Of a stretch of 35,323 nucleotides of DNA, positions 1 to 35,323 are shown piece after piece. Positions within the stretch are counted from its first letter, which is position 1; the number at the start of each line of letters is the position of its first letter. This DNA is from Corallococcus carmarthensis. Its GTDB lineage: Bacteria > Myxococcota > Myxococcia > Myxococcales > Myxococcaceae. The DNA is taken from assembly GCF_003611695.1 (NCBI RefSeq), contig NZ_RAWE01000088.1:1-35323 (forward strand), written 5' to 3'. Both the position numbers and the translations under genes were made by a program. A model generated the notes under the pieces. That model ran no database searches. It had not been told where the DNA came from and worked only from the letters and a program-made list of their open reading frames with translations.

Positions 1-838
1 CGCCCACCCCCTCCTCCCCCATGACGTCCACCGCGTGCTCCACGTGGCGGACCACGTCGTCCATCGTGTCGCCGCCCAGGTACACCGGCGCCAGGATGAT
101 GCCCACCACGCCGCCGCGCTGGGCAATGGTGCGCAGTGCCGCGTCGGACAGGTTGCGCCAGCCGCCGCCCGCCGCGCGCACGCCGGTGTGCGAGCAGAAG
201 TAGCGCACCGTGGGGTGCGCGAAGAGGTCCGTGAGCGTCTGTTCGGAGGCGTGCGCCACGTCCACGCTCAGCCCCAGGCGGGCCATCTCCTCCATCACCT
301 GGTGCCCCAGCGGCGTCAGCCCCCGGTTGCCCATCATGGGAAAGGACGAACCGCCCAGGTCGTTGTTGGACAGGTGCGTGAGCCCCATGAAGCGCACCCC
401 GCGCCGGTGCAGCTCCGCCAGCCGCTCCACCTGGCCTTCAATCGCGTGGCCGCCCTCCACGCCCAGCACCGCCGACAGCCGGCCGTTCGCGAGGTTGTCC
501 TCCAACCCGGCCCCGGTGGTGGCGACGCGCACGGTGTCCCCGGAGCGGGCGCAGAAGGCATCCAGCTTTTCAATCTGCCAGAGCGCGCGTGACCACTCGC
601 CGCCGCGCGCCTCGCGGGGCCACTTGCGCCACGCGGCGAACAGCGGGAAGCCGCCAATGAACGGGAAGCCCCGGGTCACCAGCGTGAAGCACTGCAGCTT
701 CACCCCCGCCTCACGCAGGCGGGGAAAGTCCACGTGCCCCTCCGTCGACCGCTCGCACAGGTCGCGGTTCCACATCAGCGAATCCGCGTGCCCGTCCGCG
801 ATGCACCACTGACGGTGCAGCTCCTTCACGTCACCCAT
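1..838 (-). CDS. Membrane dipeptidase, peptidase family M19 (3' part cut by window edge)
   Basis: Zinc-dependent dipeptidase of the renal/membrane dipeptidase family, which splits dipeptides. The first 279 codons are in the window; the C-terminus lies beyond position 1. What is seen: the metal-binding H-x-D near the N-terminus (H17, D19 in DGHADS), the family signature GVEGGHAIEG with the bridging Glu at about residue 128, a following LTHLSNND segment, and metal/substrate histidines in VDVAHASE (H196) and CSHTGV (H217). There is no signal peptide, so a cytoplasmic enzyme is likely, as in many bacterial relatives. The ATG at 836-838 gives the normal M19 N-terminus; I see no strong ribosome binding site. 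It lies 64 bases downstream of the kinase-like gene on the same strand and may share its transcript. The family call is firm; the natural substrate is unknown. Confidence 0.9.
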   Translation of the reverse strand, partial: MGDVKELHRQWCIADGHADSLMWNRDLCERSTEGHVDFPRLREAGVKLQCFTLVTRGFPFIGGFPLFAAWRKWPREARGGEWSRALWQIEKLDAFCARSGDTVRVATTGAGLEDNLANGRLSAVLGVEGGHAIEGQVERLAELHRRGVRFMGLTHLSNNDLGGSSFPMMGNRGLTPLGHQVMEEMARLGLSVDVAHASEQTLTDLFAHPTVRYFCSHTGVRAAGGGWRNLSDAALRTIAQRGGVVGIILAPVYLGGDTMDDVVRHVEHAVDVMGEEGVG

Positions 839-902
839 GCCAGCAGTCTTCGCCACGCCCTCCCGCGATGACAAGCACCCCGGGACATCCGCGAGGCCGG
901 TC

Positions 903-2036
903 TCACGTCCAGTCCGCGCCGTCGTCGTCGCAGCCGGCCCACAGGTCGTCATCCAGCGGGAGCCCGGCTTCCGCCTCCCCCGCGGGGCCCACGAGCGCGT
1001 CCGTGCGAACCTCCGCCACCTCGCGCAGCGCTTCGGGAGGGCCATAGGGCCGCCCTTCCGCGTTCAGCAGGTTCCGGAGCGCGTCCCGCAGCTCCGCGCC
1101 CGTCTGGAAGCGCAGGTCGCGGTCGCGCTGGAGCACCCGCTGGAGCACGTCCCGCATGCCCGGCGACAGCCCCCGCGTCGCCTGCTCCACGTGCGCCGGC
1201 GTCACGCACGCCATGCGCGCGGCCATCAGGGGCGCGGGGAGCCAGCTGGGGGTCTCCGCGCACAGCCCGCGAGTCCCCGGTACGGGCTGGGCCTGCTGCG
1301 CGGCGCGCTCCACGTCGTCCAGGTCCAGCAGGTGCAGGCCGGTGAGCAGCTCCAGGAGCACCATCCCCAGGGAGAACAGGTCCGCGCGTCCATCCAGCGG
1401 CTGGCCCTCCAGCGCTTCCGGCGAAGCATAGGCCACGTCCCCGCGCACCAGCCCCGGCTCCGTCACCACGCGCCCGGGCAGCCGCGACCACGCGAGCGCG
1501 AAGTCCGACAGCCGCACCCGCCCGTGCACGTCCACGCGCACGGAGCGGGGGCTGACGTCGCGGTGCACCACGCCCACGGGCAGGCCGCGCCCGTCTTCCA
1601 GCGAATGGGCGTGGTGGAGCGCATCCGCCACCTCCGCGCCCAGGTACGCGGCGAACGCCTCCGAGAAGGGCCGCCGCCGCAGCGCCGCGAAGCTGGACAG
1701 CGTCTCCAGGCACGGCCCGTCCACGTACTCCGTCACCAGATGGGGTGCGCCGTCGTGCACGCGCACCAGGTACACCGGCGCGATGGCCGGGTGGGACAGC
1801 CGCATGAGCAGCTTCACCTCTTCACGCAGCCGCGCCCGTGCAACGTCATCCGTCACGTCGCGCAGGCGCTTGATGAGCACCAGTCCACCCGGCGTGCGCG
1901 CGTAGTGCCGGCGGGCGAGCAGCAGCTCCCCTCCGGCGCGCGACCCCAGGTAGCGCACCAGCTCATAGGACGTGGCCCCGGTGGTGAAGAGGATGAAGGG
2001 CCGGGACGCGGAGTACGCGGGGGGATGGGTGGCCAT
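903..2036 (-). CDS. Serine/threonine protein kinase-like protein, probably a pseudokinase
   Basis: A 378-residue protein with a eukaryotic-type (Hanks) kinase fold covering most of its length. Seen: a glycine-loop-like LGSRAGGELLLA, the beta-3 lysine (K56 in VLIKRL), an alpha-C glutamate (about residue 72), HRD at 158-160, the activation-segment end YASPE (203-207) and the following RADLFSLGMVLLELLTG helix. Two magnesium/ATP motifs are altered: the Asn expected five residues after the HRD Asp is Ser165, and DFG reads DFA (178-180). It may therefore be weak or inactive as a kinase and act as a scaffold. The tail after residue 320 is acidic and Ala/Gly-rich; there is no membrane segment. I chose the ATG at 2036, with an AGGAG about 11 bases upstream. 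An in-frame ATG at 2087 is possible, but the added residues look non-coding. Myxobacteria encode many such proteins; the partner is unknown. Confidence 0.82.
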   Translation of the reverse strand: MATHPPAYSASRPFILFTTGATSYELVRYLGSRAGGELLLARRHYARTPGGLVLIKRLRDVTDDVARARLREEVKLLMRLSHPAIAPVYLVRVHDGAPHLVTEYVDGPCLETLSSFAALRRRPFSEAFAAYLGAEVADALHHAHSLEDGRGLPVGVVHRDVSPRSVRVDVHGRVRLSDFALAWSRLPGRVVTEPGLVRGDVAYASPEALEGQPLDGRADLFSLGMVLLELLTGLHLLDLDDVERAAQQAQPVPGTRGLCAETPSWLPAPLMAARMACVTPAHVEQATRGLSPGMRDVLQRVLQRDRDLRFQTGAELRDALRNLLNAEGRPYGPPEALREVAEVRTDALVGPAGEAEAGLPLDDDLWAGCDDDGADWT

Positions 2037-2160
2037 CGTAGGTGACGCTCCTGACGGGAAGGGCGCTTCCCGGGGGTGGGAAGGCATGAGGAAGACCTCA
2101 CGCCCGCGTCCTACCACCCGGGTCAGACATCCCCATCCGACCCCACCGGGTGTTTCCCCG

Positions 2161-2200
2161 ACTAAAAAGGAAACGGCCCCCACCGTGAGGGTGGGAGCCG
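2161..2200 (-). terminator. Rho-independent terminator downstream of the repeat lipoprotein
   Basis: On the minus strand, 2200-2174 forms an 11-position stem (CGGC..CCCACC against GGTGGG.GCCG) with a single C/A mismatch and a 5-base loop at 2185-2189. It is followed directly by a T-rich tract (TTTCCTTTTTAGT, 2173-2161). It lies 57 bases after the stop of the lipoprotein gene at 2257. This is the clearest intrinsic terminator in the window. Confidence 0.8.
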
Positions 2201-2256
2201 CCGCCTTCAAGTATTTCCCCAGTCCGTGTTGGACAGGTGCGCGTGAGGCGCGGGGA

Positions 2257-2853
2257 CTACTTGTCCATCTTCTTCACGGCCGCCACCAGGGTGACGTCGC
2301 GAGCGACCATGTCCTTGCCGTCCATCACGTAGGAGGCGCGCACCTGCGAGCCTTCCTTGATGTCGTCCAGCTTCACCGCGCGGCTGCCGTTGTCCATCAG
2401 CGCGGTCTTGTCGTTGGTCTTGATCTTCAGTTCCTTGTTGGTGCTGTCCACCAGCGTTAGCGTGTCACCGGACTTGGAGATGACACGGCCGTTGACGGTG
2501 GTTGCCGCCGCGGCGGAGGTGGTGCCGGCCATGCCGGAGCCGCCCTCGGCCAGGTCCTCATTGCGGTTGGCCTGGGCCTCGGCCAGGTCCTTTTCCTCGT
2601 CGCGCACGTCCTCGTTGGCGCTGGCGATCTTGTCGTTCGCGTCCTGGCGCGCCTCCGCGATGTCCTCGTTGGCGTCATGCTGCGCCGACGCCAGCTCCTT
2701 GCTCTCGTCCTGACGGGCTTCCGCCGTCTCCTGCGCCGCTTCCTGACGGGCCTCGGCGACGTCCTCGCGCTGCTCCTGGACGTCATCCTTCTTGCAGCCG
2801 GTGACCATCGTGAGACCCGCCACCGCCGTGACCGCAATCATGAGCTTCCGCAT
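2257..2853 (-). CDS. Outer-membrane lipoprotein with 11-residue coiled-coil repeats
   Basis: A 198-residue predicted lipoprotein. Residues 1-19 are a signal peptide ending in the lipobox VTGC (Cys20). The following Lys-Lys rather than Asp suggests sorting to the outer membrane. Residues 31-85 are five tandem 11-residue units of the form DVAEARQEAAQ (others begin ETAEARQ, ELASAQH, DIAEARQ, KIASANE). A sixth is at 89-99 after a three-residue skip and half a unit follows. Such hendecads favour a long helix or coiled coil, as in LEA-like or peptidoglycan-spanning lipoproteins. Residues about 115-195 look like a small beta-rich domain (VNGRVISKSGDTLTLV), similar in style to DUF5666/OB-type domains. 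The ATG at 2853 has AGGGGG eight bases upstream. The gene is monocistronic, ending at a strong terminator. Envelope or stress function is inference only. Confidence 0.8.
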   Translation of the reverse strand: MRKLMIAVTAVAGLTMVTGCKKDDVQEQREDVAEARQEAAQETAEARQDESKELASAQHDANEDIAEARQDANDKIASANEDVRDEEKDLAEAQANRNEDLAEGGSGMAGTTSAAAATTVNGRVISKSGDTLTLVDSTNKELKIKTNDKTALMDNGSRAVKLDDIKEGSQVRASYVMDGKDMVARDVTLVAAVKKMDK

Positions 2854-3175
2854 GTGACCGCCCCCTGTGTGTGTGTTCTTGGATGCCGGTGATTTGTTCC
2901 CCGGCGTTGGGCAGAAACTGGTCGCTCCCCCCGTACCTGCACAGCGCTTGTCGTCATGCGCGGGCATGCGCAGGGGCGGGCTGCACGAGAGGGAGGCCCT
3001 GGCCGCCTGCCTGCTGGGGAAGCGGAACAAAACGCATGTGGACGCGAAAAATCCGTTCCCGTGCGCTGTAGCAGGCCTGTTGCATGAGGGAGCCTGTGCG
3101 TTGACAGGGCAGAACCGCCCTTGTACTGGCACCGGCGGGTCCCGTCCGAAGGGGGGCCGGAAGGAGCCGTGAGCC
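2854..3175. other. Intergenic region between divergent lipoprotein and thi genes
   Basis: 322 bases without a convincing gene. It must hold the promoter of the lipoprotein gene (minus strand), which I could not assign, and the thi promoter (3101-3129). A CCGGC/GCCGG stem (3132-3136 with 3156-3160) sits just before the thiS ribosome binding site. I looked for the conserved TPP-riboswitch (THI box) elements such as CTGAGA and the ACCTGATCTGG-like block and did not find them. Confidence 0.6.
3101..3129 (+). promoter_or_regulatory. Sigma-70-type promoter for the thiSG operon
   Basis: TTGACA at 3101-3106 is a perfect -35 hexamer. It is followed after 17 bases by TACTGG (3124-3129), a partial -10. 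Transcription would begin near 3136, about 40 bases before the thiS start. Position and spacing fit; the -10 is weak. Confidence 0.5.
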
Positions 3176-3379
3176 GTGAACGTGTGGGTCAACGGAGAAG
3201 CGCGGACGCTGCCGGAGGGCAGCACCCTTTCGTCCCTGCTGGCGCTGCTGGCGCTGGGCAGCGGGCCGGGGGTGGCGGTGGAGGTGAACGCGGAGGTGGT
3301 GCGCCGCGCCCGTCATCCCGAGCACCGGCTCCAGGACGGGGACCGGGTGGAGATCGTCACCTTCGTGGGTGGCGGGTGA
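3176..3379 (+). CDS. thiS: Sulfur carrier protein ThiS
   Basis: A 67-residue ubiquitin-like sulfur carrier for the thiazole ring of thiamine. Its C-terminal glycine is normally adenylated by ThiF, converted to a thiocarboxylate and used by ThiG. Seen: the beta-grasp start [15 protein letters not shown], the conserved late segment [16 protein letters not shown] and the terminal glycines (three here). The length is normal for the family. The start is GTG at 3176, with AAGGAG at 3161-3166 nine bases upstream. thiG follows 26 bases downstream. No thiF, thiO or thiH is in the window, so the activating enzyme must be elsewhere. Confidence 0.92.
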
Positions 3380-3405
3380 GCGCAGGCCCTGGAGAGGAGA
3401 CGGTC

Positions 3406-4191
3406 ATGAGCGGCATCGCGGACAAGCCTTTCACGCTGGCGGGGGTGACGTTCACCTCGCGGCTCATCGTCGGGACGGGGAAGTACCCCAGCCACGAGGT
3501 GATGAAGCAGTGCCACGAAGCGTCGGGCGCGGAGCTCGTCACGGTGGCGGTGCGGCGGCTGGACCTGAAGGCGACGGGCGAGGCGTCGCTGATGAACTGG
3601 ATCGACCGCAACAAGATGCGCCTCCTGCCCAACACGGCGCTCTGCTACACGGCGGAGGACGCGGTGCGCACCTGCCGGCTGGCCGAAGAGCTGGGCATGA
3701 GCAAGTGGGTGAAGCTGGAGGTGCTGGGCGACGAGAAGACGCTCTACCCGGACGTCGAGGAGACGGTGAAGGCGGCGCGCATCCTGGTGAAAGAAGGCTT
3801 CACCGTGCTGCCGTACACCAGCGACGACCCCATCACGGCGCGCAAGCTGGAGGACGCGGGCTGCGCGGCGGTGATGCCGCTGGCGGCGCCCATCGGCAGC
3901 GGGCTGGGCATCCGCAACCCGCACAACCTGCGGCTCATCCGCGAGGTCGTGAAGGTGCCGGTCATCGTGGACGCGGGCGTGGGCACGGCGTCCGACGCGG
4001 CCATCGCGATGGAGCTGGGCGTGGACGCGCTGCTCATGAACACCGCCATCGCGGGCGCGAAGGATCCGGTGCGCATGGCCGTGGCGATGAAGAAGGCGGT
4101 GGAGGCCGGCCGCGACGCGTACCTGGCGGGGCGCATCCCGCGCAAGGCGTATGGCTCCGCGTCCAGCCCCATCGAAGGGCTCGTGGAGTAG
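3406..4191 (+). CDS. thiG: Thiazole synthase ThiG
   Basis: A 261-residue TIM-barrel enzyme that builds thiazole phosphate from 1-deoxy-D-xylulose 5-phosphate, dehydroglycine and ThiS thiocarboxylate. Seen: the N-terminal [11 protein letters not shown], the [20 protein letters not shown] segment, the Schiff-base lysine in WVKLEVLGD (K103), [12 protein letters not shown], the phosphate-binding [17 protein letters not shown] and the C-terminal [14 protein letters not shown]. The length matches the family. The ATG at 3406 follows a GGAGAGGAGA tract; an upstream in-frame extension overlaps thiS and is not needed. The TenI/ThiE-family gene starts two bases after its stop, so the two are likely translationally coupled. 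Confidence 0.95.
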
Positions 4192-4193
4192 CG

Positions 4194-4808
4194 GTGCCCT
4201 CCCTGCCCCGCCTCGTGGTCATCACGGACTGGCGGCTGCCCCGGGCGCGGTTGTTGACCGCGCTGGAGCAGGCGCTGGAGGCGGGGCCGGAGGTCGCCGT
4301 GCAGCACCGTCACCCGGAGGCCTCCGGGCGGCTGTTCCTGGAGGAGGCGCGGCTCGTGGCGGAGGTGTGCCGGGGCCGGACGCTGTTCGTGAACGGTCGG
4401 CTGGATGTCGCGCTGCTCGTGGGCGCGCACCTGCACCTGCCCGCGTCGGGTCCTTCGCCGCGCGACGTGCGTCCATTCCTGCCCGCGGACCGGTGGGTGA
4501 GCGTGGCGGTGCACGACGCTCGCGAGGCGGAAGGCGCGGTGGGAGCGGACCTGGCGCTGGTAAGCCCCGTGTTCGCGCCCGGCTCCAAGCCTGGGGACAC
4601 GCGCGAGACGTTGGGGCCTCATGGCTTCAGGGGGCTCGTGGAGCGGCTGCCCTGCCCTGCCCTGGCGCTGGGAGGGATGACGGCGGAGCGCGCCCGGGAG
4701 GTGCCGGGTGCGTGGGGCGTCGCGGTCATCTCCGCCGTGTTGGAGGCGGAGGATCCGCGCGCGGCGGCCCGAGCGCTGCTGGACGCATGCCGGCCCCCGC
4801 GAGACTGA
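4194..4808 (+). CDS. ThiE/TenI-family protein, probably a TenI-type thiazole tautomerase
   Basis: A 204-residue TIM-barrel protein of the thiamine-phosphate synthase (ThiE)/TenI family. Against ThiE the usual pyrimidine-site Q-x-R-x-K reads QHRHP (37-41, Lys missing). The Mg-binding NDR reads NGR (67-69), and the GQ-x-D after HL is absent (HLPASG, 81-86). The TenI hallmark histidine in a V-x-V-H-x-x-x-E context is present (H107), as are SPVF (124-127), Lys132 and the phosphate-binding LGGM (159-162). Loss of both Mg ligands with retention of the His fits thiazole tautomerase better than ThiE. TenI also commonly sits beside thiS and thiG, as in Bacillus subtilis. The GTG start at 4194 lies two bases after thiG. 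An automated pipeline would likely name it thiE; activity needs testing. Confidence 0.75.
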   Translation: MPSLPRLVVITDWRLPRARLLTALEQALEAGPEVAVQHRHPEASGRLFLEEARLVAEVCRGRTLFVNGRLDVALLVGAHLHLPASGPSPRDVRPFLPADRWVSVAVHDAREAEGAVGADLALVSPVFAPGSKPGDTRETLGPHGFRGLVERLPCPALALGGMTAERAREVPGAWGVAVISAVLEAEDPRAAARALLDACRPPRD

Positions 4809-4830
4809 GGCGGCGCTATGCTGCGCGGCC

Positions 4831-5874
4831 GTGACGCCCTCCCCGACCTCCGTTGAGCTGCGCCCACTCGCCATCGGAGAAATCATCGACCGTGCGGCGA
4901 CGTTCTGGCGCGCACACCTGAAACCCCTGTTCGTGCTGTGCCTGGGCTTCGACCTGCTCAACTACATCGCGGTCAAGGCGTTCACCCTCGCGATGACGCG
5001 CACGGTGGGCGTGCTGCCCGGGCTGGGGAGGGCTCCCGCGGGCACGGACCCCACGCAGGCGTTGACCCAGTCCGGCATCATGCTGGGGCTGATGCTCGTG
5101 CTGTATGTGTTCCTCGTGTGGAACTTCTGGGTGGCCACCACGGCGGCGGCCCGGTACGTGATTCCCGCGCGGCTGGGTGAACCGGTGCGTCCCTCGGAGG
5201 GTCTGCGCCGGGCGGTGTCTCGCCTGGGCACGCTGACCGCGACCTACCTCCTGTCGATTGGCTGGTCCGTGGGGGTGACGCTCCTGCTGTGCCTGCCCGG
5301 CTCCGTGGTCATGGGGCTGGGCGTGGTCGCGGCCGTCACCGGCAAGGGCTCTGGCGGAAGCACGGCGTTGAGCATCGCGCTGATCATCATCGGCGCCATC
5401 GTGCTGGGCGTGGGCGCGCTGGCGGCGGTGCTCTGGTACTTCCTGCGCTTCATGCTGCTGCCCCCCGTGCTGGCGATGGAGGACGTGGGCGCGTGGGCGG
5501 CCTTCAAGCGCTCCGGGGCCCTGCTGAAGGGCCGCGTCGAACCGGGCTTCATGGGCCGGGGCACGGTTCGGGCCATGGTGCTGTCCACGGTGGTGGGCGG
5601 CATCCTCATCGCGGTGAGCCTGGTGTCGGGGCTGCCCGCGTGGATCGTCCGGCTCGCCTATGGTGGCAACCTGTTGGATCCGGCGGCGCAGGCGGCCATC
5701 CCGCAGGCATTGCTCGTCCCCGCGGAGCTGTTGCAGGTGGTGGGGCAGTCCTTCTTCACGCCGCTGAGCTTCGTGGTGTCCGCGTTCTTCTACGTGGACA
5801 TGCGCGTGCGCCGCGAGGGCCTGGACCTGGAGCGGCGGATCGCGACCGCGGAGCCGGCGGCGCCGTCCCCCTGA
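4831..5874 (+). CDS. Multi-pass membrane protein of unknown function
   Basis: A 347-residue protein with about six to seven hydrophobic segments. The opening, RPLAIGEIIDRAATFWRAH, resembles the start of a widespread membrane-protein group related to the glycerophosphodiester phosphodiesterase membrane domain. No catalytic motif is visible. A cytoplasmic/amphipathic stretch with a charged FKRSGALLKGRVEPGF segment lies near residues 225-240, and the C-terminus is charged. The start is GTG at 4831, directly preceded by CTATGCTGCGCGGCC. There is no Shine-Dalgarno, but TATGCT at 4817-4822 could be a -10 for a leaderless message. It lies 22 bases after the TenI-like gene and 6 bases before the DUF4129 gene, so it probably forms one unit with the two genes downstream. 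The role is not known. Confidence 0.75.
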   Translation: MTPSPTSVELRPLAIGEIIDRAATFWRAHLKPLFVLCLGFDLLNYIAVKAFTLAMTRTVGVLPGLGRAPAGTDPTQALTQSGIMLGLMLVLYVFLVWNFWVATTAAARYVIPARLGEPVRPSEGLRRAVSRLGTLTATYLLSIGWSVGVTLLLCLPGSVVMGLGVVAAVTGKGSGGSTALSIALIIIGAIVLGVGALAAVLWYFLRFMLLPPVLAMEDVGAWAAFKRSGALLKGRVEPGFMGRGTVRAMVLSTVVGGILIAVSLVSGLPAWIVRLAYGGNLLDPAAQAAIPQALLVPAELLQVVGQSFFTPLSFVVSAFFYVDMRVRREGLDLERRIATAEPAAPSP

Positions 5875-5880
5875 CATCCC

Positions 5881-6765
5881 GTGCCCGCCCTGCCCCTGCT
5901 CCTCCTGCTGGCCGCCCTGCCCCCGTGCGCTGACCGGGAGGCCGTGTCGCGCCGGCTCGAGGACACCGCGCGCTCCAGGCCCCAGGACCTCAACGCGGAG
6001 GTGAACCGGCTGGTGGAGGCACTGGACGGCGTGCCCCTGCCGCCCGGGACCTCCGGACAGTCCGCGCCGGACCGGGCCCGGCAGCTCACGGTGTACCTGG
6101 AGGCCGTGTGCGCGCTGGACTCGGAACCGGCCGTGGCGCCCGGCGTGACGAGCGAGCCGGAGCGGCTGCGTGCCATCCTCGACCGGCCGGAGTTCGCGAG
6201 GGCCCGGCAGCGCAACAGCGACCTGCTGACGCGCCTGCTTCGCGAGCTGCAGACCTGGCTGGAAGGCCTCTTCGAATCCAGGGGCGCGCAGGGCTTCGCG
6301 GTGGCCACGCGCGCGGTGATGCTGGGCCTGGCGCTGGCGGTGGTGTTGTTCGGCGTGCTGCGGGTGCGCTGGCGCCGGAGCCGGAAGGCCACCGCCGCGC
6401 CGGGAGTGGAAGGCGAAGCCGCGCCGCTGGAGCTGGACACGCCGGGAGAACACCTGGGCCGGGCGCGCACCGCGCTGGAGACGGAGGACGCGCGCGAAGC
6501 CATCCGTGAGGGATTGCTGGGCCTGCTGTCCACGCTGGAGCAGCGCAAGCTGGCGAGGCCGGACCGCGTGAAGACGAACCGCGAGCTCGCCGCGGAGCTG
6601 CCCACGCGAGGCGCCCCCGCGAAAGTAGCGGACGAGGTGGAACGGCTGGTGGGCTGGTACGACCAGGCCTTCTATTCGCTGGAGCCGGTGTCGAGGGAAG
6701 AGGCCGCGCGCTTCGTGGAGTCCGTGGAGCAGTTGCACGGCACGCTCGCGGAGGGCCGGCCGTGA
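5881..6765 (+). CDS. DUF4129 domain protein, single-pass membrane
   Basis: A 294-residue protein. The N-terminus (PALPLLLLLAALPPCAD) looks like a signal peptide. An extracytoplasmic helical part follows, then one membrane segment near residues 140-156 (AVMLGLALAVVLFGVL) with a basic RVRWRRSRK stop-transfer end. The cytoplasmic C-terminus is a DUF4129 domain, seen in LLGLLSTLEQRKLARPDRVK..RELAAEL and the end GWYDQAFYS. DUF4129 proteins usually lie with a MoxR AAA ATPase, DUF58 and DUF4350 partners; here only DUF4350 is adjacent. The GTG start is six bases after the preceding membrane gene. The stop overlaps the next start (GTGA). The biochemical role of the family is not established. Confidence 0.78.
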   Translation: MPALPLLLLLAALPPCADREAVSRRLEDTARSRPQDLNAEVNRLVEALDGVPLPPGTSGQSAPDRARQLTVYLEAVCALDSEPAVAPGVTSEPERLRAILDRPEFARARQRNSDLLTRLLRELQTWLEGLFESRGAQGFAVATRAVMLGLALAVVLFGVLRVRWRRSRKATAAPGVEGEAAPLELDTPGEHLGRARTALETEDAREAIREGLLGLLSTLEQRKLARPDRVKTNRELAAELPTRGAPAKVADEVERLVGWYDQAFYSLEPVSREEAARFVESVEQLHGTLAEGRP

Positions 6766-7946
6766 GGAACGCTCGCGTCGCGGTCGTGCTGGGGTTGATG
6801 ATCGCCGTGGCGCTGGCGGTGGGCCTTGCGTCGCATGAGGCCCCGCCGGACTCCCCCGTGCCGTCCGTCACGAACCCGGGCCCCCTGGGACTCAAGGCGC
6901 TCTTCGTCTACCTGCAGGAACGCGGACGCGACGTCAGCACGCAGACCGCTTCACTGGACTCGATTCCCTCCGGCACGCGCACGCTGATCATCGCCGCGCC
7001 GCAGGCCCAGCCCGTGACGAAGGAAGAAGTCGCCGCGCTGGAGCGCTTCGTCCGGGGCGGCGGCACGCTCGTGTACCTGTCTCCTCATGCGCTGGGCGAA
7101 CACCAGCCGGGCATGGAGGAATGGCTGCGGATCACTCCCGGCGCACTGCCCGGCACGAACCACGAGGGCCTTGCCTCCGAATGGGTGGATCCCGCCGGCG
7201 TCACCGTGAACGTGTGGCTGCCCGCGGGCGCGCTGCGCGACCTGTCGCTCCTGCGCGTGGCCCGGGACCGGAGCCTGCGGGTGGAGCACGAGGACGCGGT
7301 GCCACTCGCGGGCCTGGGCGCGGCGGGCGTGGTGTGGCGCTGGGGCCTGGACAAGGGCGAGGTCTACGTCGTCGCGGGCCCGGACCTCGCGGAGAACCGG
7401 CGCCTGGAGCTGCTCGACAACCTGCGCTTCTGGGATGCGCTCGCCGCGCGCGGCCCGCTGCGCTTCGACGAGTTCCACCACGCCGTCGTCACCCGCCCGC
7501 CCCTGTCGCAGGGCCTCTGGGTCTTCATCGCCCAGAGCCTCGCGGTGGGTCTCGTCTACGTCGTCTCCCGCGGCACTCGCTTCGGCGCGCCCCGGCCCGT
7601 GCGCGTGGAACGGCACCGTTCGTCGCGCGAGTACGTGCGCTCCCTGGGCTGGCTCATGCGCCGCGCGAAGGTGGAGGCGGAGCTGTTGCCGGAGCTCGAC
7701 ACCGCCCTGCGCCGCCTGATGCAGGAGCGCCTGGGCATCGCGCCCTCCCTGCCGGACACGGAGGCCGCGCGCCTGCTGGAAGAGACCTGCGGCGTGCCCG
7801 CGCGCGACTACCTGGACGCGAAGGAGGACCTCCTGCGTACGCGGGAGCGCACCCCCATCCGCCCCGCCGACTACACCCGCCTCGCCCGCCGCTACGCCCT
7901 CCTGGAGCGCCGCGTGACAGGCCGCGCGGGCGACGCGCGGGAATGA
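6762..7946 (+). CDS. DUF4350 domain protein
   Basis: A 394-residue protein overlapping the DUF4129 gene by four bases (GTGA), so translation is probably coupled. An N-terminal membrane anchor (residues 5-24) is followed by a DUF4350-type domain: the NPGPLGLKALFVYLQERGRDVS opening, TLIIAAPQAQPV, and RFVRGGGTLVYLSPH, a Rossmann/GATase-like pattern. A second membrane segment is near residue 255 (LWVFIAQSLAVGLVYVVS), then a cytoplasmic helical tail carrying the conserved RSSREYVRSLGWLMRRA. The family often acts next to MoxR-type ATPases, but none is seen before the next operon starts on the other strand. The function is unknown. Confidence 0.78.
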   Translation: MRNARVAVVLGLMIAVALAVGLASHEAPPDSPVPSVTNPGPLGLKALFVYLQERGRDVSTQTASLDSIPSGTRTLIIAAPQAQPVTKEEVAALERFVRGGGTLVYLSPHALGEHQPGMEEWLRITPGALPGTNHEGLASEWVDPAGVTVNVWLPAGALRDLSLLRVARDRSLRVEHEDAVPLAGLGAAGVVWRWGLDKGEVYVVAGPDLAENRRLELLDNLRFWDALAARGPLRFDEFHHAVVTRPPLSQGLWVFIAQSLAVGLVYVVSRGTRFGAPRPVRVERHRSSREYVRSLGWLMRRAKVEAELLPELDTALRRLMQERLGIAPSLPDTEAARLLEETCGVPARDYLDAKEDLLRTRERTPIRPADYTRLARRYALLERRVTGRAGDARE

Positions 7947-8018
7947 CGAAGGCGCGGTGCCCGGCGCGCTCACACGCTCCGGACCCGCGCCCTCTTGTCG
8001 CCCGGTACCGGACCGGAC

Positions 8019-9221
8019 CTACAGCTTCTTGCCCGCCGCGAGCATGGCCTCACCCACGTGCTGGCGGATCTCCGTGACGCGCGCCTCCCAGCTCTCGTGG
8101 AAGATCTTCTCCGCGCGCTCCCGGTTCGGGCCCGGGTTGTCCGCCAGCGCCGCGTTCACCTGCTTCACGTAGTCCTCGGGCGTGGTGGCGATGCGGCACA
8201 GCCCCACCTTGCGGACCTCCGGCAAATCAGACGACACCACCGGCAGGCCGGACGCCAGGTACTCGCGCACCTTCAGCGGGTTGGAGTTGAGCGTCAGCTC
8301 GTTGATGACGAACGGGTTGAGCGCCACGTCGAACGCCTTGTTGTAGCCCGGCAGGTCCGCGTACGGCTTGCGCCCCAGCATGTGGATGTTGGGCACCGCG
8401 CGCAGGCGGCTGTCGTCGCAGTCCGGCGTCGTCTTGCCCACGATGACCACCGAGCCCTCCGGGTGCGCCTTCGCGCACGCGATGATGGCGTCCTGATCAA
8501 TCCAGTCCGCCACCAGCCCGAAGAAGCCGATGATGGGCTTGGGCAGCTTCGCGATGTCCTCCGGAATCTTCGTCTCCGGGTCGCACGCCTTCACGAAGTG
8601 CGCGTGGTCCGTGCCGTGGCGCACCAGCACCGTGCGCGGGTTCATGCGCTTCTTGTTCTCGTACAGGCGCTCCGCGGACGTGATGCACATGTCCGCGCGG
8701 CGCAGCAGGCGTTCCTCCAGCTCCGCGATGTGCTTGCCGTTCGTGTCGCTGAACGCTGAGAACTCATCCACGCAGTGGTACACGACGAAGTCCTCGCCCA
8801 GCGTGCCGGACACCGGCGCGGACGCGGGCAGGAAGCTCCAGGAGATGGGGCGCTCGAACTTCAGCTGCTTCATCGCGCGCAGCACCTGGAGCCGCAGCAG
8901 GTGGCGGTTCGCCTGGCGCACCGTCTCCGAGCCGTAGAACGGAATCGCCAGCGGCGCGAGCACGTGCAGGTTGGGCTCCACCTCGCGGATGCCCTGCGTG
9001 AACGTCTTCAGCTTCTTGATGATCCGCTGCGCGTCGTGCGCGTTCGCCTTGGGCGCACGGTTGCCGATGCTGTTCACCCACAGCACGCGGTTGTCCCGCG
9101 AGAGGATCCGCATGATGTGGACCTTCGACAGTGGATCCCCGTCCCAGTCGTTGGAGAACACCACCAGGTCCCGGCCGCGAAGGGCCCGCTTCGACAAGTC
9201 CATCTCTTCACTGCGACGCAT
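8019..9221 (-). CDS. exoP: Glycosyltransferase ExoP homolog (GT-B fold), spore coat polysaccharide
   Basis: A 400-residue cytoplasmic glycosyltransferase. The C-terminal half has the GT-B donor-site pattern: PKPIIGFFGLVADWID, GSVVIVGK, NIHMLGRKPYADLPGYNKAFDVALNPF and PLKVREYLASGLPVVSS. The N-terminal half (DLVVFSNDWDGDPLSK) is the acceptor domain. The order deacetylase, Wzx, acetyltransferase, GT, GT is that of M. xanthus MXAN_3259-3263, where ExoP is one of three glycosyltransferases needed for the spore coat. The ATG at 9221 has AGGAG six bases upstream; an internal ATG at 9203 is less likely. It is the last gene of the exoL-P unit, after an 87-base gap from exoO, and converges on the DUF4350 gene with no clear terminator. 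The sugar transferred is not readable from sequence. Confidence 0.85.
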   Translation of the reverse strand: MRRSEEMDLSKRALRGRDLVVFSNDWDGDPLSKVHIMRILSRDNRVLWVNSIGNRAPKANAHDAQRIIKKLKTFTQGIREVEPNLHVLAPLAIPFYGSETVRQANRHLLRLQVLRAMKQLKFERPISWSFLPASAPVSGTLGEDFVVYHCVDEFSAFSDTNGKHIAELEERLLRRADMCITSAERLYENKKRMNPRTVLVRHGTDHAHFVKACDPETKIPEDIAKLPKPIIGFFGLVADWIDQDAIIACAKAHPEGSVVIVGKTTPDCDDSRLRAVPNIHMLGRKPYADLPGYNKAFDVALNPFVINELTLNSNPLKVREYLASGLPVVSSDLPEVRKVGLCRIATTPEDYVKQVNAALADNPGPNRERAEKIFHESWEARVTEIRQHVGEAMLAAGKKL

Positions 9222-9239
9222 CGTCTTCTCCTGAAGTCA

Positions 9240-9249
9240 AAACCCCGTG
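9240..9249 (-). repeat. Exact copy of the exoL-upstream decamer, ahead of exoP
   Basis: AAACCCCGTG on the plus strand (CACGGGGTTT on the coding strand) is identical to the decamer at 13988-13997 upstream of exoL. It lies 19 bases upstream of the exoP start in the exoO-exoP gap, where a related AACCCCGT also occurs at 9291-9298. It could be a regulator half-site or chance. Confidence 0.35.
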
Positions 9250-9308
9250 CTGAATCCCTGAAGCGCGCCGTTCGTCACCGAAGGCGCTCCAACCCCGTCC
9301 CCACTCCG

Positions 9309-10370
9309 TCACGCCGCGTTCACGGTTCCTGCGCCTGCCATGCCGGACGGCAGCAACTCCGCGTACACGTCCAGCATCACCGGCCCCGCATCCGGGGCCA
9401 TCACCTTCGCCGGGCCCGCCGTCAGCGCGTCGCGCACCGCCTGCGCCAGCGCCCGCTCGTCCCCGGCCTTGAACAACTTCGTCCCGTCCGGCCGCGCGCA
9501 CACGTCGCTGGCCACGCACGGCACCCCCAGGGCCAGCGCCTCGCGCACGGAGATGGAGTCCCCGTCGTGCGTGGTGGGCCGGATGAAGACGTCGCTCTGG
9601 GACAACAGCCCCAGCGCCTTCGCGTGCTCCAGTTCGCCCAGGTCCTCCAGAAGCCCCGCCACGCCCAACTCACGCGCGTCGCGGATGAACTCCTCGGAGC
9701 GCGTGCCCGGGCCGAACAGCGCCAGACCCACGTGGGGATGCGTCTCCGCCACGAGCTTCAGCGCGCGGAACATCCGCTTGCGCCCGTACACGGGCGACGG
9801 GTGGTGCGCCATCGTGAGCAGCGGACGGCGCCGCGCCCGAGCGGCCTCCACTTCCGGCGTCACCGGACCGGGCCGCACCTGTGAACCGCAGAAGGCCGGA
9901 TGCACCAGGACCTTCTCCGCCGGCACACCGCACGCGACCACCGCGTCGCGCACCGCCGGAGACACCGCGACCACCCGGGCGTAGCCCGTCAGCGCCGTGC
10001 GCGCGAACACGCGCCGGGCCTGCGACTCCGCCAGGTAGTCCGGAATCAACCCCGAGTGCAGCGTGATGACGCGCGGCGAACGAGGCCCCGGCATGGTGCC
10101 CACCAGCGCCGCCAGCACCCACGCCTTCGGGTTGTTGCCGCTGGTGTGCAGGTGGACCGTCCAGCCCGCGGAGGTGAATCCCGCGAGCCGCAGGCCGAAG
10201 GCAGCGGCGCCGTGCACGGGGAGGACGTCCGGAGCCGGCCGGCCACCCTTCCCGATATCGAGCACCTTCGCTTCGACCCCACGGTCGCGAAGAAATTGAT
10301 GGAGTTGACGGACGTGGATGGCCACGCCCCCGTACGGCGGCGGGTAGTCCCCGACGAGCAGCACGCGCAT
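9309..10370 (-). CDS. exoO: Glycosyltransferase ExoO homolog (GT4-like), spore coat polysaccharide
   Basis: A 353-residue GT-B glycosyltransferase. Seen: the N-terminal MRVLLVGDYPPPYGGVAIHV with the glycine-rich acceptor loop typical of GT4 enzymes, VITLHSG, VVAVSPAVRDAVV, and the C-terminal donor site SDVFIRPTTHDGDSISVREA with ALGVPCVASDV (the E-x7-E-like region, first position Asp-rich here). It is homologous by context to M. xanthus ExoO (MXAN_3262). I prefer the ATG at 10370 because it begins the canonical first strand; a TTG at 10400 would add ten poorly conserved residues. It starts 33 bases after exoN and is expected to be cotranscribed with it. It probably adds one residue of the coat repeat unit on the cytoplasmic face. 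Confidence 0.87.
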   Translation of the reverse strand: MRVLLVGDYPPPYGGVAIHVRQLHQFLRDRGVEAKVLDIGKGGRPAPDVLPVHGAAAFGLRLAGFTSAGWTVHLHTSGNNPKAWVLAALVGTMPGPRSPRVITLHSGLIPDYLAESQARRVFARTALTGYARVVAVSPAVRDAVVACGVPAEKVLVHPAFCGSQVRPGPVTPEVEAARARRRPLLTMAHHPSPVYGRKRMFRALKLVAETHPHVGLALFGPGTRSEEFIRDARELGVAGLLEDLGELEHAKALGLLSQSDVFIRPTTHDGDSISVREALALGVPCVASDVCARPDGTKLFKAGDERALAQAVRDALTAGPAKVMAPDAGPVMLDVYAELLPSGMAGAGTVNAA

Positions 10371-10403
10371 GAAGGAAGTCCCCTTCTCCAACGAAGCCAA
10401 CCT

Positions 10404-10934
10404 CTAGCGGACGGAAGCCTGCGCGGAGGGCCGCGGAACCTGGGTGAGCTTCGGCGGCGTCCGCGCGGGCAACAGGCCCATCTCACGCTGGTACGTGGTG
10501 AGCGGATCCGCGTCCTGGCGAATCACCTTCGCCGGCACGCCCGCCACCACCGCACCCGCTGGCACGTCCTTCACCACCACCGCGTTGGCGCCAATCACCG
10601 CGAAGTCGCCCACGTGGATGTTGCCCAGCACCTTGGCGCCCGCGCCGATGCGCACGTAGTCACCAATCACCGGCGCGCCCTCCAGCCCGGAGCGTCCGCC
10701 AATGGTCACTTGCTGGGAGATGAGGACGTGACGGCCCACCTTCGCCGCCTTGTGGATGACCACGCCGATACCGCCGTAGCCCAGCTGCGTCCCCTCGCCC
10801 AGCTCCGCGTCCTCGGGGATGTAGGAGCTGTGGAGGTAGTAGATGGCCTTGCGCAACACCGCCGGCAGCAACGGCACCCCACGCTGCTTGAGACCATGCG
10901 CCAGCCGGTACAACGTCATCGCGTCGAATCCCAT
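10404..10934 (-). CDS. exoN: Hexapeptide-repeat acetyltransferase ExoN homolog (serine acetyltransferase-like)
   Basis: A 176-residue left-handed beta-helix acyltransferase. Hexapeptide turns are seen from about residue 45 to 140: LGYGGIGVVIHKAAKVG, VLISQQVTIGG, APVIGDYVRIGAGAKVLG, VGDFAVIGANAVVVKDVPAG and VVAGVPAKVI. This resembles the serine O-acetyltransferase subgroup found in polysaccharide loci, so it most likely O-acetylates a sugar rather than serine. The short N-terminal helical part is typical. The start is the ATG at 10934 preceded by GAGGAGAGGCGTG; the GTG one codon earlier is less likely. exoL has nearly the same leader (GAGGGAGGCGTG). A 101-base gap with a strong hairpin separates it from exoM. 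It corresponds to M. xanthus MXAN_3261/ExoN. Confidence 0.86.
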   Translation of the reverse strand: MGFDAMTLYRLAHGLKQRGVPLLPAVLRKAIYYLHSSYIPEDAELGEGTQLGYGGIGVVIHKAAKVGRHVLISQQVTIGGRSGLEGAPVIGDYVRIGAGAKVLGNIHVGDFAVIGANAVVVKDVPAGAVVAGVPAKVIRQDADPLTTYQREMGLLPARTPPKLTQVPRPSAQASVR

Positions 10935-10986
10935 CACGCCTCTCCTCGCCCGCCCGTACTCCGTGACGCCCGGAAGCTAAGTACCC

Positions 10987-11017
10987 ACGCGTGGAGAGGG
11001 AAGTCCTCCCCACGCGT
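10987..11017 (-). other. Hairpin between exoM and exoN
   Basis: ACGCGTGGAGAGG (10987-10999) pairs with CCTCCCCACGCGT (11005-11017) at 12 of 13 positions around a 5-base loop. There is no T-tract on either strand, so it is not a standard terminator. It lies 19 bases after the exoM stop within the operon. Confidence 0.6.
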
Positions 11018-11035
11018 CCATTTGCCGACGGTGGA

Positions 11036-12553
11036 TCAGACCGCCCGGCGGGGACGGAGTGACTGCAACGCACTCCACGGGCGAACGCCTTGCGCATACA
11101 GGCCCACCACGTACCCCACCACGAAGAGCAGCCCCGCCACCGCCAGGGGCAGCACCCGCCACAGGAAGCCCGTGGGCAGGTTCATCCACGTGTCATGCAC
11201 CCCGGAGCGCAAGAGGAAGATGCTCCCGCCCGCCGCGAACGCCGCCAGCGACGCCTGACCCAGCTCCCGCCACGGAATGACGTCCTTGAGGCCCAGCTTC
11301 CGCTCGGGCGTGGACAGCGCCTGGGGCACGCGGATGAGCAGCATCCCCTTGCCCACCACCTCCGCCAGCGCCCAGGACGCGATGCCGCCCATCATCCCGA
11401 AGTGCTTCACGCCCAACCACAGGAGCGGCACCGTCACCACGGCCTTCACCAGGTACGAGTTGAAGATGGCCCGCGTCTGCCCCCGGGCCCGCAGCGTCCC
11501 GTCCATGGGAAGGATGGCCAGCACCACGCCCAGCACGCTCACCCGGAAGATGGGGACCGCGGGCAGGAACTTCTGGCCGAACATGGCCCCCACGAACTCC
11601 GGCGCCGCCGCGAAGAGGAACGCCGCGAAGGGCAGGAACACGTACGCCAGCTTCCCGGCCGCTTCCCGGAAGGCCTCCACGCCCTCCTCCAGCCGGCCCT
11701 CGCGCTCCAGCTCGCCCAGGCGCACCATCAGCACCTCGCTGGTGGGCGTGTAGAGCAGGTCCACCACCGGCAGCTGGAAGCAGCCCACCCGGTAGAGCGC
11801 GTACACCGCGGGGGCCACCACGCCCGCCACCGCGTACATGTGCGCGTTCTGCTGGGGGATGGCCAGGCACATCGCCGCGCCGAACGGCGCCGCGTACACC
11901 AGCTGCTCCTTGAACAGCTTCCAGTCCACCAGCGGACCCGTGGACCCGCGCAGCGACACCACCCACGTGGCCACGTAGCGAAGGCCCGCGAAGCAGGCCA
12001 CGGCGATCATCATCCCGTGCAGGGAGAAGCCCAGCAGCGGCGGCAGCACCATCACGCCCGAGCGCACCGCGTCGGACGCCAGGTACACCACCGCGGACGC
12101 CTTCGTCTTCCCCTGGCTGGTGAGCGAAATCTCCAGCGGGTAGCTGCCCAGGAAGAACGCCGTGTAGAGCGCCAGCGCCGCGCGGTGATCCATCAGCGCC
12201 GGGTTGTTGAAGTACGCCGCCACGTGGCCCAGGAAGGCCCACACCAGCCCCGCGGCGACAATGCCCGCGCCCGTGACGAAGAGCAGCGCGTGCCCCAGGT
12301 AGGGCCGCTTCGCCTCCGCGCGGGGCAGGAAGTAGTAGAGGCTCTGCGCCACGCCGAACGGCAGCACGTACGACAGCGTCGTGGCGATGAGGAACAGTTG
12401 GTAATAGGTGCCGTACTCGTCCAGGCGAAGCACCCGGGCAAGGACGAGCGGAATGGACAGCGTCAGCCCGGCGGTGAACAACCGGGCCAACACCAACGGG
12501 CCGGCCCGCCCCAGGAACGACGGGGATGGGGCCGGCTTGGGTGACACACTCAC
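11036..12553 (-). CDS. exoM: Wzx-type flippase ExoM homolog, spore coat polysaccharide
   Basis: A 505-residue polytopic membrane protein of the polysaccharide transporter (MOP/Wzx) superfamily, with about 12-14 hydrophobic segments. Family features: an early LARLFTAGLTLSIPLVLARVLR with RLDEYGTYYQLFLI (the typical helix 1 to helix 2 pattern of Wzx proteins), LLGFSLHGMMIAVACFAG, and late segments YVFLPFAAFLFAAAPEFVGAMFG and FGMMGGIASWALAEVVGKG. Its M. xanthus counterpart MXAN_3260/ExoM was shown genetically to act as the flippase moving lipid-linked coat repeat units across the inner membrane. The start is GTG at 12553, whose GTGA overlaps the exoL stop, with GGAGGAG five bases upstream. A second GTG two codons later is possible. 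It is followed by a hairpin and then exoN. Confidence 0.9.
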   Translation of the reverse strand: MSVSPKPAPSPSFLGRAGPLVLARLFTAGLTLSIPLVLARVLRLDEYGTYYQLFLIATTLSYVLPFGVAQSLYYFLPRAEAKRPYLGHALLFVTGAGIVAAGLVWAFLGHVAAYFNNPALMDHRAALALYTAFFLGSYPLEISLTSQGKTKASAVVYLASDAVRSGVMVLPPLLGFSLHGMMIAVACFAGLRYVATWVVSLRGSTGPLVDWKLFKEQLVYAAPFGAAMCLAIPQQNAHMYAVAGVVAPAVYALYRVGCFQLPVVDLLYTPTSEVLMVRLGELEREGRLEEGVEAFREAAGKLAYVFLPFAAFLFAAAPEFVGAMFGQKFLPAVPIFRVSVLGVVLAILPMDGTLRARGQTRAIFNSYLVKAVVTVPLLWLGVKHFGMMGGIASWALAEVVGKGMLLIRVPQALSTPERKLGLKDVIPWRELGQASLAAFAAGGSIFLLRSGVHDTWMNLPTGFLWRVLPLAVAGLLFVVGYVVGLYAQGVRPWSALQSLRPRRAV

Positions 12554-13866
12554 TGGAGCTCCTCCGGCTGCGCCGCCTCCGAGGCAAGGGCCACGTTCGA
12601 CGCCACCACGACCTGCGCACCTGGCGCCGCCACCGCAACCCGCGGCTCCGTCGCGATCACCGGCGCTGTCACGTCCACGACTTCCACCGGCGTGGCCTTC
12701 GCGAGCGCCGCGTCCAGCTCCTCGACGAGCACGTTGCCGGTGTTCATCGGGGACAGGATGTGCGGCCGGTGCCCCAGCACCGGGTGGCTCATGCCCAGCA
12801 CGCCGAAGCAGTCGTCGAACTGGCACACCGTCAGCGCCGACGAGTAGTCCCCCATCAGGCCCAGGCTGAAGTTCTCCCACATCACCTTGCGCTTGAGGGC
12901 GAACGGGTCGCCGCCCACGCGGTTGGGCAGGTCCTCCGTGGTGACGCCGGAGCGGAAGCCGTTCTGGTTGAGCACGCGGATCATCTCATCCGAGTACCAG
13001 CCGTTGCAGTACGCGAAGTCCTTCACCTGGATGCCGACCTCGCGCTCGATGGTCTGCTTGGACTCCACGATCTCCTTCTCCACCACCTCCGTGGGCTCCA
13101 GCGTCAGCACCGTGTGGCCCAGCGTGTGCGCGCCGAACTCGAAGCCGTCGCGCGCCATGGTGCGCACCTCGTCCCAGTTCATGACGTCGCCCTGCTCCGG
13201 CACGAGGTCCGCGCCGCCGCCCAGCTGCTGCTCCAGCGAGTCGATGATGCCCGTGAGCACGCGCGTCGGGTGCTCGCCAATGAAGTCGTCCAGCGCCGCG
13301 GACACCGTCTTGCTCCCGGTGAGGATGGGCCCCAAGAGCTGCACCGACGGGCCAGGCATGGTGTCGTAGTCAGGGCGGAACCGGCGCTCCTGCACGCAGC
13401 GCAGCAGGTGGAACAGCCGGTCGTGGTTGAAGCGCTTGTCCGTGTTGATGAACGCCGTGGGCAGGTAGGTGATGGCCGGCACGCCCATCTGCTTGAGCAC
13501 CGGGTACGCGTACCGGTACACGTCGCGGTAGCCGTCGTCGAACGTCACCACGAACAGGTCCTTCTTCGCGGCGCGGCGGCCCGCCATCACGTCCACCGCG
13601 TCGCCAATGCTCGCCAGCTCGAAGCCCGCCGCGTGCGCCTGCTCCAGGTGGCGGCGGAACGTCTCCTGGGAGATGAGCAGCCCGGGAATGGAGCGCTGCA
13701 GCTCCCCCGTGAAGTCGCTCACCACGCGGTGGTAGCTCACGATGAGGATGCGCCGCCCCCCCGACTGCGAACGGCGGTACGCCGCCATCGCCTTGCGCGC
13801 CCCGCTGTAGTGGAGGAACCCTGCCGCCGCCGCCTTCGCCGCCCGCCGCAACACCCTGCCAGCCAT
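12550..13866 (-). CDS. exoL: Polysaccharide deacetylase ExoL homolog (NodB/CE4)
   Basis: A 438-residue carbohydrate esterase family 4 protein. Seen: VSYHRV (44-48), motif 1 TFDDG (108-112) with the catalytic base and metal Asp, motif 2 AHTLGH (246-251) with both metal histidines, and motif 3 FAYCNG (284-289). A roughly 85-residue insert separates motifs 1 and 2. The last ~50 residues are an Ala/Val/Glu-rich low-complexity tail outside the domain. No signal peptide is visible (the N-terminus is basic, MAGRVLRRAAKAAAAG), so action on the cytoplasmic side or loose membrane association is possible. It corresponds to M. xanthus MXAN_3259/ExoL, needed for an intact spore coat. The ATG at 13866 follows GAGGGAGGCGTG. 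It is the first gene of the exoL-P unit, behind a sigma-54-like promoter at 13935-13950. Confidence 0.88.
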   Translation of the reverse strand: MAGRVLRRAAKAAAAGFLHYSGARKAMAAYRRSQSGGRRILIVSYHRVVSDFTGELQRSIPGLLISQETFRRHLEQAHAAGFELASIGDAVDVMAGRRAAKKDLFVVTFDDGYRDVYRYAYPVLKQMGVPAITYLPTAFINTDKRFNHDRLFHLLRCVQERRFRPDYDTMPGPSVQLLGPILTGSKTVSAALDDFIGEHPTRVLTGIIDSLEQQLGGGADLVPEQGDVMNWDEVRTMARDGFEFGAHTLGHTVLTLEPTEVVEKEIVESKQTIEREVGIQVKDFAYCNGWYSDEMIRVLNQNGFRSGVTTEDLPNRVGGDPFALKRKVMWENFSLGLMGDYSSALTVCQFDDCFGVLGMSHPVLGHRPHILSPMNTGNVLVEELDAALAKATPVEVVDVTAPVIATEPRVAVAAPGAQVVVASNVALASEAAQPEELQ

Positions 13867-13934
13867 CACGCCTCCCTCGCGGCTTTCGCCGTCTGCCCGC
13901 TCCCCCCAATGGACCGGGCCCCGGCCCGCGTGTG

Positions 13935-13950
13935 TGCATGCTGGATGCCA
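13935..13950 (-). promoter_or_regulatory. Sigma-54-type (-24/-12) promoter for exoLMNOP
   Basis: Read on the minus strand, 13950 to 13935 is TGGCATCCAGCATGCA, against the sigma-54 consensus TGGCACG-N4-TTGCW. The invariant GG and GC are present with exactly ten bases between them. Transcription would start near 13924, about 58 bases before the exoL ATG. Confidence 0.55.
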
Positions 13951-13967
13951 GGGCAGGTAGATGATGG

Positions 13968-13997
13968 AAACCCCCCGTAACCCCGTGAAACCCCGTG
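13968..13997 (-). repeat. Three tandem 10-bp repeats upstream of the exoL promoter
   Basis: On the plus strand the units are AAACCCCCCG (13968-13977), TAACCCCGTG (13978-13987) and AAACCCCGTG (13988-13997). They are contiguous, one helical turn each, and end 18 bases upstream of the -24 element. They resemble a stacked binding site for an activator such as an NtrC-type enhancer-binding protein. Confidence 0.6.
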
Positions 13998-14001
13998 CCT
14001 C

Positions 14002-14021
14002 CCGGGGCATGTACGCCCCGG
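14002..14021. repeat. Perfect inverted repeat CCGGGGC-N6-GCCCCGG
   Basis: CCGGGGC (14002-14008) and GCCCCGG (14015-14021) flank ATGTAC. It lies directly beside the three-decamer array, on the ccmA side. It could be an operator or a hairpin; there is no T-tract. Confidence 0.5.
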
Positions 14022-14082
14022 ATGGGGTCCTACCTGGGTGTACCAGGGCAGTCTCGCGCCCACCCGTGGCGAAAACCTTTCA

Positions 14083-14138
14083 GTCCTCCGGCGAAAGCGA
14101 AGGGAGAAGCAGGCGTAAAAACTTCTTGTCCTCCGGCG
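14083..14138 (+). repeat. Pair of direct repeats, GTCCTCCGGCG, 45 bases apart
   Basis: GTCCTCCGGCG occurs at 14083-14093 and again at 14128-14138. Each copy is preceded by AAAAC and five or six pyrimidine-rich bases (AAAACCTTTCA and AAAACTTCTT). They lie between the exoL array and ccmA, so they could serve either promoter. Confidence 0.5.
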
Positions 14139-14198
14139 GGCGGCCCCGGGGGTTTCACTGGTGAACATCGGCTTTTAAGGCTACGAAACGGCCCGCCG

Positions 14199-14864
14199 AT
14201 GCCCCCTCCCCCCTCTGGATCAGCACCCGCGCTCGCCCTCCATGACGTGAGCAAGCGCTATGGGCGCAGGTGGGCGCTGGCGCGGCTCACCTACACGCTG
14301 CCCGCTGGCCGTTCGCTGCTGCTCACCGGCCACAACGGCTCCGGGAAGACGACGCTCCTGCGCCTCGTGGCCACCGCGCTGGGGCCCACCGCGGGCCGGG
14401 TGGAGGTGCTGGGGCGGGACGCCGTCGTGGATCGCGAGGCGGTGCGCCGCGACGTGGCGCTCCTGTCCCACGCCAGCTTCCTCTACGAAGACCTCACCGC
14501 GCAGCAGAACCTGATGGTGCTGGGGCGCCTGTTGGGCGTGGACGCGCCCCAGGACGTCGCGGACGCGCTGCTCAACAAGGTGGGCCTCACCCGCCGCACG
14601 GACAGCCCGGTGCGAGGCTTCAGCGCCGGCATGCGCAAGCGCCTGGCCATCGCGCGGCTCCTGATGAAGGCCCCGGCCCTGGCGCTGCTGGATGAACCCT
14701 TTGGCGAGCTGGACCCCGCGGGCATCCACGACATGGAGGGCGTCATCGCGGAACTGAAGGCGGGCGGCACCACCGTGGTGCTGGCCACGCACCTCATCGA
14801 ACAGGGCCTGAGCCTGTGCGAGGAACGGCTGCACCTGCAGGACGGCCGGGCGGTGGCGGCATGA
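14199..14864 (+). CDS. ccmA: Heme exporter/CcmE-release ATPase CcmA
   Basis: A 221-residue ABC ATPase. Seen: Walker A GHNGSGKTT (44-52), a signature-like FSAGMRKRLAIARL in place of LSGGQ, and Walker B LALLDEPFGELD followed by the switch histidine in LATHL. CcmA pairs with CcmB, and ATP hydrolysis releases heme-loaded CcmE from CcmC/CcmD. The assignment rests on the fold plus the following ccmB-G genes. The ATG at 14199 starts right before the ABC domain. No Shine-Dalgarno is seen, and the upstream in-frame extension has non-coding composition, so a leaderless or short-leader message is likely. Its stop overlaps the ccmB start (ATGA). First gene of the operon. Confidence 0.9.
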   Translation: MPPPPSGSAPALALHDVSKRYGRRWALARLTYTLPAGRSLLLTGHNGSGKTTLLRLVATALGPTAGRVEVLGRDAVVDREAVRRDVALLSHASFLYEDLTAQQNLMVLGRLLGVDAPQDVADALLNKVGLTRRTDSPVRGFSAGMRKRLAIARLLMKAPALALLDEPFGELDPAGIHDMEGVIAELKAGGTTVVLATHLIEQGLSLCEERLHLQDGRAVAA

Positions 14865-15565
14865 GCGCCCCGAAGCTGAAGCGTCCCCCGGGTCTGCTGG
14901 CGACGACGCTCGTCCTCTTGCGCAAGGACCTGCTCATCGAATGGCGCACCCGCGCGCGGCTCAACGCGCTGGTGTTCTTCGCCATGGCCACGCTGCTGCT
15001 CTTCTCCTTCGCGCTGGGCCCGGACACGAAGCTTTTGGAGCGCAACGCGGGCGGCTACCTGTGGCTGGCCATCCTCTTCGCCAGCGTGCTGTCCCTGGGC
15101 GAGTCCTTCCGCGTGGAGACGGAGAACGCCTGCCTGGATGGTGTGCGGCTGGCCCCCGCGGACGCTCGCGCCATCTTCCTGTCCAAGGCGCTGGGCAACG
15201 CCCTGCTGCTCCTGGCCCTGTCGGTGGTGCTGGTGCCGGTGATGGTCGCTCTGTACGGGGTGCGCATCGTCACCGGGGTCGGTGACCTGGCGGGCATCCT
15301 GGTCCTGGGCAGCCTGGCGCTCAGCGCCCCGGGGACCGTCTACGCGGCCATCTCCAGCAATGCCCGGGCCCGGGATGTGCTGCTGCCTCTGCTATTGTTC
15401 CCGCTCGTCATCCCGGCCCTCCTCTCCGCTGCCAAGGGGACCACGCTCATACTCCAGGGTGACCCGATGCAGCAGCTGGGCTCATGGCAGGGGCTGCTGC
15501 TGGGGTTCAATCTGATTTATTGGGGCGTGGGCTTCGTGCTGTTTCCCCGGGTCATCGAGGACTGA
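14861..15565 (+). CDS. ccmB: Heme exporter membrane subunit CcmB
   Basis: A 234-residue inner-membrane protein with six hydrophobic segments. Family markers: LLRKDLLIEWRTRARLNALV near the N-terminus, ESFRVETENACLDGVRLAP in the central cytoplasmic loop, then LSAPGTVYAAISSNARARDVLLPLL and LFPLVIPALLSAAKGT. It is the membrane partner of CcmA. The ATG at 14861 overlaps the ccmA stop by four bases, so translation is coupled. ccmC starts three bases after its stop. Confidence 0.92.
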   Translation: MSAPKLKRPPGLLATTLVLLRKDLLIEWRTRARLNALVFFAMATLLLFSFALGPDTKLLERNAGGYLWLAILFASVLSLGESFRVETENACLDGVRLAPADARAIFLSKALGNALLLLALSVVLVPVMVALYGVRIVTGVGDLAGILVLGSLALSAPGTVYAAISSNARARDVLLPLLLFPLVIPALLSAAKGTTLILQGDPMQQLGSWQGLLLGFNLIYWGVGFVLFPRVIED

Positions 15566-15568
15566 AGG

Positions 15569-16282
15569 ATGAACAAGTTCGTCAAGTTTGGCCTGCCGGT
15601 GGTGATGCTGGCGTTGCTGGGCACGGGCTGGTGGTTGGGCCTTGCGTGGGCGCCGCCGGACCGGGAGATGGGCGAAGTGCAGCGCATCATGTACGTCCAC
15701 GTGCCGCTCCAGTGGATGGCCATGATGGCCATGTTCATCAACTTCGTGGCCGCGGTGACGTACCTGATGCGTCAGTCGTGGAAGACGGACGCGATGGCGG
15801 AGGCCTCCGCGGAGGTGGGCCTGCTCTTCGGGACGCTGGGCATGATCACCGGCTCCATCTGGGGCCGCCCGACCTGGGGCGTGTACTGGTCGTGGGATCC
15901 GCGCCTGACGTCGGAGGCCATCCTGCTGGTGTCCTACACGGGCTACCTGGTGCTGCGGCGCTTCGTCGAGGACCCGGAGAAGCGCGCGGTGTGGAGCGCG
16001 GTGGTGGCCATCATCGGGGCCATCAACCTGCCCATCGTGTGGTTCTCCGTGCGCTGGTGGCGCAGCCTCCACCAGACGCAGTCCAGCCCCAAGACGGTGG
16101 ACCCGCAGATGGTGCTGCCCCTGCGCGTGTCGGCGTTCGGCATGCTGGCGCTGCTCATCCTCTTCATGGTGCACCGCTACCGCATCGCGTTGGCGGAGCG
16201 GCAGGCGGAGGTGGCGCTGCCGGAGGCGCTGCCCTCGGACGACCCCGCGCAGCGCGCGACCCATTCCTCGAAGGTGGCCTGA
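15569..16282 (+). CDS. ccmC: Heme-handling protein CcmC
   Basis: A 237-residue polytopic protein that loads heme onto CcmE. Seen: the periplasmic tryptophan-rich WWD motif in WGRPTWGVYWSWDPRLTSE (98-116), the flanking axial histidine in MYVHVPLQWM (H44), a second candidate in WWRSLHQTQ, and six hydrophobic helices. The C-terminal tail beyond the last helix is charged and somewhat long. The ATG at 15569 follows TGAAGG. ccmD starts two bases downstream. Confidence 0.94.
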   Translation: MNKFVKFGLPVVMLALLGTGWWLGLAWAPPDREMGEVQRIMYVHVPLQWMAMMAMFINFVAAVTYLMRQSWKTDAMAEASAEVGLLFGTLGMITGSIWGRPTWGVYWSWDPRLTSEAILLVSYTGYLVLRRFVEDPEKRAVWSAVVAIIGAINLPIVWFSVRWWRSLHQTQSSPKTVDPQMVLPLRVSAFGMLALLILFMVHRYRIALAERQAEVALPEALPSDDPAQRATHSSKVA

Positions 16283-16284
16283 AC

Positions 16285-16455
16285 ATGACCTCGCTGACGT
16301 CGCTGATGCTGCTGGCCCAGGTGGGCAGTGGCCGTCTCCAGGGTGGTTGGGGGTACGTGGGCGCGTGCTACGGCATCTCCGTGGCCGCCTTCGTGCTCTA
16401 CTCGGTGTCCCTCTGGGCGCGCCGTCCCCGCGCCGCCGCCGATTCGAAGGAGTGA
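16285..16455 (+). CDS. ccmD: Small heme-export accessory protein CcmD
   Basis: A 56-residue protein with one membrane helix (about 24-46, GYVGACYGISVAAFVLYSVSL) and a basic cytoplasmic end (WARRPRAAADSKE), the layout of CcmD. The Tyr in the middle of the helix region and the position between ccmC and ccmE support the call; sequence conservation in this family is always poor. The ATG is at 16285. The GAAGGAG that ends the gene serves as the ribosome binding site of ccmE. Confidence 0.8.
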   Translation: MTSLTSLMLLAQVGSGRLQGGWGYVGACYGISVAAFVLYSVSLWARRPRAAADSKE

Positions 16456-16459
16456 GCCC

Positions 16460-16954
16460 ATGACGCCCGTCAATCGCAACCGACTCATCGCGCTGGGAGC
16501 CCTGCTCTTCGCCGGCGCCGGCCTTGGCTTCATCGCCTTCGGCAACATCGGCGACAACCTCGTCTATTACTGGAGCCCGTCGGAGCTGCTCTCCAACGGC
16601 GACAAGGCCTACACGGCCACCATCCGCCTGGGCGGCGTGGTGCAGCCGGGCAGCATCCAGTGGAACGAGGGCCACACCACGCTGGACTTCCGCGTGGCGG
16701 ACGGCCCGAACGCGGACGCCAAGAGCGTGCACGTGCGCTCGCTGGAGACGCCTCCGCAGATGTTCCGCGAGAAGATCGGCGTCGTGGTGGAGGGCACCTA
16801 TGACAAGTCCGGCGTCTTCACGTCCAACCGGCTGATGGTGAACCACTCCAACGAGTACCGCGCGCCCAAGGAAGGCGAGTCCCCGCGCAAGTGGCAGGAC
16901 ACGCTGGCGGAAGGCGCCACCACCGCGACCGTGACTCCGCCGGGGGCGCCGTGA
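16460..16954 (+). CDS. ccmE: Heme chaperone CcmE
   Basis: A 164-residue membrane-anchored periplasmic heme chaperone. An N-terminal helix (about 8-28) is followed by an OB-fold. The covalent heme histidine and its tyrosine partner are in MVNHSNEY (H129, Y133), keeping the H-x-x-x-Y pattern, although the usual Lys-His (AKHDENY-like) context is changed to Asn-His. The C-terminal tail is flexible. Its stop overlaps the ccmF start (GTGA). The start is ATG at 16460, after GAAGGAG at 16446-16452. Confidence 0.93.
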   Translation: MTPVNRNRLIALGALLFAGAGLGFIAFGNIGDNLVYYWSPSELLSNGDKAYTATIRLGGVVQPGSIQWNEGHTTLDFRVADGPNADAKSVHVRSLETPPQMFREKIGVVVEGTYDKSGVFTSNRLMVNHSNEYRAPKEGESPRKWQDTLAEGATTATVTPPGAP

Positions 16955-18975
16955 ACGGAATGCTGGGCTATGGGTTGGTCCTCGCGGGCCTGGCCTTCGC
17001 CGCCTTCGGCGCCATCCTCGGGCTGGTGGGCGGCCTGCGCCGCACGGACGCGAGCTACCCCTGGGTGCTGCGCGCGGTGTGGGGCTTCGCCGCGTGCATG
17101 ATCGGCAGCAACCTGGTGATGGTGGAAGCGCTCATCAACCACGACTTCAGCGTGAAGTACGTGGCCCAGGTGGGCAGCCGCGCGACGCCGCTCATCTACA
17201 CCATCGTGTCGCTGTGGAGCGCGCTGGAGGGGTCCATCCTCTTCTGGGGCCTCATCATGGGCGTGTACCTGGCGGCGTTCGCCTTCGTGCACCGCCGCGA
17301 GCACGCGCGCTACATGCAGCTGGCGCTGGGCACCATGCTGGCCGTGGGCGTCTTCTTCGCCTTCCTCATCGCGGGCCCCGCCAACCCCTGGGGCGCCGTG
17401 TCGCCGGTGCCGGCGGACGGCCCGGGCCCCAACCCGCTGCTGCAGAACCACTTCCTGATGATCATCCACCCGCCCATGCTCTACGCGGGCTACGTGGGCA
17501 TGACGGTGCCGTTCGGCGTCGCCGTGGCGGGCCTCTTGCGCGGGGAGATTGGTGAAGCGTGGATGGCGCCCCTGCGGCGCTGGACGCTCATCGCGTGGAT
17601 GTTCCTCACGCTGGGCATCGTGCTGGGCTCCTGGTGGGCGTACGCCGTGCTGGGCTGGGGCGGCTACTGGGCGTGGGACCCGGTGGAGAACGCGTCCTTC
17701 CTGCCGTGGCTGACCGCGACCGCGTTCATGCACTCCACCATGGTGCAGGAGCGCAAGCGGATGCTGAAGCTGTGGACGCTGAGCCTCGCGCTGGCGTCGT
17801 TCGTGCTCACCATCCTGGGCACGTTCATGACCCGCTCCGGCATCTTCAACTCGGTGCACTCGTTCACCCAGTCGGACATCGGGCCCACGTTCCTCGTCTT
17901 CATCGCCATCCTGCTGGTGGTGTGCATTGGCCTCCTGGCCACGCGCGGTCACCTGCTGGCGCCGGAGGGCCGCCTCACGTCGATGATGTCGCGCGAGGCG
18001 AGCATCCTGGTGAACAACCTGGTGTTCGTGGCCATCACCTTCACGGTGCTGCTGGGCACGCTCTACCCGCTGGTGTCGGAGGCCGTGCGCGGCATCCGCG
18101 TGAGCGTGGGCGAGCCGTACTTCAACAAGATGGCGGTGCCGGGCGGCATCGCGGTGCTCTTCCTGATGGGCGTGGGTCCGGTGCTGCCCTGGGGCACGCC
18201 GGACAAGGCCGCGGTGCGCCGGCAGTTCCTCATCCCCGCGGCGGTGGGCCTGGTCATCACCATCGCCTGCTACGCGGCGGGGCTTCGCGGCGTGTACCCG
18301 CTGCTCACGTTCGGCCTGGGCGGCTTCGTGACCGTCATCACGCTGCGCGAGCTGGCGGTGCCGGTGCGCGTGCGCATGACGGAGCGCAAGGAAGGCCTGG
18401 TCACGGCGGTGGCCACGGCCACGAGCAAGGCGCGCCGGCGCTTCGGCGGCTACGTGGTGCACCTGGGCATCGTCGTCATCATCGTCGCCGTGGCGGCCTC
18501 CAGCGCGTACGTGAAGCACACGTCCGGCACGCTGAAGAAGGACGGCACCATGATGCTGGACGGCTACCAGCTGAAGTACGTGGGCCTGTCCAGCGGCGAG
18601 GAGCCGCACCGCACCTTCGTCGCCGCGCGCCTGGAGGTCACGGCGCCCAACGGCACGGTGTCGGAGCTGCGCCCGCGCATGAACTACTACGAGCGGAGCA
18701 CGGACCCCGTGGGCACGCCCGCGGTGCGTGAGTCGCCGAAGGAGGACCTGTACGTGTCGCTGATGGCCTTCAGCGAGACGACGGGCACGGCGAGCTTCAA
18801 CGTCTGGGTGTTCCCGCTGGTGGGATGGATCTGGTACAGCCTGCCGCTGCTGCTGCTGGGCACGCTCATCGCCGTCTGGCCGCAGCGCCGGGCCGCGATG
18901 CTGCGCGCGGACGCGCCGCCGGTGGGCGCGGCGCCTCCCCTTCCGGGCACGGACGCCGAACGGGGTGCGGCGTGA
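16951..18975 (+). CDS. ccmF: Heme lyase subunit CcmF
   Basis: A 674-residue polytopic protein, the expected length. Seen: the WWD signature GWGGYWAWDPVENASFLPWL (about 235-254), NPLLQNHFLMIIHPPMLYAGY with a conserved histidine, a later TFMTRSGIFNSVHSF with another, and a C-terminal periplasmic domain before the last helix. CcmF with CcmH attaches heme to the CXXCH of apocytochrome c in the periplasm. I took GTG at 16951 because it overlaps the ccmE stop; an ATG at 16960 would shorten it by three residues. Its stop overlaps ccmG (GTGA). Confidence 0.95.
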   Translation: MNGMLGYGLVLAGLAFAAFGAILGLVGGLRRTDASYPWVLRAVWGFAACMIGSNLVMVEALINHDFSVKYVAQVGSRATPLIYTIVSLWSALEGSILFWGLIMGVYLAAFAFVHRREHARYMQLALGTMLAVGVFFAFLIAGPANPWGAVSPVPADGPGPNPLLQNHFLMIIHPPMLYAGYVGMTVPFGVAVAGLLRGEIGEAWMAPLRRWTLIAWMFLTLGIVLGSWWAYAVLGWGGYWAWDPVENASFLPWLTATAFMHSTMVQERKRMLKLWTLSLALASFVLTILGTFMTRSGIFNSVHSFTQSDIGPTFLVFIAILLVVCIGLLATRGHLLAPEGRLTSMMSREASILVNNLVFVAITFTVLLGTLYPLVSEAVRGIRVSVGEPYFNKMAVPGGIAVLFLMGVGPVLPWGTPDKAAVRRQFLIPAAVGLVITIACYAAGLRGVYPLLTFGLGGFVTVITLRELAVPVRVRMTERKEGLVTAVATATSKARRRFGGYVVHLGIVVIIVAVAASSAYVKHTSGTLKKDGTMMLDGYQLKYVGLSSGEEPHRTFVAARLEVTAPNGTVSELRPRMNYYERSTDPVGTPAVRESPKEDLYVSLMAFSETTGTASFNVWVFPLVGWIWYSLPLLLLGTLIAVWPQRRAAMLRADAPPVGAAPPLPGTDAERGAA

Positions 18976-19532
18976 AGCGCTGGCGGCTCCCCCTGGTGTT
19001 CACCGCGGTGGGCGCGGCGCTGCTCTTCGTGCTCTTCCAGGGCTTCGGGCGCGACCCGCACGAGGTGCCCTTCATGCTGAAGGGCGCCCCCGCGCCGGAC
19101 TTCACGCTCAGGCCGCTGGACGGCGTCGACGACGTGAAGCTCGCGGACTTGAAGGGCCGCCCGGTGGTCATCAACTTCTGGGCGTCGTGGTGCGGGCCCT
19201 GCAAGTACGAGCACCCGGTGCTCGAGTGGGGCTCGCGCGAGCTGGGCTCCCAGGCCGTGTTCATGGGCGTCGTCTTCGAGGACACGGAGCCCAACGCGCG
19301 CGACTTCCTGCGCCGCATGGGCGCCAGCTTCCCGCAGCTGATGGACGAGCGCTCGCGCATGGCGGTGGACTACGGCGTCGCGGGCGTGCCGGAGACGTAC
19401 TTCATCGACGCGCAGGGCATCATCCGCGGCAAGCACGTGGGCCCCATCGATCCGCAGACGCTGACGGCCCGGGTGAAGGAACTGAGCCAGCCGGCGGCGG
19501 GGCGCACCGCGGAAGCCGCCCGGAAGCCCTGA
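18972..19532 (+). CDS. ccmG: Thiol:disulfide oxidoreductase CcmG/DsbE
   Basis: A 186-residue membrane-tethered thioredoxin-like protein. An N-terminal anchor (about 5-24) precedes a TlpA/DsbE domain with the redox centre WCGPC (C74, C77) in INFWASWCGPC, the cis-proline GVPETYFID, and an acidic insertion. It reduces the apocytochrome CXXCH thiols. The start is GTG at 18972, overlapping ccmF by four bases. A 154-base gap follows, containing a GCCTC/GAGGC stem (19592-19605) and a CGGGGG-CAT-CCCCCG hairpin (19645-19659), so transcription may be reset before the next gene. Confidence 0.94.
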   Translation: MKRWRLPLVFTAVGAALLFVLFQGFGRDPHEVPFMLKGAPAPDFTLRPLDGVDDVKLADLKGRPVVINFWASWCGPCKYEHPVLEWGSRELGSQAVFMGVVFEDTEPNARDFLRRMGASFPQLMDERSRMAVDYGVAGVPETYFIDAQGIIRGKHVGPIDPQTLTARVKELSQPAAGRTAEAARKP

Positions 19533-19686
19533 GTCAACATCGCCCGCTTGGAAGGCAGGCACCCGGGAGCCCGTCAGGCATTCCGGGAGCCGCCTCGCGG
19601 GAGGCCTGGAATCCGTAGTAAATCCCAGCTGCCGGCGTCGTTCGCGGGGGCATCCCCCGGCCCCTGCTCCAGCGAGGTGGTCTTCC

Positions 19687-20928
19687 ATGCAGTGCCCTGA
19701 GTGCGGTGAGAGCGCGGCGGACGTCCGCTTGGCGTACTGCGAGAACTGCGGCGCGAAGATGCCCGCGCGTCCAGCGTCCGCGACCCGCGCCAGCGGCGTC
19801 CGGAGCAACCGCCCCAGCCGCCCCATGACCGAGCCGGCCTATGCGTCGGAGCTGATGGACGAGGAGGAGGAGGCCCGGCAGCAGGGCCGCGGCGCCTCCG
19901 CGCCCCCGCGCGGCTCGAAGGCGCAGCCTCCGCCGCCGGACGCGTACGAAGATGAAGATCCGTACACGGGCCCGCGCTGGCTGAAGGACGTGCCGGGGCA
20001 CTCGCAGAGCGTCGTGGGCGTGGGGTTGGTGGCGTTCTCGTTGGTGTTGTCCATCCTGCCGTTCTTCCCCAGCGTGGGCGTGCTGGGGACGCTGCTGACG
20101 CTGGTGGGCTGCGTGGCGCTCGTCGCGCGCGAGCTGCGCCGAGACGGCAACGCGCCGGGCTGGGTGGAGCACGTGCCGCTGGTGCTGATGCGGCCGGAAG
20201 CGCCCGCCGCGTTCACGCTGCTGCTCGTGGCGCTCACGGTGCGCCTGCTGTCGGGCTTCAACCTGCTCGTGCCCCTGTGGGCCGCGGGCACGGTGCTCAT
20301 CGCGCTGGAGCAGTCCAAGCTGGTCATCGCGGGGCCGGACGGCGTGGGCCGCGACTTCGACGCGCGCTCGCTGCTGGGCTTTCCGCGGGTGCTGGCACTG
20401 GCGGGCGTGGCGGTGTGCGTGGTCGCGCTCTTCCTTCCCTGGGGGAAGGTGATGGCGGACGGGTCGGCCCTGCCGGACAACGCGCCGGTGCCGGGGAGCG
20501 TGCGCGGCGCGCCGCCGGAGCTGCGCGTGCTTCCCACGACGCGGCCCTCGGATGACTCGCTCTACAGCCTGGGGGGCGGCGTCACGTCGCGTTCGGGTTG
20601 GGACCTGCCGCTGTCGGAGCTGCCGCTGCTGGCGCTCCTGTCGCTGCTCGTGCTCGCGGCGCTGCGGCCGGAGGTGGAGCGTCCGGCCTTCCTGCGGTGG
20701 GTGCCGGTGGGGGCGGTGAGCGTGAGCCTGCTCTGGGCGCTCGCGGGGGTGAAGCTCGCGGTGGGACCGTTCGTGTTCCTCTTCGGCCTGGGGGCGGTGG
20801 GCTTCCATGCGGTGCGCCACGCGCTGGGCCGCGACGAGCCGCAAGCGATGCTGCCGCCGGAGGACGACGACGCCTACGACCCGGACCAGGACCTGGAGAC
20901 CGAGTCCGATTCGGGCTACCGGGGCTAG
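19687..20928 (+). CDS. Zinc-ribbon multi-pass membrane protein inside the ccm operon
   Basis: A 413-residue protein not otherwise recognised. The N-terminus has a four-cysteine zinc ribbon (CPEC and CENC; C3, C6, C18, C21). An acidic, Pro/Gly-rich linker with DEEEEARQQ (to about residue 95) is followed by about eight hydrophobic segments, first at roughly 109-147, and an acidic tail (PPEDDDAYDPDQD). Between segments near residues 245-300 lies a polar, probably extracytoplasmic loop. It sits between ccmG and ccmH on the same strand. Whether it takes part in cytochrome maturation is unknown. The start ATG at 19687 has AGCGAGGTGG upstream. Similar zinc-ribbon membrane proteins are common in myxobacteria without known function. 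Confidence 0.75.
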   Translation: MQCPECGESAADVRLAYCENCGAKMPARPASATRASGVRSNRPSRPMTEPAYASELMDEEEEARQQGRGASAPPRGSKAQPPPPDAYEDEDPYTGPRWLKDVPGHSQSVVGVGLVAFSLVLSILPFFPSVGVLGTLLTLVGCVALVARELRRDGNAPGWVEHVPLVLMRPEAPAAFTLLLVALTVRLLSGFNLLVPLWAAGTVLIALEQSKLVIAGPDGVGRDFDARSLLGFPRVLALAGVAVCVVALFLPWGKVMADGSALPDNAPVPGSVRGAPPELRVLPTTRPSDDSLYSLGGGVTSRSGWDLPLSELPLLALLSLLVLAALRPEVERPAFLRWVPVGAVSVSLLWALAGVKLAVGPFVFLFGLGAVGFHAVRHALGRDEPQAMLPPEDDDAYDPDQDLETESDSGYRG

Positions 20929-21041
20929 GTCGCCCGCTTCACACGGAGGGGCTGCCCGGGCGGCGGGCGTGCGGCCCAGGTTTCCCTGTGCAATACCCGT
21001 CAGGGGGCGGTAGTTAGGGACGGCCCCCGCTGGAGCCCCCG

Positions 21042-21545
21042 ATGAATGCCGTCCTCGTTTCGTTGACCCTCGCCCTGAGCCTTGCCACGGGGCAGTTCGC
21101 GCCGCAGCAGGCCGCGAGTGATCCGCTCGCGCCGGCCCAGGAGGCGCGGGTGCAGCAGCTGGCGAAGAAGCTGCGCTGCGCGGTGTGCCAGGGCCTGTCG
21201 GTGGCGGACAGCCCGTCGTCCATGGCGCGCGCGCAGCTGGACAAGGTGCGCGAGCTGGTCTCCGCGGGAAAGACGGACCCGGAGATCGTCGACTACTTCG
21301 TGGCGCGCTACGGCGAGTGGGTGTTGCTGGAGCCGCGCGCGGAGGGCTTCAACTGGTTCGTGTGGTTGGGACCGGTGGCGCTGGTGTTGGGCGGCCTCTT
21401 CGTCATCCTGAAACAGCGTCAGCCCTTGCCCGAGGGCGCCACGCCCGCGGAAGCCGCGCAGGCCCCCTCCCCTTCCACTCCCGCGCCGTCCACGGACGAT
21501 GCGGACCCCTACCTCCAGGCCGTGCGCCGGGAGCTGGAGCGCTAA
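21042..21545 (+). CDS. ccmH: Cytochrome c maturation protein CcmH
   Basis: A 167-residue protein. An N-terminal signal/anchor precedes the periplasmic helical domain with the redox motif LRCAVCQGLSVADS (C46, C49). The family segment DYFVARYGEWVLLEPRAEGFNWFVWLGP leads into the C-terminal membrane helix (about 108-124), and a Pro/Ala/Ser-rich cytoplasmic tail ends it. With CcmF it forms the heme lyase. The ATG at 21042 follows CTGGAG. The 113-base upstream gap has a GGGGGC/GCCCCC stem (21003-21008 with 21023-21028) and a TAGTTA that may be a -10, so a separate promoter is possible. ccmI follows after three bases. Confidence 0.92.
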   Translation: MNAVLVSLTLALSLATGQFAPQQAASDPLAPAQEARVQQLAKKLRCAVCQGLSVADSPSSMARAQLDKVRELVSAGKTDPEIVDYFVARYGEWVLLEPRAEGFNWFVWLGPVALVLGGLFVILKQRQPLPEGATPAEAAQAPSPSTPAPSTDDADPYLQAVRRELER

Positions 21546-21548
21546 GCC

Positions 21549-22508
21549 ATGCAGCCCGAGCCCACCAACTGGTTGCCCGGAATCATCGTCCTGTCGGTCG
21601 CCTTCGTGCTGGCGGCCGCGTGGCTCCTCTACATGAAGATGAAGACGGGGAGCGCGCTGCCGGACGCCACGGTGAAGGCGGACGGGACGGCGGACGACCT
21701 GGCGCAGCGGGCGCAGTCGCTCATCGAGCAGCTGCGCACGCTGGAGGCGGAGAAGCACCACTTCACCGCGGAGCACTACACGGCGGAGAAGGCGCGGCTG
21801 GAGAAGGAAGCGGCCGGGGCGCTGCGCGCGAAGGACGAGCACCAGAAGCGGCAGGCGGCGGGAGAGAAGGCGCCCGCGCGCAACGTGCCGGCGCCCTCGG
21901 GCTGGGCGTCGCGCAACCCGCAGATGGTGGGCGCGATGTGGGGCGCGGGCGTGGTGGTCTTCTTCGGAGGCCTGGGCTACCTGCTGGTGTCGGAGCAGAA
22001 GCCGCGCGAGGAAGGCCAGATGGGCACGGGCGTGACGCCGCCGGGCATGGCCCAGCAGCAACAGCAGGCGGAGATGCCCCAGCAGAACGACGAGCTGGAG
22101 CAGGCGCGCCAGCGGCTGGCGTCGAACCCGGGCGACGTGGAGGCCGCGTCGATGCTGAGCCACGAGCTCATCCGTCAGCAGCAGTTCGAGGAAGCGCTGA
22201 AGGTGACGCTGAAGGGCCTGGCGGTGGATCCGTTCAACGTGGAGCTGCGGGTGCACCGGGGCGTGCTGCGCGCGGCGTCGCAGGGCGACCTCCAGGGCGC
22301 GGAGCAGGAGCTGACGGAGCTGGTGGACACGTGGCCGGACGCGCAGGAGGCGCTCATCTTCCTGGGCAGCCTGTCGCTGCGCCGGGGTGACAAGGCCGGC
22401 GCGATCGAGCACTTCGAGCGCTTCACGGTGGAAGTGCCCAAGAACATGCAGCCGCCGCAGCTGGCCCCCGCCATCGCCCAATTGAAGGCCGAGGCCGGTC
22501 AGCAGTAG
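21549..22508 (+). CDS. ccmI: CcmI-like TPR protein of cytochrome c maturation
   Basis: A 319-residue protein with two membrane segments (about 10-28 and 126-147) joined by a charged helical loop rich in Glu/Lys. A Gln-rich linker (QQQQQAEMPQQ) and a periplasmic TPR domain from about 180 to 310 follow (DELEQARQRLASNPGDVEA, QFEEALKVTLKGLAVDPFN, AIEHFERF). This is the CcmI/CycH layout; such proteins hold apocytochrome c for the heme lyase. It directly follows ccmH. The start is ATG at 21549. A 9-bp hairpin (22522-22543) without a T-tract lies just past the stop. Confidence 0.82.
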   Translation: MQPEPTNWLPGIIVLSVAFVLAAAWLLYMKMKTGSALPDATVKADGTADDLAQRAQSLIEQLRTLEAEKHHFTAEHYTAEKARLEKEAAGALRAKDEHQKRQAAGEKAPARNVPAPSGWASRNPQMVGAMWGAGVVVFFGGLGYLLVSEQKPREEGQMGTGVTPPGMAQQQQQAEMPQQNDELEQARQRLASNPGDVEAASMLSHELIRQQQFEEALKVTLKGLAVDPFNVELRVHRGVLRAASQGDLQGAEQELTELVDTWPDAQEALIFLGSLSLRRGDKAGAIEHFERFTVEVPKNMQPPQLAPAIAQLKAEAGQQ

Positions 22509-22521
22509 CGTGTCGGTAGCA

Positions 22522-22543
22522 GGGGGCCGGGTGTCCGGTCCCT
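22522..22543 (+). other. Hairpin at the end of the ccm operon
   Basis: GGGGCCGG pairs with CCGGTCCC around a GTGT loop (22531-22534), with two G-T wobbles. It begins 14 bases after the ccmI stop. No U-tract follows, so it would be at best a weak terminator. Confidence 0.3.
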
Positions 22544-22571
22544 CGAAGTGTGTCACCCCTGGAGGTGGGCC

Positions 22572-23081
22572 ATGGGTGTGTCAGGCTTCTGGAAGGCCGC
22601 TGTCGCGCTGTGCGGCGTCGCGTTGTCATCCGCCTGTGCGACAGGCGGTTCCGCGACGTATGTGGAGGGCGCGCTGCGCCCCCGTCACTTCGTCTTTCAT
22701 GAAGTGGTGAAGTGGGACGGCAAGGGTTCAGGCGGCTGGCGTGCAGCATGCCTTTACGTCGGCATCGCCCGAGACACGGGGGAGATGTTCCTCTGCAGGT
22801 TCGGCGTGGAGATGCCCATCGCCAATAAAGCGCAGGGGTTCATCTCCACTGAACAGGCGCAAAGCCTTTCCGCGAGCTGTGCCAATCAGGCCGCGAAGGC
22901 AACCTTTTCCGCGGCGACGCCAGCCACTCCCATCAGCGTGGCCTGCGAGGAGTTCAGGACATTCTACGAGCTCACGCTCAACGCAGCCATTGAGGGTGCA
23001 CGTGTCCCAAAGACCTGTGCATCGGGAATCAAGCCCGTGGTGGTGACACCTACGGGATCAACCAGCCGCGGAGGGATGTAA
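22572..23081 (+). CDS. Putative lipoprotein of unknown function
   Basis: A 169-residue protein I do not recognise. Residues 1-22 form a signal peptide ending SSAC-ATGG; Cys22 could be lipidated, although the lipobox -3 residue is Ser rather than Leu/Val. The mature part has six further cysteines spread out, possibly disulfides, and no known motif. The start is ATG at 22572, with GGAGG at 22561-22565. The next gene begins three bases after its stop, so the two are a pair. Codon choice is looser than in the ccm and exo genes (many A/T-ending codons), suggesting later acquisition. A lipoprotein directly followed by a soluble partner recalls myxobacterial SitA/SitI toxin-immunity pairs, but no toxin domain is visible. 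Confidence 0.6.
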   Translation: MGVSGFWKAAVALCGVALSSACATGGSATYVEGALRPRHFVFHEVVKWDGKGSGGWRAACLYVGIARDTGEMFLCRFGVEMPIANKAQGFISTEQAQSLSASCANQAAKATFSAATPATPISVACEEFRTFYELTLNAAIEGARVPKTCASGIKPVVVTPTGSTSRGGM

Positions 23082-23084
23082 CCC

Positions 23085-23639
23085 ATGGTTCCATCCATTG
23101 AGAAGTTGCTGGAGATTGCACGGACCTACTGGCCCTCGCAGGAGGACCCCAATCAGGAGCCCAGCCCCGAAGCACATCTGCTCCGTGCGCTCTGGAATAA
23201 GAAGCTGGAAAAGCCTGGTCCTTGGGACGTCCTGATTGAGCAACTCAGAAACGCGTTCCCAGAGAACAGTGTCGGCAACATCACCACGGCTTCGGATGCA
23301 TGCTTCTGGTGCGCCATCTACCCAAGTCACTCTCGTGAGCCTCCTGGACTGCACTGGGTCTACGTCGGCTGCGCCAGCATCATCGCGCCGGTCTACACCG
23401 TGTACCGGGTCCAGTTTGAGTACGGCGAGAGGCGAACCTTCCGGCAGCTCGACTTGGAGCCTCCGGCGGTAGAGCCCGCGGTCACGATGTCGAGACTCAT
23501 GGAGTCCACGATGGATTTGAGCCTGCTGCCCCCTGACATCGCCAACCATCCAGCGCCTGTCTTCGTGGGCTGGAAATCCCCTCCGAAGACGACGCTCTTC
23601 CACGCGCTCTTCACCAGCTATCCAGACAACCTCCCCTGA
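23085..23639 (+). CDS. Hypothetical cytoplasmic protein, partner of the preceding lipoprotein
   Basis: A 184-residue protein with no signal peptide or membrane helix. Seen: an N-terminal helix (SIEKLLEIARTYWPSQ), an aromatic-rich centre (WCAIYPSHS, GLHWVYVGCASIIAPVYTVYRV) and a C-terminal WKSPPKTTLFHALFTSY. No catalytic motif stands out. Size, acidity and position after a secreted protein would suit an immunity-type protein, but this is inference. The ATG at 23085 is three bases after the lipoprotein stop. Codon use is relaxed like its neighbour. It converges on the dehydrogenase gene with only three bases between the stops. Confidence 0.6.
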   Translation: MVPSIEKLLEIARTYWPSQEDPNQEPSPEAHLLRALWNKKLEKPGPWDVLIEQLRNAFPENSVGNITTASDACFWCAIYPSHSREPPGLHWVYVGCASIIAPVYTVYRVQFEYGERRTFRQLDLEPPAVEPAVTMSRLMESTMDLSLLPPDIANHPAPVFVGWKSPPKTTLFHALFTSYPDNLP

Positions 23640-23642
23640 CCC

Positions 23643-24605
23643 TCATCCCAACCTGCGGATGGGAGCACCGGCGAGGAACGCGCGGATGTCCTCGACGGCT
23701 TCACGGAAGTACGTCGCGTAGTTCCCCTGGGACACGTAGCCCAGGTGCGGTGTCGCGAGCAGGTTCGGAAGCCTCCGCAGCACGTCGTCCGCGGCAACGG
23801 GCTCTGTTTCAAAGACATCCACCGCCGCGCCCGCGATGAGCCCCTGCTGGAGCGCTTCGACAAGCGCGGGCTGGTCCACGATGGGCGCGCGCGACGTGTT
23901 GATGAGGTACGCCGTGGGCCGCATCCTCGCGAGCTCCGCGCGCCCCACCAGGCCCCGCGAGCGCTCCCCCAGCACCAGGTGGATGGACACGAAGTCGCTC
24001 GTCTCCAGGAGCACATCCTTCGACGGGGCACGCGTCACCCCGGCCTCCCCTGCCCTCGCATCCGTGAGGTTCGGGCTCCACGCGACGACGTCCATGCCGA
24101 ACGCCAGGCCCACACGGGCCACGCGGCTCCCAATCTTCCCCAGGCCCAAGAGCCCCAGCCGCTTTCCGTGCAGGTCCACGCCCACGGAGTGCTGCCACGG
24201 GCCGCCCTGCCGGAACGCGGTGCTCTCCCCCACCACGTTCCTCGCGAGCGCCAGGATCAACGCCCACGTCAGCTCCACGGGGGGCTCGGTCGCGCTCGCG
24301 GTTCCGCACACCGTCACGCCGTGCGCGGCGGCCGCGGCCAGGTCGATGGACGCGTTCCGCATCCCCGTCGTCACCAGCAAGCGCAGCCGTGGCAACCGGT
24401 CGAAGAGCGCCTTCGGAAACGGCGTGCGCTCCCGCATGACGACGACGAGGTCGAACGGCGACAGCGCCGCGACCAGCTCCTCCTCTCGGGAGAAGTGCTC
24501 GCGGAACACCGTCACCTCGACCTGTGCGCTCACGGACGACCAGTCCGCGAGCCTCGTCGAAACGCCTTGATAGTCATCCAGGATGGCGCAGCGCAGCTTC
24601 TCCAT
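23643..24605 (-). CDS. D-2-hydroxyacid dehydrogenase family protein
   Basis: A 320-residue NAD-dependent oxidoreductase of the D-isomer 2-hydroxyacid dehydrogenase family. Seen: the nucleotide-binding GLLGLGKIGSRVARVG (GxGxxG, 154-159), the catalytic Arg in LINTSRAP (R239), Glu in DVFETEP (E266) and His in ATPHLGY (H287). The substrate is not readable; the RNASID segment near residue 84 is shared with relatives annotated as glyoxylate/hydroxypyruvate-type reductases. The start is ATG at 24605. It begins 36 bases after the exoI stop on the same strand, so it may be the last gene of the exo transcript. The upstream in-frame ORF extension of nine residues lacks support. Confidence 0.85.
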   Translation of the reverse strand: MEKLRCAILDDYQGVSTRLADWSSVSAQVEVTVFREHFSREEELVAALSPFDLVVVMRERTPFPKALFDRLPRLRLLVTTGMRNASIDLAAAAAHGVTVCGTASATEPPVELTWALILALARNVVGESTAFRQGGPWQHSVGVDLHGKRLGLLGLGKIGSRVARVGLAFGMDVVAWSPNLTDARAGEAGVTRAPSKDVLLETSDFVSIHLVLGERSRGLVGRAELARMRPTAYLINTSRAPIVDQPALVEALQQGLIAGAAVDVFETEPVAADDVLRRLPNLLATPHLGYVSQGNYATYFREAVEDIRAFLAGAPIRRLG

Positions 24606-24641
24606 GGCACCCGCCAGGATCCGCTGGAGCACCTGAACGCG

Positions 24642-25922
24642 TCAATCCACCGAGGCCTTGCGACGACGGAACCGGCGCACCTTCTCCACCAGCTCGTCCG
24701 ACAGCACGCCCTTCACCGCGTTGCGCGTCTGGCGAGCGAACTCCTCGGAGCGCGTGAACCACTCGCCCGCCAGGCCCGCGCCGTGCGCGCGCAGCGACAC
24801 CGTCTGGCGCTGATTCGTCACCCAGTCCGCCTTGTACGTCTCCGTGCCTCGCAGGAAGTCATACTCCGTCAGGCCCATCTCGATGGCGTCCTTGAACGTC
24901 TCCCCCACCAGCACCAGACCGACGCTGCGGTTGCGCCACGCCGGGTCATACCCGGACTGGAAGTACACGAACGTCTGGCCATGCAGGATGCCGTACACGG
25001 ACGCCACCGCCTGGCCGCCCACCTTCATCGTGTACATCCGCAACCGGCCCCGCTCCGCCAGCCACTGCGTCGCGTCCCGGTGGAACGCCTCCACTCCGGC
25101 GCCCTTGATGCCCTGCGACCCTCCATCCGAGGACCAGCGCAGCGCGTGCAGCCGGAAGAAGTCCGTCATCGGCCCGGCCAGCTGGCCCGGCGCGTCCGTG
25201 CGCTCGATGCGGTAGCCGTCCTGCTTCTCCAGCCACTTGCGGCGGCGCAGGTAGTTGTCCCGCCGGCCCGTGCGCTTGAGGAACGCATCGAACGGCTCGC
25301 CCGGCACCAGCGTCTCGTACGGGCACACGTAGCGCTCCGACACGCGCACGTCGCCAAACACCTCGCGCGCCACGCCGAGCGTCGTCGAACCCTCGCGCAG
25401 GTCCGTCAAATCCAGCACGTCCCACTCTTCGCGCAGCCCCTGGAGCACGTTGAAGAACGACCGGGCCACCTCCGCCTCGCGGCCCTTGCGCGCCACCACG
25501 TCCAGGTAGTCGCTGCCCACGTGCGTCTCACCCAGGAAGCCCAGGCGCCGCACGCGCACACCATTCACCCAGCGGTGCTCCAGCCCCAGCGGCAACAGGC
25601 CCACCAGCGTGCCCAGCCGGTCGCGGGCCGTCAGCACCAGCGGCCGCACCTGCGGCGAGATGCGCCGGCACCACGGATACAGCCACTCCCAGGCGTTGAA
25701 CGGACCGGCCGTGCTCGCGTCCAGCAGCGAGTTCCACTCCGCCCGCATCCCCGCCATCTGAGAGGCACTGCCCACCGCCGCCACGTCCAGCCGCGGCGTC
25801 AGCCTCGGCCCCGCCGTCAATTCATCTTCGCGGATCACCGCGTCACCCCGATGCCTTTCCCGAAGCACTGCCCCGGCCCCCGAGTGCCATTGCAACCCGG
25901 GAGCCAGCTCCTGTTCCCTCAC
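24642..25922 (-). CDS. exoI: FemAB/BioF2-like GNAT acyltransferase ExoI homolog
   Basis: A 426-residue protein of the Acetyltransf_6 (BioF2-like, FemAB-related) GNAT group. Seen: AEWNSLLDASTAGPFNAWEWL at the start of the first half-domain, NYLRRRKWLEKQDGYRIER, RMYTMKVGGQAVASVYGIL, and GLTEYDFLRGTETYKADW near the end. The same landmarks recur in ExoG, so the two are paralogs. M. xanthus ExoI (MXAN_3233) has the same position and is needed for the spore coat. The start is GTG at 25922, overlapping the exoH stop (GTGA). Internal starts closer to the domain exist because the first ~40 residues are less conserved in style. It probably acylates or aminoacylates an amino sugar in the cytoplasm. Confidence 0.85.
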   Translation of the reverse strand: MREQELAPGLQWHSGAGAVLRERHRGDAVIREDELTAGPRLTPRLDVAAVGSASQMAGMRAEWNSLLDASTAGPFNAWEWLYPWCRRISPQVRPLVLTARDRLGTLVGLLPLGLEHRWVNGVRVRRLGFLGETHVGSDYLDVVARKGREAEVARSFFNVLQGLREEWDVLDLTDLREGSTTLGVAREVFGDVRVSERYVCPYETLVPGEPFDAFLKRTGRRDNYLRRRKWLEKQDGYRIERTDAPGQLAGPMTDFFRLHALRWSSDGGSQGIKGAGVEAFHRDATQWLAERGRLRMYTMKVGGQAVASVYGILHGQTFVYFQSGYDPAWRNRSVGLVLVGETFKDAIEMGLTEYDFLRGTETYKADWVTNQRQTVSLRAHGAGLAGEWFTRSEEFARQTRNAVKGVLSDELVEKVRRFRRRKASVD

Positions 25923-27097
25923 GACGCGCGCTTGCTCGGACGGCGCTCGGACTTGAGCGCCTCCCGGACCACCTCGGCCACCTGCCCCATCACCTCCGGC
26001 GACAGGTCCTGGTGGCAGGGAATCTCCAGGAGGGTGCGCCGCAGCTGCGCCACCTCCGGGAACTCCGACGGGTCACACGCGGGATGGAAGCGCTTCCAGA
26101 AGTCGATGGCGTCGATGCCCTTCTCACGCAGCCTGGCCAGCAGCGCCTCCTTGTCCTGCACCACCATCGGGTAGAACAGGGGGCTCACGCCCGCGGGCAG
26201 CTGGTTGAAGAGCGGCGGCGACACGTCACGCAGCCGGCCCAGCAAGAGGAAGTAGTTGCGGCGCCGGGCCTCGACGATGGCCTCCAGGTCCTGCGCCAGG
26301 GCAATCCGCTTCGTCAGCGGGCTCATGCCCAGGTCCACGTGCCGCCGGTCGAAGTGCTGCGTGCCCGTGGCCACCCGTTCGATGCTCGCGGCCTTCACCG
26401 TGCCGTGTCCCACCGAACGCACCAGGCCGCGCAGGCCCCGGCCCACCGCCCCGCCGCGCAGCTCCAGGTTCTGCAGGAGCGCGGACACGGTGTGGCTGAA
26501 GGTGGACGCCACCGGCGGAGCGGGCGGCTCCGGCAGGCTGTACGGGCGCTTGCCATTGACGACCAGCGCACCCCCATTGGGTACCGGAAGCGTCTTGTAG
26601 AGGCAGAAGATGCCCACGTCCCCCGTGGTGCCCAGCGGCGTCGCGCCGTCGGACGACAGCAGGGACAGCGCGCAGTCTTCAATCAGCGGGATGCCGTGCT
26701 CGTCCGCCAGCTTGCGCATGGCGTCCACCGGCCCCGGGAAGCCCGCGTAGTGGATGAGGTAGAGCGCGCGCGTCTTCGGCGTGATGCGCTTCGCCACGTC
26801 CGCCACGTCCACGTCCCAGCGGCTGCCCACGCGGTAGAAGCGCGGCGTCGCGCCCGCGTCCACCACCGCCTCCACCTCCACGCCGTGGTGGTAGGCGGGC
26901 ATCAGCACCTCGCCGCCGTCCAGGCGCAGCATCTTCATGGTCAGCCAGACGGCGTTGCGCGCGAAGTAGAAGTAGCGCGCGTTGGGCGAGGAGAACGGCG
27001 GCAGCGCCCCCGGGCGCGGCGGGGCCATCAGCATTCCCGGCCACAGCGTGGGCAGGGACGGAACGAACAGCTTGTCAGACGTCTTCACCGCTTCCAT
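25919..27097 (-). CDS. exoH: PLP-dependent aminotransferase ExoH homolog (DegT/DnrJ/EryC1/StrS)
   Basis: A 392-residue sugar aminotransferase-type protein. Seen: VLMPAYHHGVEVEAVVDAGA (co-substrate loop), IPLIEDCALSLLS with the PLP-ring Asp (D141), and the Schiff-base lysine in FCLYKTLPVPNGG (K168). The C-terminal small domain has GIDAIDFWKRFHP. This family puts amino groups on keto-sugar nucleotides. Here it would supply an amino sugar that ExoG or ExoI then acylates. The start is ATG at 27097, which overlaps the last 13 bases of exoG; AGAGGTGG lies upstream. It is coupled to exoI through a GTGA overlap. Confidence 0.87.
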   Translation of the reverse strand: MEAVKTSDKLFVPSLPTLWPGMLMAPPRPGALPPFSSPNARYFYFARNAVWLTMKMLRLDGGEVLMPAYHHGVEVEAVVDAGATPRFYRVGSRWDVDVADVAKRITPKTRALYLIHYAGFPGPVDAMRKLADEHGIPLIEDCALSLLSSDGATPLGTTGDVGIFCLYKTLPVPNGGALVVNGKRPYSLPEPPAPPVASTFSHTVSALLQNLELRGGAVGRGLRGLVRSVGHGTVKAASIERVATGTQHFDRRHVDLGMSPLTKRIALAQDLEAIVEARRRNYFLLLGRLRDVSPPLFNQLPAGVSPLFYPMVVQDKEALLARLREKGIDAIDFWKRFHPACDPSEFPEVAQLRRTLLEIPCHQDLSPEVMGQVAEVVREALKSERRPSKRAS

Positions 27098-28203
27098 CGC
27101 GCCACCACCTCTTTCGCCGCGGGCACCCACCGGAACTTCGCCGCGCACAGGGCCCGGCCGAAGGGGGTGTCATTGAACACGTAGAGCCAGGTGTGCTTGC
27201 GGACCTGATCCGTCCAGTCGCGCTTCCACACCATGTCCGGCCCCAGGAAATCGAACTCGGTGAGCCCCCGCTCCAGGCAATGCCCCAGCACGTCCTCCAT
27301 GAGGAGCTGCCCCGGGCTGCATTCCTTCAGGCTCTCGTCGTAGCCAGGCTTCAGCAGGAAGTAGCGCCCGCCGTATTCCAGGCCGTACTGGAACGCCACC
27401 GCGCGCCCATCCACGCGCAGGAAGTACAGCGCCAGCCGGTCGCGGTACGCCGAGTCGCGCGCCAGCTCCGTGTAGAAGCCGCGCGTCTTCGCGTCCTGCG
27501 CCATGGCCGTGCCATTCGCGCCCTTCCAGCCGCTCTGCTCCAGGAGCAGCCCCTCCTCCAGCGTGCCCTCCAGGTCCAGCCCGCCGGACACGCGCTCGAA
27601 GGTGACCTTCCCCTTCTCCTCCAGCTTGCGGCGGCGGCGGCGGCAGTTGGCCTTGAACTTGGACGGCAGCGACGCGAAGTACGCGTCCTTCTTCGCGGGC
27701 AGGGGCACGTAGGGCGACTGCAGGGACTCCCACTCGCCCACCGGCAGGCCGCCCTGCTTCGCGGCCTCCAGCAGGCGGAAGCCCACGCCGCCGTCCGGCA
27801 CGTCCGTCAGCCGCAGCACGTCCCAGCCGCCCGTACTGCGCAGGTGGGAGAGGAAGGCCTGGACCGCGGCGTCCGGCTCGCGCGCCAGCACGTCGAAGCG
27901 GCAGGAGTGCGCGTTGGCCGCGGAGGTGAGCTGGCGCACCGGCACGCCGTACATGGAGCTGCGCTCCTCCACCAGCGGCAGCGCGGCGTTGAGCGTTCCA
28001 TCCTCGCCGCGCAAGAGCAGGACGCGCATGCGCGCCCCAGCGGCGAAGTTGTCCAGCCACAGCCGCAGGAACTCGTGCCGGTAGAACAGCTCGTTGGAGG
28101 TCGCCTCCACGAGCGCGTTCCACTCGGCTTCCAGGGTCATGAAGGCCGCCCGGTCGTTGACTTCCACGACCCGAGGGACGGCTTGAAGTTGAATGGCTTC
28201 CAT
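27085..28203 (-). CDS. exoG: FemAB/BioF2-like GNAT acyltransferase ExoG homolog
   Basis: A 372-residue Acetyltransf_6/FemAB-like protein. Seen: LEAEWNALVEATSNELFYRHE, a striking basic run NCRRRRRKLEEKGK near residue 190, ALYFLRVDGRAVAFQYGLEY, YFLLKPGYDESLKECSPGQL and GLTEFDFLGPDMVWKRDW, all parallel to ExoI. It corresponds to M. xanthus ExoG (MXAN_3231). The start is ATG at 28203, 37 bases after the exoF stop; a TTG ten codons upstream is unlikely. The role is transfer of an acyl or aminoacyl group onto the amino sugar of the coat repeat unit. The donor (acetyl-CoA or aminoacyl-tRNA) cannot be told from the sequence. Confidence 0.85.
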   Translation of the reverse strand: MEAIQLQAVPRVVEVNDRAAFMTLEAEWNALVEATSNELFYRHEFLRLWLDNFAAGARMRVLLLRGEDGTLNAALPLVEERSSMYGVPVRQLTSAANAHSCRFDVLAREPDAAVQAFLSHLRSTGGWDVLRLTDVPDGGVGFRLLEAAKQGGLPVGEWESLQSPYVPLPAKKDAYFASLPSKFKANCRRRRRKLEEKGKVTFERVSGGLDLEGTLEEGLLLEQSGWKGANGTAMAQDAKTRGFYTELARDSAYRDRLALYFLRVDGRAVAFQYGLEYGGRYFLLKPGYDESLKECSPGQLLMEDVLGHCLERGLTEFDFLGPDMVWKRDWTDQVRKHTWLYVFNDTPFGRALCAAKFRWVPAAKEVVARWKR

Positions 28204-28239
28204 GTTCGCGGGCCCCAAGGTGGTGATGGCCAATGCGGC

Positions 28240-29322
28240 CTACAACCCGCTGCGCGCCATCTTCAGCAGGCAGGCAGCGACCTTGCGGCTGTCGTGTCGG
28301 ATCTTGGACCCCTCCTTGAGGAGATCCGCCTGGACCGGAATCACGCCGGAGGACAAGAGCTCCCGCGTCTCCGCCGTCACCAGGAAGGACCCCTTGCGCG
28401 CATAGCGCTGGATGGACTCCTCCGCGGGCGACCGGCCGTTGACGAGCACCGCGTCCAGCACCGGACCCACGTGGTCGATGACGGCCTGCACGTGGTCCAG
28501 GCAGTTCATGCCGTCCGTCTCACCCGGCTGGGTCATCAGGTTGGCCACCATGACCTTCAGCGCGCGCGTCTCCTTGAGCGCCTGGGCCACGCCGTCCACC
28601 AGCAGGTTGGGCAGCACGCTCGAGTACAGCGAGCCTGGCCCGATGGCGATGAGGTCCGCCGAGTAGATGGCCTCCAAGAGGCCGTCCACCGGGGGCGGCG
28701 AGCGGGGGCTGAGCGACACGCGGCGCACGCGGCCCTGGGCACGGCAGATGTTGCGCTCGCCCACGACCTCCGTGTCGTCATGCATCTGGGCCACCAGCTG
28801 CACCGACGCGAGCGTGCTGGGCAGCACCTGGCCCTGCGCACCCAAGAGCTCCCCGGACAGCCGCACCGCCTCCAGGAAGTCGCCCTTCAGCTCCGCGAGC
28901 GCGGCGATGAGCAGGTTGCCCACCGCGTGGCCAGCGAGGCCCTTCGCGCCGCCGAAGCGGTACTGGAACACGTCCTTCAGCGCGCTCTTGCCACCCGCGA
29001 GCGCCACCAGGCAGTTGCGGATGTCGCCCGGAGGCAGCGCGCCGTGCTGGCGGCGCAGCCGGCCGGAGCTGCCGCCGTCGTCGCTCATCGCCACGACCGC
29101 GGTGATGTCCACGCCGGGTTGGCCCGCCTTGGGGGCCGCGCGGCGGGCCAGCCCCCTGAGCACCATGGGGAGGCCGGTGCCGCCGCCCATCGCGACGATG
29201 CGCGTGGGACGGTTCTTCGGCGCCTGCAACAGCTCGTTGCGCTCCACGCCCTGCGGCTTGTTGCGCGCGTCGTCCTGGCTCCACTGCTCCGAGAACGGCG
29301 CATCCACGTCCATGCCCACCAT
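28240..29322 (-). CDS. exoF: YvcK/CofD-family protein ExoF homolog
   Basis: A 360-residue protein of the gluconeogenesis factor (YvcK)/CofD-like family. Seen: RIVAMGGGTGLPMVLRGL (46-50 GGGTG), MSDDGGSSGRLRRQ, LPPGDIRNCLVAL, GHAVGNLLIAAL and LIAIGPGSLYSSVLPNLLV, the full YvcK set. YvcK proteins bind UDP-sugars in other bacteria and affect cell-wall metabolism. A member fixed in the exo operon suggests sensing or handling of a sugar nucleotide for the coat (inference). I chose the ATG at 29322, after GAGGGGG, because codons upstream of it lose the G/C third-position pattern. Longer starts (29352, 29370, 29409) exist. A 109-base gap with a hairpin separates it from exoE. Confidence 0.86.
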   Translation of the reverse strand: MVGMDVDAPFSEQWSQDDARNKPQGVERNELLQAPKNRPTRIVAMGGGTGLPMVLRGLARRAAPKAGQPGVDITAVVAMSDDGGSSGRLRRQHGALPPGDIRNCLVALAGGKSALKDVFQYRFGGAKGLAGHAVGNLLIAALAELKGDFLEAVRLSGELLGAQGQVLPSTLASVQLVAQMHDDTEVVGERNICRAQGRVRRVSLSPRSPPPVDGLLEAIYSADLIAIGPGSLYSSVLPNLLVDGVAQALKETRALKVMVANLMTQPGETDGMNCLDHVQAVIDHVGPVLDAVLVNGRSPAEESIQRYARKGSFLVTAETRELLSSGVIPVQADLLKEGSKIRHDSRKVAACLLKMARSGL

Positions 29323-29372
29323 GTTCCGACCCCCTCGCCCATCCCAATCCATGGTCCCCACCCTCAGCATCC

Positions 29373-29398
29373 CGGCCTCCCCCGACAACCGGAGGCCG
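29373..29398 (-). other. Hairpin between exoE and exoF
   Basis: CGGCCTCC (29373-29380) and GGAGGCCG (29391-29398) form a perfect 8-bp stem with a 10-base loop. No T-tract follows on the minus strand. It lies between the exoE stop and my exoF start. Confidence 0.5.
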
Positions 29399-29431
29399 CG
29401 GACGGTCATCAATACCCACTACCCAACCAAG

Positions 29432-30799
29432 CTACCGAGCACCCCGCCCCAACAACACATGCCGGACAGTGTGGAAGATGATGCCGACGTCCAGGAACAG
29501 CGACCCGTTCTTCACGTAGTACAGGTCGAATTCCAACTTGTTGCGCGCGTCCTCCACCGACGCACCGTAGGGGTAGCGGATCTGCGCCCAGCCCGTGATG
29601 CCTGGCTTCACCGCCTCACGCAGGCCGTAGAACGGAATCTGCTGCTTGAGTTGCTCCGTGAACACCGGACGCTCCGGACGCGGGCCCACGAAGCTCATGT
29701 GGCCCAAGAGCACGTTGAACACCTGCGGAATCTCGTCGATGCGCGTCTTGCGGATGAACTTGCCCACCCGGGTGACGCGGTCGTCGTTGGAGCGCGCCCA
29801 CACCGCGCCGTTCTTCTCCGCGTCGGTGCGCATGCTGCGGAACTTCCAGAGCGGATACGCCCTGCCGCCCAGGCCCACGCGGTCCTGCCGGTAGAAGATG
29901 GGGCCCTTGGAGTCCAGCTTGATGGCCAGCGCCACCAGGATGAGGAAGGGCGACGCCATCAGGAGGAGCAGCGACGCCACCGCCACGTCGAACACGCGCT
30001 TGAAGGCCCGGCGCAGGGGCGACACCGTCATCTCATCCGCGAAGGCGAAGTCGCTGGCGCGCAGGAACTGCACCGGGATGCGGCGCATCACGCGCTCGCA
30101 GAAGCCCGCCGCGTCGTACACCCGCCGCCCGTCCAGCCGGCAGCGCAAGAGCGAGTCCACCCAGTTGGCGCCGCGCATGTCATCCGCGGCCTGCACCACA
30201 TAGGAGGCATTGAGGCGGGTCGCCATCGCGTCCAGCGGCTCGTCCACCTTGCGCGGGTCCACCAGGGCCACCACGCGGAAGGAACCCTCGCCGCCGTCTT
30301 CAATGGCGCTGGCCACCGCGCGGGCCTTGAGGCCGTCACCGACGACGAGCACCGCGTCGGGTTCACCCACCAGCGCCCGGATGGAGACGCGCACCACCAG
30401 CGTGCCGGCCAGGGCGCCCATCGCGCCACCCAAGAGCGTCCCGGGGGGCAGCACCACCGGCAGGGCCAGCGGCAGGAGCAGCATGACACCGCCCGCCACC
30501 ATCGCGGTGACGCCCGCGGCCTTGAGGAAACGGTAGCCGCGCGTCCGGTCCTCGGCCGCGATGCGCAGGTCGTAGAGGTCCAACAGGTACAGCGTGAACT
30601 GGAAGGTGACGACGAAGGCCAGGCCCAGTCCCACCAGCGTCGGCCACATCGTGGCGAACGGCGGCTGGGAACCCAGGGGCGCGAAGAGGGCCGCGCAGGC
30701 CGCGGCACCCGCGACACAGGCCAGCGCGATCGCCGACGACTCGGCGAGGAAGAACGTCAACTTCTTGGCTGAAAAATAGTGGTGGAAAACGCGAAGCAC
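29432..30799 (-). CDS. exoE: Polyprenyl-phosphate hexose-1-phosphate transferase ExoE homolog
   Basis: A 455-residue initiating sugar-phosphate transferase (PHPT, bacterial sugar transferase family). The N-terminal half has four hydrophobic helices and a nucleotide-binding-like domain (DAVLVVGDGLKARAVASAI). The C-terminal catalytic domain (about 265-455) starts with a membrane helix (FDVAVASLLLLMASPFLIL), then GPIFYRQDRVGLGGRAYPLWKFRSM, the Asp-Glu pair in KTRIDEIPQ, FVGPRPERP and KPGITGWAQIRY. In M. xanthus, ExoE starts coat synthesis, probably with GalNAc-1-P onto undecaprenyl phosphate. The start is GTG at 30799, with GGAGGAG four bases upstream. A 119-base gap with a hairpin lies before it. 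Confidence 0.93.
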   Translation of the reverse strand: MLRVFHHYFSAKKLTFFLAESSAIALACVAGAAACAALFAPLGSQPPFATMWPTLVGLGLAFVVTFQFTLYLLDLYDLRIAAEDRTRGYRFLKAAGVTAMVAGGVMLLLPLALPVVLPPGTLLGGAMGALAGTLVVRVSIRALVGEPDAVLVVGDGLKARAVASAIEDGGEGSFRVVALVDPRKVDEPLDAMATRLNASYVVQAADDMRGANWVDSLLRCRLDGRRVYDAAGFCERVMRRIPVQFLRASDFAFADEMTVSPLRRAFKRVFDVAVASLLLLMASPFLILVALAIKLDSKGPIFYRQDRVGLGGRAYPLWKFRSMRTDAEKNGAVWARSNDDRVTRVGKFIRKTRIDEIPQVFNVLLGHMSFVGPRPERPVFTEQLKQQIPFYGLREAVKPGITGWAQIRYPYGASVEDARNKLEFDLYYVKNGSLFLDVGIIFHTVRHVLLGRGAR

Positions 30800-30839
30800 G
30801 TGACTCCTCCAACCCCGACCCGCCGCCGCTCCAGGCCCC

Positions 30840-30872
30840 CCGCTCGCCGCACCTCATCGGTGCGAGGAGCGG
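30840..30872 (-). other. Hairpin between exoD and exoE
   Basis: CCGCTCGCCGCACC (30840-30853) pairs with GGTGCGAGGAGCGG (30859-30872) at 12 of 14 positions, with one two-base internal mismatch and a five-base loop. There is no T-tract. It lies inside the operon, 41 bases before the exoE start. Confidence 0.55.
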
Positions 30873-30918
30873 AGTGGGCCCGCGAAACACCTTCACCTCG
30901 ACTGCTGAACGCTGACTG

Positions 30919-31656
30919 CTACTTCTTCACGTAGTTCTTCAGGTACGGGGTCGCGTTCACTTCCGCCCCGTTCAGCACGCAGCCCACCAGCGCCGCGCCC
31001 GCCAGCTGCTCCACCGCCTGGTTCACCACCTTGGAGGGGGTGACGTTGGCGCGGATGACCATCAGCACGCCGTCCATCTGGTGGCCCAGGATGGCCGCGT
31101 CCGCGAACGGCAGCGTGGGCGGCAGGTCCACGTACACCTCGTCGAAGCCCTCGCGCACCGCCTTGAGGAACTGCTTCATGCGGGCGGAGGCCAGCACCTG
31201 GGTGCTCTCCTCCGGCGTTTCACCGGCGGGGATGACCGCCAGCCGCGTGGAGTTGAAGCGGCGCACCACGTCGCGCACATCGCACTCACCGGCCAGCAGC
31301 TCCGCCAGGCCCTGCTTGTTGCGCATGCCCAGCGTGGGGGCCACCTGCCCCCGGCGCAGGTCCGCGTCCACCAGCAGGATGCGGCGCTCCGGGTTCGCCC
31401 GGGCGGCGGCCAGGGCCAGGTTCACGCTCGTCACCGTCTTGCCCTCGCCGGGCATCGCGGAGGTGAGCGCCACCACCTTCATCGGACGCTGCTCGCGCAT
31501 CCGCTCCAGGCGGTAATACAGGGTGCGGTACTGCTCGGCGGCCGCGGAAGCAGGGGCGGTGAGCGTCACCACCCGGCGGTCCACCGCGTTGCTCGAAGTC
31601 GCGCTCTCATCCACGCGGGGGAGGAAGTTACCGGCCCGCTCCATCGTCGAATCCAT
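30919..31656 (-). CDS. exoD: Bacterial tyrosine kinase ExoD/BtkA homolog
   Basis: A 245-residue cytoplasmic BY-kinase. Seen: Walker A SAMPGEGKT (66-74), Walker A' LLVDADLRRG (94-103) and Walker B VYVDLPPT (174-181). It lacks the membrane part, which is supplied by ExoC. The C-terminus has only two tyrosines (PYLKNYVKK, Y238 and Y242) rather than the long cluster of enterobacterial Wzc. M. xanthus ExoD (BtkA) is known to phosphorylate ExoC. The start is ATG at 31656, with GGAG seven bases upstream; a TTG at 31692 touching the exoC stop is less likely. It controls chain length or export through reversible phosphorylation. Confidence 0.9.
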   Translation of the reverse strand: MDSTMERAGNFLPRVDESATSSNAVDRRVVTLTAPASAAAEQYRTLYYRLERMREQRPMKVVALTSAMPGEGKTVTSVNLALAAARANPERRILLVDADLRRGQVAPTLGMRNKQGLAELLAGECDVRDVVRRFNSTRLAVIPAGETPEESTQVLASARMKQFLKAVREGFDEVYVDLPPTLPFADAAILGHQMDGVLMVIRANVTPSKVVNQAVEQLAGAALVGCVLNGAEVNATPYLKNYVKK

Positions 31657-31692
31657 CTGAGTTCTCCAATCCTTTCCGTAAGGGGGCGGCAA

Positions 31693-33102
31693 TTAATTCA
31701 GTGACGTGGGCGAGGAGACGCTGTTCTTGTTCCCAGCCATCGGCATCAAGATCCGCTTCTCCGTCTTCCCCTGCATGTTCGGGACCACCGCCAGGACAGG
31801 GAGCGTGATGCGTTCACGGACCTCGGTGCCATCGCGCAGGCTGTCGTCGCGCATCTCGAGCACGGTGCCGGTGAGGACACCCAGGGCCAGGGCCACCAGG
31901 GCGGCGATGAGCAGGCCGCTCATGCGGTCCGGGCGGGCCGGAGCGGAAGGCACCCCGGCGGGCGAGATGACGTTGAACAGGCTCTTGGCGCTCTTGGCCT
32001 CCAACTCCTGGGCGATCTCCGCCTCCACCTTGCGGCTCACCACGCTCTGGTACTTCGTGCGAGCGATTTCGTAGTCCCGGTTCATCACCGCCAGCTCCTG
32101 GGCCCAGCGAGGCGTGTTGTTCAGCCGCGCCTGGTACGCCTCGGCCTGCTTCTGGAGGTCCACGATGTCCTTCTGGATGTTGGTGATGAGCGTGGCCACC
32201 CGGGTGCGCTCGTTGCGCTCGGCGAACATGCGGCCTTCCGCGTCCTTGCGCTGGGTGCTGATGTCACCCAGCTCACGCTCCATCCGCTTCACTTCCGGGT
32301 GATCCGGCGTCCACTGCGTCTTGGCCTGCGTGAGGGTGCGGGACAGGCCACTCTCGGAAGCCTCCAGCCGGCCGGCCTCGCTGTCCGCGGCGTTGCGAGC
32401 GCGGGCCAGGTCGGAGCGGCGCGCCTCGGCGGAGCGCAGCTCCTCGGACTTCGTCTGCATCTGGGCGCTGATGCGCTCCAGGCCGCGCATGTTCATCTCC
32501 ATCTGCTCGGGCAGCTCGCCCAGGTGGTCCACCTTGAAGCGGGAGATCTTGCTCTCCCAGGAGGACACGGCCTTGCCCATGGAGACCATCTCCTCGGTGA
32601 AGAGGTCCGTGGCGCGAGCCGCCTGCGTCTGGCGGATCTTCAGCGTCTCCTCGGAGAAGATGGCCGGCAGGCGGTTGGCCACCTGCGCCACCACCTGCGG
32701 GTCGCGGCCCATGTAGGTGAGCTCGAAGGCCGTCTCGCCCTCGACGCGCACGGTGAGGTCCTTGCGCATCTGCTCCACCGCCGCCTCGATGCCCTTATCG
32801 GACACGAGCTCCGGGTAGAGGTTCATCTCCTCGATGGCCTTCTGGAGCACCGGCCGCGCAAGCAACTCCTGGCGCACGGTGACCAGCCGCTGCTCGATGA
32901 GCTCGCTCACCGTCCGCTGGACCATCTCCTCGCCGGGGCGCTGCGGCTCCACACGCACCACCACCGACGCTTCATAAATGCTCGGCCGGGTCATCACGAT
33001 GGCCGCACCCAACACGAAGATTGCTGCAGCGATCGCCCCCACCAGGGCCTTGCGACGCCACAGCGCCGAAAGCATCTGGTCCGCCGTCATCCCACGCTCC
33101 AT
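31693..33102 (-). CDS. exoC: Polysaccharide co-polymerase (Wzz/Wzc periplasmic part) ExoC homolog
   Basis: A 469-residue inner-membrane protein. Membrane helix 1 is at about 17-37 and helix 2 at about 395-415. They flank a Wzz domain (SIYEASVVVRVEPQRPGE) and a long periplasmic coiled coil (about 160-360) with the co-polymerase motif TQWTPDHPEVKRMERELGD. The C-terminal cytoplasmic tail is short and has no kinase, so this is a split Wzc whose kinase is ExoD. It is expected to be the ExoD phosphorylation partner; no C-terminal tyrosine is visible in the last 30 residues. The start is ATG at 33102, with GGAGGAG six bases upstream; an ATG at 33117 lacks that spacing. Confidence 0.9.
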   Translation of the reverse strand: MERGMTADQMLSALWRRKALVGAIAAAIFVLGAAIVMTRPSIYEASVVVRVEPQRPGEEMVQRTVSELIEQRLVTVRQELLARPVLQKAIEEMNLYPELVSDKGIEAAVEQMRKDLTVRVEGETAFELTYMGRDPQVVAQVANRLPAIFSEETLKIRQTQAARATDLFTEEMVSMGKAVSSWESKISRFKVDHLGELPEQMEMNMRGLERISAQMQTKSEELRSAEARRSDLARARNAADSEAGRLEASESGLSRTLTQAKTQWTPDHPEVKRMERELGDISTQRKDAEGRMFAERNERTRVATLITNIQKDIVDLQKQAEAYQARLNNTPRWAQELAVMNRDYEIARTKYQSVVSRKVEAEIAQELEAKSAKSLFNVISPAGVPSAPARPDRMSGLLIAALVALALGVLTGTVLEMRDDSLRDGTEVRERITLPVLAVVPNMQGKTEKRILMPMAGNKNSVSSPTSLN

Positions 33103-33137
33103 GATCCGCTCCTCCATGCCTCGAACTCGAAAGTTGC

Positions 33138-34304
33138 CTACCAAGCTGTCATGACCAGACGAAGGGCGAACACATTGCGTGTCAGGTCCCCCGCCCCAGC
33201 GACATCCGCCGCACCCACCTGCGCGATGCGGTCGAACGCCCCCTGCAGCGCCAGCTTCCGGCTCAGCCGGTACTCGACGCCTCCACCCACCGCATAGCCC
33301 TGCGACACGTTCGTGGTGTTGCGCCACTCCGTGTAGTTCTCACCGGGCGCCGTCCCGTTCCGGAAGAAGCTGGCCGCCCCGAAGGCCGACAGCTTCTGCG
33401 TGAACCGGTGCGCCCCCATCACCGACGCGTAATCCGCCCACACCGCGCCTGAAAAACCGCTCGCGCCCACCAGGTCGTGGCCCATGGCGAAGCCGAAGTC
33501 ACTGCGCTCGCCCTCACGCATCACTTCCAATCCCACGCGGGGCAGCCACCCGCCGCGAGACGCATCCGACGGCAGGTAGCGCACCGGCCCGCCCCGGAGG
33601 GTGAGCGTGGTGGGCCGCGTCAGCCGGTAGCGCAGGGCCGCGGAAGCGCCGTGCGCCTGGCTGTAGTCGCCGTCGTACAGGAAGCCCTGGTAGCGGTAGT
33701 CCACGCCCAGCGCCAGCCGGCGCGTGGTGCGGTACCAGAGCTCCAGGGACGGGGTGTGCGCGTAGCCCGCAACCCGTCCCGCCTCGATGATGCGCGTCGC
33801 TTCGAACGTGTAGTTGCCGCGCACGTCCATGCGGTCCGTGACGCGCGCCGTGAGCCCCACCTTCGTCTGTGCATAGAAGGTCGGCGCCGTGGAGCGCGCC
33901 AGGCCGTCACGCGGCAGCGACGTGGGGTCGGTGACGCGGAACACCTTCGCGCTGGCGTCCAGCCGCAGCCTGCGGGACAGCACGTCCCTCAGGCCCACGC
34001 CCGCGCGGTGATCCAACGTCGTCTGACCGGAGCCGTGCCGGGCCAGGAGGTCCGTGGCGTAGAACGAGTCGAGCGTGAGCTGCTCGTTCTTCACGTCCAG
34101 GCCCAACCGCGGGGACAGCTTCGTCATGAACTGCCCGTTGGTTCCACCAGCCCCCAGACGGATGTCGTTGTCGAAGCGCTCCTCCGCCGTCAGGCGCAGC
34201 CGCGGCTCCAGGATGGTGGCCGCCTGCGCGGCCGGCGCGGCGATGAGACAGCCTGCAATCACTGCCCGCTTCCAGTTGCCCCTCACCGCCGCCCTCCCGT
34301 CCAT
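33138..34304 (-). CDS. exoB: Outer-membrane beta-barrel ExoB homolog, polysaccharide export
   Basis: A 388-residue predicted outer-membrane beta-barrel. A signal peptide (RAVIAGCLIAAPAAQA, cut near residue 28) is followed by many short amphipathic strands with aromatic ends (for example LALGVDYRYQGFLYDGDY and AVGGGVEYRLSRKLALQG). The protein ends in VMTAW; a terminal aromatic is the usual barrel-insertion signal. In M. xanthus, ExoB with the short OPX protein ExoA is proposed to form a composite outer-membrane translocon. I use the ATG at 34304 because it gives a normal signal peptide. The GTG at 34370 overlaps the exoA stop (GTGA) and would add 22 charged residues; it remains possible. Neither has a strong ribosome binding site. 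Confidence 0.85.
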   Translation of the reverse strand: MDGRAAVRGNWKRAVIAGCLIAAPAAQAATILEPRLRLTAEERFDNDIRLGAGGTNGQFMTKLSPRLGLDVKNEQLTLDSFYATDLLARHGSGQTTLDHRAGVGLRDVLSRRLRLDASAKVFRVTDPTSLPRDGLARSTAPTFYAQTKVGLTARVTDRMDVRGNYTFEATRIIEAGRVAGYAHTPSLELWYRTTRRLALGVDYRYQGFLYDGDYSQAHGASAALRYRLTRPTTLTLRGGPVRYLPSDASRGGWLPRVGLEVMREGERSDFGFAMGHDLVGASGFSGAVWADYASVMGAHRFTQKLSAFGAASFFRNGTAPGENYTEWRNTTNVSQGYAVGGGVEYRLSRKLALQGAFDRIAQVGAADVAGAGDLTRNVFALRLVMTAW

Positions 34305-34366
34305 ACCCACGCCCACGTTCGCTGATTCCGGATGTCTGTCTTTGAAGTCTTCGCGTCCGCCCCGCT

Positions 34367-34936
34367 TCACGGGACGACGACGGTGTCACCCGGCCGCAGG
34401 ATGACCAGCTCGCCGCTGGGGGAGACCAGGTCGCTGTAGCGCACCGGGATCTGCCCGCCGTTGCCGTCCGTGCGGATGACGACGATGCCGTCGGAGTTGG
34501 CGAAGTCCGTGAAGCCGCCCGCCAGCGCGATGGCCTGCAAGAGCGACACGCGGCCGCGCAGCGGGTAGGCGCCCGGGTGGGCCACTTCGCCCGTCACGAA
34601 GACGCGGCTGCTGTTGACCTCGCGGACGATGACCGTCACGCGCGGCTCCTGCACATACGGCGTGAGGCCCGACTTGAGCGCTTCCGCCAGCTCCGTGGGC
34701 GTCTTGCCCGCGGCTTGAATCTCACCCACCATGGGGATGGAGATGAAGCCGTCGGGACGCACCGGCACCGTGCGCGACAGCTCCTGATCGCGCCAGACAC
34801 TGACGTCGAGCACGTCCTCACGGCCGATGCGGTAGGGCTGCTCCGCGTTGTCGACCTTCAGCGTCTGCTGGTGAGCACAACCCGACAGGAGGAGCATCCC
34901 CATCACCGTCCAGAACCCCGTGCGCCGCATTCCCAT
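34367..34936 (-). CDS. exoA: Short OPX lipoprotein ExoA/FdgA homolog, polysaccharide export
   Basis: A 189-residue outer-membrane polysaccharide export (OPX, Wza-type) lipoprotein. The signal peptide ends in lipobox LSGC (Cys20). The polysaccharide-export domain spans about 35-105 (YRIGREDVLDVSVWRDQEL, GFISIPMVGEIQAAGKT), then a single SLBB domain (about 110-165, RVFVTGEVAHPGAYPLRG) and RPGDTVVVP at the end. It is far shorter than E. coli Wza and has no C-terminal amphipathic helix for crossing the outer membrane, so a barrel partner (ExoB) is needed. The start is ATG at 34936, with AAGGAG eight bases upstream. M. xanthus fdgA/exoA is a known developmental gene regulated by FruA. A sigma-54-like promoter lies at 35028-35043. 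Confidence 0.93.
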   Translation of the reverse strand: MGMRRTGFWTVMGMLLLSGCAHQQTLKVDNAEQPYRIGREDVLDVSVWRDQELSRTVPVRPDGFISIPMVGEIQAAGKTPTELAEALKSGLTPYVQEPRVTVIVREVNSSRVFVTGEVAHPGAYPLRGRVSLLQAIALAGGFTDFANSDGIVVIRTDGNGGQIPVRYSDLVSPSGELVILRPGDTVVVP

Positions 34937-35027
34937 CTTCCGCTCTCCTTCGTTTTGCTGATGTCCGCGCGGGCCACCGTTCGTACGCCCCGCAGGGCCA
35001 GGCGACTCGCTTCTGGCGGTGGCTCTT

Positions 35028-35043
35028 AGCAGCGCGTGTGCCA
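35028..35043 (-). promoter_or_regulatory. Sigma-54-type (-24/-12) promoter for the exoA-I operon
   Basis: Read on the minus strand, 35043 to 35028 is TGGCACACGCGCTGCT against TGGCACG-N4-TTGCW. GG and GC are exactly ten bases apart, and only the last -24 base and first -12 base differ. The start would be near 35017, giving a leader of about 80 bases before the exoA ATG. Confidence 0.6.
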
Positions 35044-35171
35044 GCGACCTCGGGGAGGGAAAACCCTTGGAATGCAGTGGGTTACGGCGTGCCACATCAG
35101 GCGCACCTGGGCGCATCCGGGAAAAATTCCGGTCCTACCCCGGTGTTCTCCCCTGTGCTTTCTGCCGATCG

Positions 35172-35188
35172 CTTCCACGGGGTGGAAG
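35172..35188. repeat. Perfect palindrome upstream of exoA, possible operator
   Basis: CTTCCAC-GGG-GTGGAAG, with 7-base arms and a 3-base centre. A further CTTCCAC half-site follows near 35215-35221. It lies about 160 bases upstream of the predicted transcription start, a usual distance for an enhancer-type activator site. Confidence 0.5.
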
Positions 35189-35248
35189 AGGATTGCCCAA
35201 CGTGCGCCCCCCACCTTCCACTCCATTTCACGCCTCCTCTTAGAGGCC

Positions 35249-35277
35249 CGTGCCAACGGGCTGGCACGCGCCTTGAA
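35249..35277 (+). promoter_or_regulatory. Inverted repeat with a rightward sigma-54-like element
   Basis: CGTGCCA (35249-35255) and TGGCACG (35262-35268) form a perfect 7-base inverted repeat. On the plus strand, 35262-35277 reads TGGCACGCGCCTTGAA: a perfect -24 box with -12 TTGA instead of TTGC. It could be a divergent promoter toward a gene beyond the window, or just an operator. Confidence 0.35.
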
Positions 35278-35323
35278 AAGGGATTGGGCGTCGGACAGCG
35301 GTAGTGGTTCAGGGGTCCAATTC

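Follow-up and report, generated by a model that had tools for sequence, protein, structure and literature searches.

The 16-mer TGGCACACGCGCTGCT upstream of exoA is very probably the -24/-12 sigma-54 promoter of the exoA-I operon, which an enhancer-binding protein would open during development, and a separate promoter of this class very probably serves the exoL-P operon. The window, i.e., the whole stretch of 35,323 nt that was analyzed, is one whole contig (G000:C517) of the 10.8-Mb genome of Corallococcus carmarthensis. The first gene of exoA-I, exoA (34370..34936, minus strand), encodes a short OPX lipoprotein with Pfam Poly_export and SLBB matches and heads a polysaccharide-gene operon that reaches about 24.6 kb on the minus strand. 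The ExoA of the window is 93-97% identical to the ExoA of named Corallococcus records. A second exo set spans 13866 to about 8.0 kb, also on the minus strand, and was assigned as exoL to exoP, names that we take to be those of the Myxococcus xanthus nomenclature. Its first gene, exoL (12553..13866), encodes a polysaccharide deacetylase according to its domain match.

The exoA element was confirmed where the first-pass annotation had placed it: TGGCACACGCGCTGCT occupies 35043-35028 on the minus strand, which corresponds to bases 92-107 upstream of the exoA ATG (A at 34936), and its end is 91 nt short of this start codon. The GG (35042-35041) and the GC (35030-35029) are ten bases apart (12 from GG start to GC start), which is the sigma-54 spacing in TGGCAC-N5-TTGC. 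Compared with TGGCACG-N4-TTGCW, the element matched 10/12 scored positions; position 7 has A instead of G and position 12 has C instead of T. With the spacing that is usual for sigma-54 promoters, transcription is predicted to start at 35017, 12 nt past the -12 C, which gives an 81-nt leader. The 21-base context of the element had a single occurrence in the genome. Taken alone, the letters of the element are unremarkable, and the motif is common and proves little. The window contained three further GG/GC sites with a score of 10, every one of them inside an ORF, and the genome showed no enrichment of TGGCAC-N6-TGCW, with 58 sites vs 132 for the backwards control. Motif counting was dropped as evidence, and since the element did not stand out from chance by its letters, relatives were compared.

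The family sample comprised 96 genomes. ExoA was matched at 8.7e-59 or better in 70 of them (the window's included); the remaining 26 had weaker OPX matches only and were left out of the exoA count. TGGCAC-N6-TGCT was found ahead of exoA in all 70 genomes with an orthologue, and the more specific TGGCAC[AG]-N4-[CG]TGCT likewise covered 70/70, as 15 distinct 16-mers. The T of the element was located 28 to 111 nt ahead of the aligned start, and at least 81 nt ahead of it in 65/70. For three orthologues the distance was just 28 or 40 nt, which leaves too little room for an ordinary leader unless the actual start is downstream of the aligned one. The ten fixed bases were 100% identical to those of the window in the six most divergent genomes (L119-L124), where the 6-base spacer was 61% identical and the four flanking stretches averaged 28-32%. 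By this sequence comparison the exoA element is conserved far beyond chance, because it was kept in 70/70 orthologues vs 3/14,000 dinucleotide shuffles of the 200-bp exoA upstream regions, and because TGGCAY-N6-TGCW had 0 matches on both strands of 64,567 bp of DNA further upstream; this conservation is decisive. The upstream regions of 20 OPX paralogues were used as a control; one locus (L238), for which tblastn gave no placement, was left out. The motif was absent within 500 bp upstream in all 19 placed loci. In the window, an upstream extension of the exoA ORF is possible, yet a coding role for the element was ruled out, since its distance to the ATG is spread over all three phases (33, 19 and 18) and an in-frame stop lies in between in 17/70.

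Beyond the family, an ExoA-like protein was matched at 1e-45 or better in 29 genomes from other families of the order, and 20 of these were examined. Fifteen had the strict TGGCAY-N6-TGCW, three a near form and two none. The matches were ~50% identical over the protein, and these ExoA-like genes are likely orthologues.

The exoL-P operon is preceded by a sigma-54-type element as well, TGGCATCCAGCATGCA (13935..13950, minus strand), the T of which is 84 nt upstream of the exoL ATG at 13866. An ExoL match was present in 69 genomes; 60 were taken together with the window (61 loci), and 8 were left out (contig edges or distant members). All 61 orthologues had TGGCA[CT]-N6-TGCA, as 31 distinct 16-mers, at 53 to 109 nt ahead of the aligned start, and the motif occurred in 9/12,200 shuffled exoL upstream regions. 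The flanks of the exoL element were unlike those of exoA, and also unlike between genera. At both operons, the element ahead of the orthologues was thus kept while spacer and flanks varied, and the proposal that the same promoter class stands at the heads of both exo operons held for 70/70 exoA and 61/61 exoL orthologues. Many genomes also contained a GAAAG-GTTTTCC-like block upstream of exoL (L155-L192), at variable distance.

The genome encodes both RpoN and enhancer-binding proteins. A single RpoN gene (PF04552) was found, together with 62 matches to the AAA+ domain PF00158, none of which was on the window's contig. Weak PF00158 matches were also obtained in all 14 control genomes, and only the 55 matches above 100 bits were counted. 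As a separate observation, TGGCACGNNNNTTGAW had only three sites in the genome, one of which (G000:C526:1439-1454) is about 1.1 kb ahead of a sigma-54 DNA-binding domain match, near a possible rpoN start. In the proposed mechanism, sigma-54 RNA polymerase would bind the exoA element as a closed complex and wait there. An enhancer-binding protein driven by ATP, which would sit upstream and be active in development, would then open the complex, and transcription of exoA-I would begin near the predicted start. The exoL-P operon would be read from its own promoter.

Upstream of the exoA element, several blocks were conserved. The promoter-proximal blocks CGTAACCCAC...ATTCCAAGGGTTTTCC (35058..35086, minus strand) keep an almost constant distance to the -24 element: CGTAACC was found at offset -43/-42 from the -24 T in 59/70 upstream regions, and a TCC..[AG]G..TTT block in 53/70, always at -28. 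Further upstream is a palindrome-like block, GGAATTTTTCC (35120..35130, minus strand; roughly -113 to -103 relative to the predicted start), which is a candidate activator site. As a loose pattern, this GGAA-N4-6-TTCC-like palindrome was present in 50/70, its offset relative to the -24 T ranging from -86 to -89. The blocks faded in the most divergent genomes. Together, these blocks (about -113 to -40) may be bound by the activator and by co-regulators such as FruA.

The first-pass annotation had further suggested that both operons are under joint control by sigma-54 and one or more enhancer-binding proteins. The sigma-54 part is supported by the promoter type at both operons (70/70 and 61/61), the one RpoN and at least 55 strong AAA+ matches. 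A common particular enhancer-binding protein did not emerge from the comparison: the proximal block pair had a single genomic occurrence when up to 3 mismatches were allowed, and the exoA blocks were not found as conserved columns at exoL. A shared sigma factor by itself does not imply a shared activator, and it is possible, though less likely than not, that both operons depend on sigma-54 with different activators and separate timing. The uniqueness of the exoA blocks and their lack of conservation at exoL would fit such a separation; on the other hand, both operons supply components of a single spore-coat pathway, and in M. xanthus Nla6 is said to bind at both exo operons. Control of exoA and exoL by one activator is plausible.

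Nla6 is the best lead for this activator, on the strength of work that reportedly identified exo as a target of this enhancer-binding protein in M. xanthus. The Nla6 consensus is a direct repeat, C(C/A)ACGNNGNC. It was matched on 21/140 strands at exoA vs 12.5 in shuffles and on 7/122 strands at exoL vs 11.35, and the exoA upstream region of the window contained no exact site. For FruA, the consensus GGGYRN4-6YGGG is given in the accessible portion of PMC4320627. At exoA this consensus occurred on 24/140 strands vs 16.3 in shuffles and at exoL on 28/122 strands vs 16.75, in both cases counted over rows that are related and not independent, and it did not single out the conserved exoA upstream blocks. 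Clear enrichment over the shuffles was seen for neither the Nla6 nor the FruA consensus. FruA could be a binder of the conserved exoA upstream blocks.

FruA does not belong to the enhancer-binding proteins, and PMC4320627 names it as the factor that up-regulates the M. xanthus exo operon, with binding upstream of the operon promoter. This raises a further alternative, in which a different DNA-binding regulator recognizes TGGCACACGCGCTGCT, the likeness to a -24/-12 element being fortuitous, and exoA is transcribed from a promoter of the sigma-A type or an ECF promoter. The binding of a regulator that is not an enhancer-binding protein and the conserved blocks close upstream of the element speak for it, and the up-regulation by FruA would also fit another form of RNA polymerase. 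We consider this alternative improbable, as the fixed and free positions of the element follow the sigma-54 pattern and recur at exoL with unrelated flanks. In addition, a scan confined to sigma-70-like sites found none in the window region and none at a common position in the relatives, any such site being present in 4/70. That the element is a chance match, one of many in GC-rich genomes as the equal-scoring sites in the window and the 58 exact genome matches vs 132 in the backwards control would allow, is refuted by its conservation at a similar place in 70/70 exoA orthologues vs 3/14,000 shuffles and 0/19 paralogues, and has next to no probability left.

The sigma-54 promoter of exoA-I has close counterparts in M. 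xanthus. The available part of PMC9765219 lists sigma-54 sites for actB (TGGCACA-N4-TTGCT), nla28 (TGGAGCG-N4-CTGCT) and mrpB (TGGCCCA-N4-CTGCT). The exoA element shares the -24/-12 geometry with the promoters of actB, nla28, mrpB and nla6, and its CTGCT at -12 is also found in nla28 and mrpB. Unlike these four, which are promoters of regulator genes, the exoA element fronts a structural operon, and its support here comes only from genome comparison. The fdgA/exo promoter of M. xanthus (MXAN_3225-3233) is the orthologous promoter; a contig of M. xanthus AM003 carried the identical 16-mer 93 nt ahead of exoA. According to the portions of the literature at hand, M. xanthus exo is up in sporulation, requires dev, responds to glycerol, is raised in an mrpC deletion and belongs to a late expression group, which shows timing and not the sigma factor. 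No statement on a sigma-54 type of the exo promoter was found in the accessible portions of PMC4320627, PMC2875238, PMC7643160, PMC6791715, PMC9601211, PMC9765219, PMC7910581 and PMC12288465. The exoA promoter adds a well-supported case to a known kind and fits prior ideas on how spore-coat genes are switched on. The less expected parts are the fixed-register blocks and a second, divergent element.

This divergent -24/-12-like element, TGGCACGCGCCTTGAA (35262..35277, plus strand), has GA replacing GC and points to a gene beyond the contig end. N-GGCAC-N5-TTG was found at the matching place in 59/67 informative exoA loci, after three loci that were too short had been left out, and in 62/19,800 base-shuffled sequences. 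At -12 the 59 elements had TTGAA (35), TTGAT (11), TTGGA (9) or TTGTA (4); TTGC was not found, and with GC at -12 in 0/59 the element falls outside the strict sigma-54 definition. A small gene divergent from exoA was present in 62/64 genomes with at least 600 bp of upstream sequence; it was seen in the relatives only. Gene and element occurred together in 55 of these 64, the element only in 1, neither in 1 and the gene without the strict element in 7, and by eye five of the latter 7 showed a GGCAT form. The small protein had no Pfam match and reads, from its sequence, as a putative membrane protein. In Corallococcus relatives (L056-L062), the stretch between the two divergent elements contains, further upstream, a TTCCACCCCGTGGAA inverted repeat (about 35165-35182 of the window); this repeat was not retained in Myxococcus.

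One-base changes of GG or GC occur in characterized M. xanthus sigma-54 promoters, as stated in the part of PMC7910581 that was available, and that of PMC9765219 gives GTGTT as the -12 sequence of nla6. Because such variants are known, the divergent element is possibly a promoter. We tentatively suggest that the exoA upstream region may be a two-way sigma-54 island. In it, the exoA promoter and a divergent promoter that always deviates at -12 (TTGA/TTGG/TTGT) and drives the uncharacterized small membrane protein would both be served by the blocks between them, and a regulator from outside the enhancer-binding protein class, held in fixed register around -69 to -40, would tune the sigma-54 complex.

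Since the exoA element is family-wide and is also found in the order's other families, sigma-54 control of the exoA export gene appears to be old. The exoA and exoL elements supply the exact bases for mutation, and the overlooked divergent gene may belong to the same programme. For the family, the finding ties two spore-coat operons to one sigma factor throughout, with exoA so tied in other families of the order as well.
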